Shown: one piece after another, positions 1 through 34,551 of the stretch
Layout of the letters: each line of letters opens with the position of its first letter
Position numbering within the stretch: the stretch's first letter is position 1
Assembly: GCA_016209325.1 (NCBI GenBank)
Contig: JACQWJ010000011.1
Coordinates: forward strand, 1-34,551
Direction of reading: 5' to 3'
Length of the DNA stretch: 34,551 nt
DNA from: Candidatus Uhrbacteria bacterium
GTDB lineage: Bacteria; Patescibacteriota; Patescibacteriia; UBA9934; GWF2-40-263
Position numbers and translations under genes: made by a program
The notes under the pieces: generated by a model
What the model saw: the letters and a program-made list of their open reading frames with translations, nothing else
What the model was told of the DNA's origin: nothing
Databases searched by the model: none

Positions 1-54
1 CTTAACAAGGATGGATGCCATACCCTGCCAGTGTACACGGTTGGACAGAATTAG
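1..54 (+). CDS. possible C-terminal end of an upstream CDS (...LNKDGCHTLPVYTVGQN*)
   Basis: Frame 1 is open from the window edge to TAG at 52-54 and is followed by a terminator hairpin at 99-132. Very short, so weak. Confidence 0.2.
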   Translation, partial: LNKDGCHTLPVYTVGQN

Positions 55-98
55 CTAGTGGTTAATTGGGGATGGTATAAGGTCCGGTCTCCGCATCA

Positions 99-132
99 AA
101 AATAGGTGAGAGCAGCTGCTCTCGCCTATTTT
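99..132. terminator. bidirectional rho-independent terminator hairpin
   Basis: AAAATAGGTGAGAGCAGCTGCTCTCGCCTATTTT is a near-perfect palindrome (one G-U) flanked by A/T tracts, just past the stop of the minus-strand CDS ending at 144. Confidence 0.8.
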
Positions 133-143
133 CATTTTCTTGA

Positions 144-2354
144 CTATGGAGCGGCCAGGTGTGTGGCGTCGATGCGATACAGCTTCGGTCCGGCGAGGAG
201 GTAGACGGACCGTGAGGCCTCGTCCACGACCAGATCTGTCAAACCGACAAACGCGTCGCTTCGGTACTGGACGACGAACGCACCTGTTTCCTTTTCAAAC
301 ACGACGAGGCGTTGCTCGGCGGGATCGAGGAGGTACAGGAAACGGCTGTCCGCGTCGGTCCAGAGGTCGGTTGCGGAAGCGAGCGGTGGCTCCACCGCGC
401 CCTGGGTCCAGACGCTTTCCGTCCCAGCTGTGAAGCGCACGATCCTGCCGTCTCCCTTCAGGATAAATACGGTCCCGTCTACGGATAGGCTAACGGCGTC
501 CGAGAGGTCGGTCTGACGGGTCCGAATCCACGCGGCCGGAGCGCCGAAATCCGCTCCGCCGCGGGACTGAAAACGGAACACCTGCGACGTCTGACCCTCT
601 CCGCCCGCCTGGAGCGCGTATAAGCGGTCCCCGTAGGCGTACAGGTCGCGCCACGTCGCAGCGTCTCCCACGGGAAGGGTGAGCGAGGCGGATTGGACAC
701 GAACCGGATCGTCAGCAAGGAGGGAAGATACGCCAGGACGGTCGTCCAATACATACGCCGCGGTTCCCTGAGAAAAGGCCTCCTTAACAGCTCCCCCCGT
801 CTCGCCCGCGCCTTCCACGCGCCGCAGAAGCTTGGCCTGCGGATCCAAGCGGTAGGCGGATCGGTCGTTACCGAACAGGAAAATACCGCTGGGAAGGGAA
901 GCGATGGCTTGAGGGACGAACCCGTTTCCGACCACAGACGCATCCGCAAGCAGGGAAGGCTGAGGAATCTGAACGACGTGGCGCATTTGGTCGAGCATGC
1001 CTTCGAGTTCCCGACGCAAGGCGTCAAGGCGTGGTTGAACATCGGGAGACGGGGCCGCGACTTCGCCAAGGAGGCGCATGGCTTCCTGGACGCTCGTCCG
1101 AGCCTGAGTCTCGTCCTGATAGATGAGGGCCCCGGAAGCGCGGTCCCGTTCCTCCTCGACCCCATGCACGGCTTCCTCGAACGCGGACTGTATAGCTTGA
1201 CGACCATGGGAACGCGAAAGGGCGCCGATACTCGCGGAAAGCGCAATAATCCCGACCACCGCGGCCAGGAGAAGGTAACGACTAAGGAGCGGAAGCCGCA
1301 AAAAGGTCCGCGAAACGGAACGCCTCAACGCGTGTGCACGGTCTGCAACCTGTTCCTTTGTCTCTTGCCAGGGCGTATGACGGGCGTGACGGACGGTATG
1401 GGTCAACACGGTAAATAAGGAAACTCCTATGCGCGACAGGGTCTGGATAACACGACGGAGCGCCGGTAACCAGGAACCGCGCCAAGAAGAGGAAGCCCGA
1501 CCATGTCCGCGAACGGTTTGAAAAACACCGCGTAGGAAAGACAAAGGAAACCCAGGGAGGGGATCGGACAGGATACGATCTGTTTTAGCCTGTGTTGACG
1601 TCAGCTGGCGGAGGGAAGACTCAGCGGATGTCCGCGGCGGCGAGGGAGGGGAAGATGGGTGGGATGCGCGGACTTGGAGAACCAAGACAACAGTGTCCGC
1701 CTCGGGTGAAAGTGCGTGACGTACTTGGGCTGCCGCTCCCTGAGCGGGCAAGGCAGTCAAGATGTGATGGAGCTCTTCGGGAGAAACTTCCTGCTGAAGC
1801 GGACGGTTGGAAGCACAGAAGACATCTCCCGGATGCAATTCTCCGTTCAGCACGACAGCAAACGGCTTGTCCCATGAGGGGATACCCTGCTCCGTTTGAA
1901 TACCCCGGAACAGGTTAAAGACATGGTAACGGTCGTTTGGCAGCTTATGGAGGAATAAGGCTGTCAGCTCTCCCATGCCTGAAAAGCACAGCGAACGGTC
2001 AAAGGCGAGCCCGATCAAGGCGTGCACATCCCAACTGGAAGGAGAGGCGTCCCACACCTGTTCCCTGGCTGATATGGCGAGTTCTTCATTCAAGACATGA
2101 AGAAAGGTCTCAAAGGCATGTTGAAGCTCATCGGAAGAAGACAGAGAAAGAGTGGAGGTAAATTCCTCCAAACGGCGAAAAAGAATATCCCGCATGCCAT
2201 TGGCCAAATCTTCTGCCTGAGGAACGTCAGAAGCAACGGACAAAATAAAAAACGCGCATCCCTGCTCATGTTGGAATGTTTTAACCGCATGTGAGAGAAG
2301 AGACGAGGCCGCCTCCTCCATGGCGCCCATCTTTAACTGCAACGGCTCGTCCAT
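144..2354 (-). CDS. membrane protein: N-terminal degenerate PP2C-like phosphatase domain, one TM helix, coiled coil, C-terminal beta-propeller-like repeats
   Basis: Long ORF. Motif-like segment GELHPGDVFCASNRPLQQEVSPEELHHIL...EADTVVLVL; TM LLLAAVVGIIALSASIGAL; C-terminal repeats such as AYGDRLYALQ / SLSVDGTVFILKGDGRIVRF / DSRFLYLLDPAEQRLVVF / EASRSVYLLAGPKLYRID. Start placed at MDEPLQ because TATAAT overlaps the upstream ATG. Confidence 0.6.
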   Translation of the reverse strand: MDEPLQLKMGAMEEAASSLLSHAVKTFQHEQGCAFFILSVASDVPQAEDLANGMRDILFRRLEEFTSTLSLSSSDELQHAFETFLHVLNEELAISAREQVWDASPSSWDVHALIGLAFDRSLCFSGMGELTALFLHKLPNDRYHVFNLFRGIQTEQGIPSWDKPFAVVLNGELHPGDVFCASNRPLQQEVSPEELHHILTALPAQGAAAQVRHALSPEADTVVLVLQVRASHPSSPPSPPRTSAESSLRQLTSTQAKTDRILSDPLPGFPLSFLRGVFQTVRGHGRASSSWRGSWLPALRRVIQTLSRIGVSLFTVLTHTVRHARHTPWQETKEQVADRAHALRRSVSRTFLRLPLLSRYLLLAAVVGIIALSASIGALSRSHGRQAIQSAFEEAVHGVEEERDRASGALIYQDETQARTSVQEAMRLLGEVAAPSPDVQPRLDALRRELEGMLDQMRHVVQIPQPSLLADASVVGNGFVPQAIASLPSGIFLFGNDRSAYRLDPQAKLLRRVEGAGETGGAVKEAFSQGTAAYVLDDRPGVSSLLADDPVRVQSASLTLPVGDAATWRDLYAYGDRLYALQAGGEGQTSQVFRFQSRGGADFGAPAAWIRTRQTDLSDAVSLSVDGTVFILKGDGRIVRFTAGTESVWTQGAVEPPLASATDLWTDADSRFLYLLDPAEQRLVVFEKETGAFVVQYRSDAFVGLTDLVVDEASRSVYLLAGPKLYRIDATHLAAP

Positions 2355-2403
2355 AAAAATCCGGGAAAACGGCGTATTGCCAATACAGACAAATTTCGTG
2401 TAC

Positions 2404-2432
2404 ATTATACCTAAATCGATTCTAAGCGCAAT
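2404..2432 (-). promoter_or_regulatory. putative sigma-70-type promoter of the minus-strand gene
   Basis: Minus strand TTGCGC-N16-TATAAT (-10 at 2404-2409, -35 at 2426-2431). Confidence 0.45.
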
Positions 2433-2437
2433 CAATC

Positions 2438-2457
2438 CTGGTATAAACTGGTATAAA
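2438..2457 (+). promoter_or_regulatory. tandem extended -10-like elements, (CTGGTATAAA)x2
   Basis: Two exact adjacent 10-bp copies of CTGGTATAAA, each containing TGnTATAAA, 21 bp upstream of the ATG at 2479. Confidence 0.5.
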
Positions 2458-2478
2458 GAAGAGGGGGCAAGATCTCGT

Positions 2479-3129
2479 ATGGATATCCCGAATTTTCGTC
2501 TTGAACAGCTGTTTGGTTCAAAAACACGTGCTCGCCTGCTGAGTTTGTTTTTGCAAAACGCGGACACCTCATTTTACGTCAGAGAACTGACCAGGAAAAT
2601 CGACGCCCAGTTGAATTCCGTGCGGCGTGAACTGCAAAACTTAGTCGACGTGGGAGTTATTATTGAGCAAGAAATCGAAAAGACCGATGCCCCCGCACGG
2701 CTCCTGTCCGACCGAAAGAAGTACTACCTCGTGAACCAGCATTTTCTCCTGTACGAAGACTTACGAAGTCTTTTCAAGAAAGTACAAATTTTGGTGAAAC
2801 AGAATCTTGTTCATGAAATCCAATCAAATGGCAAGATTGACTTCCTCCTGTTTACCGGAAAGTTTGTCGACTTTGATATTCCGACCGACATCCTGATCGT
2901 GGGAACCATCGACCAGGCAGTCCTGCAAAAGCTGGTTAACGGATTCGAAGCCGAGCTGGGATCCGAAATCAACTACACGCTCATGTCGCGGGAGGAATTC
3001 CTGTATCGCCGGCAGATCACGGATCGCTTCCTTTCCACCATCTTGGAGGGAAAGAAGGTCGTCATGATCGACGAGTTGCATGTGACGGATGCCGTATCGT
3101 CTCTAGGACCGGAAAAACGTTCCGTATGA
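2479..3129 (+). CDS. winged-helix transcriptional regulator with C-terminal nucleotidyltransferase-like domain
   Basis: MDIPNFRLEQLFGSKTRARLLSLFLQNADTSFYVRELTRKIDAQLNSVRRELQNLVDVGVI is a typical wHTH; C-terminal IDFLLFTGKFV...DILIVGTID resembles a degenerate nucleotidyltransferase fold. Confidence 0.65.
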   Translation: MDIPNFRLEQLFGSKTRARLLSLFLQNADTSFYVRELTRKIDAQLNSVRRELQNLVDVGVIIEQEIEKTDAPARLLSDRKKYYLVNQHFLLYEDLRSLFKKVQILVKQNLVHEIQSNGKIDFLLFTGKFVDFDIPTDILIVGTIDQAVLQKLVNGFEAELGSEINYTLMSREEFLYRRQITDRFLSTILEGKKVVMIDELHVTDAVSSLGPEKRSV

Positions 3130-3539
3130 GGCTGCTCCTATGTGCGCAGGACATCCATTCCTTGGAGGTGGGGCTGGTGGGAGCGGATGGATGGAAATCC
3201 GGAAGACGGTTTACGACCCGGCCCGAAGAGGTTCTGGCCCGCGTGGAGGAATTTCTGGATACGGAAGGAACTTCGTGGAAGGAAATCGACGGGGTCGGGG
3301 TCGTGACGGGTCCGGGATCGTTCACTTCGACGCGCATCGCGGTGACGCTAGCCAACGGCATCGCCTTTGCCCGGAGCATTCCGGTCAAAGGCATGGAAAA
3401 CCCGAAACGAAAGGAATTGCGCGACTTGTACGGCACGGACCCATGGGCCGAGCCCTGGAAGGGTGACGCCAGTTTCGCGGTTCCCGTCTACGACCGGCCG
3501 CCGCACATCACGCCCAGGCGCCAACCCACGTTCGTCTGA
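3126..3539 (+). CDS. tsaB: short TsaB-like tRNA threonylcarbamoyladenosine biosynthesis protein
   Basis: Motif VVTGPGSFTSTRIAVTLANGIAFAR typical of TsaB; ATGA overlap with the upstream gene; only 137 aa. Confidence 0.75.
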   Translation: MRLLLCAQDIHSLEVGLVGADGWKSGRRFTTRPEEVLARVEEFLDTEGTSWKEIDGVGVVTGPGSFTSTRIAVTLANGIAFARSIPVKGMENPKRKELRDLYGTDPWAEPWKGDASFAVPVYDRPPHITPRRQPTFV

Positions 3540-3570
3540 CCCTTTGCTTTTTTCTTTTGTCCCAACCCGT

Positions 3571-4278
3571 ATGCCTTCATCGCTCGATCTCGCCTTCGTC
3601 CAAGGGACGGTGTTTGCCTTCTGGCAGTCCCTCCTCGGCTTTGCTCCCCGCCTAGCGGGAGCGGTCCTCGTCTGCGCCGTCGGTCTGGCAGCGGCCGTCG
3701 TGCTGCAGCGCGTGATCCGCCAAGTCCTGTGTCTCTTAAACGTCGACGGCCTGGCCAAGCGCTTCGAGATCCCTCAGGCCTTCGCACGCCAGGGTATTCC
3801 CCTCGATATCGCGAAATTCCTCGGATGGGTGGTGAAGTGGCTTGTCCTGGTCGCAGCACTCGTCACAGCCACGGACATTCTGGGCTGGGAACAGGTCACC
3901 ACCTTCTTGACGCAAGTCATGCTCTACGTCCCGAATGTGCTCATTGCGGCAGGCATTCTTCTTGGCGGGATGTTCCTCGCCACCGTCGCCGAACGGGTCG
4001 TCCGCTCTACCGCGGAGACCGCTGGCGTGGGATCGCACGAACTCCTGGCCGGGGTGGCACGCTGGTCAATTCTCGCGTTCGCCGCCATGGCCGCGCTGGA
4101 TCAGCTCCAGATTGCCGAACAACTCATCCGTGTCCTGTTCACGGGCCTTGTTGCGATGCTGGCTCTGGCCGGGGGACTTGCCTTCGGACTGGGCGGAAAG
4201 GAACACGCGGCCCAGGCCCTCGATCGTCTACGGAAGGACATGCGGTCGCGCGATACGGAGAGAGATGCCCGCTCCTGA
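3571..4278 (+). CDS. TM-helix repeat (mechanosensitive channel-like) membrane protein without a soluble MscS domain
   Basis: Several hydrophobic segments with repeated GILLGGMFLATVAERVVRS / ALAGGLAFGLGGKEHAAQAL motifs, as in the TM_helix (PF05552) family. Confidence 0.6.
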   Translation: MPSSLDLAFVQGTVFAFWQSLLGFAPRLAGAVLVCAVGLAAAVVLQRVIRQVLCLLNVDGLAKRFEIPQAFARQGIPLDIAKFLGWVVKWLVLVAALVTATDILGWEQVTTFLTQVMLYVPNVLIAAGILLGGMFLATVAERVVRSTAETAGVGSHELLAGVARWSILAFAAMAALDQLQIAEQLIRVLFTGLVAMLALAGGLAFGLGGKEHAAQALDRLRKDMRSRDTERDARS

Positions 4279-4296
4279 ACGGAAGATATTTTGGCT

Positions 4297-5805
4297 ATGT
4301 CCGATCCCGCTCGTGTCGGCGCATACGGAAGGCACCGGCTGTGGGAAGTCGTGCCCGGACTCCTGGTATGGACGACCCTCGTGCTGTCCATCGTGTTGTC
4401 GTTCGCGGTCCCGACGGCCGCGATCGTGTTCATCATCGTGTTCGACCTGTTCTGGCTGTTCCGGGTCGCCTACTTCACGATCTTTCTGTTCGCCTCCTGG
4501 CGGCGGTACCGCTGGACCGCCCGCACAGACTGGTGGGCAGAAGTGCAAAAGGAGCCGACGTGGGAACGGGTCCGTCATCTGATATTCCTCCCGACGTACA
4601 AGGAAGGGACGGACATCCTGCGCGAGGCCCTGCGCTCGCTCGCCGCGTCGCGGTACGACGCCCACAAGCTCATCGTGGTGCTGGCCGGGGAGGCCCGGGA
4701 CCGGGAACGATTCCGCGCCCAGGCCGCCGAGCTCGAGCGAGAATTCGCGGACGCGTTCAGTCGCCTGATCGTGACGGAGCATCCCGAAGACCTGCCGGAC
4801 GAGATCCCCGGCAAGGGCTCGAACCTGCACTGGAGCGCCACCGTCGTAAAGGGGATCCTGGAACGAGAGGAACCAGACCTCACTCCTGAGGACGTTGTCG
4901 CGTCTTCGTTCGACGCGGACACGACGGTCCACCCCCATTACTTCGCTCACCTGACCTGGCTGTATCTCCGGACACCGGACCGCCTGCACACCTCCTACCA
5001 GCCGGTCGCCTTGTTTTCAAACAATATTTGGACCGCAGCGGCGCCCGTCCGGATCGCCGCCTTTGGCACCACCTTCTGGCTCATGACCGAACTCGCACGG
5101 CCCGAACGACTGTGGACGTTTTCCTCCCACTCCATGCCCTGGAAAATGCTGCTAGACGTAGGTTTTTGGCAAAAAGACGTCGTTTCAGAAGATTCACGCA
5201 TTTTCCTCCAGGCCTTTCTGCACTATCATGGAAACTACCGAGTCACCCCGGTCTACCTTCCCGTGTCCATGGATTCAGTCGGCGGAACGTCCTACCGCGA
5301 AAGCTTGAAGGCGCTGTATCGACAGCAGCGGCGTTGGGCCTGGGGTGTTGAGCATTTTCCGGTCATGGTGAAAGCCTTTCGTAAGGACCCCCTCATTCCG
5401 CGGCGAAAGAAAATCCAGTACCTTTGGAACCACTTGGAAGGCATGTATACCTGGGCCACGGCCCCTCTGCTTATCTTCATCCTGGGACGCCTTCCCTTAT
5501 ACGTTACGGCCGGAAGCGAGTCGGCGCTGATCCAGGCGGCCCCGTTCACGCTCCAGTGGATCATGCGCCTGGCCATGACAGGGGTGTTCGTGTCCGCCAT
5601 CCTGTCGCTGACCATCCTTCCACCGCGGCCGAAGTCGGTCCATGCCTCGACCTGGATCGTAATGCTCCTGCAGTGGATGCTTCTTCCGGTCACGTTTGTC
5701 GTCTTCGGGGCCCTACCCGCGATCGACGCCCAGACGCGCCTCATGCTGGGAAAATATCTCGGCTTTAATGTGACAACGAAAGTGCGGGGAACGAAAAAAA
5801 CCTAG
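4297..5805 (+). CDS. polytopic membrane glycosyltransferase, family 2-like
   Basis: N- and C-terminal TM segments flanking a GT-A-like region: IFLPTYKEG, VVASSFDADTTVHPHYF, SEDSRIFLQ, YRQQRRWAWG (QRRW-like). Confidence 0.75.
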   Translation: MSDPARVGAYGRHRLWEVVPGLLVWTTLVLSIVLSFAVPTAAIVFIIVFDLFWLFRVAYFTIFLFASWRRYRWTARTDWWAEVQKEPTWERVRHLIFLPTYKEGTDILREALRSLAASRYDAHKLIVVLAGEARDRERFRAQAAELEREFADAFSRLIVTEHPEDLPDEIPGKGSNLHWSATVVKGILEREEPDLTPEDVVASSFDADTTVHPHYFAHLTWLYLRTPDRLHTSYQPVALFSNNIWTAAAPVRIAAFGTTFWLMTELARPERLWTFSSHSMPWKMLLDVGFWQKDVVSEDSRIFLQAFLHYHGNYRVTPVYLPVSMDSVGGTSYRESLKALYRQQRRWAWGVEHFPVMVKAFRKDPLIPRRKKIQYLWNHLEGMYTWATAPLLIFILGRLPLYVTAGSESALIQAAPFTLQWIMRLAMTGVFVSAILSLTILPPRPKSVHASTWIVMLLQWMLLPVTFVVFGALPAIDAQTRLMLGKYLGFNVTTKVRGTKKT

Positions 5806-5815
5806 GTGCAAAACC

Positions 5816-5845
5816 AATAGGCGGGAGGCCCCCTCCCGCCTATTT
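5816..5845. terminator. bidirectional terminator between convergent genes
   Basis: AATAGGCGGGAGG-CCC-CCTCCCGCCTATT, perfect 13-bp stem, followed by T-rich sequence. Confidence 0.85.
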
Positions 5846-5857
5846 CTTATTCCTGTT

Positions 5858-8518
5858 TCACGACAACGCCGCCACTTTTTTTTCGGGCTTCGTGAGAAGA
5901 ATTTCGTCGCCGCGCGCCCCAATTTGGATGGTATCGTCTGCTTCGATTTCCCCAAGCATGATTTTCAGGGACAGGGGGTTCAGGATAAGGCTTTGAATGA
6001 CGCGCTTGAGGGGACGGGCACCATAGGCCGGGTCGTACCCCTTGTGTGCCAGCGTCTTCTTGGCAGCAGGGGTGACGACGAGCGCGATGCCTCGCTGCTC
6101 CTTCAGTCGTTCGGACACGCGCGCCAGTTGAAGCTCGACGATGTCCGCAATCTGGGCCTCTCCCAGGGAGTGGAAGATAATCGTCTCGTCCACGCGGTTC
6201 AAGAACTCGGGACGGAACTGTTCCTTAAGGAGACCCATGATACGCTCTTGAAGCTCGCGCTCCTCGCCGACGACCTCACCGCTACTGAAGCCGATCGCCC
6301 CCAGCGACTTGCCGGAACTGAGGATAACGTCGGAGCCGAGGTTGCTCGTCATGATGACGACCGTGTTCTTGAAGTTGACTTTCCGCCCCTTGGCGTCCGT
6401 CAGGCGACCGTCATCGAGGATCTGAAGGAGCATGTTAAAGGTGTCGGGATGGGCCTTCTCGATCTCGTCGAACAGGATGACCGAGTAGGGGCGACGCCGG
6501 ATGGTTTCGGTCAGCTGTCCACCCTCCTCGTAGCCGACGTACCCCGGCGGGGAGCCGATCATCTTCGAGGCCGCGTGGCGCTCCATGTACTCCGACATGT
6601 CGAGACGCACCAGGGCGGACTCGTCGTTGAACATGAAGCCGGCGAGCGAGCGCGCGAGCTCGGTCTTGCCGACCCCCGTTGGCCCGAGGAAGATGAACGA
6701 GCCGATTGGCCGGTTCTCCTCGCCGATCCCCGCGCGCGAACGGCGGAGCGCGTGGCTAACAGCGGTAATGGCCTCATCCTGGCCCACCACGCGCTTCTTC
6801 AGCTCGTCCTCCATGCGAGCCAGTTTGTGCATCTCCGACTCGAGCATCTTCGAGACGGGGATGTGGGTCCAGCGCGACACGACTTCCGCCACATCCTGCT
6901 CGGTCACAGCCTCCTTCAGGATTCCGCGCTCCCGCTGGAGCTGATGGAGGGCCTGCTCTCCCTGTCGCAGGCGGCGCTGCTCGACAGGAATCTGGCCGTA
7001 ACGAATTTCCGCGACGCGTTCCAAGTTACCCGACCGTTCGGCCATCTCGGCTTCCGCCTTTAACTTGTCGATCTGGCTCTTGGCCGCGTGAACCTCGGCG
7101 ATCTTCTCCTTCTCGTTTCGCCACTTGCCTTCCAAGGCGTCGGTTTTCTCGCGCAGGTCCGCAAGCTGCTTTTCAATGTCCTTCAGGCGTTCCTTCGACT
7201 CGGCATCCTCCTCCTTCTGAAGGGCCTTGCGTTCGATCTCGAGACGCATGACATCGCGTTTCAGGTGGTCAAGTTCCTCGGGCATGGAATCGATGTTTAT
7301 GCGGAGCGCGGAAGCGGCCTCGTCAATGAGGTCGATAGCCTTGTCCGGTAAGAAACGATCGGTAATGTAGCGGACGGACAGCTCACAGGCCGCGACAATG
7401 GCCGGGTCGGCAATCCGGACGCCGTGGTGGAGTTCATACTTCTCCTTGATCCCGCGCAAAATTGCGATCGTGTCTTCGGCCGACGGCTCCTCGACCACGA
7501 CGGGCTGGAAGCGACGCTCAAGCGCCTGATCCTTCTCGATGTGCTTTTGGTACTCCTTGAGGGTGGTGGCGCCGATCGTGCGGAGCTCACCGCGTGCCAG
7601 GGCGGGCTTCAGCATGTTACTCGCGTCGAGTGGACTGCCTTCGGACGTGCCGGCCCCGACAAGCGTATGCAACTCGTCGATGAATAGGATGATCTTGCCG
7701 TCGGACTCGCCGATTTCCTTCAGGACCGCCTTCAGGCGCTCCTCGAACTCACCGCGGTACTTCGTGCCGGCGACGAGCGCGCCCAAATCCAAAGTCACCA
7801 GCTCCTTGTTTTGCAGAAGCTCCGGGACGTCACGCGCCACGATGCGCTGCGCCAGTCCTTCCACGATGGCGGTCTTGCCGACGCCCGCCTCGCCGATCAA
7901 GACGGGGTTATTCTTTGTGCGGCGGAGAAGCACCTGCATGACGCGCCGGATCTCGGCGTCGCGCCCGATGACGGGATCGAGCTTGCCGGCCCGCGCGGCA
8001 TCGGTTAGGTTCCGACTGTACTTTTCCAAGGCCTGATAGCGGGACTCAGGCTCGGGGGAGTCCACCCGCTGCGATCCCCGAATTTCCTTCAGGGCCTGGA
8101 GTACGGCCTCTTCCTTGATCCCATGCACCTCAAGCAACCGACTCACGTGCCTGTTTCCAAGCAGGCCGAGAAGCAGGTGCTCGGTAGAAATGAAATCGTC
8201 CTTGAACTGCTTGGCCTTCTTGGCGGATTCCTGCAGCACGCCCGCCATCTCGGGAGATAGGTAGACTTGGGCTAGGTTGCCCGCAGGGACGGTTTCCGAG
8301 CGGGGCAGGGAATCGAGGATGCGTGTGACCTTCTTGCGCAGCACCGCGTGGTCCGGCACGATCTTCTGGACGACCGCGGACACGACGCCGTCGTCCTGGG
8401 CCAGAAGCGCGTGCAGCAAATGGATCGGTTCCAGGGCCTGCTGGCCGTTTTCCACAGCCACGTTATGAGCCTGCTGCAAGGCTTCCTGTGACTTGTGAGT
8501 AAAATTATTGGGTAACAT
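5858..8518 (-). CDS. clpB: ATP-dependent chaperone/disaggregase ClpB
   Basis: [22 protein letters not shown]-domain; two AAA+ modules ([35 protein letters not shown]); middle coiled coil. Confidence 0.97.
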
Positions 8519-8533
8519 ACAAAGGTAAACGAA

Positions 8534-8560
8534 TTAGCACTCTTTATTATAGAGTGCTAA
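8534..8560. promoter_or_regulatory. CIRCE element (HrcA operator)
   Basis: TTAGCACTC-N9-GAGTGCTAA, exact match to the CIRCE consensus, 15 bp upstream of the clpB ATG. Confidence 0.95.
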
Positions 8561-8573
8561 TTTAAATCGTCAA
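8546..8573 (-). promoter_or_regulatory. clpB promoter with its -10 inside the CIRCE spacer
   Basis: Minus strand TTGACG-N16-TATAAT (-35 at 8568-8573, -10 at 8546-8551). Confidence 0.8.
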
Positions 8574-8677
8574 GTGTCAGATGAGGCACCTTCCCACCAA
8601 GCACATATGCGTTGCGACAAACACCCTTTTTCCTTATCATGGGGGGGAAGATCCCGAGCTCCGACATCATTTCTTCT

Positions 8678-9499
8678 ATGACAACTCATACGCTGTCTGG
8701 AATCCGCATGGACGACCTGTCCTCGGAAGAATTGGACATCCACCTGCGTGGGTGGCTTGCGGGAACGGAGGGGCGCATGATCGCGACTCCCAATCCCGAA
8801 TTTCTCCTGCAAAGCCGGCGGGACCCGGCCTTCCAGGCGCTCCTGAACGGGAGCGACTTGTCCCTTCCGGACGGCGTGGGCCTCTGCTACGCGATCGCGG
8901 CAAGCGGTACGGAGCGTCTCCAGTACCGCCACACGGGCGTCGATGTCCTCCTCCATTTGGCAGCATTGTGCCAGGAGATGCATGTCCCCCTTCTTTTGTT
9001 GGGAGGAGGTCCGGGAAGCGCAGAGGGAACGGCGGAATACCTGAAACAAGCCGTTCCCGGCATTTCCGTTTTTGCCACCGATCCTGGAACGATTGAAGGA
9101 AATACCGTCTCCGTGTCCATTTCTGGAGAATTGATTGAATTCATGAACCGTTTGCACCCAACCGTGCTCGCCGTGGGATTGGGGCAGGGAAAGCAGGAGC
9201 GCTTCATTCGAGATGTTCTTCCCTTCGTTCCCTCGGTCCGTATCGCGATCGGTGTCGGGGGGGCGCTCGACATGTTGAGCGGCGGACGACCGCGCGCTCC
9301 GCTTGGCTGGCGGAGGGCGGGCTTTGAGTGGCTGTGGCGACTCTGGATCGAACCGAGGCGCGCGCGCCGCATTCTCCGGGCCAGTGTCGTCTTTCCGACC
9401 GTCGTCGCTTGGGGTAAACTACGAGAAGGCGGCTTCCTTTCAGCCTGCGGCCGCGTGTTTCAAGAAATCATCCGCCAATGGAAAAACGCTTCGTTATGA
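8678..9499 (+). CDS. WecG/TagA/CpsF family glycosyltransferase
   Basis: Family motifs TPNPEFLLQ, LPDGVGL, LGGGPGSAE, VGLGQGKQERFI, GVGGALDMLSGGRPRAPLGWRRAGFEWLWRL. Confidence 0.9.
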   Translation: MTTHTLSGIRMDDLSSEELDIHLRGWLAGTEGRMIATPNPEFLLQSRRDPAFQALLNGSDLSLPDGVGLCYAIAASGTERLQYRHTGVDVLLHLAALCQEMHVPLLLLGGGPGSAEGTAEYLKQAVPGISVFATDPGTIEGNTVSVSISGELIEFMNRLHPTVLAVGLGQGKQERFIRDVLPFVPSVRIAIGVGGALDMLSGGRPRAPLGWRRAGFEWLWRLWIEPRRARRILRASVVFPTVVAWGKLREGGFLSACGRVFQEIIRQWKNASL

Positions 9500-10968
9500 A
9501 CGTAAGAACGCGCATCGCGCCGTCACCGACCGGATATATGCATATCGGCACCCTGCGTACCGTCATGTACGATTATTTTCTGGCGCGCCAGCACGGCGGA
9601 CAGTTTATCGTGCGTATTGAGGATACGGACCAGGCGCGGCTCGTCCCGGATGCGCTTGAAGGGCTTTTGAAAACATTCGTTAAACTTGGAATCGATTACG
9701 ACGAAGGCCCTGTGCTTCAGACAGACGGATCCCTTGTCGAAAAAGGAGCATTCGGCCCATATATCCAGTCAAAACGTCTCGACGTGTACCGGCCGTACGT
9801 GGAGCAGCTGCTCGCCGCCGGCCACGCGTACGTGTGTTTCTGCTCGAAAGAGCGGCTCGAAGAAATGCGCGAGGCCCAGACGGCAGCCAAAATGACGCCG
9901 AAGTACGACCGCCGCTGCCTCGGGCTCCCCGCGGACGAAGTAGCGAAACGGCTCGCGGCCGGGGAAGCGCACGTGGTCCGAATGAAGATTCCAGAAGGAA
10001 CTGTCGCGTTCGACGACGCGATCCGCGGCCGCATCGCGTTCAATCTCTCGGACGTGGACGACCAGATCATTTTGAAGTCCGACGGATTTGCCTCGTATCA
10101 CCTCGCAGTCGTTGTCGACGACCATCTGATGCAGATATCTCATGTCCTTCGCGGGGAAGAGTGGATTTCATCGACACCAAAACAGATCGTGCTACACGAC
10201 ATGCTGGGCTGGGACATGCCAACCTACGCGCACGTGCCCCTTATCCTGAATCCGGACAAAACGAAGCTGTCCAAGCGCAAGGGCGACGTTTCCGTCGACA
10301 GCTTTCTCGCAAAAGGATATGTACCGGAAGCGCTCATAAATTTCATCAGCACGCTCGGGTTCAATCCAAAGGGAGATCAGGAGATCTACACGCGCGAGGA
10401 GTTGGTAAAACTTTTCGATTTGTCAAAAGTCCATTCGAGCGGAGCTGTGATGAACATGGAAAAACTCGACTGGATGAACGCGCAGTACCTACGGGCCATG
10501 GATCCGAGAGCCCTCGCAGAACGTGTCCGACCGTTCCTGGAAGCGGATGAGGTGTCCATGGATTCCGAACGGCTGATCAAAATCTGTACCGTTGAAAAAG
10601 AACGCCTCGTCCGTCTAACGGACATTAAAGAAAAAGTAGGGCCCTATATATCGCTCGCTCCGTACGAGTCGAGTCTTCTTGTGTGGAAAAAATCCACCAA
10701 AGAAGAGGCCGTGAGCATTCTTACAAATCTCATTCCCGTGGTTTCTGTCCTCGATGAGGCGACGATGACTTCCTTGGCATTGATCGAAGCTGAGCTGAGG
10801 GAGTATATTGAGCAAAACCAGCTACAGAACGGACCCGTTCTCTGGCCCCTGCGTGTCGCGCTTTCGGGGCTGGCCGCTTCCCCGAGCCCGTTCGAGCTCC
10901 TGTGGGTACTTGGGCGCGAAGAAGCGGTGCGACGCTTAGAGACTGCTCTTGGTCTTCTACAAGGATAA
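9496..10968 (+). CDS. gltX: glutamate--tRNA ligase
   Basis: RTRIAPSPTGYMHIGTLRT (HIGH-type), RIEDTDQAR, LSKRKGDVSV (KMSKS-type); ATGA overlap with the upstream gene. Confidence 0.95.
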   Translation: MNVRTRIAPSPTGYMHIGTLRTVMYDYFLARQHGGQFIVRIEDTDQARLVPDALEGLLKTFVKLGIDYDEGPVLQTDGSLVEKGAFGPYIQSKRLDVYRPYVEQLLAAGHAYVCFCSKERLEEMREAQTAAKMTPKYDRRCLGLPADEVAKRLAAGEAHVVRMKIPEGTVAFDDAIRGRIAFNLSDVDDQIILKSDGFASYHLAVVVDDHLMQISHVLRGEEWISSTPKQIVLHDMLGWDMPTYAHVPLILNPDKTKLSKRKGDVSVDSFLAKGYVPEALINFISTLGFNPKGDQEIYTREELVKLFDLSKVHSSGAVMNMEKLDWMNAQYLRAMDPRALAERVRPFLEADEVSMDSERLIKICTVEKERLVRLTDIKEKVGPYISLAPYESSLLVWKKSTKEEAVSILTNLIPVVSVLDEATMTSLALIEAELREYIEQNQLQNGPVLWPLRVALSGLAASPSPFELLWVLGREEAVRRLETALGLLQG

Positions 10969-10974
10969 CTTCGT

Positions 10975-12189
10975 ATGCGTCTGACCCCCCGCCGCGCGTT
11001 GGCGACTTTTCTCACCTTGACGACGCTCGGCCTCGGACCGGCTTCCTCTTTCGTTTCGGCAGCGGAGGACGTGGACCAGATCAGTGACGAGATTGACCAA
11101 AAGAAGAGTCACATCGACCAGCTGAACCGGCAAATCGACCAGTACCGCGACAAGATCGAACAGAAGCATACCGAAGCCGTCACCCTGAACGGAGAAATGG
11201 AACTCCTTGACAATCGTGTGGCCAAGACGGAGCTCGAGATCGAGGCGGCCCGCGAGTCGATCGATGCCACGAACCGCGAACTGGTGCTCATCGAAATGCA
11301 GATCAGCGAGGTGGAACGGAGCCTAGCCACCCAGCGCGAGCTCCTGAAGGACGTCCTGCGGCAGGTCGAGCAGTCAGACCAGCATTCCACGATCGAGCTC
11401 CTGTTCGGCAACGATTCTTTTTCCGACCTATTCGACCAACTCGAGTACCTGGAAATCGTAAACGACGAGCTGCGCCAGACGCTCGAAACCGCGAAGGCGT
11501 CAAAGCAGTCCTTGCTCGCATTCCGAGGCGACCAGGAGGCCAAGAAAGCATCCCTGGAAGAGCTCTCAAGCGAACTTGAGGCGAAGATGGAACAGTTGGA
11601 ACGCGAACTACAGGCGAAGGAGACACTGATTGTCCAAACCAAGGCCTCTGAAGCCGAGTTCAAAAACCTGCTCGCCGAGCTGAAGGAGGAGCAGCAAGGC
11701 ATCAACAACCAGATCGCGGCACTGCAGGAAACACTCGAACGTCGCCTGTACGAGAACGGTACCATCGACGACAGCATTTCTACCCTGTCCTGGCCGTTCA
11801 ACGCGACCAAGGGCATCTCCGCCACGTTCCATGACCGTTCCTATCCGTTCCGCCACCTGTTCGAGCACTCAGGCATCGACCTGCCAACGAACGTCGGAAC
11901 GACCGTCGGCTCTGCGGCGCCCGGCTACGTGGCCTGGGCCCGGGAAGGCAAAGGCTATGGCTACTACGTCATGGTGATCCACGCCAACAGACTCGCGACC
12001 ATCTACGCGCACCTGTCCAAGATCCTCGTCGAACAAGATCAGTTCGTGGCGCGCGGGCAGGCTGTGGGCCTGAGCGGCGGCAAGCCAGGCATGGCCGGAG
12101 CAGGACTCTCCACCGGTCCACACCTACACTTCGAGGTTCGCGAGGACGGCATTCCGGTAAACCCTTTGAATTATCTTGACGCTGACTAG
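10975..12189 (+). CDS. EnvC-like secreted M23 (LytM) peptidase with N-terminal coiled coil
   Basis: Signal-like N-terminus, long coiled coil, then HSGIDLPTNVGTTVGSAAPGYV...IYAHLSKI...GPHLHFEVREDGIPVNPLNYL (HxxxD, HLH). Confidence 0.9.
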   Translation: MRLTPRRALATFLTLTTLGLGPASSFVSAAEDVDQISDEIDQKKSHIDQLNRQIDQYRDKIEQKHTEAVTLNGEMELLDNRVAKTELEIEAARESIDATNRELVLIEMQISEVERSLATQRELLKDVLRQVEQSDQHSTIELLFGNDSFSDLFDQLEYLEIVNDELRQTLETAKASKQSLLAFRGDQEAKKASLEELSSELEAKMEQLERELQAKETLIVQTKASEAEFKNLLAELKEEQQGINNQIAALQETLERRLYENGTIDDSISTLSWPFNATKGISATFHDRSYPFRHLFEHSGIDLPTNVGTTVGSAAPGYVAWAREGKGYGYYVMVIHANRLATIYAHLSKILVEQDQFVARGQAVGLSGGKPGMAGAGLSTGPHLHFEVREDGIPVNPLNYLDAD

Positions 12190-12197
12190 CGCCCCCT

Positions 12198-12398
12198 ATG
12201 CTCTTCTGGATGAAAATATTCGGCTGGTTTTTCTTCGCCGTCCCGCTCGTCGCCTACGTCGTGTTCTCGATCTGGATGATCAAGGAAGCGACCAAGGACG
12301 ACGAGAACGTGGGGATCTTCTTCAACCTCATGTTCGTTCTCTGGGTGATCGGGGCAGGCATCCTCGGCCTCAGCTACCTCGTGGATGTGACGGGATAA
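12198..12398 (+). CDS. small two-TM membrane protein
   Basis: 66-aa hydrophobic ORF directly after the M23 peptidase gene. Confidence 0.55.
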   Translation: MLFWMKIFGWFFFAVPLVAYVVFSIWMIKEATKDDENVGIFFNLMFVLWVIGAGILGLSYLVDVTG

Positions 12399-12426
12399 GG
12401 ATGGTCCCTATGCCGAGACAGTCCTT

Positions 12427-12566
12427 ATGAACACCTATGATGTTCTCAATCAAAATTCGGCCCCAAAGACCGTTTCATTGGCGGCGATGACGTCCAGACT
12501 CCACAAACCCACATGGGCTTCACGTCGCACCATGGCGTCGCCGTGTTATACGACGAAGTGGAATGA
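12427..12566 (+). pseudogene. possible frame-disrupted small ORF (MNTYDVLNQN / GPKDRFIGGDDVQTPQTHMGFTSHHGVAVLYDEVE*)
   Basis: Two frames read coherently either side of a 1-nt offset near 12457; no intact ORF spans both. Confidence 0.25.
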
Positions 12567-12636
12567 CCTCCCAAGAGTAACCTGACGAGAGAGGAGGGAG
12601 CGACGCCTGGTTCACCCAAAAAGAAACAAACACTAT

Positions 12637-12664
12637 GAGTCGTACAATGTATCTTATACGAACT
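12637..12664. promoter_or_regulatory. candidate Xer/dif-like (also loxP-like) recombination site
   Basis: GAGTCGTACAA-TGTATC-TTATACGAACT: 11-6-11 architecture with inverted arms (TCGTAyAA), at the only junction where plus-strand genes meet the long minus-strand block. Confidence 0.4.
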
Positions 12665-12670
12665 TTACAG

Positions 12671-13594
12671 TCATTTGTAATACACGTAGTCCCCGAAGCG
12701 GACGTCCACGTACTGGAGGCGGGACGGGTCGGGAACGCGTTCCCGGAGGACGACGGCGAGGTTGTCGGCCTGCGAATCGATGGGCAGCGCGGGATCGAAC
12801 AGGACCGCGTATCCAGCCTCCGTGAACGCCGTCATCCATGTCCCAATACGAGGGTCTGTGGCGCACCGCTCCACGGAAATCCCCAATGTTTTCAAACGCT
12901 CGACAAACTGACGGATAGATGCCAGTCGGACCTCCGGAAGTAGTTCGTCGCCGATCGCGACGGGCTGGGCGGAAGTGTCCTCACATGCGACCAAGGGGAG
13001 TGTTCCGGCAGACGTGTCCTGGCCCGCGCGGAAGGGGCCGTAAAGGGGAGGAGGAGAAAGCAGTTCGGTCCGCTCATCGAGAGATACCTCCCGTAAGGCG
13101 ATCCCCCGAGCATCGAGAAGATAGGTGTGTTCCCCGGAACTCCACAGAGAGACGGCGGTCTTTTCGGCGACGGACACGACCACCTCGGGCGGTTTAAGCG
13201 CGATCTCCACCTGTTCAAATACAAACTGCTTCCGAAGTTCCGCATCAAGCGCTGTGGTCTGAAACAGCAAACGGTGACGCGCTTTGAAGAACAGCCAACG
13301 GTCCTTGTTCAGATATTCCTCAACGACCGAGCGAATGGCCTGCGGGCGGATGGTCTGTGTTCCCTCAATGCGAACCGACGTCAGGAGGAATCGGGGAGAC
13401 GTCAAGAGAAAACTTGTGAGGGCGACCATGACTCCCAGGCCGATACCGGCTGCCGTCAACGAAAGGGTTCGCCAGTGGGAAGGGAGACGATTGGAAAAAT
13501 AGGGATTTTGAAAGGAACGCGCCCGATAGCGGGAGAGGTGGACGCGTCGCGCATGGTTGCGACGCTTGCGGACCGGAGCGGCGGAAAACACCAT
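12671..13594 (-). CDS. FtsQ/DivIB-like cell division protein (POTRA domain)
   Basis: Short basic N-terminus, one TM, then TSVRIEGTQTIRPQAIRSVVEEYL (POTRA) and VVSVAEKTAVSLWSSGEHTYLLDARGIAL typical of FtsQ. Confidence 0.75.
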   Translation of the reverse strand: MVFSAAPVRKRRNHARRVHLSRYRARSFQNPYFSNRLPSHWRTLSLTAAGIGLGVMVALTSFLLTSPRFLLTSVRIEGTQTIRPQAIRSVVEEYLNKDRWLFFKARHRLLFQTTALDAELRKQFVFEQVEIALKPPEVVVSVAEKTAVSLWSSGEHTYLLDARGIALREVSLDERTELLSPPPLYGPFRAGQDTSAGTLPLVACEDTSAQPVAIGDELLPEVRLASIRQFVERLKTLGISVERCATDPRIGTWMTAFTEAGYAVLFDPALPIDSQADNLAVVLRERVPDPSRLQYVDVRFGDYVYYK

Positions 13595-13633
13595 ACGAGA
13601 AACGGGAAACACGTGCAGTGTCTCCCACCGAAG

Positions 13634-14029
13634 TTAGACGGAAGGCGGCGACGGAGCGAGACGGGACAGGCGCCGCATGGGAATCGGCAAAGAGGCGGCG
13701 GACAGCCAGCTGGTCAGGTGGTCCGACAGGGCATCTTGGTCGTGGCCGATCGCGATCGTCTCCGGACCGACCTGGCGCACGACTGCATATTCCCCCAGTG
13801 TTTCGTCACCCAAGACCGCTTCATCCACGAGGGAAAGTGCACGGACAGCGTCCAAGCGATCGGCTTCGGTGTGCTGGGGTGGTCTACCCTTCAGGACCTG
13901 AACAGTTATGTCTCTGGCCACGACGACTACGAGACGGTCCCCGAGCAGACGGGCTTGCCGCAGGAAGGACACATGACCGGCGTGAATGCCGTCAAAGGTT
14001 CCAAAGACGAGAATGGTGTGGGAGGACAT
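13634..14029 (-). CDS. cytidylyltransferase-like nucleotidyltransferase
   Basis: MSSHTILVFGTFDGIHAGHVSFLRQARLLGD: GTFDxxHxGH motif of the cytidylyltransferase-like family. Confidence 0.85.
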   Translation of the reverse strand: MSSHTILVFGTFDGIHAGHVSFLRQARLLGDRLVVVVARDITVQVLKGRPPQHTEADRLDAVRALSLVDEAVLGDETLGEYAVVRQVGPETIAIGHDQDALSDHLTSWLSAASLPIPMRRLSRLAPSPPSV

Positions 14030-14048
14030 AGCAGTGGAACCACGCGCC

Positions 14049-15557
14049 CTACACGGTCTCGGATGTCTCTTCGATCGGTCGTGGACGAAGAGTGGGAAAC
14101 AGGATGACTTCTTTAAGGGAGGCGGCGCCAGTAACGAGAGCAGCCAGGCGGTCGATGCCAATGCCCATGCCCGCCGCAGGTGGCATCCCATGTTCGAGCG
14201 CGGTCAGAAATGCTTCGTCAAAATGTTGGGCTTCCTCACTTCCCTGCTCGCGCAGGGTCTGTTGGTCGAGGAAGCGGGCCCGCTGGTCGATGGGGTCGTT
14301 GAGTTCATGGTAATAGGCGTTGATAATCTCGGCGCCCCCGATGATGAGCTGGGCACAGGCGCTCTTCGTCGAATCGTCCGGATGCCGACGTGTCAGGGGC
14401 TTCAATACAACAGGGTAGTCAAAAACCCAAACGGGACCCTCAAGGGCTGCACGCGCGGTTTTCTTGTACAGCTGGTCGTAATGCTCTCCCAACCCAACGC
14501 AACCGGAAAAGTCCACATCGAGCCCGTGTTCGCGAACCGCGGCAACGAGCGAGACAGAGTCACGATAGGCGTCAATATCGATGCCGCACGCCTCAAGAAT
14601 CGTCTCTCGGAACGTCTTCCTTGGCCAGGCGGAAGCGAAATCCACGGTCGGTCCGGCCTCCTCCTCGGGATGCCACCCCTTCTTCGCCTCAGAAACGGCA
14701 TAGCGCACGAGGTCCTCGAGCAGCGTCAAAAATACCTCCTTGCCGGCGTACGCCCAGTAAAGCTCGATCATGGTGAATTCCGGATTGTGGGCGTAGTCGA
14801 TACCTTCGTTCCGGAAGCAGCGTCCGATTTCGTAGATCTTCTCGAATCCGCCGACGAGTAAGCGCTTGAGGTACAGCTCGGGCGCAATGCGTAGGTAGAG
14901 ATCGACGTCGAGCGCGTTGTGGTGGGTGACGAACGGGCGCGCGCTGGCTCCGCCGGGGATCGCTTGGAGCATGGGCGTCTCGACCTCGAGAAACCCACGC
15001 TCGTCCAAGAAGCAACGCATGGCGGACACGAGACGGGAACGGGCGACGAAGCGCTGGCGGACGTCCGGATGCGAAAGCAGGTCGAGCTCGCGCTGGCGGT
15101 AGCGGGTTTCCACGTCCTGAAGACCGTGCCATTTTTCGGGCAGGGGACGAAGGGACTTGCCGATGATCCGAACGGATGCGACCAGGAGGGAATGTTCTCC
15201 TTTTTGGGTAGTAAAGGGTGTTCCGCACATTTCGAGAAAATCCCCCATGTCCGCGACGGCGTGGAAAAACGCGTAGGTGTCGCCCAGCTGATCCCGCTTC
15301 AGGACTCCCTGCACGCGCCCCGTCTCATCTTCCAGATGGAGAAACGTCAACCCGCCATGCCGGCGGATCGTGCGGACGCGGCCCGCCAAGGTGAACGCCG
15401 GAGTGCCTTCGCCTTGGGCTTCCGCCGTTTCGTACGCGTCCAAAAACGCCGCGACGGTATGGGACCTGGCCGTGACGGCCGGATACGGATCCGAACCGGC
15501 GGCCACAAGTGCCTCCAGGCGGGATCGCCGCACCTCCTCTTCCTCAATCTCTGCCAT
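14049..15557 (-). CDS. lysS: lysine--tRNA ligase, class II
   Basis: Class II motifs: FLEVETPMLQAIPGGASARPFVTHHNALDVDLYLRIAPELYLKRLLVGGFEKIYEIGRCFRNEGID; GMGIGIDRLAALVTG. Confidence 0.96.
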   Translation of the reverse strand: MAEIEEEEVRRSRLEALVAAGSDPYPAVTARSHTVAAFLDAYETAEAQGEGTPAFTLAGRVRTIRRHGGLTFLHLEDETGRVQGVLKRDQLGDTYAFFHAVADMGDFLEMCGTPFTTQKGEHSLLVASVRIIGKSLRPLPEKWHGLQDVETRYRQRELDLLSHPDVRQRFVARSRLVSAMRCFLDERGFLEVETPMLQAIPGGASARPFVTHHNALDVDLYLRIAPELYLKRLLVGGFEKIYEIGRCFRNEGIDYAHNPEFTMIELYWAYAGKEVFLTLLEDLVRYAVSEAKKGWHPEEEAGPTVDFASAWPRKTFRETILEACGIDIDAYRDSVSLVAAVREHGLDVDFSGCVGLGEHYDQLYKKTARAALEGPVWVFDYPVVLKPLTRRHPDDSTKSACAQLIIGGAEIINAYYHELNDPIDQRARFLDQQTLREQGSEEAQHFDEAFLTALEHGMPPAAGMGIGIDRLAALVTGAASLKEVILFPTLRPRPIEETSETV

Positions 15558-15566
15558 ATGAAGCAA

Positions 15567-16022
15567 TTAGAGAATCTCAATCACACGATAGGTTACAGAT
15601 CCCGACGGGAGTTGCACATCTGCCATCTCTCCGACCGCCAGCCCGAGAAGCGCCTGACCCAACGGGGATTCGTTGCTGATCTTGGCCTCGAGAGGGTTGG
15701 CCTCTTGGGAACCCACAATTTCATAGGTTTTGTGCTGTCCATTCAACTCGACCACGAAGCGCGTGCCAAGCGAGACTATGTTCCCGCCCCGCTTCTCTTC
15801 GACGAGCACGACATCCTTCAACATGTCAGTAAGTTCGACGATGCGGGTTTCGTTCAGCGCCTGCTGGTCCTTGGCCTCATGATACTCAAAATTTTCGGAG
15901 ATGTCCCCGAGTTCCTTGGCCGCTTCGAGCTTGGAGGCGATGTCCCGTCGCACGGCGGTCTTGCGGCGTTGCAGTTCTTCGCGCAACACCTCCAATCCGT
16001 GGCTGGAAATAAACGTGGGCAT
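15567..16022 (-). CDS. greA: transcription elongation factor GreA
   Basis: LREELQRRKTAVRRDIASKLEAAKELGDISENFEYHEAKDQQ; C-terminal SPLGQALLGLAVGE. Confidence 0.95.
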   Translation of the reverse strand: MPTFISSHGLEVLREELQRRKTAVRRDIASKLEAAKELGDISENFEYHEAKDQQALNETRIVELTDMLKDVVLVEEKRGGNIVSLGTRFVVELNGQHKTYEIVGSQEANPLEAKISNESPLGQALLGLAVGEMADVQLPSGSVTYRVIEIL

Positions 16023-16163
16023 AGTCAATCAATGTGAACGGAAACTTCTGAAAAGACAGGGTTTAGGACTCCCGCATTTGGCTTATTTTCGTTTCAAAAC
16101 GGAAGACCCGTGACAGACAAGGTCACGAGTATGTGAAGAGTGTAGAAAAAACGGGCACGCCTG

Positions 16164-16853
16164 TCAAACAGGTGGGACGACAGAAACGCGACGTGCTAGA
16201 AACCCTACAGGTTTGCCCACGGCCCAATGTTCCCGCACCTTGGGAAAGACCAAAACACCGTCCAGAGGCAAACGGAAGGGCTTCGTTCCATGGTATCCCA
16301 ACAATGCGCCTTTGACCACGGGCGCGAACGACGCCTGCCCTGCCCCGTCAGCATAGGCAAATCCAGCATTCGAGAGAAGGATAGTTTGTGTCATTTCATA
16401 GACCTCCTGATGTTCCGTCGGCTGGCCGGTGGGATCGCCCGGCGTCATTCCCATATCGCGCAACAGGTCGACGACCGAGCTGACAACCTCTGTGGTCCGC
16501 GAAACGTCCTGAGCCTGCCCGCTTTCATAGCAGATGCCGACAGCCCCGCAGACTTCGGCATATTCGTCGGTGGTCACTGGTTCGCCGCCTCCGAGAATGT
16601 AGGCGGGATCGGTCAGGACCTTGGTTGCCTGTAGCCAGCGGTAGAGGCGAGCGTGCCTCGGAGTGGACTGGCAGACCAAAAAGGACTCGGAAGGCTTGTT
16701 GTGCTTCCCGTCCGCAAGTGCCTCCCGCAAGCGCGTCACGACCTCGACGCCGGTACGTTCGTTGCTGTGCACCCCACCCAGAACAACAAGACGGGGGCCG
16801 TCCGTCGAGGTGGTCATCCGCCAGACGCCTTCCTCGATCATGGAATAAGCCAT
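16164..16853 (-). CDS. succinylglutamate desuccinylase/aspartoacylase-like zinc hydrolase
   Basis: LVVLGGVHSNERTGVEVV (GxHxNE zinc motif) and GICYESGQ; exact start uncertain. Confidence 0.6.
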   Translation of the reverse strand: MAYSMIEEGVWRMTTSTDGPRLVVLGGVHSNERTGVEVVTRLREALADGKHNKPSESFLVCQSTPRHARLYRWLQATKVLTDPAYILGGGEPVTTDEYAEVCGAVGICYESGQAQDVSRTTEVVSSVVDLLRDMGMTPGDPTGQPTEHQEVYEMTQTILLSNAGFAYADGAGQASFAPVVKGALLGYHGTKPFRLPLDGVLVFPKVREHWAVGKPVGFLARRVSVVPPV

Positions 16854-16867
16854 ACATACACAATGGA

Positions 16868-18811
16868 TCAGGGATGATGTTCCGCCCACCAGGCGAAGAT
16901 GTCGCGCGCGATCGGGACTGCCGCTGCGGATCCTTCCCCGCCGTTTTCGACGAGGACGGCGACGACGATTTCAGGATCGTCATAAGGGGCGAAGCCCGTG
17001 AACCAGGCATGTGTCTCGACGTCTCCCCCCGGCTGGGCCGTGCCAGTCTTTCCCGCCGCGGCAATCGGAAGCGCGGCGAGGGCACGAGCGCTCCCTTGCG
17101 TCACGGCCTGACGCATGCCTTCGCGGACCGTCGACAGGACGTTAGCGATCTCCTGGGGAACGGCAACTCCTTCGGGCGAGACTTCCTGCCCTCCGACATC
17201 CCGCACAACGTGCGGTGTCCATCGCATCCCACCATTCGCCACCGTCGCCGTCGCCACAGTCATTTGAAGCGGTGTAACGAGTAGATCGCCTTGGCCGATC
17301 GCCAAATGGTAGGTGTCCCCCAGGTACCAACGTTCACCCTTTGTCTGTTCCTTCCATTCCTTAGACGGAAGGAATCCCGATGCCTCACCCGGAAGCTCAA
17401 TACCGCTTGGAGAACCGAATCCGAAGGATCGGGCGTATTGTACGATGCGGTCTACACCCAAACCAACGAATGTGTCATAACCTCCTCCGATGATGTAAAA
17501 AAACGTGTTAACGGACTCGGCCAGGGCCTTTCGAACGTCGGTCACCCCGTGTCCGCCAGCCTTCCAGTCGGGAAACAAGCGGTCTATGTACAAACCGCCC
17601 GTCGAGAGAAAGGACGTGGAAGGCGTGATCAGCTCTTCGGCCAGGGCAGCCGCGGCCACATAGGGCTTGATGGTTGATCCGGAGGAAAATTCTCCGGCCG
17701 TCGCGCGTGGAAACAGAGGGTGAGCAGGGTCCGCCTGAAGTGCTTCATACGTTGCTGTGTCAATACCTCGAGCAAACGCATTGTTGTCGTAGGCCGGCCA
17801 GCTCACGAGGCTCAATATCTCCCCATTGCGGGAATCCATGACAACGACAGATCCTTTACGGACTTGTAATGCATCCAACGTTTCACGCAACCGATTTTCA
17901 ACGAGGGTTTGCAGCTCCGCGTCAATGGACAACGTGACGGCTTCCCCATCGATCGGCATTTCCTCGGACAAAACCACGCTCTCCTCCCCGAGGGCGTCAA
18001 CTTCGATCCGCTTCTTGCCAAAGGTCCCACGGAGCTCACGTTCCAAGGCGAGCTCAACGCCGGATTTGCCGATTTCGTCCGTGCGAGCATACCCGGCGGG
18101 TTGCCAAAAAACGAATTCATCGACACTGATCTTTCCAACGTATCCAAGCACGTGGGACATGGAAGCGGCCGACGCGGGATATCGACGCTTCGTCCCAACC
18201 TGAACGGAAAATCCTGGTAATTCTGCGTCACGGACCATGAGCAGAAGCGCGCGAGCATAATCCACATCCTTCCAGACAACGATGTCTTCAGAGGGGAATG
18301 CGGCGTACTCTTGAAGGAGAAGGTCCAAATCCGTGCGCTGGAGTCCAACCAGATCCGCGACACGATCAAACAAAACGTCACGCTCCGTCGACTCTTCCGG
18401 CAGATCCTCGATGCGCAAGGTGAGGGTAAACGCGGGGACGTTTTCCGCCAATGTTCTGCCCGCGCGGTCCAGGATCACGCCGCGGGCGGACGGGACGCGC
18501 AACGTGCGCGACCGATTCCCTTCGGCCTGAAGACGGTACGCGTCTCCCTCCCAACCTTGAAGATAAGCGATGCGGACGCCAAATCCCAGAAACAGAATCA
18601 GGACACACGCAAACGCCGTACGGAAGCGGTCACGACGGATACCGAGTCCGAGGAATCCACCTTCCTGTGGCGCCGTCCCGACGGATAGGGGCATCATGTT
18701 CTCCCATGCCTCGTCTTCACGGGAGGGAGCACGGCGTCCCATGGTCCCTTCCTGAATGGGAAAGGGCGAGTCAGTGGAGGAAGAAGAGCGAAAAAAGGAC
18801 ATACCGAACAT
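16868..18811 (-). CDS. mrdA: penicillin-binding protein 2 (peptidoglycan transpeptidase)
   Basis: SSGSTIKPYVAAAAL (SxxK), SVNTFFY (SxN), AAGKTGTAQ (KTG); sits in an mreBCD cluster. Confidence 0.95.
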   Translation of the reverse strand: MFGMSFFRSSSSTDSPFPIQEGTMGRRAPSREDEAWENMMPLSVGTAPQEGGFLGLGIRRDRFRTAFACVLILFLGFGVRIAYLQGWEGDAYRLQAEGNRSRTLRVPSARGVILDRAGRTLAENVPAFTLTLRIEDLPEESTERDVLFDRVADLVGLQRTDLDLLLQEYAAFPSEDIVVWKDVDYARALLLMVRDAELPGFSVQVGTKRRYPASAASMSHVLGYVGKISVDEFVFWQPAGYARTDEIGKSGVELALERELRGTFGKKRIEVDALGEESVVLSEEMPIDGEAVTLSIDAELQTLVENRLRETLDALQVRKGSVVVMDSRNGEILSLVSWPAYDNNAFARGIDTATYEALQADPAHPLFPRATAGEFSSGSTIKPYVAAAALAEELITPSTSFLSTGGLYIDRLFPDWKAGGHGVTDVRKALAESVNTFFYIIGGGYDTFVGLGVDRIVQYARSFGFGSPSGIELPGEASGFLPSKEWKEQTKGERWYLGDTYHLAIGQGDLLVTPLQMTVATATVANGGMRWTPHVVRDVGGQEVSPEGVAVPQEIANVLSTVREGMRQAVTQGSARALAALPIAAAGKTGTAQPGGDVETHAWFTGFAPYDDPEIVVAVLVENGGEGSAAAVPIARDIFAWWAEHHP

Positions 18812-19342
18812 TCAGGAAGTTTGGTGTGGAAAAAAGACGAACAGACGTCGTAGAACCACAGCCGTTTTTTGAAAAAAGAAAAAAAGGAGACTGGCCCACA
18901 ACGTAAGAAAAACCGCCTGCACGAGAAAAAACAAACCAAGATCAGACCATGGAACGGGTACGCCCGTGATCCAAGCTTGCCCGAAAAAAAACACGGTATG
19001 CAGTGCGTGGAGAAATGCCAAACAAACAAGGGAGCAGCCCACGGTCCCGGAGAGAGTCCGATGAGAAAACAAGCGTCGGGTCAGAAAGATGCCTATCAAG
19101 GAGACCGTCAGGTAGACGACTATTTCACCGGGCATCACGCCCATGCGCGACAGATCCAGAAATGCTCCCTGCAAAACCAGCCACCATGGCCCAAACGGTC
19201 CGCGCACGTACTGCAGAGCATACATTCCGAAGGCGAAGAGGATGGGCATGAACCGGAACGGCGGTGGAAGCGATGTAATAAAGCTGGTCTGCAGGGCAAA
19301 CATCAAAAAAAACAAACAGGCACATGCAACGAAACGGGACAT
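18812..19342 (-). CDS. mreD: rod shape-determining protein MreD-like
   Basis: Polytopic hydrophobic protein between mreC and mrdA; start 1 nt from the mreC stop. Confidence 0.75.
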   Translation of the reverse strand: MSRFVACACLFFLMFALQTSFITSLPPPFRFMPILFAFGMYALQYVRGPFGPWWLVLQGAFLDLSRMGVMPGEIVVYLTVSLIGIFLTRRLFSHRTLSGTVGCSLVCLAFLHALHTVFFFGQAWITGVPVPWSDLGLFFLVQAVFLTLWASLLFFFFQKTAVVLRRLFVFFPHQTS

Positions 19343-19343
19343 A

Positions 19344-20150
19344 TCAAGGGGAAATATCCGGCAAGATGACGGAAACGAGACTATATTGGGACGAATCGAC
19401 GATCGGCTCGACGAATGCTTGTTGAAAAGGAGCCTCAGGGTCCCTGGATACTCCGTTGACGATCCCAACGAGCAGACCCGACGGAATTCCCTCCTCCTGA
19501 CCGGAAGTGATGACGAGGTCGTCAACTGCAAGCAGCTGATCGTTTGGAACAAAACGTAACATCAGGAGGAAACCGGACGTGCCTTCCAGGATGCCGATGG
19601 GGCGCGTGTCCGCCAGCAGCGACACAGAGAGTTTAGAACGACGGTCTCCGAGGGACCGAACAAGCGCGGCGTGGGAAAACACCTCCGTGACTTTTCCCAC
19701 GATCATTCCCTTCCCCACGACGACGGGTGCACCAAGACGTATCCCATCGTCCGAACCGCGATCCACAAGAAACGTCGATTGCAGAGGATCCGCCGACCGG
19801 CTGAGAACGCGGGCGGTCACATGCCGAAAGGATTGACGTTCGAAAAACGCGATTTGATCTTTCAAATTTTGATTTTCCTGACGAAGCGGTTCCAGAGAAA
19901 CGGTTTGCAACAGACACTGAGTCAGACGCTCCTCCAGGAGACCTCGATCCTCCGCGAGCACGAAACCGAATCCCGGAACGCGCTGTCTCCATTGAGACGT
20001 GGTCCAAACTCCGACAGAAGACAAGGGGCGTTGTAGCCAGCGCAACAGATAAGGGCCGAGGAGCAGAAGCACAACAACAGCAAACATCGACAAAAGGAGA
20101 AGAGGAATCCTCGGAACCATGGAGCGCCAAGGCCGTTTGGGGATGGTCAT
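19344..20150 (-). CDS. mreC: rod shape-determining protein MreC
   Basis: TM, coiled coil, then VTARVLSRSADPLQSTFLVDRGSDDGIRLGAPVVVGKGMIVGKVTEV; ATGA overlap with mreB. Confidence 0.92.
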   Translation of the reverse strand: MTIPKRPWRSMVPRIPLLLLSMFAVVVLLLLGPYLLRWLQRPLSSVGVWTTSQWRQRVPGFGFVLAEDRGLLEERLTQCLLQTVSLEPLRQENQNLKDQIAFFERQSFRHVTARVLSRSADPLQSTFLVDRGSDDGIRLGAPVVVGKGMIVGKVTEVFSHAALVRSLGDRRSKLSVSLLADTRPIGILEGTSGFLLMLRFVPNDQLLAVDDLVITSGQEEGIPSGLLVGIVNGVSRDPEAPFQQAFVEPIVDSSQYSLVSVILPDISP

Positions 20151-21199
20151 AGAATCCCTCCTCCCTTCGAAGACGGAAGTGCAACGTCCTGGAGCAGCGC
20201 GGGCTGGTCGATGAGGAGTCCGGCCCCCCGCACGACACATGTGAGGGGATCGTCGGCCACGCGTACGGGAATCGCCGTCTCGGTCGCCAGCAGCTTGTCG
20301 AATCCCTTCAGGAGTGCTCCTCCTCCAGCCAGGATGATTCCCCGCTCGTAAATGTCGGCCACGAGTTCGGGAGGGGTGATCTCCAAGGTGGCTTTGATGT
20401 TTTCTACGATCGTACGCACCGAACGGGAAAGGGCTTCTCGCATTTGCGAATCGTTCACAATGATCTCCTTTGGAAGACCTGTGACCATGTCACGACCGCG
20501 GATTTCCATCTGCAGGGGCTCTTCAAGAGGAATGGCACTACCGATCCGCATTTTGATCATCTCCGCATGCCGCTCCCCGAGCAGGAGGTTGAACACGTCC
20601 CGACTGTAGGTCATGATGTTCTTGTTGAATTCCTCTCCCGCGATGGGGAGAGACTTCCAGGTGACGACGCCAGCCAGCGAAATGACCGCGATGTCGGTTG
20701 TCCCTCCCCCAATGTCAACCATGAGGGTGCCAAGTGAGTCCTGCACGGGAAGGCGCGCGCCGATCGCAGCCAACATAGGCTCCTCGACAAGATAGACTTC
20801 ACGAGCACCCGCCGACAAGACGGCGTCTTCAACGGCCTTGCGTTCAACTTCGGTGATCTCCAACGGAACGCCGATCACGACCAGCGGACGCGGAAGGAGC
20901 ACGTGGGACTCCTGGTGCACACGGTCAATGAAGTACTTGAGCATTTTTTCGGTGGCCTCGAAGTCCGAAATAACGCCCTTCGTCAAGGGCTTAATGATGT
21001 GAAGATGGGGGGGCGTCTTGCCCAGCATGTCCCGGGCATCCCGTCCCACGGCGAGGATCTGGTCGGTTCGCGAATTTACGGCGACGACGGAAGGTTCGTT
21101 AATCAAAATGCCCTTGTCTTTGACGTACACAAGAGTATTGGCCGTTCCGAGATCGATTCCCAAATCTTTGGAAAATTTTCCGAGAAACCGCTTGAACAT
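20147..21199 (-). CDS. mreB: rod shape-determining protein MreB
   Basis: KDLGIDLGTANTLVYVKDKGILINEPSVVAVN; MVDIGGGTTDIAVISLAG; ILAGGGALLKGFD. Confidence 0.98.
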   Translation of the reverse strand: MFKRFLGKFSKDLGIDLGTANTLVYVKDKGILINEPSVVAVNSRTDQILAVGRDARDMLGKTPPHLHIIKPLTKGVISDFEATEKMLKYFIDRVHQESHVLLPRPLVVIGVPLEITEVERKAVEDAVLSAGAREVYLVEEPMLAAIGARLPVQDSLGTLMVDIGGGTTDIAVISLAGVVTWKSLPIAGEEFNKNIMTYSRDVFNLLLGERHAEMIKMRIGSAIPLEEPLQMEIRGRDMVTGLPKEIIVNDSQMREALSRSVRTIVENIKATLEITPPELVADIYERGIILAGGGALLKGFDKLLATETAIPVRVADDPLTCVVRGAGLLIDQPALLQDVALPSSKGGGIL

Positions 21200-21226
21200 G
21201 AATATTTTGGTAGGGAACAAGCCTTT

Positions 21227-21255
21227 ATCCTATCGGATGAAAAAAAGCTTGGCAA
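21227..21255 (-). promoter_or_regulatory. putative mreB operon promoter
   Basis: Minus strand TTGCCA-N17-TAGGAT, 28 bp upstream of the mreB ATG. Confidence 0.55.
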
Positions 21256-21279
21256 GGGAAAATTGAACACTCTTTGTCG

Positions 21280-21675
21280 TCAATCCTTAACCGACCTGCG
21301 AAAAGCCTGCGAGGCTAGGAAGGCAAGCTCAAGCGCGCTCACGATCGCGACCAGGAGAAGGATGTTCCACCAGGTGAGCAGGCCCCGGGCAAGCAGCGCC
21401 AAGGATGCGATAAGTAGGAGGGAAAACAGAACTCCCTGACGGAAGGAGACGAGGACGTGGCGTGATACGAGCTCGTCTTTACGCATATGGCGGCGCACAG
21501 TAGTCGTCGCAAGAGTAAACGTCCCAAGCAGCGCGACGAATAACGTCAGGTAAAAAAAGACGAACGCCGTAAATCCGGCTGTCGTTGGATCAATCCCAAA
21601 CAGGACGTAACCCCACGCAAACCACATGGCAAGCGTGGCGGATCCCATGACGAGCATGAACCAGCGAAATGTCAT
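21280..21675 (-). CDS. small polytopic membrane protein of unknown function
   Basis: 131 aa, three to four predicted TM segments. Confidence 0.65.
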   Translation of the reverse strand: MTFRWFMLVMGSATLAMWFAWGYVLFGIDPTTAGFTAFVFFYLTLFVALLGTFTLATTTVRRHMRKDELVSRHVLVSFRQGVLFSLLLIASLALLARGLLTWWNILLLVAIVSALELAFLASQAFRRSVKD

Positions 21676-21678
21676 AGC

Positions 21679-22002
21679 TTACTCCATCGTATCATGGAAA
21701 TCGGAAACGATCCGCGTGCGCACACGGGCGACAGGAACTCCCGGAAGCCGTTCGGACAGGAGCGCAAGGAGGTCCGCTTCCCGTTCGAGGATGAAATGGG
21801 CGGCGGCGGCGTTCCGACAGCCGACGACGACCGTGCCCTCCTGGGCAAAAAACAAGGTCATGACATCCCCTTCCCTTCCCGGCGGCAGGATGGCGGTCAG
21901 ACAGGCATTGCAGGTTTCGACGACCCAGGAGGCTTCGGCTTGGACGGAGACGGGCCCGCGGCGTACGGCCTGGGGCAGGAGATCGCGCAAGGACTGAAAC
22001 AT
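21679..22002 (-). CDS. DUF721/DciA-like small protein
   Basis: CNACLTAILPPGREGDVMTLFFAQEGTVVVGCRNAAAAHFILEREADLLALLSERLPGVPVARVRTRI has the general pattern of DUF721 proteins; not verified by search. Confidence 0.45.
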   Translation of the reverse strand: MFQSLRDLLPQAVRRGPVSVQAEASWVVETCNACLTAILPPGREGDVMTLFFAQEGTVVVGCRNAAAAHFILEREADLLALLSERLPGVPVARVRTRIVSDFHDTME

Positions 22003-22008
22003 AAGGAC

Positions 22009-24963
22009 TCAATCCGCCTGGCGGAATTCACAGATATCGCGGAAGTCGCAATACCGGCAGTCGAATCCCGGTGTCGCCTCAAACCGGCTGGCCCGCATGC
22101 GGTCCGCCTGCTCGGCGATTTCGCCCTCGAACGCCTCCAATTCTTCGGGAGTTCCAAGAAAGCTCAGTTCCGAATGATCGTCGAGATAATGGTAGGTCAG
22201 CTTCTTCGGCACGAGCCCGAGGCTCCGCTCGGCCGCCAGTTGGTAGAGCCACAGCTGCTTCTTATCCTTCTTCTCGAGCTTGTCCTTGGGAGCGCCCGTC
22301 TTGTAGTCGACGATTTCCACACCTCCCTCGACGCAGTCGATCCGGTCAATGCGGCCCTTTAACATGACGCCACCCAGTTTCATGGCGAACGCCTGCTCCA
22401 CGGCAAACGGTATGGGAGGAGCCGTGCGAAGCAGTGCTGCGTAGGACTTCAGCGCTTCCCTGCCCTTCGCTTTGTAGGCGTCGCGCTCACGCTCGCTCGG
22501 GTACCACTCGTCGATCCAGGCTTTGTCGAACAGGTCGAGGAGCTCCTGCGCGTTCATGGGAACGGACGCGGCAGGGGAGGACGGTGGCGTTGTTTCAAAT
22601 AGCCCTCCCTGGCTTTTGCCCTCCCGGTCGATCCACAGCTGAAACCAGGCCTGGAGCGCGCCGTGCATACTCTTGCCGTACGACTGGGTCCAGGTGGAAA
22701 AAACAGGGATCTTCAGGATGTGCGCGAACTTGTACTGCAGGGGGCATGTCTCAAAGGCTCGGAGCTGGGTGAAACTAAACTGTCGCGGCAGTTCATACGG
22801 AACCGGCGTGTCAGACGTCGGAACGGACATCTCGGTTTCTTCCGCAAACGGATCCGCCACATCGAAAACAAGATCCGCCGCCGAAGCCTGAATGTCAAGC
22901 TCATGGAGGAAACGCGACAATTTTTTCTTACGCGCACCACCATAGTCGTCGGCGGAGGTGAAGAAGAGCGCGTCCTTGGCCCGCGTGATGGCCACGTAAA
23001 ACAACCGACGTTCCTCTTCCAGGTGGTCGTCGCCCCCGGGCAGGCGCTGCTGCGTGAGGTCCGCCGGAAGCGGAATGGGGTCCCGTCGCTCGAACGTCGG
23101 AAAGCGACGGTCGACGAGATTCACGACGAACACGAAACGGAATTCGAGACCCTTCGATCCGTGCACAGTCATGATGCGGACCGCGTCGGGACCGATCTCG
23201 CGGTCGGGCGACAGGGAACCCTCCTCCCCCGCGTCGCGCTCATGGCCGAGCTCGGTCAGAAAGGCGCGCAGGGTCGGATGGCGTCCGTGCGCGTCGAAGC
23301 GCTTGGCCCGCTCATGGAATTGGTGGAGGAAACGAAAGTCCTCGAGCTTCCGGGCTTCGGACAGGCCGTTCACGTGCGCGACGAGTTTGCTCTCACGCGC
23401 CACGCGGACCACCATCACAGAGGCGGTGCGCGTCTTCGCCTCCTGGATCAGGCGGTCGAGGAGGGACAAGAGGGTCTCGACGGCCTGCGCGGTCGGCTCG
23501 TCGACACCGGAGATCGCGCGGACCGAGCGGCAGACGTCGTACAGCGCCTTGCCCTGCCGGTGGGCCTCGTGGGTGAGCGTAACGAGCGCGTGCGGGGTCA
23601 GGCCGAAGAGGGGGTGGGCGAGCGCGCGGTAGAGGCTGGGGCTGTGGTACGGATCGTCAACGATCCGTACGAACGCGACCAGGTCCAAGATGACGCCTTT
23701 GGCATACAGACCGCGCAGGGCCATGAATTGATACGGAATACCGCAACGTTCAAAGACCTGGACGAAGTCGTCGGCGGAACCGTTGGCGCGCACGAGCACG
23801 CCGAAGTCGCCCCACGTCGCGTCTGGATGGGTGGCGCGAAGCTCAAAAATCTTGGAAGCGACCCCACGAACTTCCTCGACAAGCGACGAAAAATGCAGGT
23901 GCTCGACATGCCCCTCCTCCGCGCGTTCCGACACGAGCCGCTTGGACAGCGCGGAACCGTCTCCCGCCGGCCGTCCTTCGAGGCGATTAGGGTTGTTGGC
24001 CTGAATAAACGCGTAGGCGCGGTCCAGAATCTTCTGTCCCGAGCGGTAGTTCCTGACCAGCACCACCTTCTTTGCGTCAGGAAAATCTCCCTCGAACTCG
24101 AGGATATTCGCCAAGGACGCGCCGCGGAAGCGGTAGATCGCCTGGTCGTCGTCGCCGACCACCGTTACGTTGTTCCGCGGCGCCGCAAGCTTCTTGATGA
24201 GCTCGTACTGAGCCCCATTCGTGTCCTGAAACTCGTCGACGAGGAGATAGGGATACCGCTCGCGGAGCGCGTTCAGCACATGCGGCCGCTCGCGGATCAG
24301 CCGTAGCGTCTCCAAAATAAGATCGCCGAAGTCGAGAGCGTCTTCCTCGCGCAGGATCTGCTGGTAGACGTGGTATGCGCGTGCCAACTCTTCCAACCGT
24401 TTCGTCTCAAGATTCGCCTCGTCGTCCGCTTGGGCACTGTCGAGATTGGCCTTCTTCGATTCCGCGTACGCGAGGTACGCGTCGGGCGACACCATCTCGT
24501 CCTTGGCCCGCGAGAAGTGCTGAAGAAGCGCCTTGATGTACTTCGTGGGATTCCCCATCGGCCGGTAATAATCGAGTTCAAACCGGTCGAGCGACTGCCG
24601 CACGAGCAGCCACGCGTCGAGCTCGTCGACCAGGGTGAAGTCGCGCGGCAACCCAATCTCGACGCCGTAATCCCGGAGCACTTGTTCGCAAAAAGCATGG
24701 AACGTCGAAATCTGCGTGTTCACGTACCCGTACGGCAGGAGCAGATCAACACGCTCCTCCATCTCCGCTGCCGCCTTGTCGGTAAAGGTCAGCGCCAGAA
24801 TGTTTTCCGGCTTTATTCCCTGGTTCTGAATCAGCCAACCGATGCGCCGCGTAATCACGGTGGTCTTCCCCGTCCCCGCCCCGGCGATAATCATAAGCGG
24901 CCCCGTCGTATGCGTGACGGCCTGGATTTGTTCGGGATTCAGGTTGTCGAGCAGGGTTTCCAT
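22009..24963 (-). CDS. UvrD/PcrA-type superfamily 1 helicase fused to a C-terminal PD-(D/E)XK nuclease with Fe-S-type cysteines
   Basis: LNPEQIQAVTHTTGPLMIIAGAGTGKTTVITRRI (Walker A), LLVDEFQDTN (Walker B), GSKGLEFRFVFVVN; C-terminal GRIDRID...VEIVDYKTG and FETC...FDCRYCDFRDIC. Confidence 0.93.
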   Translation of the reverse strand: METLLDNLNPEQIQAVTHTTGPLMIIAGAGTGKTTVITRRIGWLIQNQGIKPENILALTFTDKAAAEMEERVDLLLPYGYVNTQISTFHAFCEQVLRDYGVEIGLPRDFTLVDELDAWLLVRQSLDRFELDYYRPMGNPTKYIKALLQHFSRAKDEMVSPDAYLAYAESKKANLDSAQADDEANLETKRLEELARAYHVYQQILREEDALDFGDLILETLRLIRERPHVLNALRERYPYLLVDEFQDTNGAQYELIKKLAAPRNNVTVVGDDDQAIYRFRGASLANILEFEGDFPDAKKVVLVRNYRSGQKILDRAYAFIQANNPNRLEGRPAGDGSALSKRLVSERAEEGHVEHLHFSSLVEEVRGVASKIFELRATHPDATWGDFGVLVRANGSADDFVQVFERCGIPYQFMALRGLYAKGVILDLVAFVRIVDDPYHSPSLYRALAHPLFGLTPHALVTLTHEAHRQGKALYDVCRSVRAISGVDEPTAQAVETLLSLLDRLIQEAKTRTASVMVVRVARESKLVAHVNGLSEARKLEDFRFLHQFHERAKRFDAHGRHPTLRAFLTELGHERDAGEEGSLSPDREIGPDAVRIMTVHGSKGLEFRFVFVVNLVDRRFPTFERRDPIPLPADLTQQRLPGGDDHLEEERRLFYVAITRAKDALFFTSADDYGGARKKKLSRFLHELDIQASAADLVFDVADPFAEETEMSVPTSDTPVPYELPRQFSFTQLRAFETCPLQYKFAHILKIPVFSTWTQSYGKSMHGALQAWFQLWIDREGKSQGGLFETTPPSSPAASVPMNAQELLDLFDKAWIDEWYPSERERDAYKAKGREALKSYAALLRTAPPIPFAVEQAFAMKLGGVMLKGRIDRIDCVEGGVEIVDYKTGAPKDKLEKKDKKQLWLYQLAAERSLGLVPKKLTYHYLDDHSELSFLGTPEELEAFEGEIAEQADRMRASRFEATPGFDCRYCDFRDICEFRQAD

Positions 24964-25034
24964 ATCGGGGGGAATTATATATCAGCGGGGAGGTTTAGTT
25001 TAGTTTTCTTCGGTAAGAAGTAAGTTTATGTTAT

Positions 25035-25063
25035 TTGACAAAGAAGATACTTTCCGATACCTT
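25035..25063 (+). promoter_or_regulatory. weak candidate promoter for the plus-strand island
   Basis: TTGACA-N17-TACCTT; perfect -35, poor -10. Confidence 0.3.
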
Positions 25064-25118
25064 CCCAAAGTAGTCAGTCTGCATTGATCCAAAAACACCT
25101 TCATGGCATTGGAGAACG

Positions 25119-25589
25119 GTGATGATTTACCGAAACTGGAAAGCAATTACGGATTCGAGCCAGATCGATCCGTACATGACGAGGGCACTGGCTCTACTGA
25201 ATCTCGACAGTCCTCTGGGGCGCGAGTTCGTCAACCGATTTCCCGAGTGGTTCTCCACCACCCCTCTGGAGGACGCTGGCCCGATTCCGCTGTCCGTGAT
25301 TCGAACGACGGCCTGCCGGCTCGACGGGATGGAACGCGCCGCGGATTTTCCCTTCAGTTGCGGAGCAACGGTCGAGCTCGGCATCCCGACCCTTCAATTC
25401 GCTCTGAACAGTCATACGGAACGGGAGTGGGGTATCCCGCTCATTCCGCCAGAGTTGAAGGAGGTCAAGCAGCAGGGCACCACGATCAACCACGGTGTGG
25501 AAACGTTCGTGTGTCTTGAATACAACACGAATAGCGGAGTGGGAATCGTCTACTTCGCTCCCCTTATATACGTCGACCCGACATCCTGA
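25119..25589 (+). CDS. hypothetical protein (156 aa)
   Basis: Open frame with no long opposing CDS, followed by a terminator-like hairpin; no family recognised. Confidence 0.55.
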   Translation: MMIYRNWKAITDSSQIDPYMTRALALLNLDSPLGREFVNRFPEWFSTTPLEDAGPIPLSVIRTTACRLDGMERAADFPFSCGATVELGIPTLQFALNSHTEREWGIPLIPPELKEVKQQGTTINHGVETFVCLEYNTNSGVGIVYFAPLIYVDPTS

Positions 25590-25600
25590 TGCCGTTCCTC

Positions 25601-25640
25601 GCGCTCCCACCGGGTCCTCCGGCGGCGGGCGCTTTTCTTT
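25601..25640 (+). terminator. GC-rich hairpin followed by T-rich tract
   Basis: GCGCTCCCACCGG-GTCCT-CCGGCGGCGGGCGC-TTTTCTTTT, stem with one bulge and one mismatch. Confidence 0.55.
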
Positions 25641-25762
25641 TGAACAGGATGTCGAGTTTACGCATTACAAGAGAAATGTTACAGTCAAATTGTATGCCTC
25701 TTGCAAGCACAAAAACACGTCAGGCCTCGGTGGGCCAAAAGGAATTGCGACGCGTATTTAAG

Positions 25763-25912
25763 ATGAGTACGGCGTTGGTGGATTTGGTGGAAAGCATTCT
25801 GGAAGATACGAACAATTTCAAACAGGAATTCACACGAGGTCTGCGCACGTCCCTCAAGCAAGTCAAAAAGGGGAACGTCAAAAAAATCGAGAGTCTGTCC
25901 GATCTCAGGTGA
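25763..25912 (+). CDS. small antitoxin-like protein (RelB-type partner)
   Basis: MSTALVDLVESILEDTNNFKQEFTRGLRTSLKQVKKGNVKKIESLSDLR; C-terminal VKKGNVKKIESLSDL resembles type II antitoxins; immediately upstream of a RelE/ParE-like toxin. Confidence 0.6.
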   Translation: MSTALVDLVESILEDTNNFKQEFTRGLRTSLKQVKKGNVKKIESLSDLR

Positions 25913-25918
25913 GGCCGT

Positions 25919-26182
25919 ATGCGCGATCTGTTGATAACACCCCAATTTGAAAAGGACCTGAAAAAAATTTCGTTGAAGGTGCGTTCTCAGACAGATGAAA
26001 TCATCAAACGGCTTCGGAGGAATCCCATCGACTCATCGATTGCGCGAAAAAAGCTACATGGGTTCGAACCAGCATTGTGGCGCGTGCGCATCGGTCCTCA
26101 TCGACTGGTCTATTCATTTACCAAGACAATGCTCGTTCTACACCGCATCCGCCATCGTAAAGACATTTACCGAGATTTATAG
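25919..26182 (+). CDS. RelE/ParE-family toxin
   Basis: ITPQFEKDLKKIS...KKLHGFEPALWRVRIGPHRLVYSFTKTMLVLHRIRHRKDIYRDL, typical RelE/ParE fold pattern. Confidence 0.85.
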   Translation: MRDLLITPQFEKDLKKISLKVRSQTDEIIKRLRRNPIDSSIARKKLHGFEPALWRVRIGPHRLVYSFTKTMLVLHRIRHRKDIYRDL

Positions 26183-26226
26183 GGGATCCCGCGTTTTTGG
26201 TAAAAGGGAGAAAAGGAGTATTCTCT

Positions 26227-26757
26227 ATGCTGAACTACAGCGAAAAATTCAAAAATTTGGTCTTGTACATCCTTTCCCATGACTCATATCGGGAGGGTGG
26301 ACTGAAAAAGCTCAACAAGATGCTTTATTTTATCGACTTCTACTTTTACAAGGACCAAGAGCGCTTTATTTCCGATGTGGCGTACGCCAAGGCGGATATG
26401 GGACCCGTTGTGGATGGCTATCAGGAAATCTTTTCAAAGATGATGACAGACGGAGTGTTGAAAAAGCATGCGAACAGGTCGGGTATCCTTGAGGCTAACG
26501 TTCCGTACGACATTGCTTCGTTCGCCCCCGAAGAAATCGAACATATACGAAATGTCCTGGATGCGTATGGAAAGTTGTCTTCGACGATTCTTGAAACAAT
26601 CTCACACCAACAGCAGCCATGGCTTCTGACCAAACAGATGGGAGACATCATCGACCCGGACCTGGCGCTTCTCATCGATAACGGTGAATCGGAGGAAGTG
26701 GACATCCATGATCCCAAGCTTACTTCCGAACTGATCGCTCTCGCCGACTCGGTGTGA
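26227..26757 (+). CDS. Panacea/SocA-like (DUF4065) antitoxin domain protein
   Basis: LVLYILSHDSYREGGLKKLNKMLYFIDFYFYKDQERFISDVAYAKADMGPVVDGYQEIFSKMMTDGVL matches the DUF4065 pattern (K-L-x-K-LLYF...PYGPV-like). Confidence 0.7.
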   Translation: MLNYSEKFKNLVLYILSHDSYREGGLKKLNKMLYFIDFYFYKDQERFISDVAYAKADMGPVVDGYQEIFSKMMTDGVLKKHANRSGILEANVPYDIASFAPEEIEHIRNVLDAYGKLSSTILETISHQQQPWLLTKQMGDIIDPDLALLIDNGESEEVDIHDPKLTSELIALADSV

Positions 26758-26766
26758 CCGCTTCCT

Positions 26767-27068
26767 ATGCAGGTGGAAGTAATCGCCTCCCTCATGCGCG
26801 AAATTGACACAGGCGAGGCGCGAACCAAAAAATTGTTTTTCAAACAGAAGGAATTCTGGAGCGATTTCCAAATTATCCTTCCTTGGTAAAAAAGAAACTG
26901 AAAAACGTGCAGGATAAATACGGATCGCCCTTGTTTGAAATCCGTCTTGACGTCAAACGACGCATTGTGTTCGTGGAACGGGAACCAAACAGGGTTATCT
27001 GGCTCAAGATCTGTACGCACGACGAAGTGGCAAGAAGCAAAACGATTCGGGTAGTGGATCCCTATTAG
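26767..27068 (+). pseudogene. frame-disrupted putative toxin partner of the Panacea-like gene
   Basis: MQVEVIASLMREIDTGEARTKKLFFKQKEFWSDFQIILPW* (26767-26889) overlaps, in another frame, VKKKLKNVQDKYGSPLFEIRLDVKRRIVFVEREPNRVIWLKICTHDEVARSKTIRVVDPY* (to 27068). Confidence 0.45.
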
Positions 27069-27101
27069 CGAACGAACGATCGAGACCTGGATGATCAGGA
27101 A

Positions 27102-27136
27102 AAAATAGGCGAGAAGCAATTGCTCTCGCCTATTTT
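27102..27136. terminator. bidirectional terminator between convergent transcription units
   Basis: AAAATAGGCGAGAAGCAATTGCTCTCGCCTATTTT, near-perfect palindrome with one bulged A; same family as 99-132. Confidence 0.85.
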
Positions 27137-27141
27137 CGAAT

Positions 27142-28716
27142 CTAAAGGTCCGTCCCCGAGTAGCTCAGGTTCAGCGACTTGTTGCAGAGCGGGAAGTCCG
27201 GGACGATGTTACCGGGACCGAGCTCTCCGAAGAGGGCCCAGTTGCAGAAGGAGGGGTCGCGGGGGAAGCAGCGGTCGATCTTGCCGTCCTTGATGCGAAC
27301 GATCGTCAGGATCTCGCCGCGCCAGGACTCGACGGCGCCGAGCGCCATACCGTCCCGCGGCTGACAGTCCATTCGAAGGAAGCCATCGGCCGAGAGCATG
27401 GGTAGGAGCTTCTGAATCACCTGCTCCGTGGTCTGCAGTTCCTCGACGCGCATGCGGTAGCGCGCATAGACGTCTCCCGCCTTCTGGGTGACCACGCGCG
27501 GCAACAGCTCGGGCGCGAGATAGGCGGCGTACGGATGGTCGCGGCGCACGTCGCGGTCGAGGCCGGAGGCGCGGGCCGGGAGTCCCAGCGCGCCGTAGGC
27601 TTTGGCCGTCTCGAGCGGGAGCACGCCGGTGGTCTCCAGGCGCTCGTGGAGGCCGTCGGAGACTAGGAACACCTTGAGGAGGGCGTGCATTTCGGCGCAG
27701 ACCGAGGCGACGGTCTTTTCGACGTCCACGCGCTCTTCGGACAACAGGGTCCGAGCCACGCCGCCCGGCACGATGACGCCGCGCCAGAAGCGGTTACCGA
27801 GCAGGCGGGCGGACAGACGGACCAGGTCCTCCTTCACGCGGAATCCCTGGGCGGCCGCGACGGAATACCCCGTTCCCATGCCAGCCATGTTCGAGAGATC
27901 ATGGATGTGCATCGTCAAACGCTCGAGCTCGTGCAACAGTGTGCGAACAAGTCGGGCCTGCTGCGGCACTTCCGCGTCGCAGAGCTTCTCCACGGCCAGG
28001 CAGAAGGCGAGAGCGTGCGAGGGGCTCATGTCGTCCGACACGCGCTCGATGAACGGCATGGCCTCGTCGGGAGTCCTCCCTTCCAGGAGCTTCTCCACGC
28101 CCTTGTGGGTGAAGAACAGCTTGCCTTCGAGCGTGATGATGCGCTCGCCAGCCACGTTGAAGCGGAAGTGTCCCGGCTCGATGATCCCCGCGTGGATGGG
28201 GCCGACGGGAATCTCATAGACCCCCTCCCCCGCCACGTGGTGCATGGGGTACGGCACGTCGTCGTGCGAGAGCTTCGCGTCCCACGCGAAGTCCTTGCGG
28301 AGCGGATGCGTTCCGAGGGGGACGTTCTCGTGATGGACCAGGCGGCGGGGGTCGGGATGGCCCGCGGGCGTCACGCCGAACATGTCGGACAGGAGGCGTT
28401 CATACCAGTGAGCGGCCATGACGGAGCTCGTGACAGAAGGATAGGCAGGGTCGCTTTCCGGAACCTCGGTGGAAACGACGAGCCACTCGTGCGCTTCGTC
28501 AAGGGACAGAACGACGTGGATGCCGAATCCTTTCCTTTCTCTGCGATCATCGGTGCCGAACAGAAGGGAGAGTGGAAGGTTGTGCTCATGGACGAGCACA
28601 TGGACGAGCGGCGCGAACGCTTCCCGCTCCACGCGGATCCAGGTGGTGTCGACCGAGGCGAAGGTAGGCTGGCGTCCGACAGCTTCCAAAACGGCATGCA
28701 TGGTCTTCATATTCAT
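27142..28716 (-). CDS. HyfG/HycE-like (NuoC-NuoD-like) large subunit lacking [NiFe]-coordinating cysteines
   Basis: PVGPIHAGIIEPGHFRFNVAGERI, FFTHKGVEKLLEG, IERVSDDMSPSHALAF (L1 position), FPLCNKSLNLSYSGTDL* (L2 position). ATGA overlap with the upstream gene. Confidence 0.88.
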   Translation of the reverse strand: MNMKTMHAVLEAVGRQPTFASVDTTWIRVEREAFAPLVHVLVHEHNLPLSLLFGTDDRRERKGFGIHVVLSLDEAHEWLVVSTEVPESDPAYPSVTSSVMAAHWYERLLSDMFGVTPAGHPDPRRLVHHENVPLGTHPLRKDFAWDAKLSHDDVPYPMHHVAGEGVYEIPVGPIHAGIIEPGHFRFNVAGERIITLEGKLFFTHKGVEKLLEGRTPDEAMPFIERVSDDMSPSHALAFCLAVEKLCDAEVPQQARLVRTLLHELERLTMHIHDLSNMAGMGTGYSVAAAQGFRVKEDLVRLSARLLGNRFWRGVIVPGGVARTLLSEERVDVEKTVASVCAEMHALLKVFLVSDGLHERLETTGVLPLETAKAYGALGLPARASGLDRDVRRDHPYAAYLAPELLPRVVTQKAGDVYARYRMRVEELQTTEQVIQKLLPMLSADGFLRMDCQPRDGMALGAVESWRGEILTIVRIKDGKIDRCFPRDPSFCNWALFGELGPGNIVPDFPLCNKSLNLSYSGTDL

Positions 28717-30209
28717 AGAGCAACAGAGGAAATGGACTGAGCAACGCGCGTCGCGAATGCGAGGCCCGATGGAAGGAGGAAAAAGACGCCGGCGGCGCCG
28801 AGGAGTGCGAGCTCGCCCGCCATGACGGCATGAGTGAGGGTCCACGGCTCGCGGACCGACTCCACCGCGGGAGGCACTTCCGTGGCGGCGGGCGCGCCCT
28901 CAAACAGGAGGGCAAGGGTATGGCGCATCATTCCGACCGCGACCAGGCTCAAGCCAAGCAGGACGATGAGCGTCGAAACCAGGTGCGTGTTGATGCCGTA
29001 GCCGACCATGAGGTATTCGCTCGCAAACAGGGTCGAACCAGGCATGGCTAGGATACCGAGGATGGCGAGGAGAAACAGGACGGCCGTACGCGGAGCGTGC
29101 GTGAACACCGCCGGAAGATGGTCGAGCTTGGTGGTCTTCCAGCGGAGCAGAATCTCCCCCGCACCGAAGAAGAGGGCGGACTTGGCGAGCGTATGGCCCA
29201 CCATATGCATGACGGCTGGCACAAGCCCAAGGGGACCAAGACCGACGGAGAAGGCGAGGAGCCCCATGTGCTCGATGCTTGAGTAGGCCAGCATGCGCTT
29301 GTAGTTGCGCTGGATGAGCAGGATGAAGCCGGGCAGGAGCACTGAGAGGATGCCGAAGACGAGGAAGAACTTCTCCGTCCATTCCGTGCCGCCAAGCGCC
29401 AGGTCGGTGACGCCCTTGAAGCGGAGGATCGTCACGAACGCCACGTTCAGGAGGATGCCCGACAGCATGGCGGAAATCGGGGAGGGCGTCTTGCTGTGGG
29501 CGTCCGGCAACCAGGTGTGGAGGGGGACGAACCCAACCTTCGTGCCAATGCCGACAAACACGAAGACGAAGGCCCAGCGCATGATGTCTGGAGACAGGGA
29601 GGAGGCGTGCATTCGGAGTGTGTCGAGGTAGAGGAAGTCGGCGTGCTGCAGCCCTCCTACGGCCGCCGCGTGACCAACCATGAGGATGCCCACAAGGCCG
29701 AGCGCGATACCAGTCGAGCAAAGCAGGATGTACTTCCACGCGGCCTCAAGGGCACCATCCTTGGCGTAAAAAGCCACGAGACAGGTCGTTGCGAGCGTGG
29801 TAGCTTCGAGCCCGAACCAGATGACGCCGAGGTGGTTGGCGAGCGCGGTCACGAGCATCGCGAACGCGAACAGGTGCATCATGACGTAGTAGAGGCGGAC
29901 CTGACGGTCCGTGACGAGCCTCTCATGGCGCTCGTGGCCGAGGTAGCGGACGCTGACGACGGCGGTCGCGAGGTAAACGAGGACAATAAGCGACGCGACG
30001 AGGGCGGACATGGGGTCGACAAACCAAATTCCCAAGGACCGCATCTCGACGCGACCCAGGAGGACCGGGAAGGCGGTCGTCCAGACGAATCCGGCCGCCA
30101 CGGAGGCCGCGAGAACACCAAGACCGCGAACAGCCTTAACCGGCACGACGGGCAGCCAGGAGAAGAGGGGTGTCGCAAGCAGGGCGAGAAACGCAAGCGT
30201 CAAATGCAT
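28713..30209 (-). CDS. HyfF-like antiporter-type membrane subunit
   Basis: NuoL/M/N-like core: WFGLEATTLATTCLVAFYAKDGALEAAWKY, GIGTKVGFVPLHTWLPDAHSKTPSPISAMLSGILLNVAF, NYKRMLAYSSIEHMGLLAFSVG. Confidence 0.88.
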   Translation of the reverse strand: MHLTLAFLALLATPLFSWLPVVPVKAVRGLGVLAASVAAGFVWTTAFPVLLGRVEMRSLGIWFVDPMSALVASLIVLVYLATAVVSVRYLGHERHERLVTDRQVRLYYVMMHLFAFAMLVTALANHLGVIWFGLEATTLATTCLVAFYAKDGALEAAWKYILLCSTGIALGLVGILMVGHAAAVGGLQHADFLYLDTLRMHASSLSPDIMRWAFVFVFVGIGTKVGFVPLHTWLPDAHSKTPSPISAMLSGILLNVAFVTILRFKGVTDLALGGTEWTEKFFLVFGILSVLLPGFILLIQRNYKRMLAYSSIEHMGLLAFSVGLGPLGLVPAVMHMVGHTLAKSALFFGAGEILLRWKTTKLDHLPAVFTHAPRTAVLFLLAILGILAMPGSTLFASEYLMVGYGINTHLVSTLIVLLGLSLVAVGMMRHTLALLFEGAPAATEVPPAVESVREPWTLTHAVMAGELALLGAAGVFFLLPSGLAFATRVAQSISSVAL

Positions 30210-30212
30210 ACT

Positions 30213-30869
30213 TTAGTCAGTCAATTCGCGAAGGCTGGCCGTGTCGGACGTGCCGTAGAGCTCCTGTACCTTGTGGCTGAGGAGAGCCATCATGCTGACC
30301 GCGAGGAGCACGATCGAGAAGATGCCCACCTCGATCGCGACGGGGATCACGACGATCGTTGCGAGCGAAAAGGCGGCGATTCCGTTCTCGATGAACAGGA
30401 ACCCCACCATCTGCGAGAAAACATCCCGGCGAAGGACCATCATGAGGATACCCGCGAAGGCCACGGCGATCGAGAGGTAGAGGACATGCGCGGAGGCAGC
30501 CGAGGCAGCGAAGGGCAGGTGCTGGATGAGAAGGGCGGTCACGAGCAGGGCCGCGACGGTGACGAACAGACTGGGCGCTGCGCGCAGGGAGGACTGCAGG
30601 CGTTCGGAAGCACCCGAGCGGCGGATCGCGTTCGTAAGCAGCGCCGGGATGACCAATCCTTTGACGAACAGCGTCCCGAGCGCAAGGGGGTACAGATGTC
30701 CGGACGCATCCCTGACGGCAAAACTGAAGATCAGGAGGGCGAGCGCGATTGAGGAGCAGGCATACAGGCGAAGCAGGCTCTTGACGCGGAAGGTGGGCAT
30801 GGCGAGAACCGAGGCAAAGAGAAAGACAACGGCAAACAGGGGCTCGAGGACCGCAAGTGTGGCTATCAT
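30213..30869 (-). CDS. HyfE-like (NuoK-like) membrane subunit
   Basis: Polytopic; MVGFLFIENGIAAFSLATIV is typical; ATGA overlap with hyfC-like. Confidence 0.8.
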   Translation of the reverse strand: MIATLAVLEPLFAVVFLFASVLAMPTFRVKSLLRLYACSSIALALLIFSFAVRDASGHLYPLALGTLFVKGLVIPALLTNAIRRSGASERLQSSLRAAPSLFVTVAALLVTALLIQHLPFAASAASAHVLYLSIAVAFAGILMMVLRRDVFSQMVGFLFIENGIAAFSLATIVVIPVAIEVGIFSIVLLAVSMMALLSHKVQELYGTSDTASLRELTD

Positions 30870-31807
30870 AGGAAGAGGGTGAGCAGGAGTCCGGCCAACG
30901 CGATCACGAACGCGAGGGACAGGTATTCCTGCATGCGGTAAAAGCGCATCTTCACGATCGAGGTCTCGAGCAGGGCGAGGAGGAACGAGCCCAGGAGGAG
31001 CTTCAGGAAGGTTCCTACGAGAACCGCGGCCGTCGCTCCCGTCTGCCATGCGCTGGGATGGAAGAGAAATGACGTCGGAACTGTGAAGTTGGCAAGCAGG
31101 AGAAGGAACACTGTCAGACGCAGGGCGGAGGCGTATTCGACCATTGCAAGGTACGGGCCCGAGTACTCGAGCACCATGGCCTCGTGGACCATCGTGAGTT
31201 CGAGGTGTGTCGCCGGATTGTCGACCGGATAGCGCGCGTTTTCGGCAAGGGCGATCAGGACGAGCGCGATCAGGCTGAAAAGGAGCGCGGGTGTAACGAG
31301 GAGCGCCGCGCCTCCGGTCTGGACCATGCCGTCGATGGTGGCATGGCCGCTCGCGACCGCAAAGGCGGCAAAGACGGCAAACACGGCCGGCTCGACCAGG
31401 GATGCAATCGTCATCTCGCGGCTCGATCCCATGCCGCCAAAGGCACTCGCGCTATCGAGTCCTCCCAGTACGAGAAAAACCGAGCCTAACGCGAGGACGC
31501 CGGCTACCAGCATGAAATGACTGTAAGCGGACAGAGCGCTCCCCGTCGAGACGAGCGGTAGGATGAGGACGAGAAAGACGCCCGTGGCGCACACGACGAA
31601 CGGCACGAGGCGAAATACCCAGGAGGTACTCTCGGAAATTACCATCTCACGGCGGAGCATGGTGGCCAGGGCAACATACGGAAGCCAGGGGACGGCTCCC
31701 TGCCGACCTTGGAGGCGCGCCTTGAACCAACGTACCAGGCCGACCGTAAGCGGGGCGAGGCCGAGGACGAGAACTGCTTGGATCACAGTCAAAAGAAGAG
31801 GGCTCAT
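30866..31807 (-). CDS. HyfC-like (NuoH-like) membrane subunit
   Basis: ALAENARYPVDNPATHLELTMVHEAMVLEYSGPYLAMVEYA; ATGA overlap with hyfB-like. Confidence 0.9.
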   Translation of the reverse strand: MSPLLLTVIQAVLVLGLAPLTVGLVRWFKARLQGRQGAVPWLPYVALATMLRREMVISESTSWVFRLVPFVVCATGVFLVLILPLVSTGSALSAYSHFMLVAGVLALGSVFLVLGGLDSASAFGGMGSSREMTIASLVEPAVFAVFAAFAVASGHATIDGMVQTGGAALLVTPALLFSLIALVLIALAENARYPVDNPATHLELTMVHEAMVLEYSGPYLAMVEYASALRLTVFLLLLANFTVPTSFLFHPSAWQTGATAAVLVGTFLKLLLGSFLLALLETSIVKMRFYRMQEYLSLAFVIALAGLLLTLFL

Positions 31808-33819
31808 AGGGCGATAACCAAGGTCACAAGCAAAGCCAGGAAGATGAACGCAACGTACAACTGGACCGATCCACTCTGCACGCGTCGAACAATGGAAGCC
31901 GCACGCAGACATGTCCGCGCGATCGGAAGGTAGCCATAATCCATCCAGACAGAACGTAGATTCAAAAAAAGTTCACGGCGACAAATCCAGGGATTGGTGG
32001 CAACGACCGGGATCGCGACGACGGTGTTTTTGGTGCGCAGCAAGAAGCGGAAGAAAAAACGGATCGGCGCAGAAAACGCCGTCGCTGTGTACTCCATGCT
32101 GGCGTCAATCGGCTGCCCGCAGTTCCAGGTGTGATAGGAGCGCTCGCGCTTGGCGTCGGAAAGCAGACGACGCAGCAGGAATACGAGTCCGAGGCATGCC
32201 AACAGTCCGAGGAATACAGCGGCCGGAACAACCAAACTCGCATCCGGGCGGATACCGACGATTTCGATTGCTGGCAGACGGTTGGCCGCGCTCACCAGGT
32301 CTTTTCCGCCGACCAGCGACACGAGGGCCGGGGCGAATACGCCCATCCACGCGAGAAGTAGGGCCAAAAGAAGGATGGGAGCGTTCATGGAGGCAGGCGG
32401 CTCTACGGCCTTCTCGGCCGCTTCACTCCGGGGAGCGCCAAGGGTCGCGATGCCGAACAGCTTGACCATGGCGAAGATGGCCAGGGCGCTTGCGAGAACC
32501 ACCGCGAACAGCACGAGCACGAGGACACCGGTCACAGCTCCATCCGTGGGAGCCGCCAGAGATTGCACCAGACTCTGCAGGAACATCCATTCCCCGTAGA
32601 AGGGGCCAAAGGGCGGCAACGCGGCCGCGGACAACGCGAGAACTAGGAAGGCTCCAGAAAGAAGCGGCATACGCTTGGCCAGACCTCCCATGCGCTCAAG
32701 GCTCCGAGTGCCCGTCGCGTGCACGATGGCCCCGGCCGCCAGAAAGAGTCCCGACTTGAAAAGCGCGTGGCTGACGCAGTGAAAAACGGCGGCCAGGAGC
32801 GCGACCACTAGCAACCCCGGAAGGCGGTTGGCGAAAGCGTACGCACCGACACCAATCATAGTGAAGATGATGCCGATGTTCTCGATACTGCTGAACGCAA
32901 GCACACGCTTGATGTCGCGCTCGATCACCGCGTACAAGGCTCCGAAGATGGCGGACGCAAGACCCAGGCCAATGATGACCAGTCCGAAGGTGGCCGGCAG
33001 CGAGGGAATAAGGAAGAGCATCATGCGCAGGAATCCGTACACCGCGACCTTCAACATGACCCCCGACATGAGGGCCGAAATGTGGCTTGGAGCTTGCGGG
33101 TGAGCCTCCGGAAGCCAGGCGTGGAACGGCACGAGGCCCGCCTTCGATCCGAAGCCGAAGAGGAAAAGAAAGAAGGTCAGCGCGAGCGCGGGAGCCGGAA
33201 TGACCTGGGCTGAAAACGCCAGCGTTCGAAAATCAGCCAGAATCGTTCCTTGTGCCAGCACAAAGAAGCCAGTAAGGATGGCGGCCGCGCCGAGATGCGT
33301 CATCACGAAGTAGAACAGGGCGGCCTTTATCGAAGCTGGCTTGCGGTCGGCCATGACAAGGAAGAACGAGGTGATGGACATGAGCTCCCAGAACGCCATG
33401 AATCCGAGGACGTTCGTGGAAAGCAGTACCCCTTGCATGCCAAGGACGAACAGCGCAGTGGCCGCATTCAGGCTCGCAATGTGATAGCCCTCATGGCTCT
33501 GACGCACATACGCGATGGCATATACGGAGCACAGACAGGACACGAGCCCGACGATGGCGAAGAAGATCGCGGAAAACACGTCGAGCGCGAAGGTCATTCC
33601 GAAGAAAAGTCGGACCGAGGCGATCTCAAGCACCTCAAAGTCCTGGACGACGAAGGCGATGCTCGCCACGGCGCCGACGGCGCCCGAGAAAGCGAGGAGG
33701 ATATGGGCAAAATGATGGGCGCGGACACCGAGCAGTGCGACCAGGGCCGCAAAAACGGTGCCGGCGAGACTGGCAAGGATCGCGAACGAAAGGAAGGCGG
33801 GATCCATAGGCATCATCAT
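31804..33819 (-). CDS. HyfB-like (NuoL-like) antiporter-type membrane subunit
   Basis: FMAFWELMSITSFFLV, FGFGSKAGLVPFHAWLPEAHPQAPSHISALMSGVMLKVAVYGFLR, IERDIKRVLAFSSIENIGIIF; C-terminal extension. Confidence 0.92.
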   Translation of the reverse strand: MMMPMDPAFLSFAILASLAGTVFAALVALLGVRAHHFAHILLAFSGAVGAVASIAFVVQDFEVLEIASVRLFFGMTFALDVFSAIFFAIVGLVSCLCSVYAIAYVRQSHEGYHIASLNAATALFVLGMQGVLLSTNVLGFMAFWELMSITSFFLVMADRKPASIKAALFYFVMTHLGAAAILTGFFVLAQGTILADFRTLAFSAQVIPAPALALTFFLFLFGFGSKAGLVPFHAWLPEAHPQAPSHISALMSGVMLKVAVYGFLRMMLFLIPSLPATFGLVIIGLGLASAIFGALYAVIERDIKRVLAFSSIENIGIIFTMIGVGAYAFANRLPGLLVVALLAAVFHCVSHALFKSGLFLAAGAIVHATGTRSLERMGGLAKRMPLLSGAFLVLALSAAALPPFGPFYGEWMFLQSLVQSLAAPTDGAVTGVLVLVLFAVVLASALAIFAMVKLFGIATLGAPRSEAAEKAVEPPASMNAPILLLALLLAWMGVFAPALVSLVGGKDLVSAANRLPAIEIVGIRPDASLVVPAAVFLGLLACLGLVFLLRRLLSDAKRERSYHTWNCGQPIDASMEYTATAFSAPIRFFFRFLLRTKNTVVAIPVVATNPWICRRELFLNLRSVWMDYGYLPIARTCLRAASIVRRVQSGSVQLYVAFIFLALLVTLVIAL

Positions 33820-33821
33820 AT

Positions 33822-34358
33822 TTAGACACGGGACTGGCTCAGCGCGTGGAGCACCCCCTGAAGGATAGCGGTCGGCGTCGGGGGGTCTCCTGGAATGCGC
33901 ACGTGGACGGGAATAACGGATTCGACAGGTCCAACGACGGCGTACGAGTCCTTCCAGATGCCGCCTGTGCACGCGCCGTCGCCCACGGCCACCACCATGC
34001 AGGGCTGGGGCGCGGCTTCGTAGGTGGTCTTCACCGCGCGCTCAAGGTTGCGCGTCACGGGACCCGACACGAACAGCATGTCGGCATGCCGCGGCGAGGC
34101 CACGAAACTGAGCCCGAACCGGTCGATGTCGTAATAGGCATTGTTGAGCGCCGTCAGCTCAATCTCTTCCCCGTTCGCAGATCCTCCGTCTACCGCCCGA
34201 ATCCGCAGCGAGCGCCCTCCATACAGACGACGCACAACAGTCTTCAGTTCCTCCCCAACCGCCTCAAGCGAGGCGTCCTTCGGATTGACAAACCGTTCCT
34301 TCGCTTCGGTCACCCGAGGCCCCAGAAACAGCAATCGCCACAGTTCTGCAAGATACAT
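33822..34358 (-). CDS. HyfI/HycG-like (NuoB-like) small subunit lacking the proximal [4Fe-4S] cysteines
   Basis: VDGGSANGEEIEL, ASPRHADMLFVSGPVTRNLERAVKTTYEAAPQPCMVVAVGDGACTGGIW, VIPVHVRIPGDPPTPTAILQGVLHAL. Confidence 0.88.
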   Translation of the reverse strand: MYLAELWRLLFLGPRVTEAKERFVNPKDASLEAVGEELKTVVRRLYGGRSLRIRAVDGGSANGEEIELTALNNAYYDIDRFGLSFVASPRHADMLFVSGPVTRNLERAVKTTYEAAPQPCMVVAVGDGACTGGIWKDSYAVVGPVESVIPVHVRIPGDPPTPTAILQGVLHALSQSRV

Positions 34359-34383
34359 AGAACGCTTTAAAAACAGGCATTAT

Positions 34384-34406
34384 GGTATTCCTGAACAGGT
34401 AATTCC
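34384..34406. promoter_or_regulatory. imperfect palindrome upstream of the hydrogenase-like operon
   Basis: GGTATTCCTG-AA-CAGGTAATTCC, about 26-48 bp upstream of the first ATG and next to a minus-strand CATAAT. Confidence 0.3.
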
Positions 34407-34410
34407 GCAA

Positions 34411-34438
34411 GTCTATGGTATGCAGTCTACGGTGTGCA
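34411..34438. repeat. imperfect tandem 14-mer, two copies
   Basis: GTCTATGGTATGCA / GTCTACGGTGTGCA, 12 of 14 identical. Confidence 0.6.
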
Positions 34439-34442
34439 TAGA

Positions 34443-34477
34443 AAAAACAAGCCTCTCAGAAAGAAAGGCTTGTTTTT
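34443..34477. terminator. bidirectional terminator hairpin
   Basis: AAAAACAAGCCT-N11-AGGCTTGTTTTT, perfect 12-bp stem. Confidence 0.85.
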
Positions 34478-34488
34478 GTGTGGGAGCA

Positions 34489-34551
34489 TCAAGAACGGAC
34501 CCCTTTTACCTCCAGTTCATGGCTTCTCCGAATGAGTACCAGACTTGGATC
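34489..34551 (-). CDS. possible C-terminal end of a CDS running in from the right edge (...DPSLVLIRRSHELEVKGVRS*)
   Basis: Minus frame open from the window edge to TGA at 34489-34491, then the terminator at 34443-34477. Another frame (...IQVWYSFGEAMNWR*) is also open, so the frame is uncertain. Confidence 0.25.
   Translation of the reverse strand, partial: DPSLVLIRRSHELEVKGVRS

Follow-up and report, generated by a model that had tools for sequence, protein, structure and literature searches.

The operon described here encodes, by its sequence, a member of the known energy-converting hydrogenase-related (Ehr) lineage in which the metal ligands of both hydrophilic subunits have been replaced, and which remains under purifying selection, keeps its ion-path residues and is linked to an F1Fo ATP synthase operon. 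Because the metal sites are all lost and adjacency to ATP synthase genes is frequent in this group of Candidate Phyla Radiation (CPR) bacteria with very small genomes, the Ehr complex is likely to translocate ions with no redox chemistry involved. We also observe a split inside Ehr, between N2-bearing non-CPR complexes and N2-less CPR complexes, that is apparently new in that we have not found it reported; our literature searches likewise found no report of a link between Ehr and ATP synthase or of an Ehr complex lacking N2. That CPR Ehr complexes are devoid of the hydrogenase metal-binding cysteines, and that their large subunits, to which that of the window belongs, are monophyletic, was known already (Jaffe et al. 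2020, PMC7304191); in its main text, cluster loss in S, selection on the operon and ATP synthase linkage are not mentioned.

The window, by which we mean the whole stretch of 34,551 nucleotides analysed, belongs to a 766-kb CPR genome (89% complete) and carries the operon as six intact ORFs at positions 27142-34358 of the minus strand, in the order S, HyfB, HyfC, HyfE, HyfF and L from first to last. The NuoB/HycG/MbhJ-like small subunit S (178 aa; 33822..34358, minus strand, as are all that follow) matches PF01058 (Oxidored_q6/NuoB-like, E 9e-25). It is followed by a HyfB-like antiporter-type subunit (671 aa; 31804..33819; PRK06521 hydrogenase 4 subunit B, E 6e-156), a HyfC/NuoH-like subunit (NADHdh, 313 aa; 30866..31807; PF00146, E 6e-24), a HyfE-like membrane subunit (218 aa; 30213..30869; PRK11492 hydrogenase 4 membrane subunit, E 2e-20), a HyfF-like antiporter-type subunit (498 aa; 28713..30209; PRK06458, E 3e-97) and L, a HycE-like large subunit with fused NuoC and NuoD (524 aa; 27142..28716; PF00329 and PF00346). 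The six-gene operon proposed in the sequence-only reading is thus borne out, with a family match for every subunit, and the membrane motifs that it quoted are present, including an intact NARYPVDNPATHLELTMVHE in HyfC. It had placed ATGA overlaps at the last four junctions; these occur at B/C, C/E and F/L, but the junction sequences show a 3-nt gap at E/F, and S/B is a 2-nt gap.

The operon has the same six-gene B-C-E-F-L-S set as Ehr (ehrABCDLS of Geobacter, Nitrospira and Methanomassiliicoccales), among whose complexes the mycobacterial hyc/Rv0082-0087 is counted, and shares with Ehr the ER.SGD and NLSYSG.D segments in place of the NiFe ligands and the lack of Hyp dependence. E. coli formate hydrogenlyase and hydrogenase 4 (7z0s) also have homologues of HyfB, HyfC, HyfE and HyfF, and L superposes on HycE, but the complex of the window lacks NiFe, Fe-S, the HyfA/HyfH ferredoxin subunits and HyfD, and its operon has no formate dehydrogenase.

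Ligand columns were aligned against FHL HycG/HycE, MbhJ/MbhL and CPR hydrogenases, with S compared to MbhJ (6cfw_J) and HycG (7z0s_G). The N2 [4Fe4S] ligand positions of S read A61, E64, G128 and D158, and the NiFe ligand positions of L read S227, M230, S518 and G521, so that four of four are replaced in each, in agreement with the claim that both hydrophilic subunits had lost their canonical metal ligands. Both sites are missing in all CPR Ehr loci in which both subunits are readable. We designate CPR-type loci without NiFe and N2 cysteines as class 3, and hydrogenases or cluster-bearing relatives as class 1/2. A cluster formed by displaced cysteines was considered and rejected, as no cysteine is invariant or nearly so among the class-3 small subunits. 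The folds are retained in AlphaFold models of S (pLDDT 93.3; target-normalised TM 0.87 to MbhJ, rmsd 2.1) and of L (pLDDT 91.1; TM 0.93 to HycE 7z0s_E, rmsd 2.4 over 531 columns). In L, the replaced NiFe ligands sit in a conserved polar region (ER.SGD / NKS.NLSYSG.D), H204, E208 and R466, which belong to the region of the former active site, do not vary, and loop 174-181 is invariant yet of low confidence in the model.

In the large-subunit tree, a CPR clade that includes the window (support 92/92) is nested among NiFe-less sequences. Together with the subunit set and the ligand loss, this placement supports the earlier identification of an Ehr-like complex incapable of H2 chemistry. All 38 scored non-CPR Ehr loci have lost the NiFe cysteines and kept the N2-type [4Fe4S] cysteines of S (one shifted), an empirical trait measured here that the window S lacks. 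Loss in both hydrophilic subunits therefore holds for this operon but is not a general trait of Ehr: it is restricted to the CPR clade and a few outliers. Unlike non-CPR Ehr, the CPR clade has none of the N2 cysteine set, places S at the operon front and often lies beside ATP synthase genes. The only class-2-conserved positions of S lost in CPR class 3 are three of the four cluster cysteines and P74, and in L none is lost; in HyfF, K240 is specific to class 3, with E or Q in relatives. The best tree fits two independent N2 losses, one in CPR and one in Altiarchaeales/Dehalococcoidales (L112 and L085), but the AU test does not reject a history with just one loss (p = 0.09); L028 sits on a long branch, and its placement is uncertain.

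A second hydrogenase module, from which a separate catalytic subunit might feed the complex, was searched for and not found: the whole window genome, at its 89% completeness, yielded no second NuoD/hydrogenase large subunit and no HypD, NuoF or Fer4_7 ferredoxin. Lacking the L cysteine pairs and HypD, the complex does not qualify as a group 4 [NiFe] hydrogenase; lacking NuoF, and with the N2 ligands lost, neither does it qualify as respiratory complex I. More broadly, HypD is absent from 10 of 11 class-3 genomes and present in all three CPR genomes that encode a genuine group 4 hydrogenase, NuoF is absent from 12 of 12 class-3 genomes, and ferredoxin domains over the cutoff occur in 0/10 class-3 genomes versus 3/3 hydrogenase-bearing CPR genomes, with two further class-3 genomes (G088 and G178) containing such domains. 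Apart from the two Ehr subunits of HyfB and HyfF type, these genomes contain no Proton_antipo_M protein, and hence there is no Mrp or Nuo backup.

The six genes evolve under purifying selection, with dN/dS between 0.03 and 0.14 and the lowest value in S, the most conserved subunit. The residues expected of an ion-translocating membrane machine, which the sequence-only reading had noted as kept in the membrane subunits, are conserved, mostly in every sequence: E145, K226, H240, K257, K304, E313, H351, K355 and E410 of HyfB are invariant in 23 of 23 class-3 sequences, as are, within class 3, E139, E189, R192, D196, H201, E203 and E281 of HyfC and E135, K159, K224, E313, H339 and K343 of HyfF. 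A decaying hydrogenase remnant, which the patchy distribution of the operon might suggest, is scarcely credible, given that dN/dS is far under 1 for all six genes and that the examined L and S ORFs have no internal stops across many CPR lineages; simple decay, against which the intact operon had already been taken to argue, is rejected on these two grounds.

It has long been asked how electron transfer in complex I is coupled to ion pumping. In CPR Ehr, evolution took out every redox centre and, by alignment, almost nothing else, keeping both arms and the ion-path residues; since the redox centres are removed and both arms are selected, these complexes constitute a natural test of the roles of the hydrophilic arm other than electron transfer.

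An F1Fo ATP synthase operon adjoins the Ehr operon in 8 of 20 class-3 loci versus none of 57 class-1/2 loci (Fisher 6e-6, relatedness of the loci ignored), and is adjacent in all six further family members with flanking sequence; in many loci the atp-ehr order is colinear at 0.3-3 kb. The ATP synthase operon of the window genome lies outside the window and is linked to it by contig overlap: the 111 bp at positions 34441..34551 recur exactly at the start of C22, another contig of this genome (C22:102-212), and within this overlap lie a terminator-like hairpin and the 3' end of a gene resembling zeta toxin (zeta PF06414, E 1e-12). The join, which leaves a further 101-bp end of C22 unexplained, puts the C22 ATP synthase operon and the window Ehr operon on the same strand. 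This linkage points to a pared-down bioenergetic unit in bacteria that lack complex I, and it offers a testable role for Ehr, a family with no assigned function.

To account for these observations we favour, at about even confidence, a redox-silent Ehr complex that acts as a secondary ion translocator tied to the ATP synthase gradient. A two-arm member of the complex I/group 4 hydrogenase superfamily would first have lost its NiFe site, and the CPR lineage would then have lost the last [4Fe4S] cluster as well. The product may be a secondary translocator. Its most likely form would be a cation antiporter coupled to H+, or else a gated proton path, with the HyfC E-channel and both antiporter-type subunits cycling on the proton gradient that the adjacent H+-type F1Fo ATP synthase generates or consumes. 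The S/L cap could have been kept as a structural element that also senses a ligand and gates the HyfC cavity, and the conserved polar pocket at the old NiFe position would be the likely ligand site. The Mrp cation/proton antiporters are redox-free and have MrpA/D-type subunits with a conserved Glu/Lys ion path (PMC7419157), features shared by the window operon. However, Mrp has no NuoB, NuoCD or NuoH homologues, the window genome has no separate MrpA or MrpD, and the sodium-path subunits of Mrp are not recognised in the operon, so that the transported ion is a guess. Several observations count against the favoured translocator: linkage is missing in six CPR lineages (L023, L024, L026, L044, L046 and L072) and needs at least four changes on the tree, the operon is patchy, and the invariant L loop 174-181 could be a candidate partner-binding site. 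Indeed, of the 43 genomes in the family only 10 have the Ehr operon, which is hence dispensable there.

The colinear atp-ehr order and the strong conservation of S would also fit a complex whose main task is to regulate the ATP synthase or to help it assemble or dock, as a gated proton leak or brake might do, and not to convert energy by transport. We consider this rather unlikely, as two full antiporter-type subunits with every ion-path residue exceed the needs of a docking factor, and most relatives in the family lack Ehr, those checked carrying a normal ATP synthase operon. That the complex is still a redox enzyme, with a diffusible carrier or quinone feeding electrons straight into the L pocket and bypassing N2, is improbable: the L fold is intact and the three old active-site residues named above are invariant, but there are no cluster ligands and no NADH module, ferredoxins are scarce in class-3 genomes, and in the ER.SGD segment of L we do not see the Tyr at which complex I has its quinone-reduction site, a position taken from the 49-kDa subunit. 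An electron-free two-arm complex I-type machine in which pocket chemistry or ligand binding drives ion translocation through the E-channel, partnered with the F1Fo ATP synthase, is possible though unlikely. A drive by non-redox (de)protonation of a ligand in the old NiFe/quinone pocket, for instance during CO2/bicarbonate interconversion, with the resulting change of charge running the E-channel, is quite unlikely. The strongly conserved polar pocket of L would suit it, as would eight loci in which carbonic-anhydrase-like genes separate ehrS from the ATP synthase operon, namely CsoSCA-like genes in L152 and L036 (TIGR02701 E 1.5e-7 for L152; PDB 8thm E 4e-5), and genes of a CxDxDQ..HxPCG family in six of the eight. 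However, no homology to carbonic anhydrase could be detected for the latter family, neither of the two families turned up in the window genome, and Ehr-negative relatives also carry such genes after the ATP synthase operon, so that they belong with the atp locus and not with Ehr, and the idea of an Ehr-specific carbonic anhydrase partner was downgraded. A precedent is the DAB2 vectorial carbonic anhydrase, in which carbonic anhydrase chemistry is coupled to a complex I-type, NuoL-like membrane subunit run by pmf without redox chemistry (PMC13144422). DAB2 consists of one membrane subunit and the zinc carbonic anhydrase subunit DabA, without a NuoB/NuoCD arm, whereas the window encodes a two-arm set, and DabB2 has lost its ion-pair motifs (PMC13144422), which the Ehr antiporter-type subunits of the window keep.

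Six intact open reading frames occupy positions 27142-34358 of the minus strand of the window, contig C1 of a Candidate Phyla Radiation (CPR) genome of 766 kb in 37 contigs and 89% completeness, and as the sequence-only reading had proposed they form a complex I or group-4 hydrogenase-like operon. Pfam and NCBIfam back the names of all six minus-strand genes: a NuoB-like small subunit (S), HyfB (B), HyfC/NuoH (C), HyfE (E), HyfF (F; 28713-30209) and a HycE-like large subunit made of fused NuoC and NuoD (L). The ATGA overlaps described for this operon are present, at three of the five junctions (B/C, C/E and F/L) rather than at the last four; the junction sequences show gaps of 2 nt at S/B and 3 nt at E/F. 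The canonical metal ligands are replaced in both hydrophilic subunits, as claimed: the positions of the [4Fe4S] cluster N2 in S read A61, E64, G128 and D158, those of the NiFe site in L read S227, M230, S518 and G521, and seven further members of the family share this ligand-less pattern.

Matches to L occur in 16 of 381 sampled genomes of the phylum; besides the window, these comprise 10 with a related operon, two fragments and three true group 4-type hydrogenases with every ligand present (L030-L032). The related CPR operons are ordered S-B-C-E-F-L, and locus L028 has S last. A scan of a genome-wide collection returned at least 579 relatives spread over many phyla, and the same gene set is found in most of the best 80, which were taken further. 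Reading eight ligand columns (NiFe in L, N2 in S) splits the loci cleanly into three classes. Class 1 (19 loci) has both sets of cysteines and consists of hydrogenases. Class 2 (38 loci, from Nitrospira, Methylobacter, Acidobacteria, Rokubacteria, Actinomycetes, Methanomassiliicoccus, Thaumarchaeota and others) represents ordinary energy-converting hydrogenase-related (Ehr) complexes, in which the NiFe cysteines are gone and the N2 cysteines are kept, all four in 37 of 38. In the remaining one, L086 (Rokubacteria), one is shifted, GSPNCCEIE replacing GSCNGCEIE with the other N2 cysteines retained, and the shifted pair resembles the CC of NuoB. Class 3 (24 entries, including three duplicate records of one genome each) has neither set, and contains every CPR Ehr with a readable S, the window included, together with L028, the pair L085/L112 and a locus from a MAG labelled Thermoleophilia (L073). 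The last is a CPR-type Ehr without redox sites that falls within the CPR sequences; misbinning of its contig or a recent transfer is the probable explanation.

In a tree built with the ligand columns omitted, class-3 sequences from CPR group on a single branch (92/92) within the NiFe-less Ehr, which bears out the Ehr-like identity suggested for the window, and loss of NiFe followed by loss of N2 fits best. L085 and L112 (100/100) branch apart from CPR class 3, which suggests a second, separate N2 loss, although the AU test does not reject a single loss (p 0.091). In L112, an Altiarchaeales MAG locus, two tandem sets of membrane subunits are present (B C E F L S B C E F), and the N2 ligands of its S are replaced by DTDN, as in L085.

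The changes are narrow. Among positions of S conserved in class 2, only three cluster cysteines and P74 are lost in CPR class 3, and no such position of L is lost; at the fourth N2 ligand position, roughly half of the class-3 rows still have Cys and most of the others have Glu. The Glu, Lys and His residues of the ion path are retained in the membrane subunits, mostly in all sequences, in agreement with the earlier reading. HyfF carries the one charged change typical of the class, K240, a position held by E or Q in hydrogenases and ordinary Ehr; it lies near a conserved PDAHS motif. Simple decay, against which the intact operon had already been held to argue, is opposed by dN/dS values of 0.03-0.14 for all six genes (pairs with estimable dS, approximate because dS exceeds 1), with S having the lowest (~0.035, closest pairs) and the highest identity among the six subunits. 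High-confidence predicted structures of both hydrophilic subunits show the folds expected of them (S: pLDDT 93, target-normalised TM 0.87 and rmsd 2.1 against the hydrogenase small subunit MbhJ; L: pLDDT 91, TM 0.93 against the large subunit HycE). Loop 174-181 of L is largely invariant and poorly predicted when L is modelled alone, which would fit a need for a partner.

The lack of Hyp maturation and ferredoxin-type genes noted in the window extends in large part to whole genomes: HypD is missing from 10 of 11 class-3 genomes and found in all three class-1 CPR genomes, and Fer4_7 ferredoxin domains exceed the cutoff in none of 10 class-3 genomes, the exceptions being two more genomes, G088 and G178. 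Fer4_7 exceeds the cutoff in 3/3 class-1 CPR genomes and in only two of nine Ehr-negative CPR controls, so ferredoxin scarcity is a general trait of these CPR and not a mark of Ehr carriers. NuoF was found in none of 12 class-3 genomes, and wherever a class-3 genome has the full operon, its Proton_antipo_M proteins number exactly two, both encoded by the operon. A UvrD-type helicase of the window (22009-24963, minus strand) has a nuclease-like region at its C-terminus that ends with a CxxC...C pattern; it is possibly an Fe-S nuclease, and the genome may thus still use Fe-S proteins.

An F1Fo ATP synthase operon adjoins Ehr at 8 of 20 class-3 loci versus 0 of 57 class-1/2 loci (Fisher 6e-6, uncorrected for relatedness), and on the tree this linkage requires at least four changes, all within the CPR clade. 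It lies upstream of S on the same strand, at 0.3-3 kb, in six of the eight, and is convergent within 5 kb in two. In the window's family, atp genes are directly upstream on the same strand in all six additional Ehr loci whose flanking sequence is long enough, and likewise in genome G308. The window genome carries its ATP synthase operon on contig C22, whose start has an exact 111-bp stretch in common with the window's right end (34441-34551), and the overlap gives the order atp, zeta-toxin-like gene, terminator-like hairpin, ehrS (the S gene). This join is likely, not proven, because a further 101-bp end of C22 does not fit it. The zeta-toxin-like gene (PF06414, E 1e-12; C22:1-571, locus L131) ends inside the overlap and occupies the spot of a carbonic-anhydrase-like gene in relatives. 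By eye, the ATP synthase c subunits carry FAEAIAIY or similar and not the Glu-Ser/Thr motif that we take to be Na+-type, so the neighbouring enzyme looks H+-coupled.

The analysis demonstrates the identity of the complex, the absence of both metal sites, selection on the genes, a retained ion path and a linkage to ATP synthase. We infer that the window's Ehr is a gradient-coupled ion translocator, in which the S/L arm would serve as gate and ligand sensor. If true, such a redox-silent translocator would be the evolutionary reverse of the origin proposed for complex I, the joining of a hydrogenase module to an Mrp-like transporter (PMC7419157). That Ehr complexes without NiFe ligands are known and have no assigned function agrees with the portions of the literature consulted, which place them in several phyla, and CPR Ehr without metal-binding cysteines were reported in 2020 (PMC7304191). 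Within the literature available to the search, including the main text of PMC7304191, we found no report of a missing N2 cluster in Ehr or of its linkage to ATP synthase.

Eight loci have, in the interval from atpC to ehrS, either a gene resembling CsoSCA, the carboxysome shell carbonic anhydrase, or a member of an unnamed family. CsoSCA-like genes adjoin the ATP synthase operon at L152:10692-11837 (minus strand) and L036:2958-4154 (plus strand), as do homologues in CPR genomes at L179, L180 and L181. In many genomes belonging to the window's family, the unnamed family (211-262 aa, with invariant CxDxDQ and HxPCG motifs; L150, L151, L153, L154, L155, L019 and loci L173-L187) directly follows the ATP synthase operon; searches of Pfam and the PDB gave no homologue, and a divergent enzyme of the zinc or carbonic anhydrase type is a possible identity. 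Since Ehr-negative relatives have the same carbonic-anhydrase-like genes downstream of ATP synthase, we count them with the atp locus and not with Ehr. Just past the 3' end of the window's operon lie a ParE-type toxin gene (25919-26182, plus strand; PF05016, E 8e-10), with a small ORF upstream (unit 25589-26182, plus strand), and after it a SocA/Panacea-domain antitoxin-like gene (26197-26757, plus strand; PF13274, E 5e-15).

Follow-up and report, generated by a model that had tools for sequence, protein, structure and literature searches.

A complex I-related Ehr complex lacking proximal-cluster ligands and encoded beside the ATP synthase in Candidate Phyla Radiation bacteria

It has long been debated how complex I links the redox chemistry of its soluble arm to ion channels that lie far from it. 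Among the relatives of complex I are the energy-converting hydrogenase-related complexes (Ehr), which are described as lacking NiFe ligands and as either of unknown function or possibly linked to formate dehydrogenase (PMC6349859, PMC10284858, PMC7894505). In the main text of Jaffe et al. (2020, PMC7304191), Ehr from the Candidate Phyla Radiation (CPR) are monophyletic within Ehr by a large-subunit tree and are described, in the context of large subunits, as lacking metal-cofactor-binding cysteines. The loss of NiFe ligands in CPR Ehr is thus already published. We found no report of an Ehr small subunit without its cluster, or of a linkage between Ehr and ATP synthase, in a literature search that covered main texts other than the founding Ehr paper (Marreiros 2013), and to that extent both are new here.

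We analysed a stretch of 34,551 nucleotides from Candidatus Uhrbacteria bacterium (contig JACQWJ010000011.1), referred to as the window. At 33822..34358 its minus strand encodes an Ehr small subunit (NuoB/HycG/EhrS-like) of 178 aa, in an open reading frame that runs from an ATG at 34358 to a TAA without a frameshift. The protein matches Pfam Oxidored_q6 (E=9.1e-25; 87.3 bits, where the cut-off is 27), and in alignments to the solved structures of HycG (7z0s_G) and MbhJ (6cfw_J) the positions of the four [4Fe-4S] ligands are occupied by A61, E64, G128 and D158. The proximal cluster usual in cluster-bearing Ehr small subunits therefore has none of its ligands here, and the ligands of the N2 cluster of respiratory complex I (NuoB/NuoD) are absent from the protein. 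AlphaFold2 nevertheless predicts a confident NuoB fold (mean pLDDT 94.5, pTM 0.84); among the structural matches of the model HycG is nearest by E-value, MbhJ fits with an rmsd of 2.1 and a TMt of 0.87, and NuoB homologues from complex I are also found. The initial annotation had described a NuoB/HycG-like small subunit that has lost all four proximal-cluster ligands, keeps the surrounding framework and does not owe the changes to a frameshift; the alignments, the Pfam match with the predicted fold, and the intact reading frame bear this out in turn, and the motifs and coordinates it quoted are exact.

The small subunit gene heads a minus-strand operon of six genes and is followed in the order B-C-E-F-large, with 4-base overlaps at three of the junctions. 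A HyfB/NuoL-like antiporter subunit of 671 aa, its start read from the sequence, lies at 31804..33819 (Proton_antipo_M, E=3.3e-53; best NCBIfam match hydrogenase 4 subunit B, E=5.8e-156) and a HyfC/NuoH-like membrane subunit of 313 aa at 30866..31807 (NADHdh, E=9.1e-24), the latter sharing an ATGA overlap with the gene before it, as does the HyfE-like membrane subunit of 218 aa at 30213..30869, whose match to NCBIfam PRK11492 (hydrogenase 4 membrane subunit, E=4.2e-20) scores below that model's curated cut-off. These are followed by a HyfF/NuoN-like antiporter subunit of 498 aa at 28713..30209 (Proton_antipo_M, E=3e-45; hydrogenase 4 subunit F, E=2.8e-97) and by the large subunit (NuoCD/HycE-like, 524 aa) at 27142..28716 (Complex1_49kDa, E=2.2e-32; Complex1_30kDa, E=9.7e-22). 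CPR, Rokubacteria and some others have the order small-B-C-E-F-large, whereas in Proteobacteria and methanogens the small subunit gene comes last (B-C-E-F-large-small). Beside the operon in the window, on the opposite strand, a SocA/Panacea-domain protein, a possible antitoxin, is encoded at 26197-26757. In other loci the HyfC/NuoH-like and HyfE/NuoK-like genes look fused (L065:8874-10556, about 560 aa, NADHdh plus Oxidored_q2, with ORFs of similar length in L064, L071 and L077); an Altiarchaeales locus has, next to its cluster-less Ehr operon, another set of B-C-E-F genes (L103:14221-19259), which may be a further copy truncated where the locus ends; and in methanotroph-like genomes a SulP-type (Sulfate_transp) transporter gene lies near the cluster-bearing Ehr (L067:847-2790, with similar ORFs in L081, L099, L115 and L116).

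The large subunit aligns to HycE (7z0s_E) over its full length and lacks all four NiFe cysteines (RVSDDMS..., ...NLSYSGTDL), with S-D... and S..G at their positions, so it falls outside the group 4 [NiFe] hydrogenases. The same cysteines are missing from the large subunit of every Ehr that we examined, cluster-bearing or not, which identifies the family as Ehr, and the window has the features expected of one: a group 4-like large subunit without the two CxxC NiFe motifs and a membrane module of HyfB/HyfF, HyfC/NuoH and HyfE-like proteins. At the first CxxC the Ehr large subunits carry SGD (SDD in the window) and at the second DFPLxNKSxxxSYSGxD, and these motifs are alike with and without the small-subunit cluster, so that the cluster looks dispensable for the role of Ehr. 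A search of the ORFs with Pfam found no ferredoxin-like subunit in the six-gene operon. Since the ligands are gone from both soluble subunits as well, we can assign none of the known redox cofactors to the complex of the window, and electron transfer cannot be its driver by any known route.

The complex might still be redox-driven if a partner passed electrons or hydride straight to the non-metal SGD / NKSxxxSYSGxD site in the large subunit, without use of the small-subunit cluster, and if this drove pumping as in other Ehr and complex I. That site is near-invariant in cluster-bearing and cluster-less Ehr, and coupling of Ehr to formate dehydrogenase is suspected in other lineages (PMC6349859). 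However, the operon and its conserved neighbourhood contain no oxidoreductase, ferredoxin or NuoEF-like gene, the small-subunit contacts at the usual point of electron entry are ligand-free, and a search of the 89%-complete genome gave no match for NuoF-type proteins (Complex1_51K). COX1 and the maturation protein HypD gave no match there either; these absences are provisional at this completeness. The NADH dehydrogenase module (NuoEFG) that marks complex I is correspondingly lacking its NuoF-type component in this genome, where the only Proton_antipo_M proteins are the two of the Ehr operon. We regard direct delivery of electrons to the large subunit as unlikely.

A scan of public genomes gave at least 579 confirmed relatives, of which the best 80 were used, and a pooled comparison comprised 68 cluster-less and 52 cluster-bearing small subunits. 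None of the 68 keeps more than one cluster ligand. Ligand 1 is T, D, S or A, ligand 3 is D, G, A or T, and ligand 4 is D, N or E in all 68, so that cysteine never occurs at these three positions; at ligand 2 (E, C, T, A or P) it persists in 26 members, which have thus lost three of the four ligands where the window has lost all of them. Cluster-bearing Ehr have cysteine at each position in 51-52 of 52 sequences and at all four in 51, and neither set includes a two-cysteine intermediate. The replacements are therefore kept in relatives, and the ligand loss is fixed, the nearest relatives also being without the cysteines. The initial annotation had left room for an alternative four-ligand site and had pointed to two remaining cysteines, C120 (CMVV) and C130 (GAC). 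Column counts over the cluster-less members rule out another conserved set of four cysteines that could hold a cluster, and cysteine occurs at these two positions in 34% and 43% of them, respectively. One divergent cluster-less member (L146, genome G583) is 38% identical, has D/A/D/N at the ligand positions and lies next to an operon in the order large-F-E-C-B on the minus strand.

The acidic character of the replacements raises the possibility that E64, D158 and D127, joined by C130 in the clade of the window, bind a mononuclear divalent metal or relay protons where the cluster used to be. The invariably Asp, Asn or Glu at ligand 4, the Glu at ligand 2 in 32/68, the Asp at ligand 3 in 35/68 and a nearly invariant Asp127 would all suit such a site. 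Yet the combinations differ by clade (TEGD, TCDD, DCDN, DTDN) and none is common to all, the cysteines at the positions of C120 and C130 are clade-limited, and Asp127 is unspecific, being common in cluster-bearing Ehr too (GDC). A re-purposed site of this kind seems to us improbable as the explanation, and it is compatible with reading the complex as an ion translocator.

Cluster-less members are mostly CPR (among them Moranbacteria, Magasanikbacteria, Staskawiczbacteria, Kaiserbacteria, Adlerbacteria and Levybacteria); outside CPR they occur in Methanosarcina and Methanoregula MAGs, one Altiarchaeales MAG and Chloroflexi/Dehalococcoidales MAGs. The trait is therefore a mark of a broad group and not of one genome. 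In concatenated trees of HyfB, HyfC, HyfF and the large subunit the cluster-less members fall into three groups and the CPR members into two, which suggests two or three losses of the cluster, although a single loss is not rejected: AU tests allow one clade of CPR members (p=0.467) and one clade of all cluster-less members (p=0.111). Two loci recorded as Syntrophus and Actinomycetes (L056 and L068) have their Ehr inside the CPR group, and these contigs may therefore be misbinned.

Patchy distribution might be taken to indicate an Ehr that was useful in the past and has been decaying since its chemistry was lost: the gene is present in 15/73 genomes and 8/34 genera of the window's order, is missing from one genome of the same genus, and finds matches in 27/381 sampled genomes of the class and 15/380 of the phylum, a few of which are ordinary cysteine-bearing homologues. 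Several observations argue strongly against such decay. The six-gene operon is intact, with its ATGA overlaps. No other protein of the operon is as well conserved as the small subunit, which shows 70-80% identity to three kin against 33-64% for the other subunits, with dN of 0.17-0.26; only dN and identity are given because NG86 dS is saturated. The most conserved subunit is thus the one that has lost its cluster, and it is under strong purifying constraint without it. Across 23 CPR members, charged channel residues are conserved at 96-100% in the HyfB-like (E152, K233, H240, H247, K264, K311, H354, H358, K362, E417), HyfF-like (E135, E155, K159, K224, H339, K343) and HyfC-like (D123, E144, E194, D201, E208, E214, E229) subunits, and the same residues are usually also kept in archaeal and cluster-bearing Ehr. 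The membrane machine has thus been preserved whole where the redox chemistry is gone. We reject a decaying pseudogene on the conservation of channel residues and subunits, and the odds of a degenerate remnant seem to us very slim. An artefact of sequencing, assembly or binning would be conceivable for a MAG-derived genome in 37 contigs, but dozens of assemblies made independently in different projects show the same replacements, which rules out isolated mutation or assembly error and leaves this explanation with practically no weight.

Several lines of evidence associate the operon with the ATP synthase. In the window's order and in other families the operon immediately upstream of Ehr, in the same orientation, is that of an F-type ATP synthase. 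This is so in all 12 of the first-sampled loci of broader kin (L129-L140), in some of which a gap or a single small gene separates atpC from the small subunit. The same arrangement is found in L065, L071, L077 and L049, and with insertions in L050; in L061 the atp genes are downstream of Ehr. Among the 15 Ehr-bearing genomes of the order, there are 10 in which atpG and Ehr share a contig at a distance of 2-5 kb, and in G057 atpD, atpC and the small subunit are contiguous. Of the remainder, the window's genome (G000) is joined by a contig overlap, G023 has both loci at contig ends, G045 has them apart, and atpG was not found in G058. The overlap in the window's genome consists of 111 bp at 34441..34551 that are identical to bases 102-212, at the start of contig C22, and are present at no other place in this genome; C22 carries the F-type operon atpB-E-F-H-A-G-D-C on its minus strand, ending towards base 1 and in the same relative orientation as Ehr. 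Because the overlap is unique, the Ehr operon follows atpC here too, after one short ORF. This ORF, on the minus strand, spans the joint, and the two contigs (window 34441-34551 and G000:C22:1-571) differ before the overlap (C22:1-101), as at an assembly branch.

The linkage is strong in the window's clade and is not universal: most loci of clade B, together with L063 and L090, lack adjacent atp genes, and the examined flanks of the cluster-bearing Ehr loci contained none. Upstream of the small subunit, at 34442..34478 on the minus strand, a strong hairpin followed by a T run (-20.5 kcal/mol, z -6.57), absent from the output of a simple terminator scanner, is likely to act as an intrinsic terminator for the gene that precedes the operon. 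This favours the view of Ehr as a neighbour of atpC over that of a single transcript. F-type ATP synthase is present in 69/73 genomes of the order, other genes follow the atp operon in kin without Ehr, and the adjacency may partly be inherited gene order. Putative carbonic anhydrase genes (Pfam Pro_CA_2) lie after Ehr in three loci (L053:17286-18224, L065:14261-15205 and L077:17303-18283), and another lies near Ehr or ATP synthase genes at L153:8509-8928. Since a gene of this kind is also found after atpC in a same-genus genome without Ehr, it belongs to the locus and not to Ehr; we rejected it as an Ehr partner.

The most reasonable explanation of these observations, to which we give a probability of about 0.5, is that the locus encodes an Ehr-type relative of complex I in which neither redox site is left and which moves ions across the membrane, most likely as an Mrp-like H+/cation exchanger, using or feeding the H+ gradient of the adjacent F1Fo, with its soluble subunits serving as a structural or gating cap. 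Judged by eye against the Ilyobacter c subunit, the c subunit of the ATP synthase carries an Ala after its Glu and lacks a Gln at the position that Ilyobacter uses for Na+; it thus lacks the Na+-type ligand pattern, and the coupling ion that the two complexes would share is probably H+. F1Fo would either hydrolyse ATP and export H+ or make ATP from H+ influx, and the membrane arm of Ehr would, like Mrp, swap H+ for a second cation. The two soluble subunits would form a structural cap, a conformational or gating module on the entrance of the HyfC/NuoH-like channel. The data show that the cofactor ligands are absent, that the fold and the channel residues are kept under purifying selection and that the ATP synthase genes lie alongside; the exchange itself, the direction it takes, the ions it moves and gating by the soluble subunits are inferred. 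Two observations weigh against this explanation, namely that adjacency to the ATP synthase is not universal and that a strong terminator separates the atp and Ehr genes in the window. In addition, since Mrp works without a NuoB/NuoCD module, simple antiport leaves the strict conservation of that module unexplained.

More broadly, and tentatively, the family may represent a machine of the complex I superfamily without any electron-transfer cofactor, a six-subunit ion translocator that partners F1Fo in ultra-small bacteria and in which the redox module has become a cofactor-free gate. As a natural redox-dead variant, in which the redox sites are gone and strong selection maintains a core like NuoB/NuoD, a carboxylate path like that of NuoH and the antiporter channels, it separates the gating role proposed for the soluble arm from electron transfer. 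For fermentative CPR bacteria, where we found neither a further complex I nor a terminal oxidase, it is a concrete candidate for the management of ion gradients tied to the ATP synthase.

The CPR Ehr of Jaffe et al. (2020, PMC7304191) have the same group 4-related large subunit without NiFe cysteines; the main text of that paper describes no cluster-less small subunit, channel conservation or ATP-synthase neighbourhood, and it presents CPR Ehr as one clade where our concatenated tree gives the two groups noted above. The cluster-bearing Ehr of Proteobacteria, Nitrospirota and Rokubacteria, such as the six-gene locus of Rhizobium johnstonii pRL11 (RL_RS31230-31255), share with the window the same six genes, the NiFe-less large-subunit motifs and the membrane subunits, but their small subunit keeps CxxC...C...C (complete in 51/52) and their examined flanks carry no ATP synthase. 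Formate hydrogenlyase/Hyf and the Mbh group 4 hydrogenases (7z0s, 6cfw) have the same fold and subunit architecture, yet hold a NiFe site, a proximal cluster and ferredoxin-like subunits, none of which the window's complex has. Mrp Na+/H+ antiporters, whose models are among the matches, resemble it in their antiporter-type subunits of the complex I superfamily with conserved Lys and Glu, but they have no NuoB, NuoCD or NuoH-like parts, whereas the complex of the window has all three.
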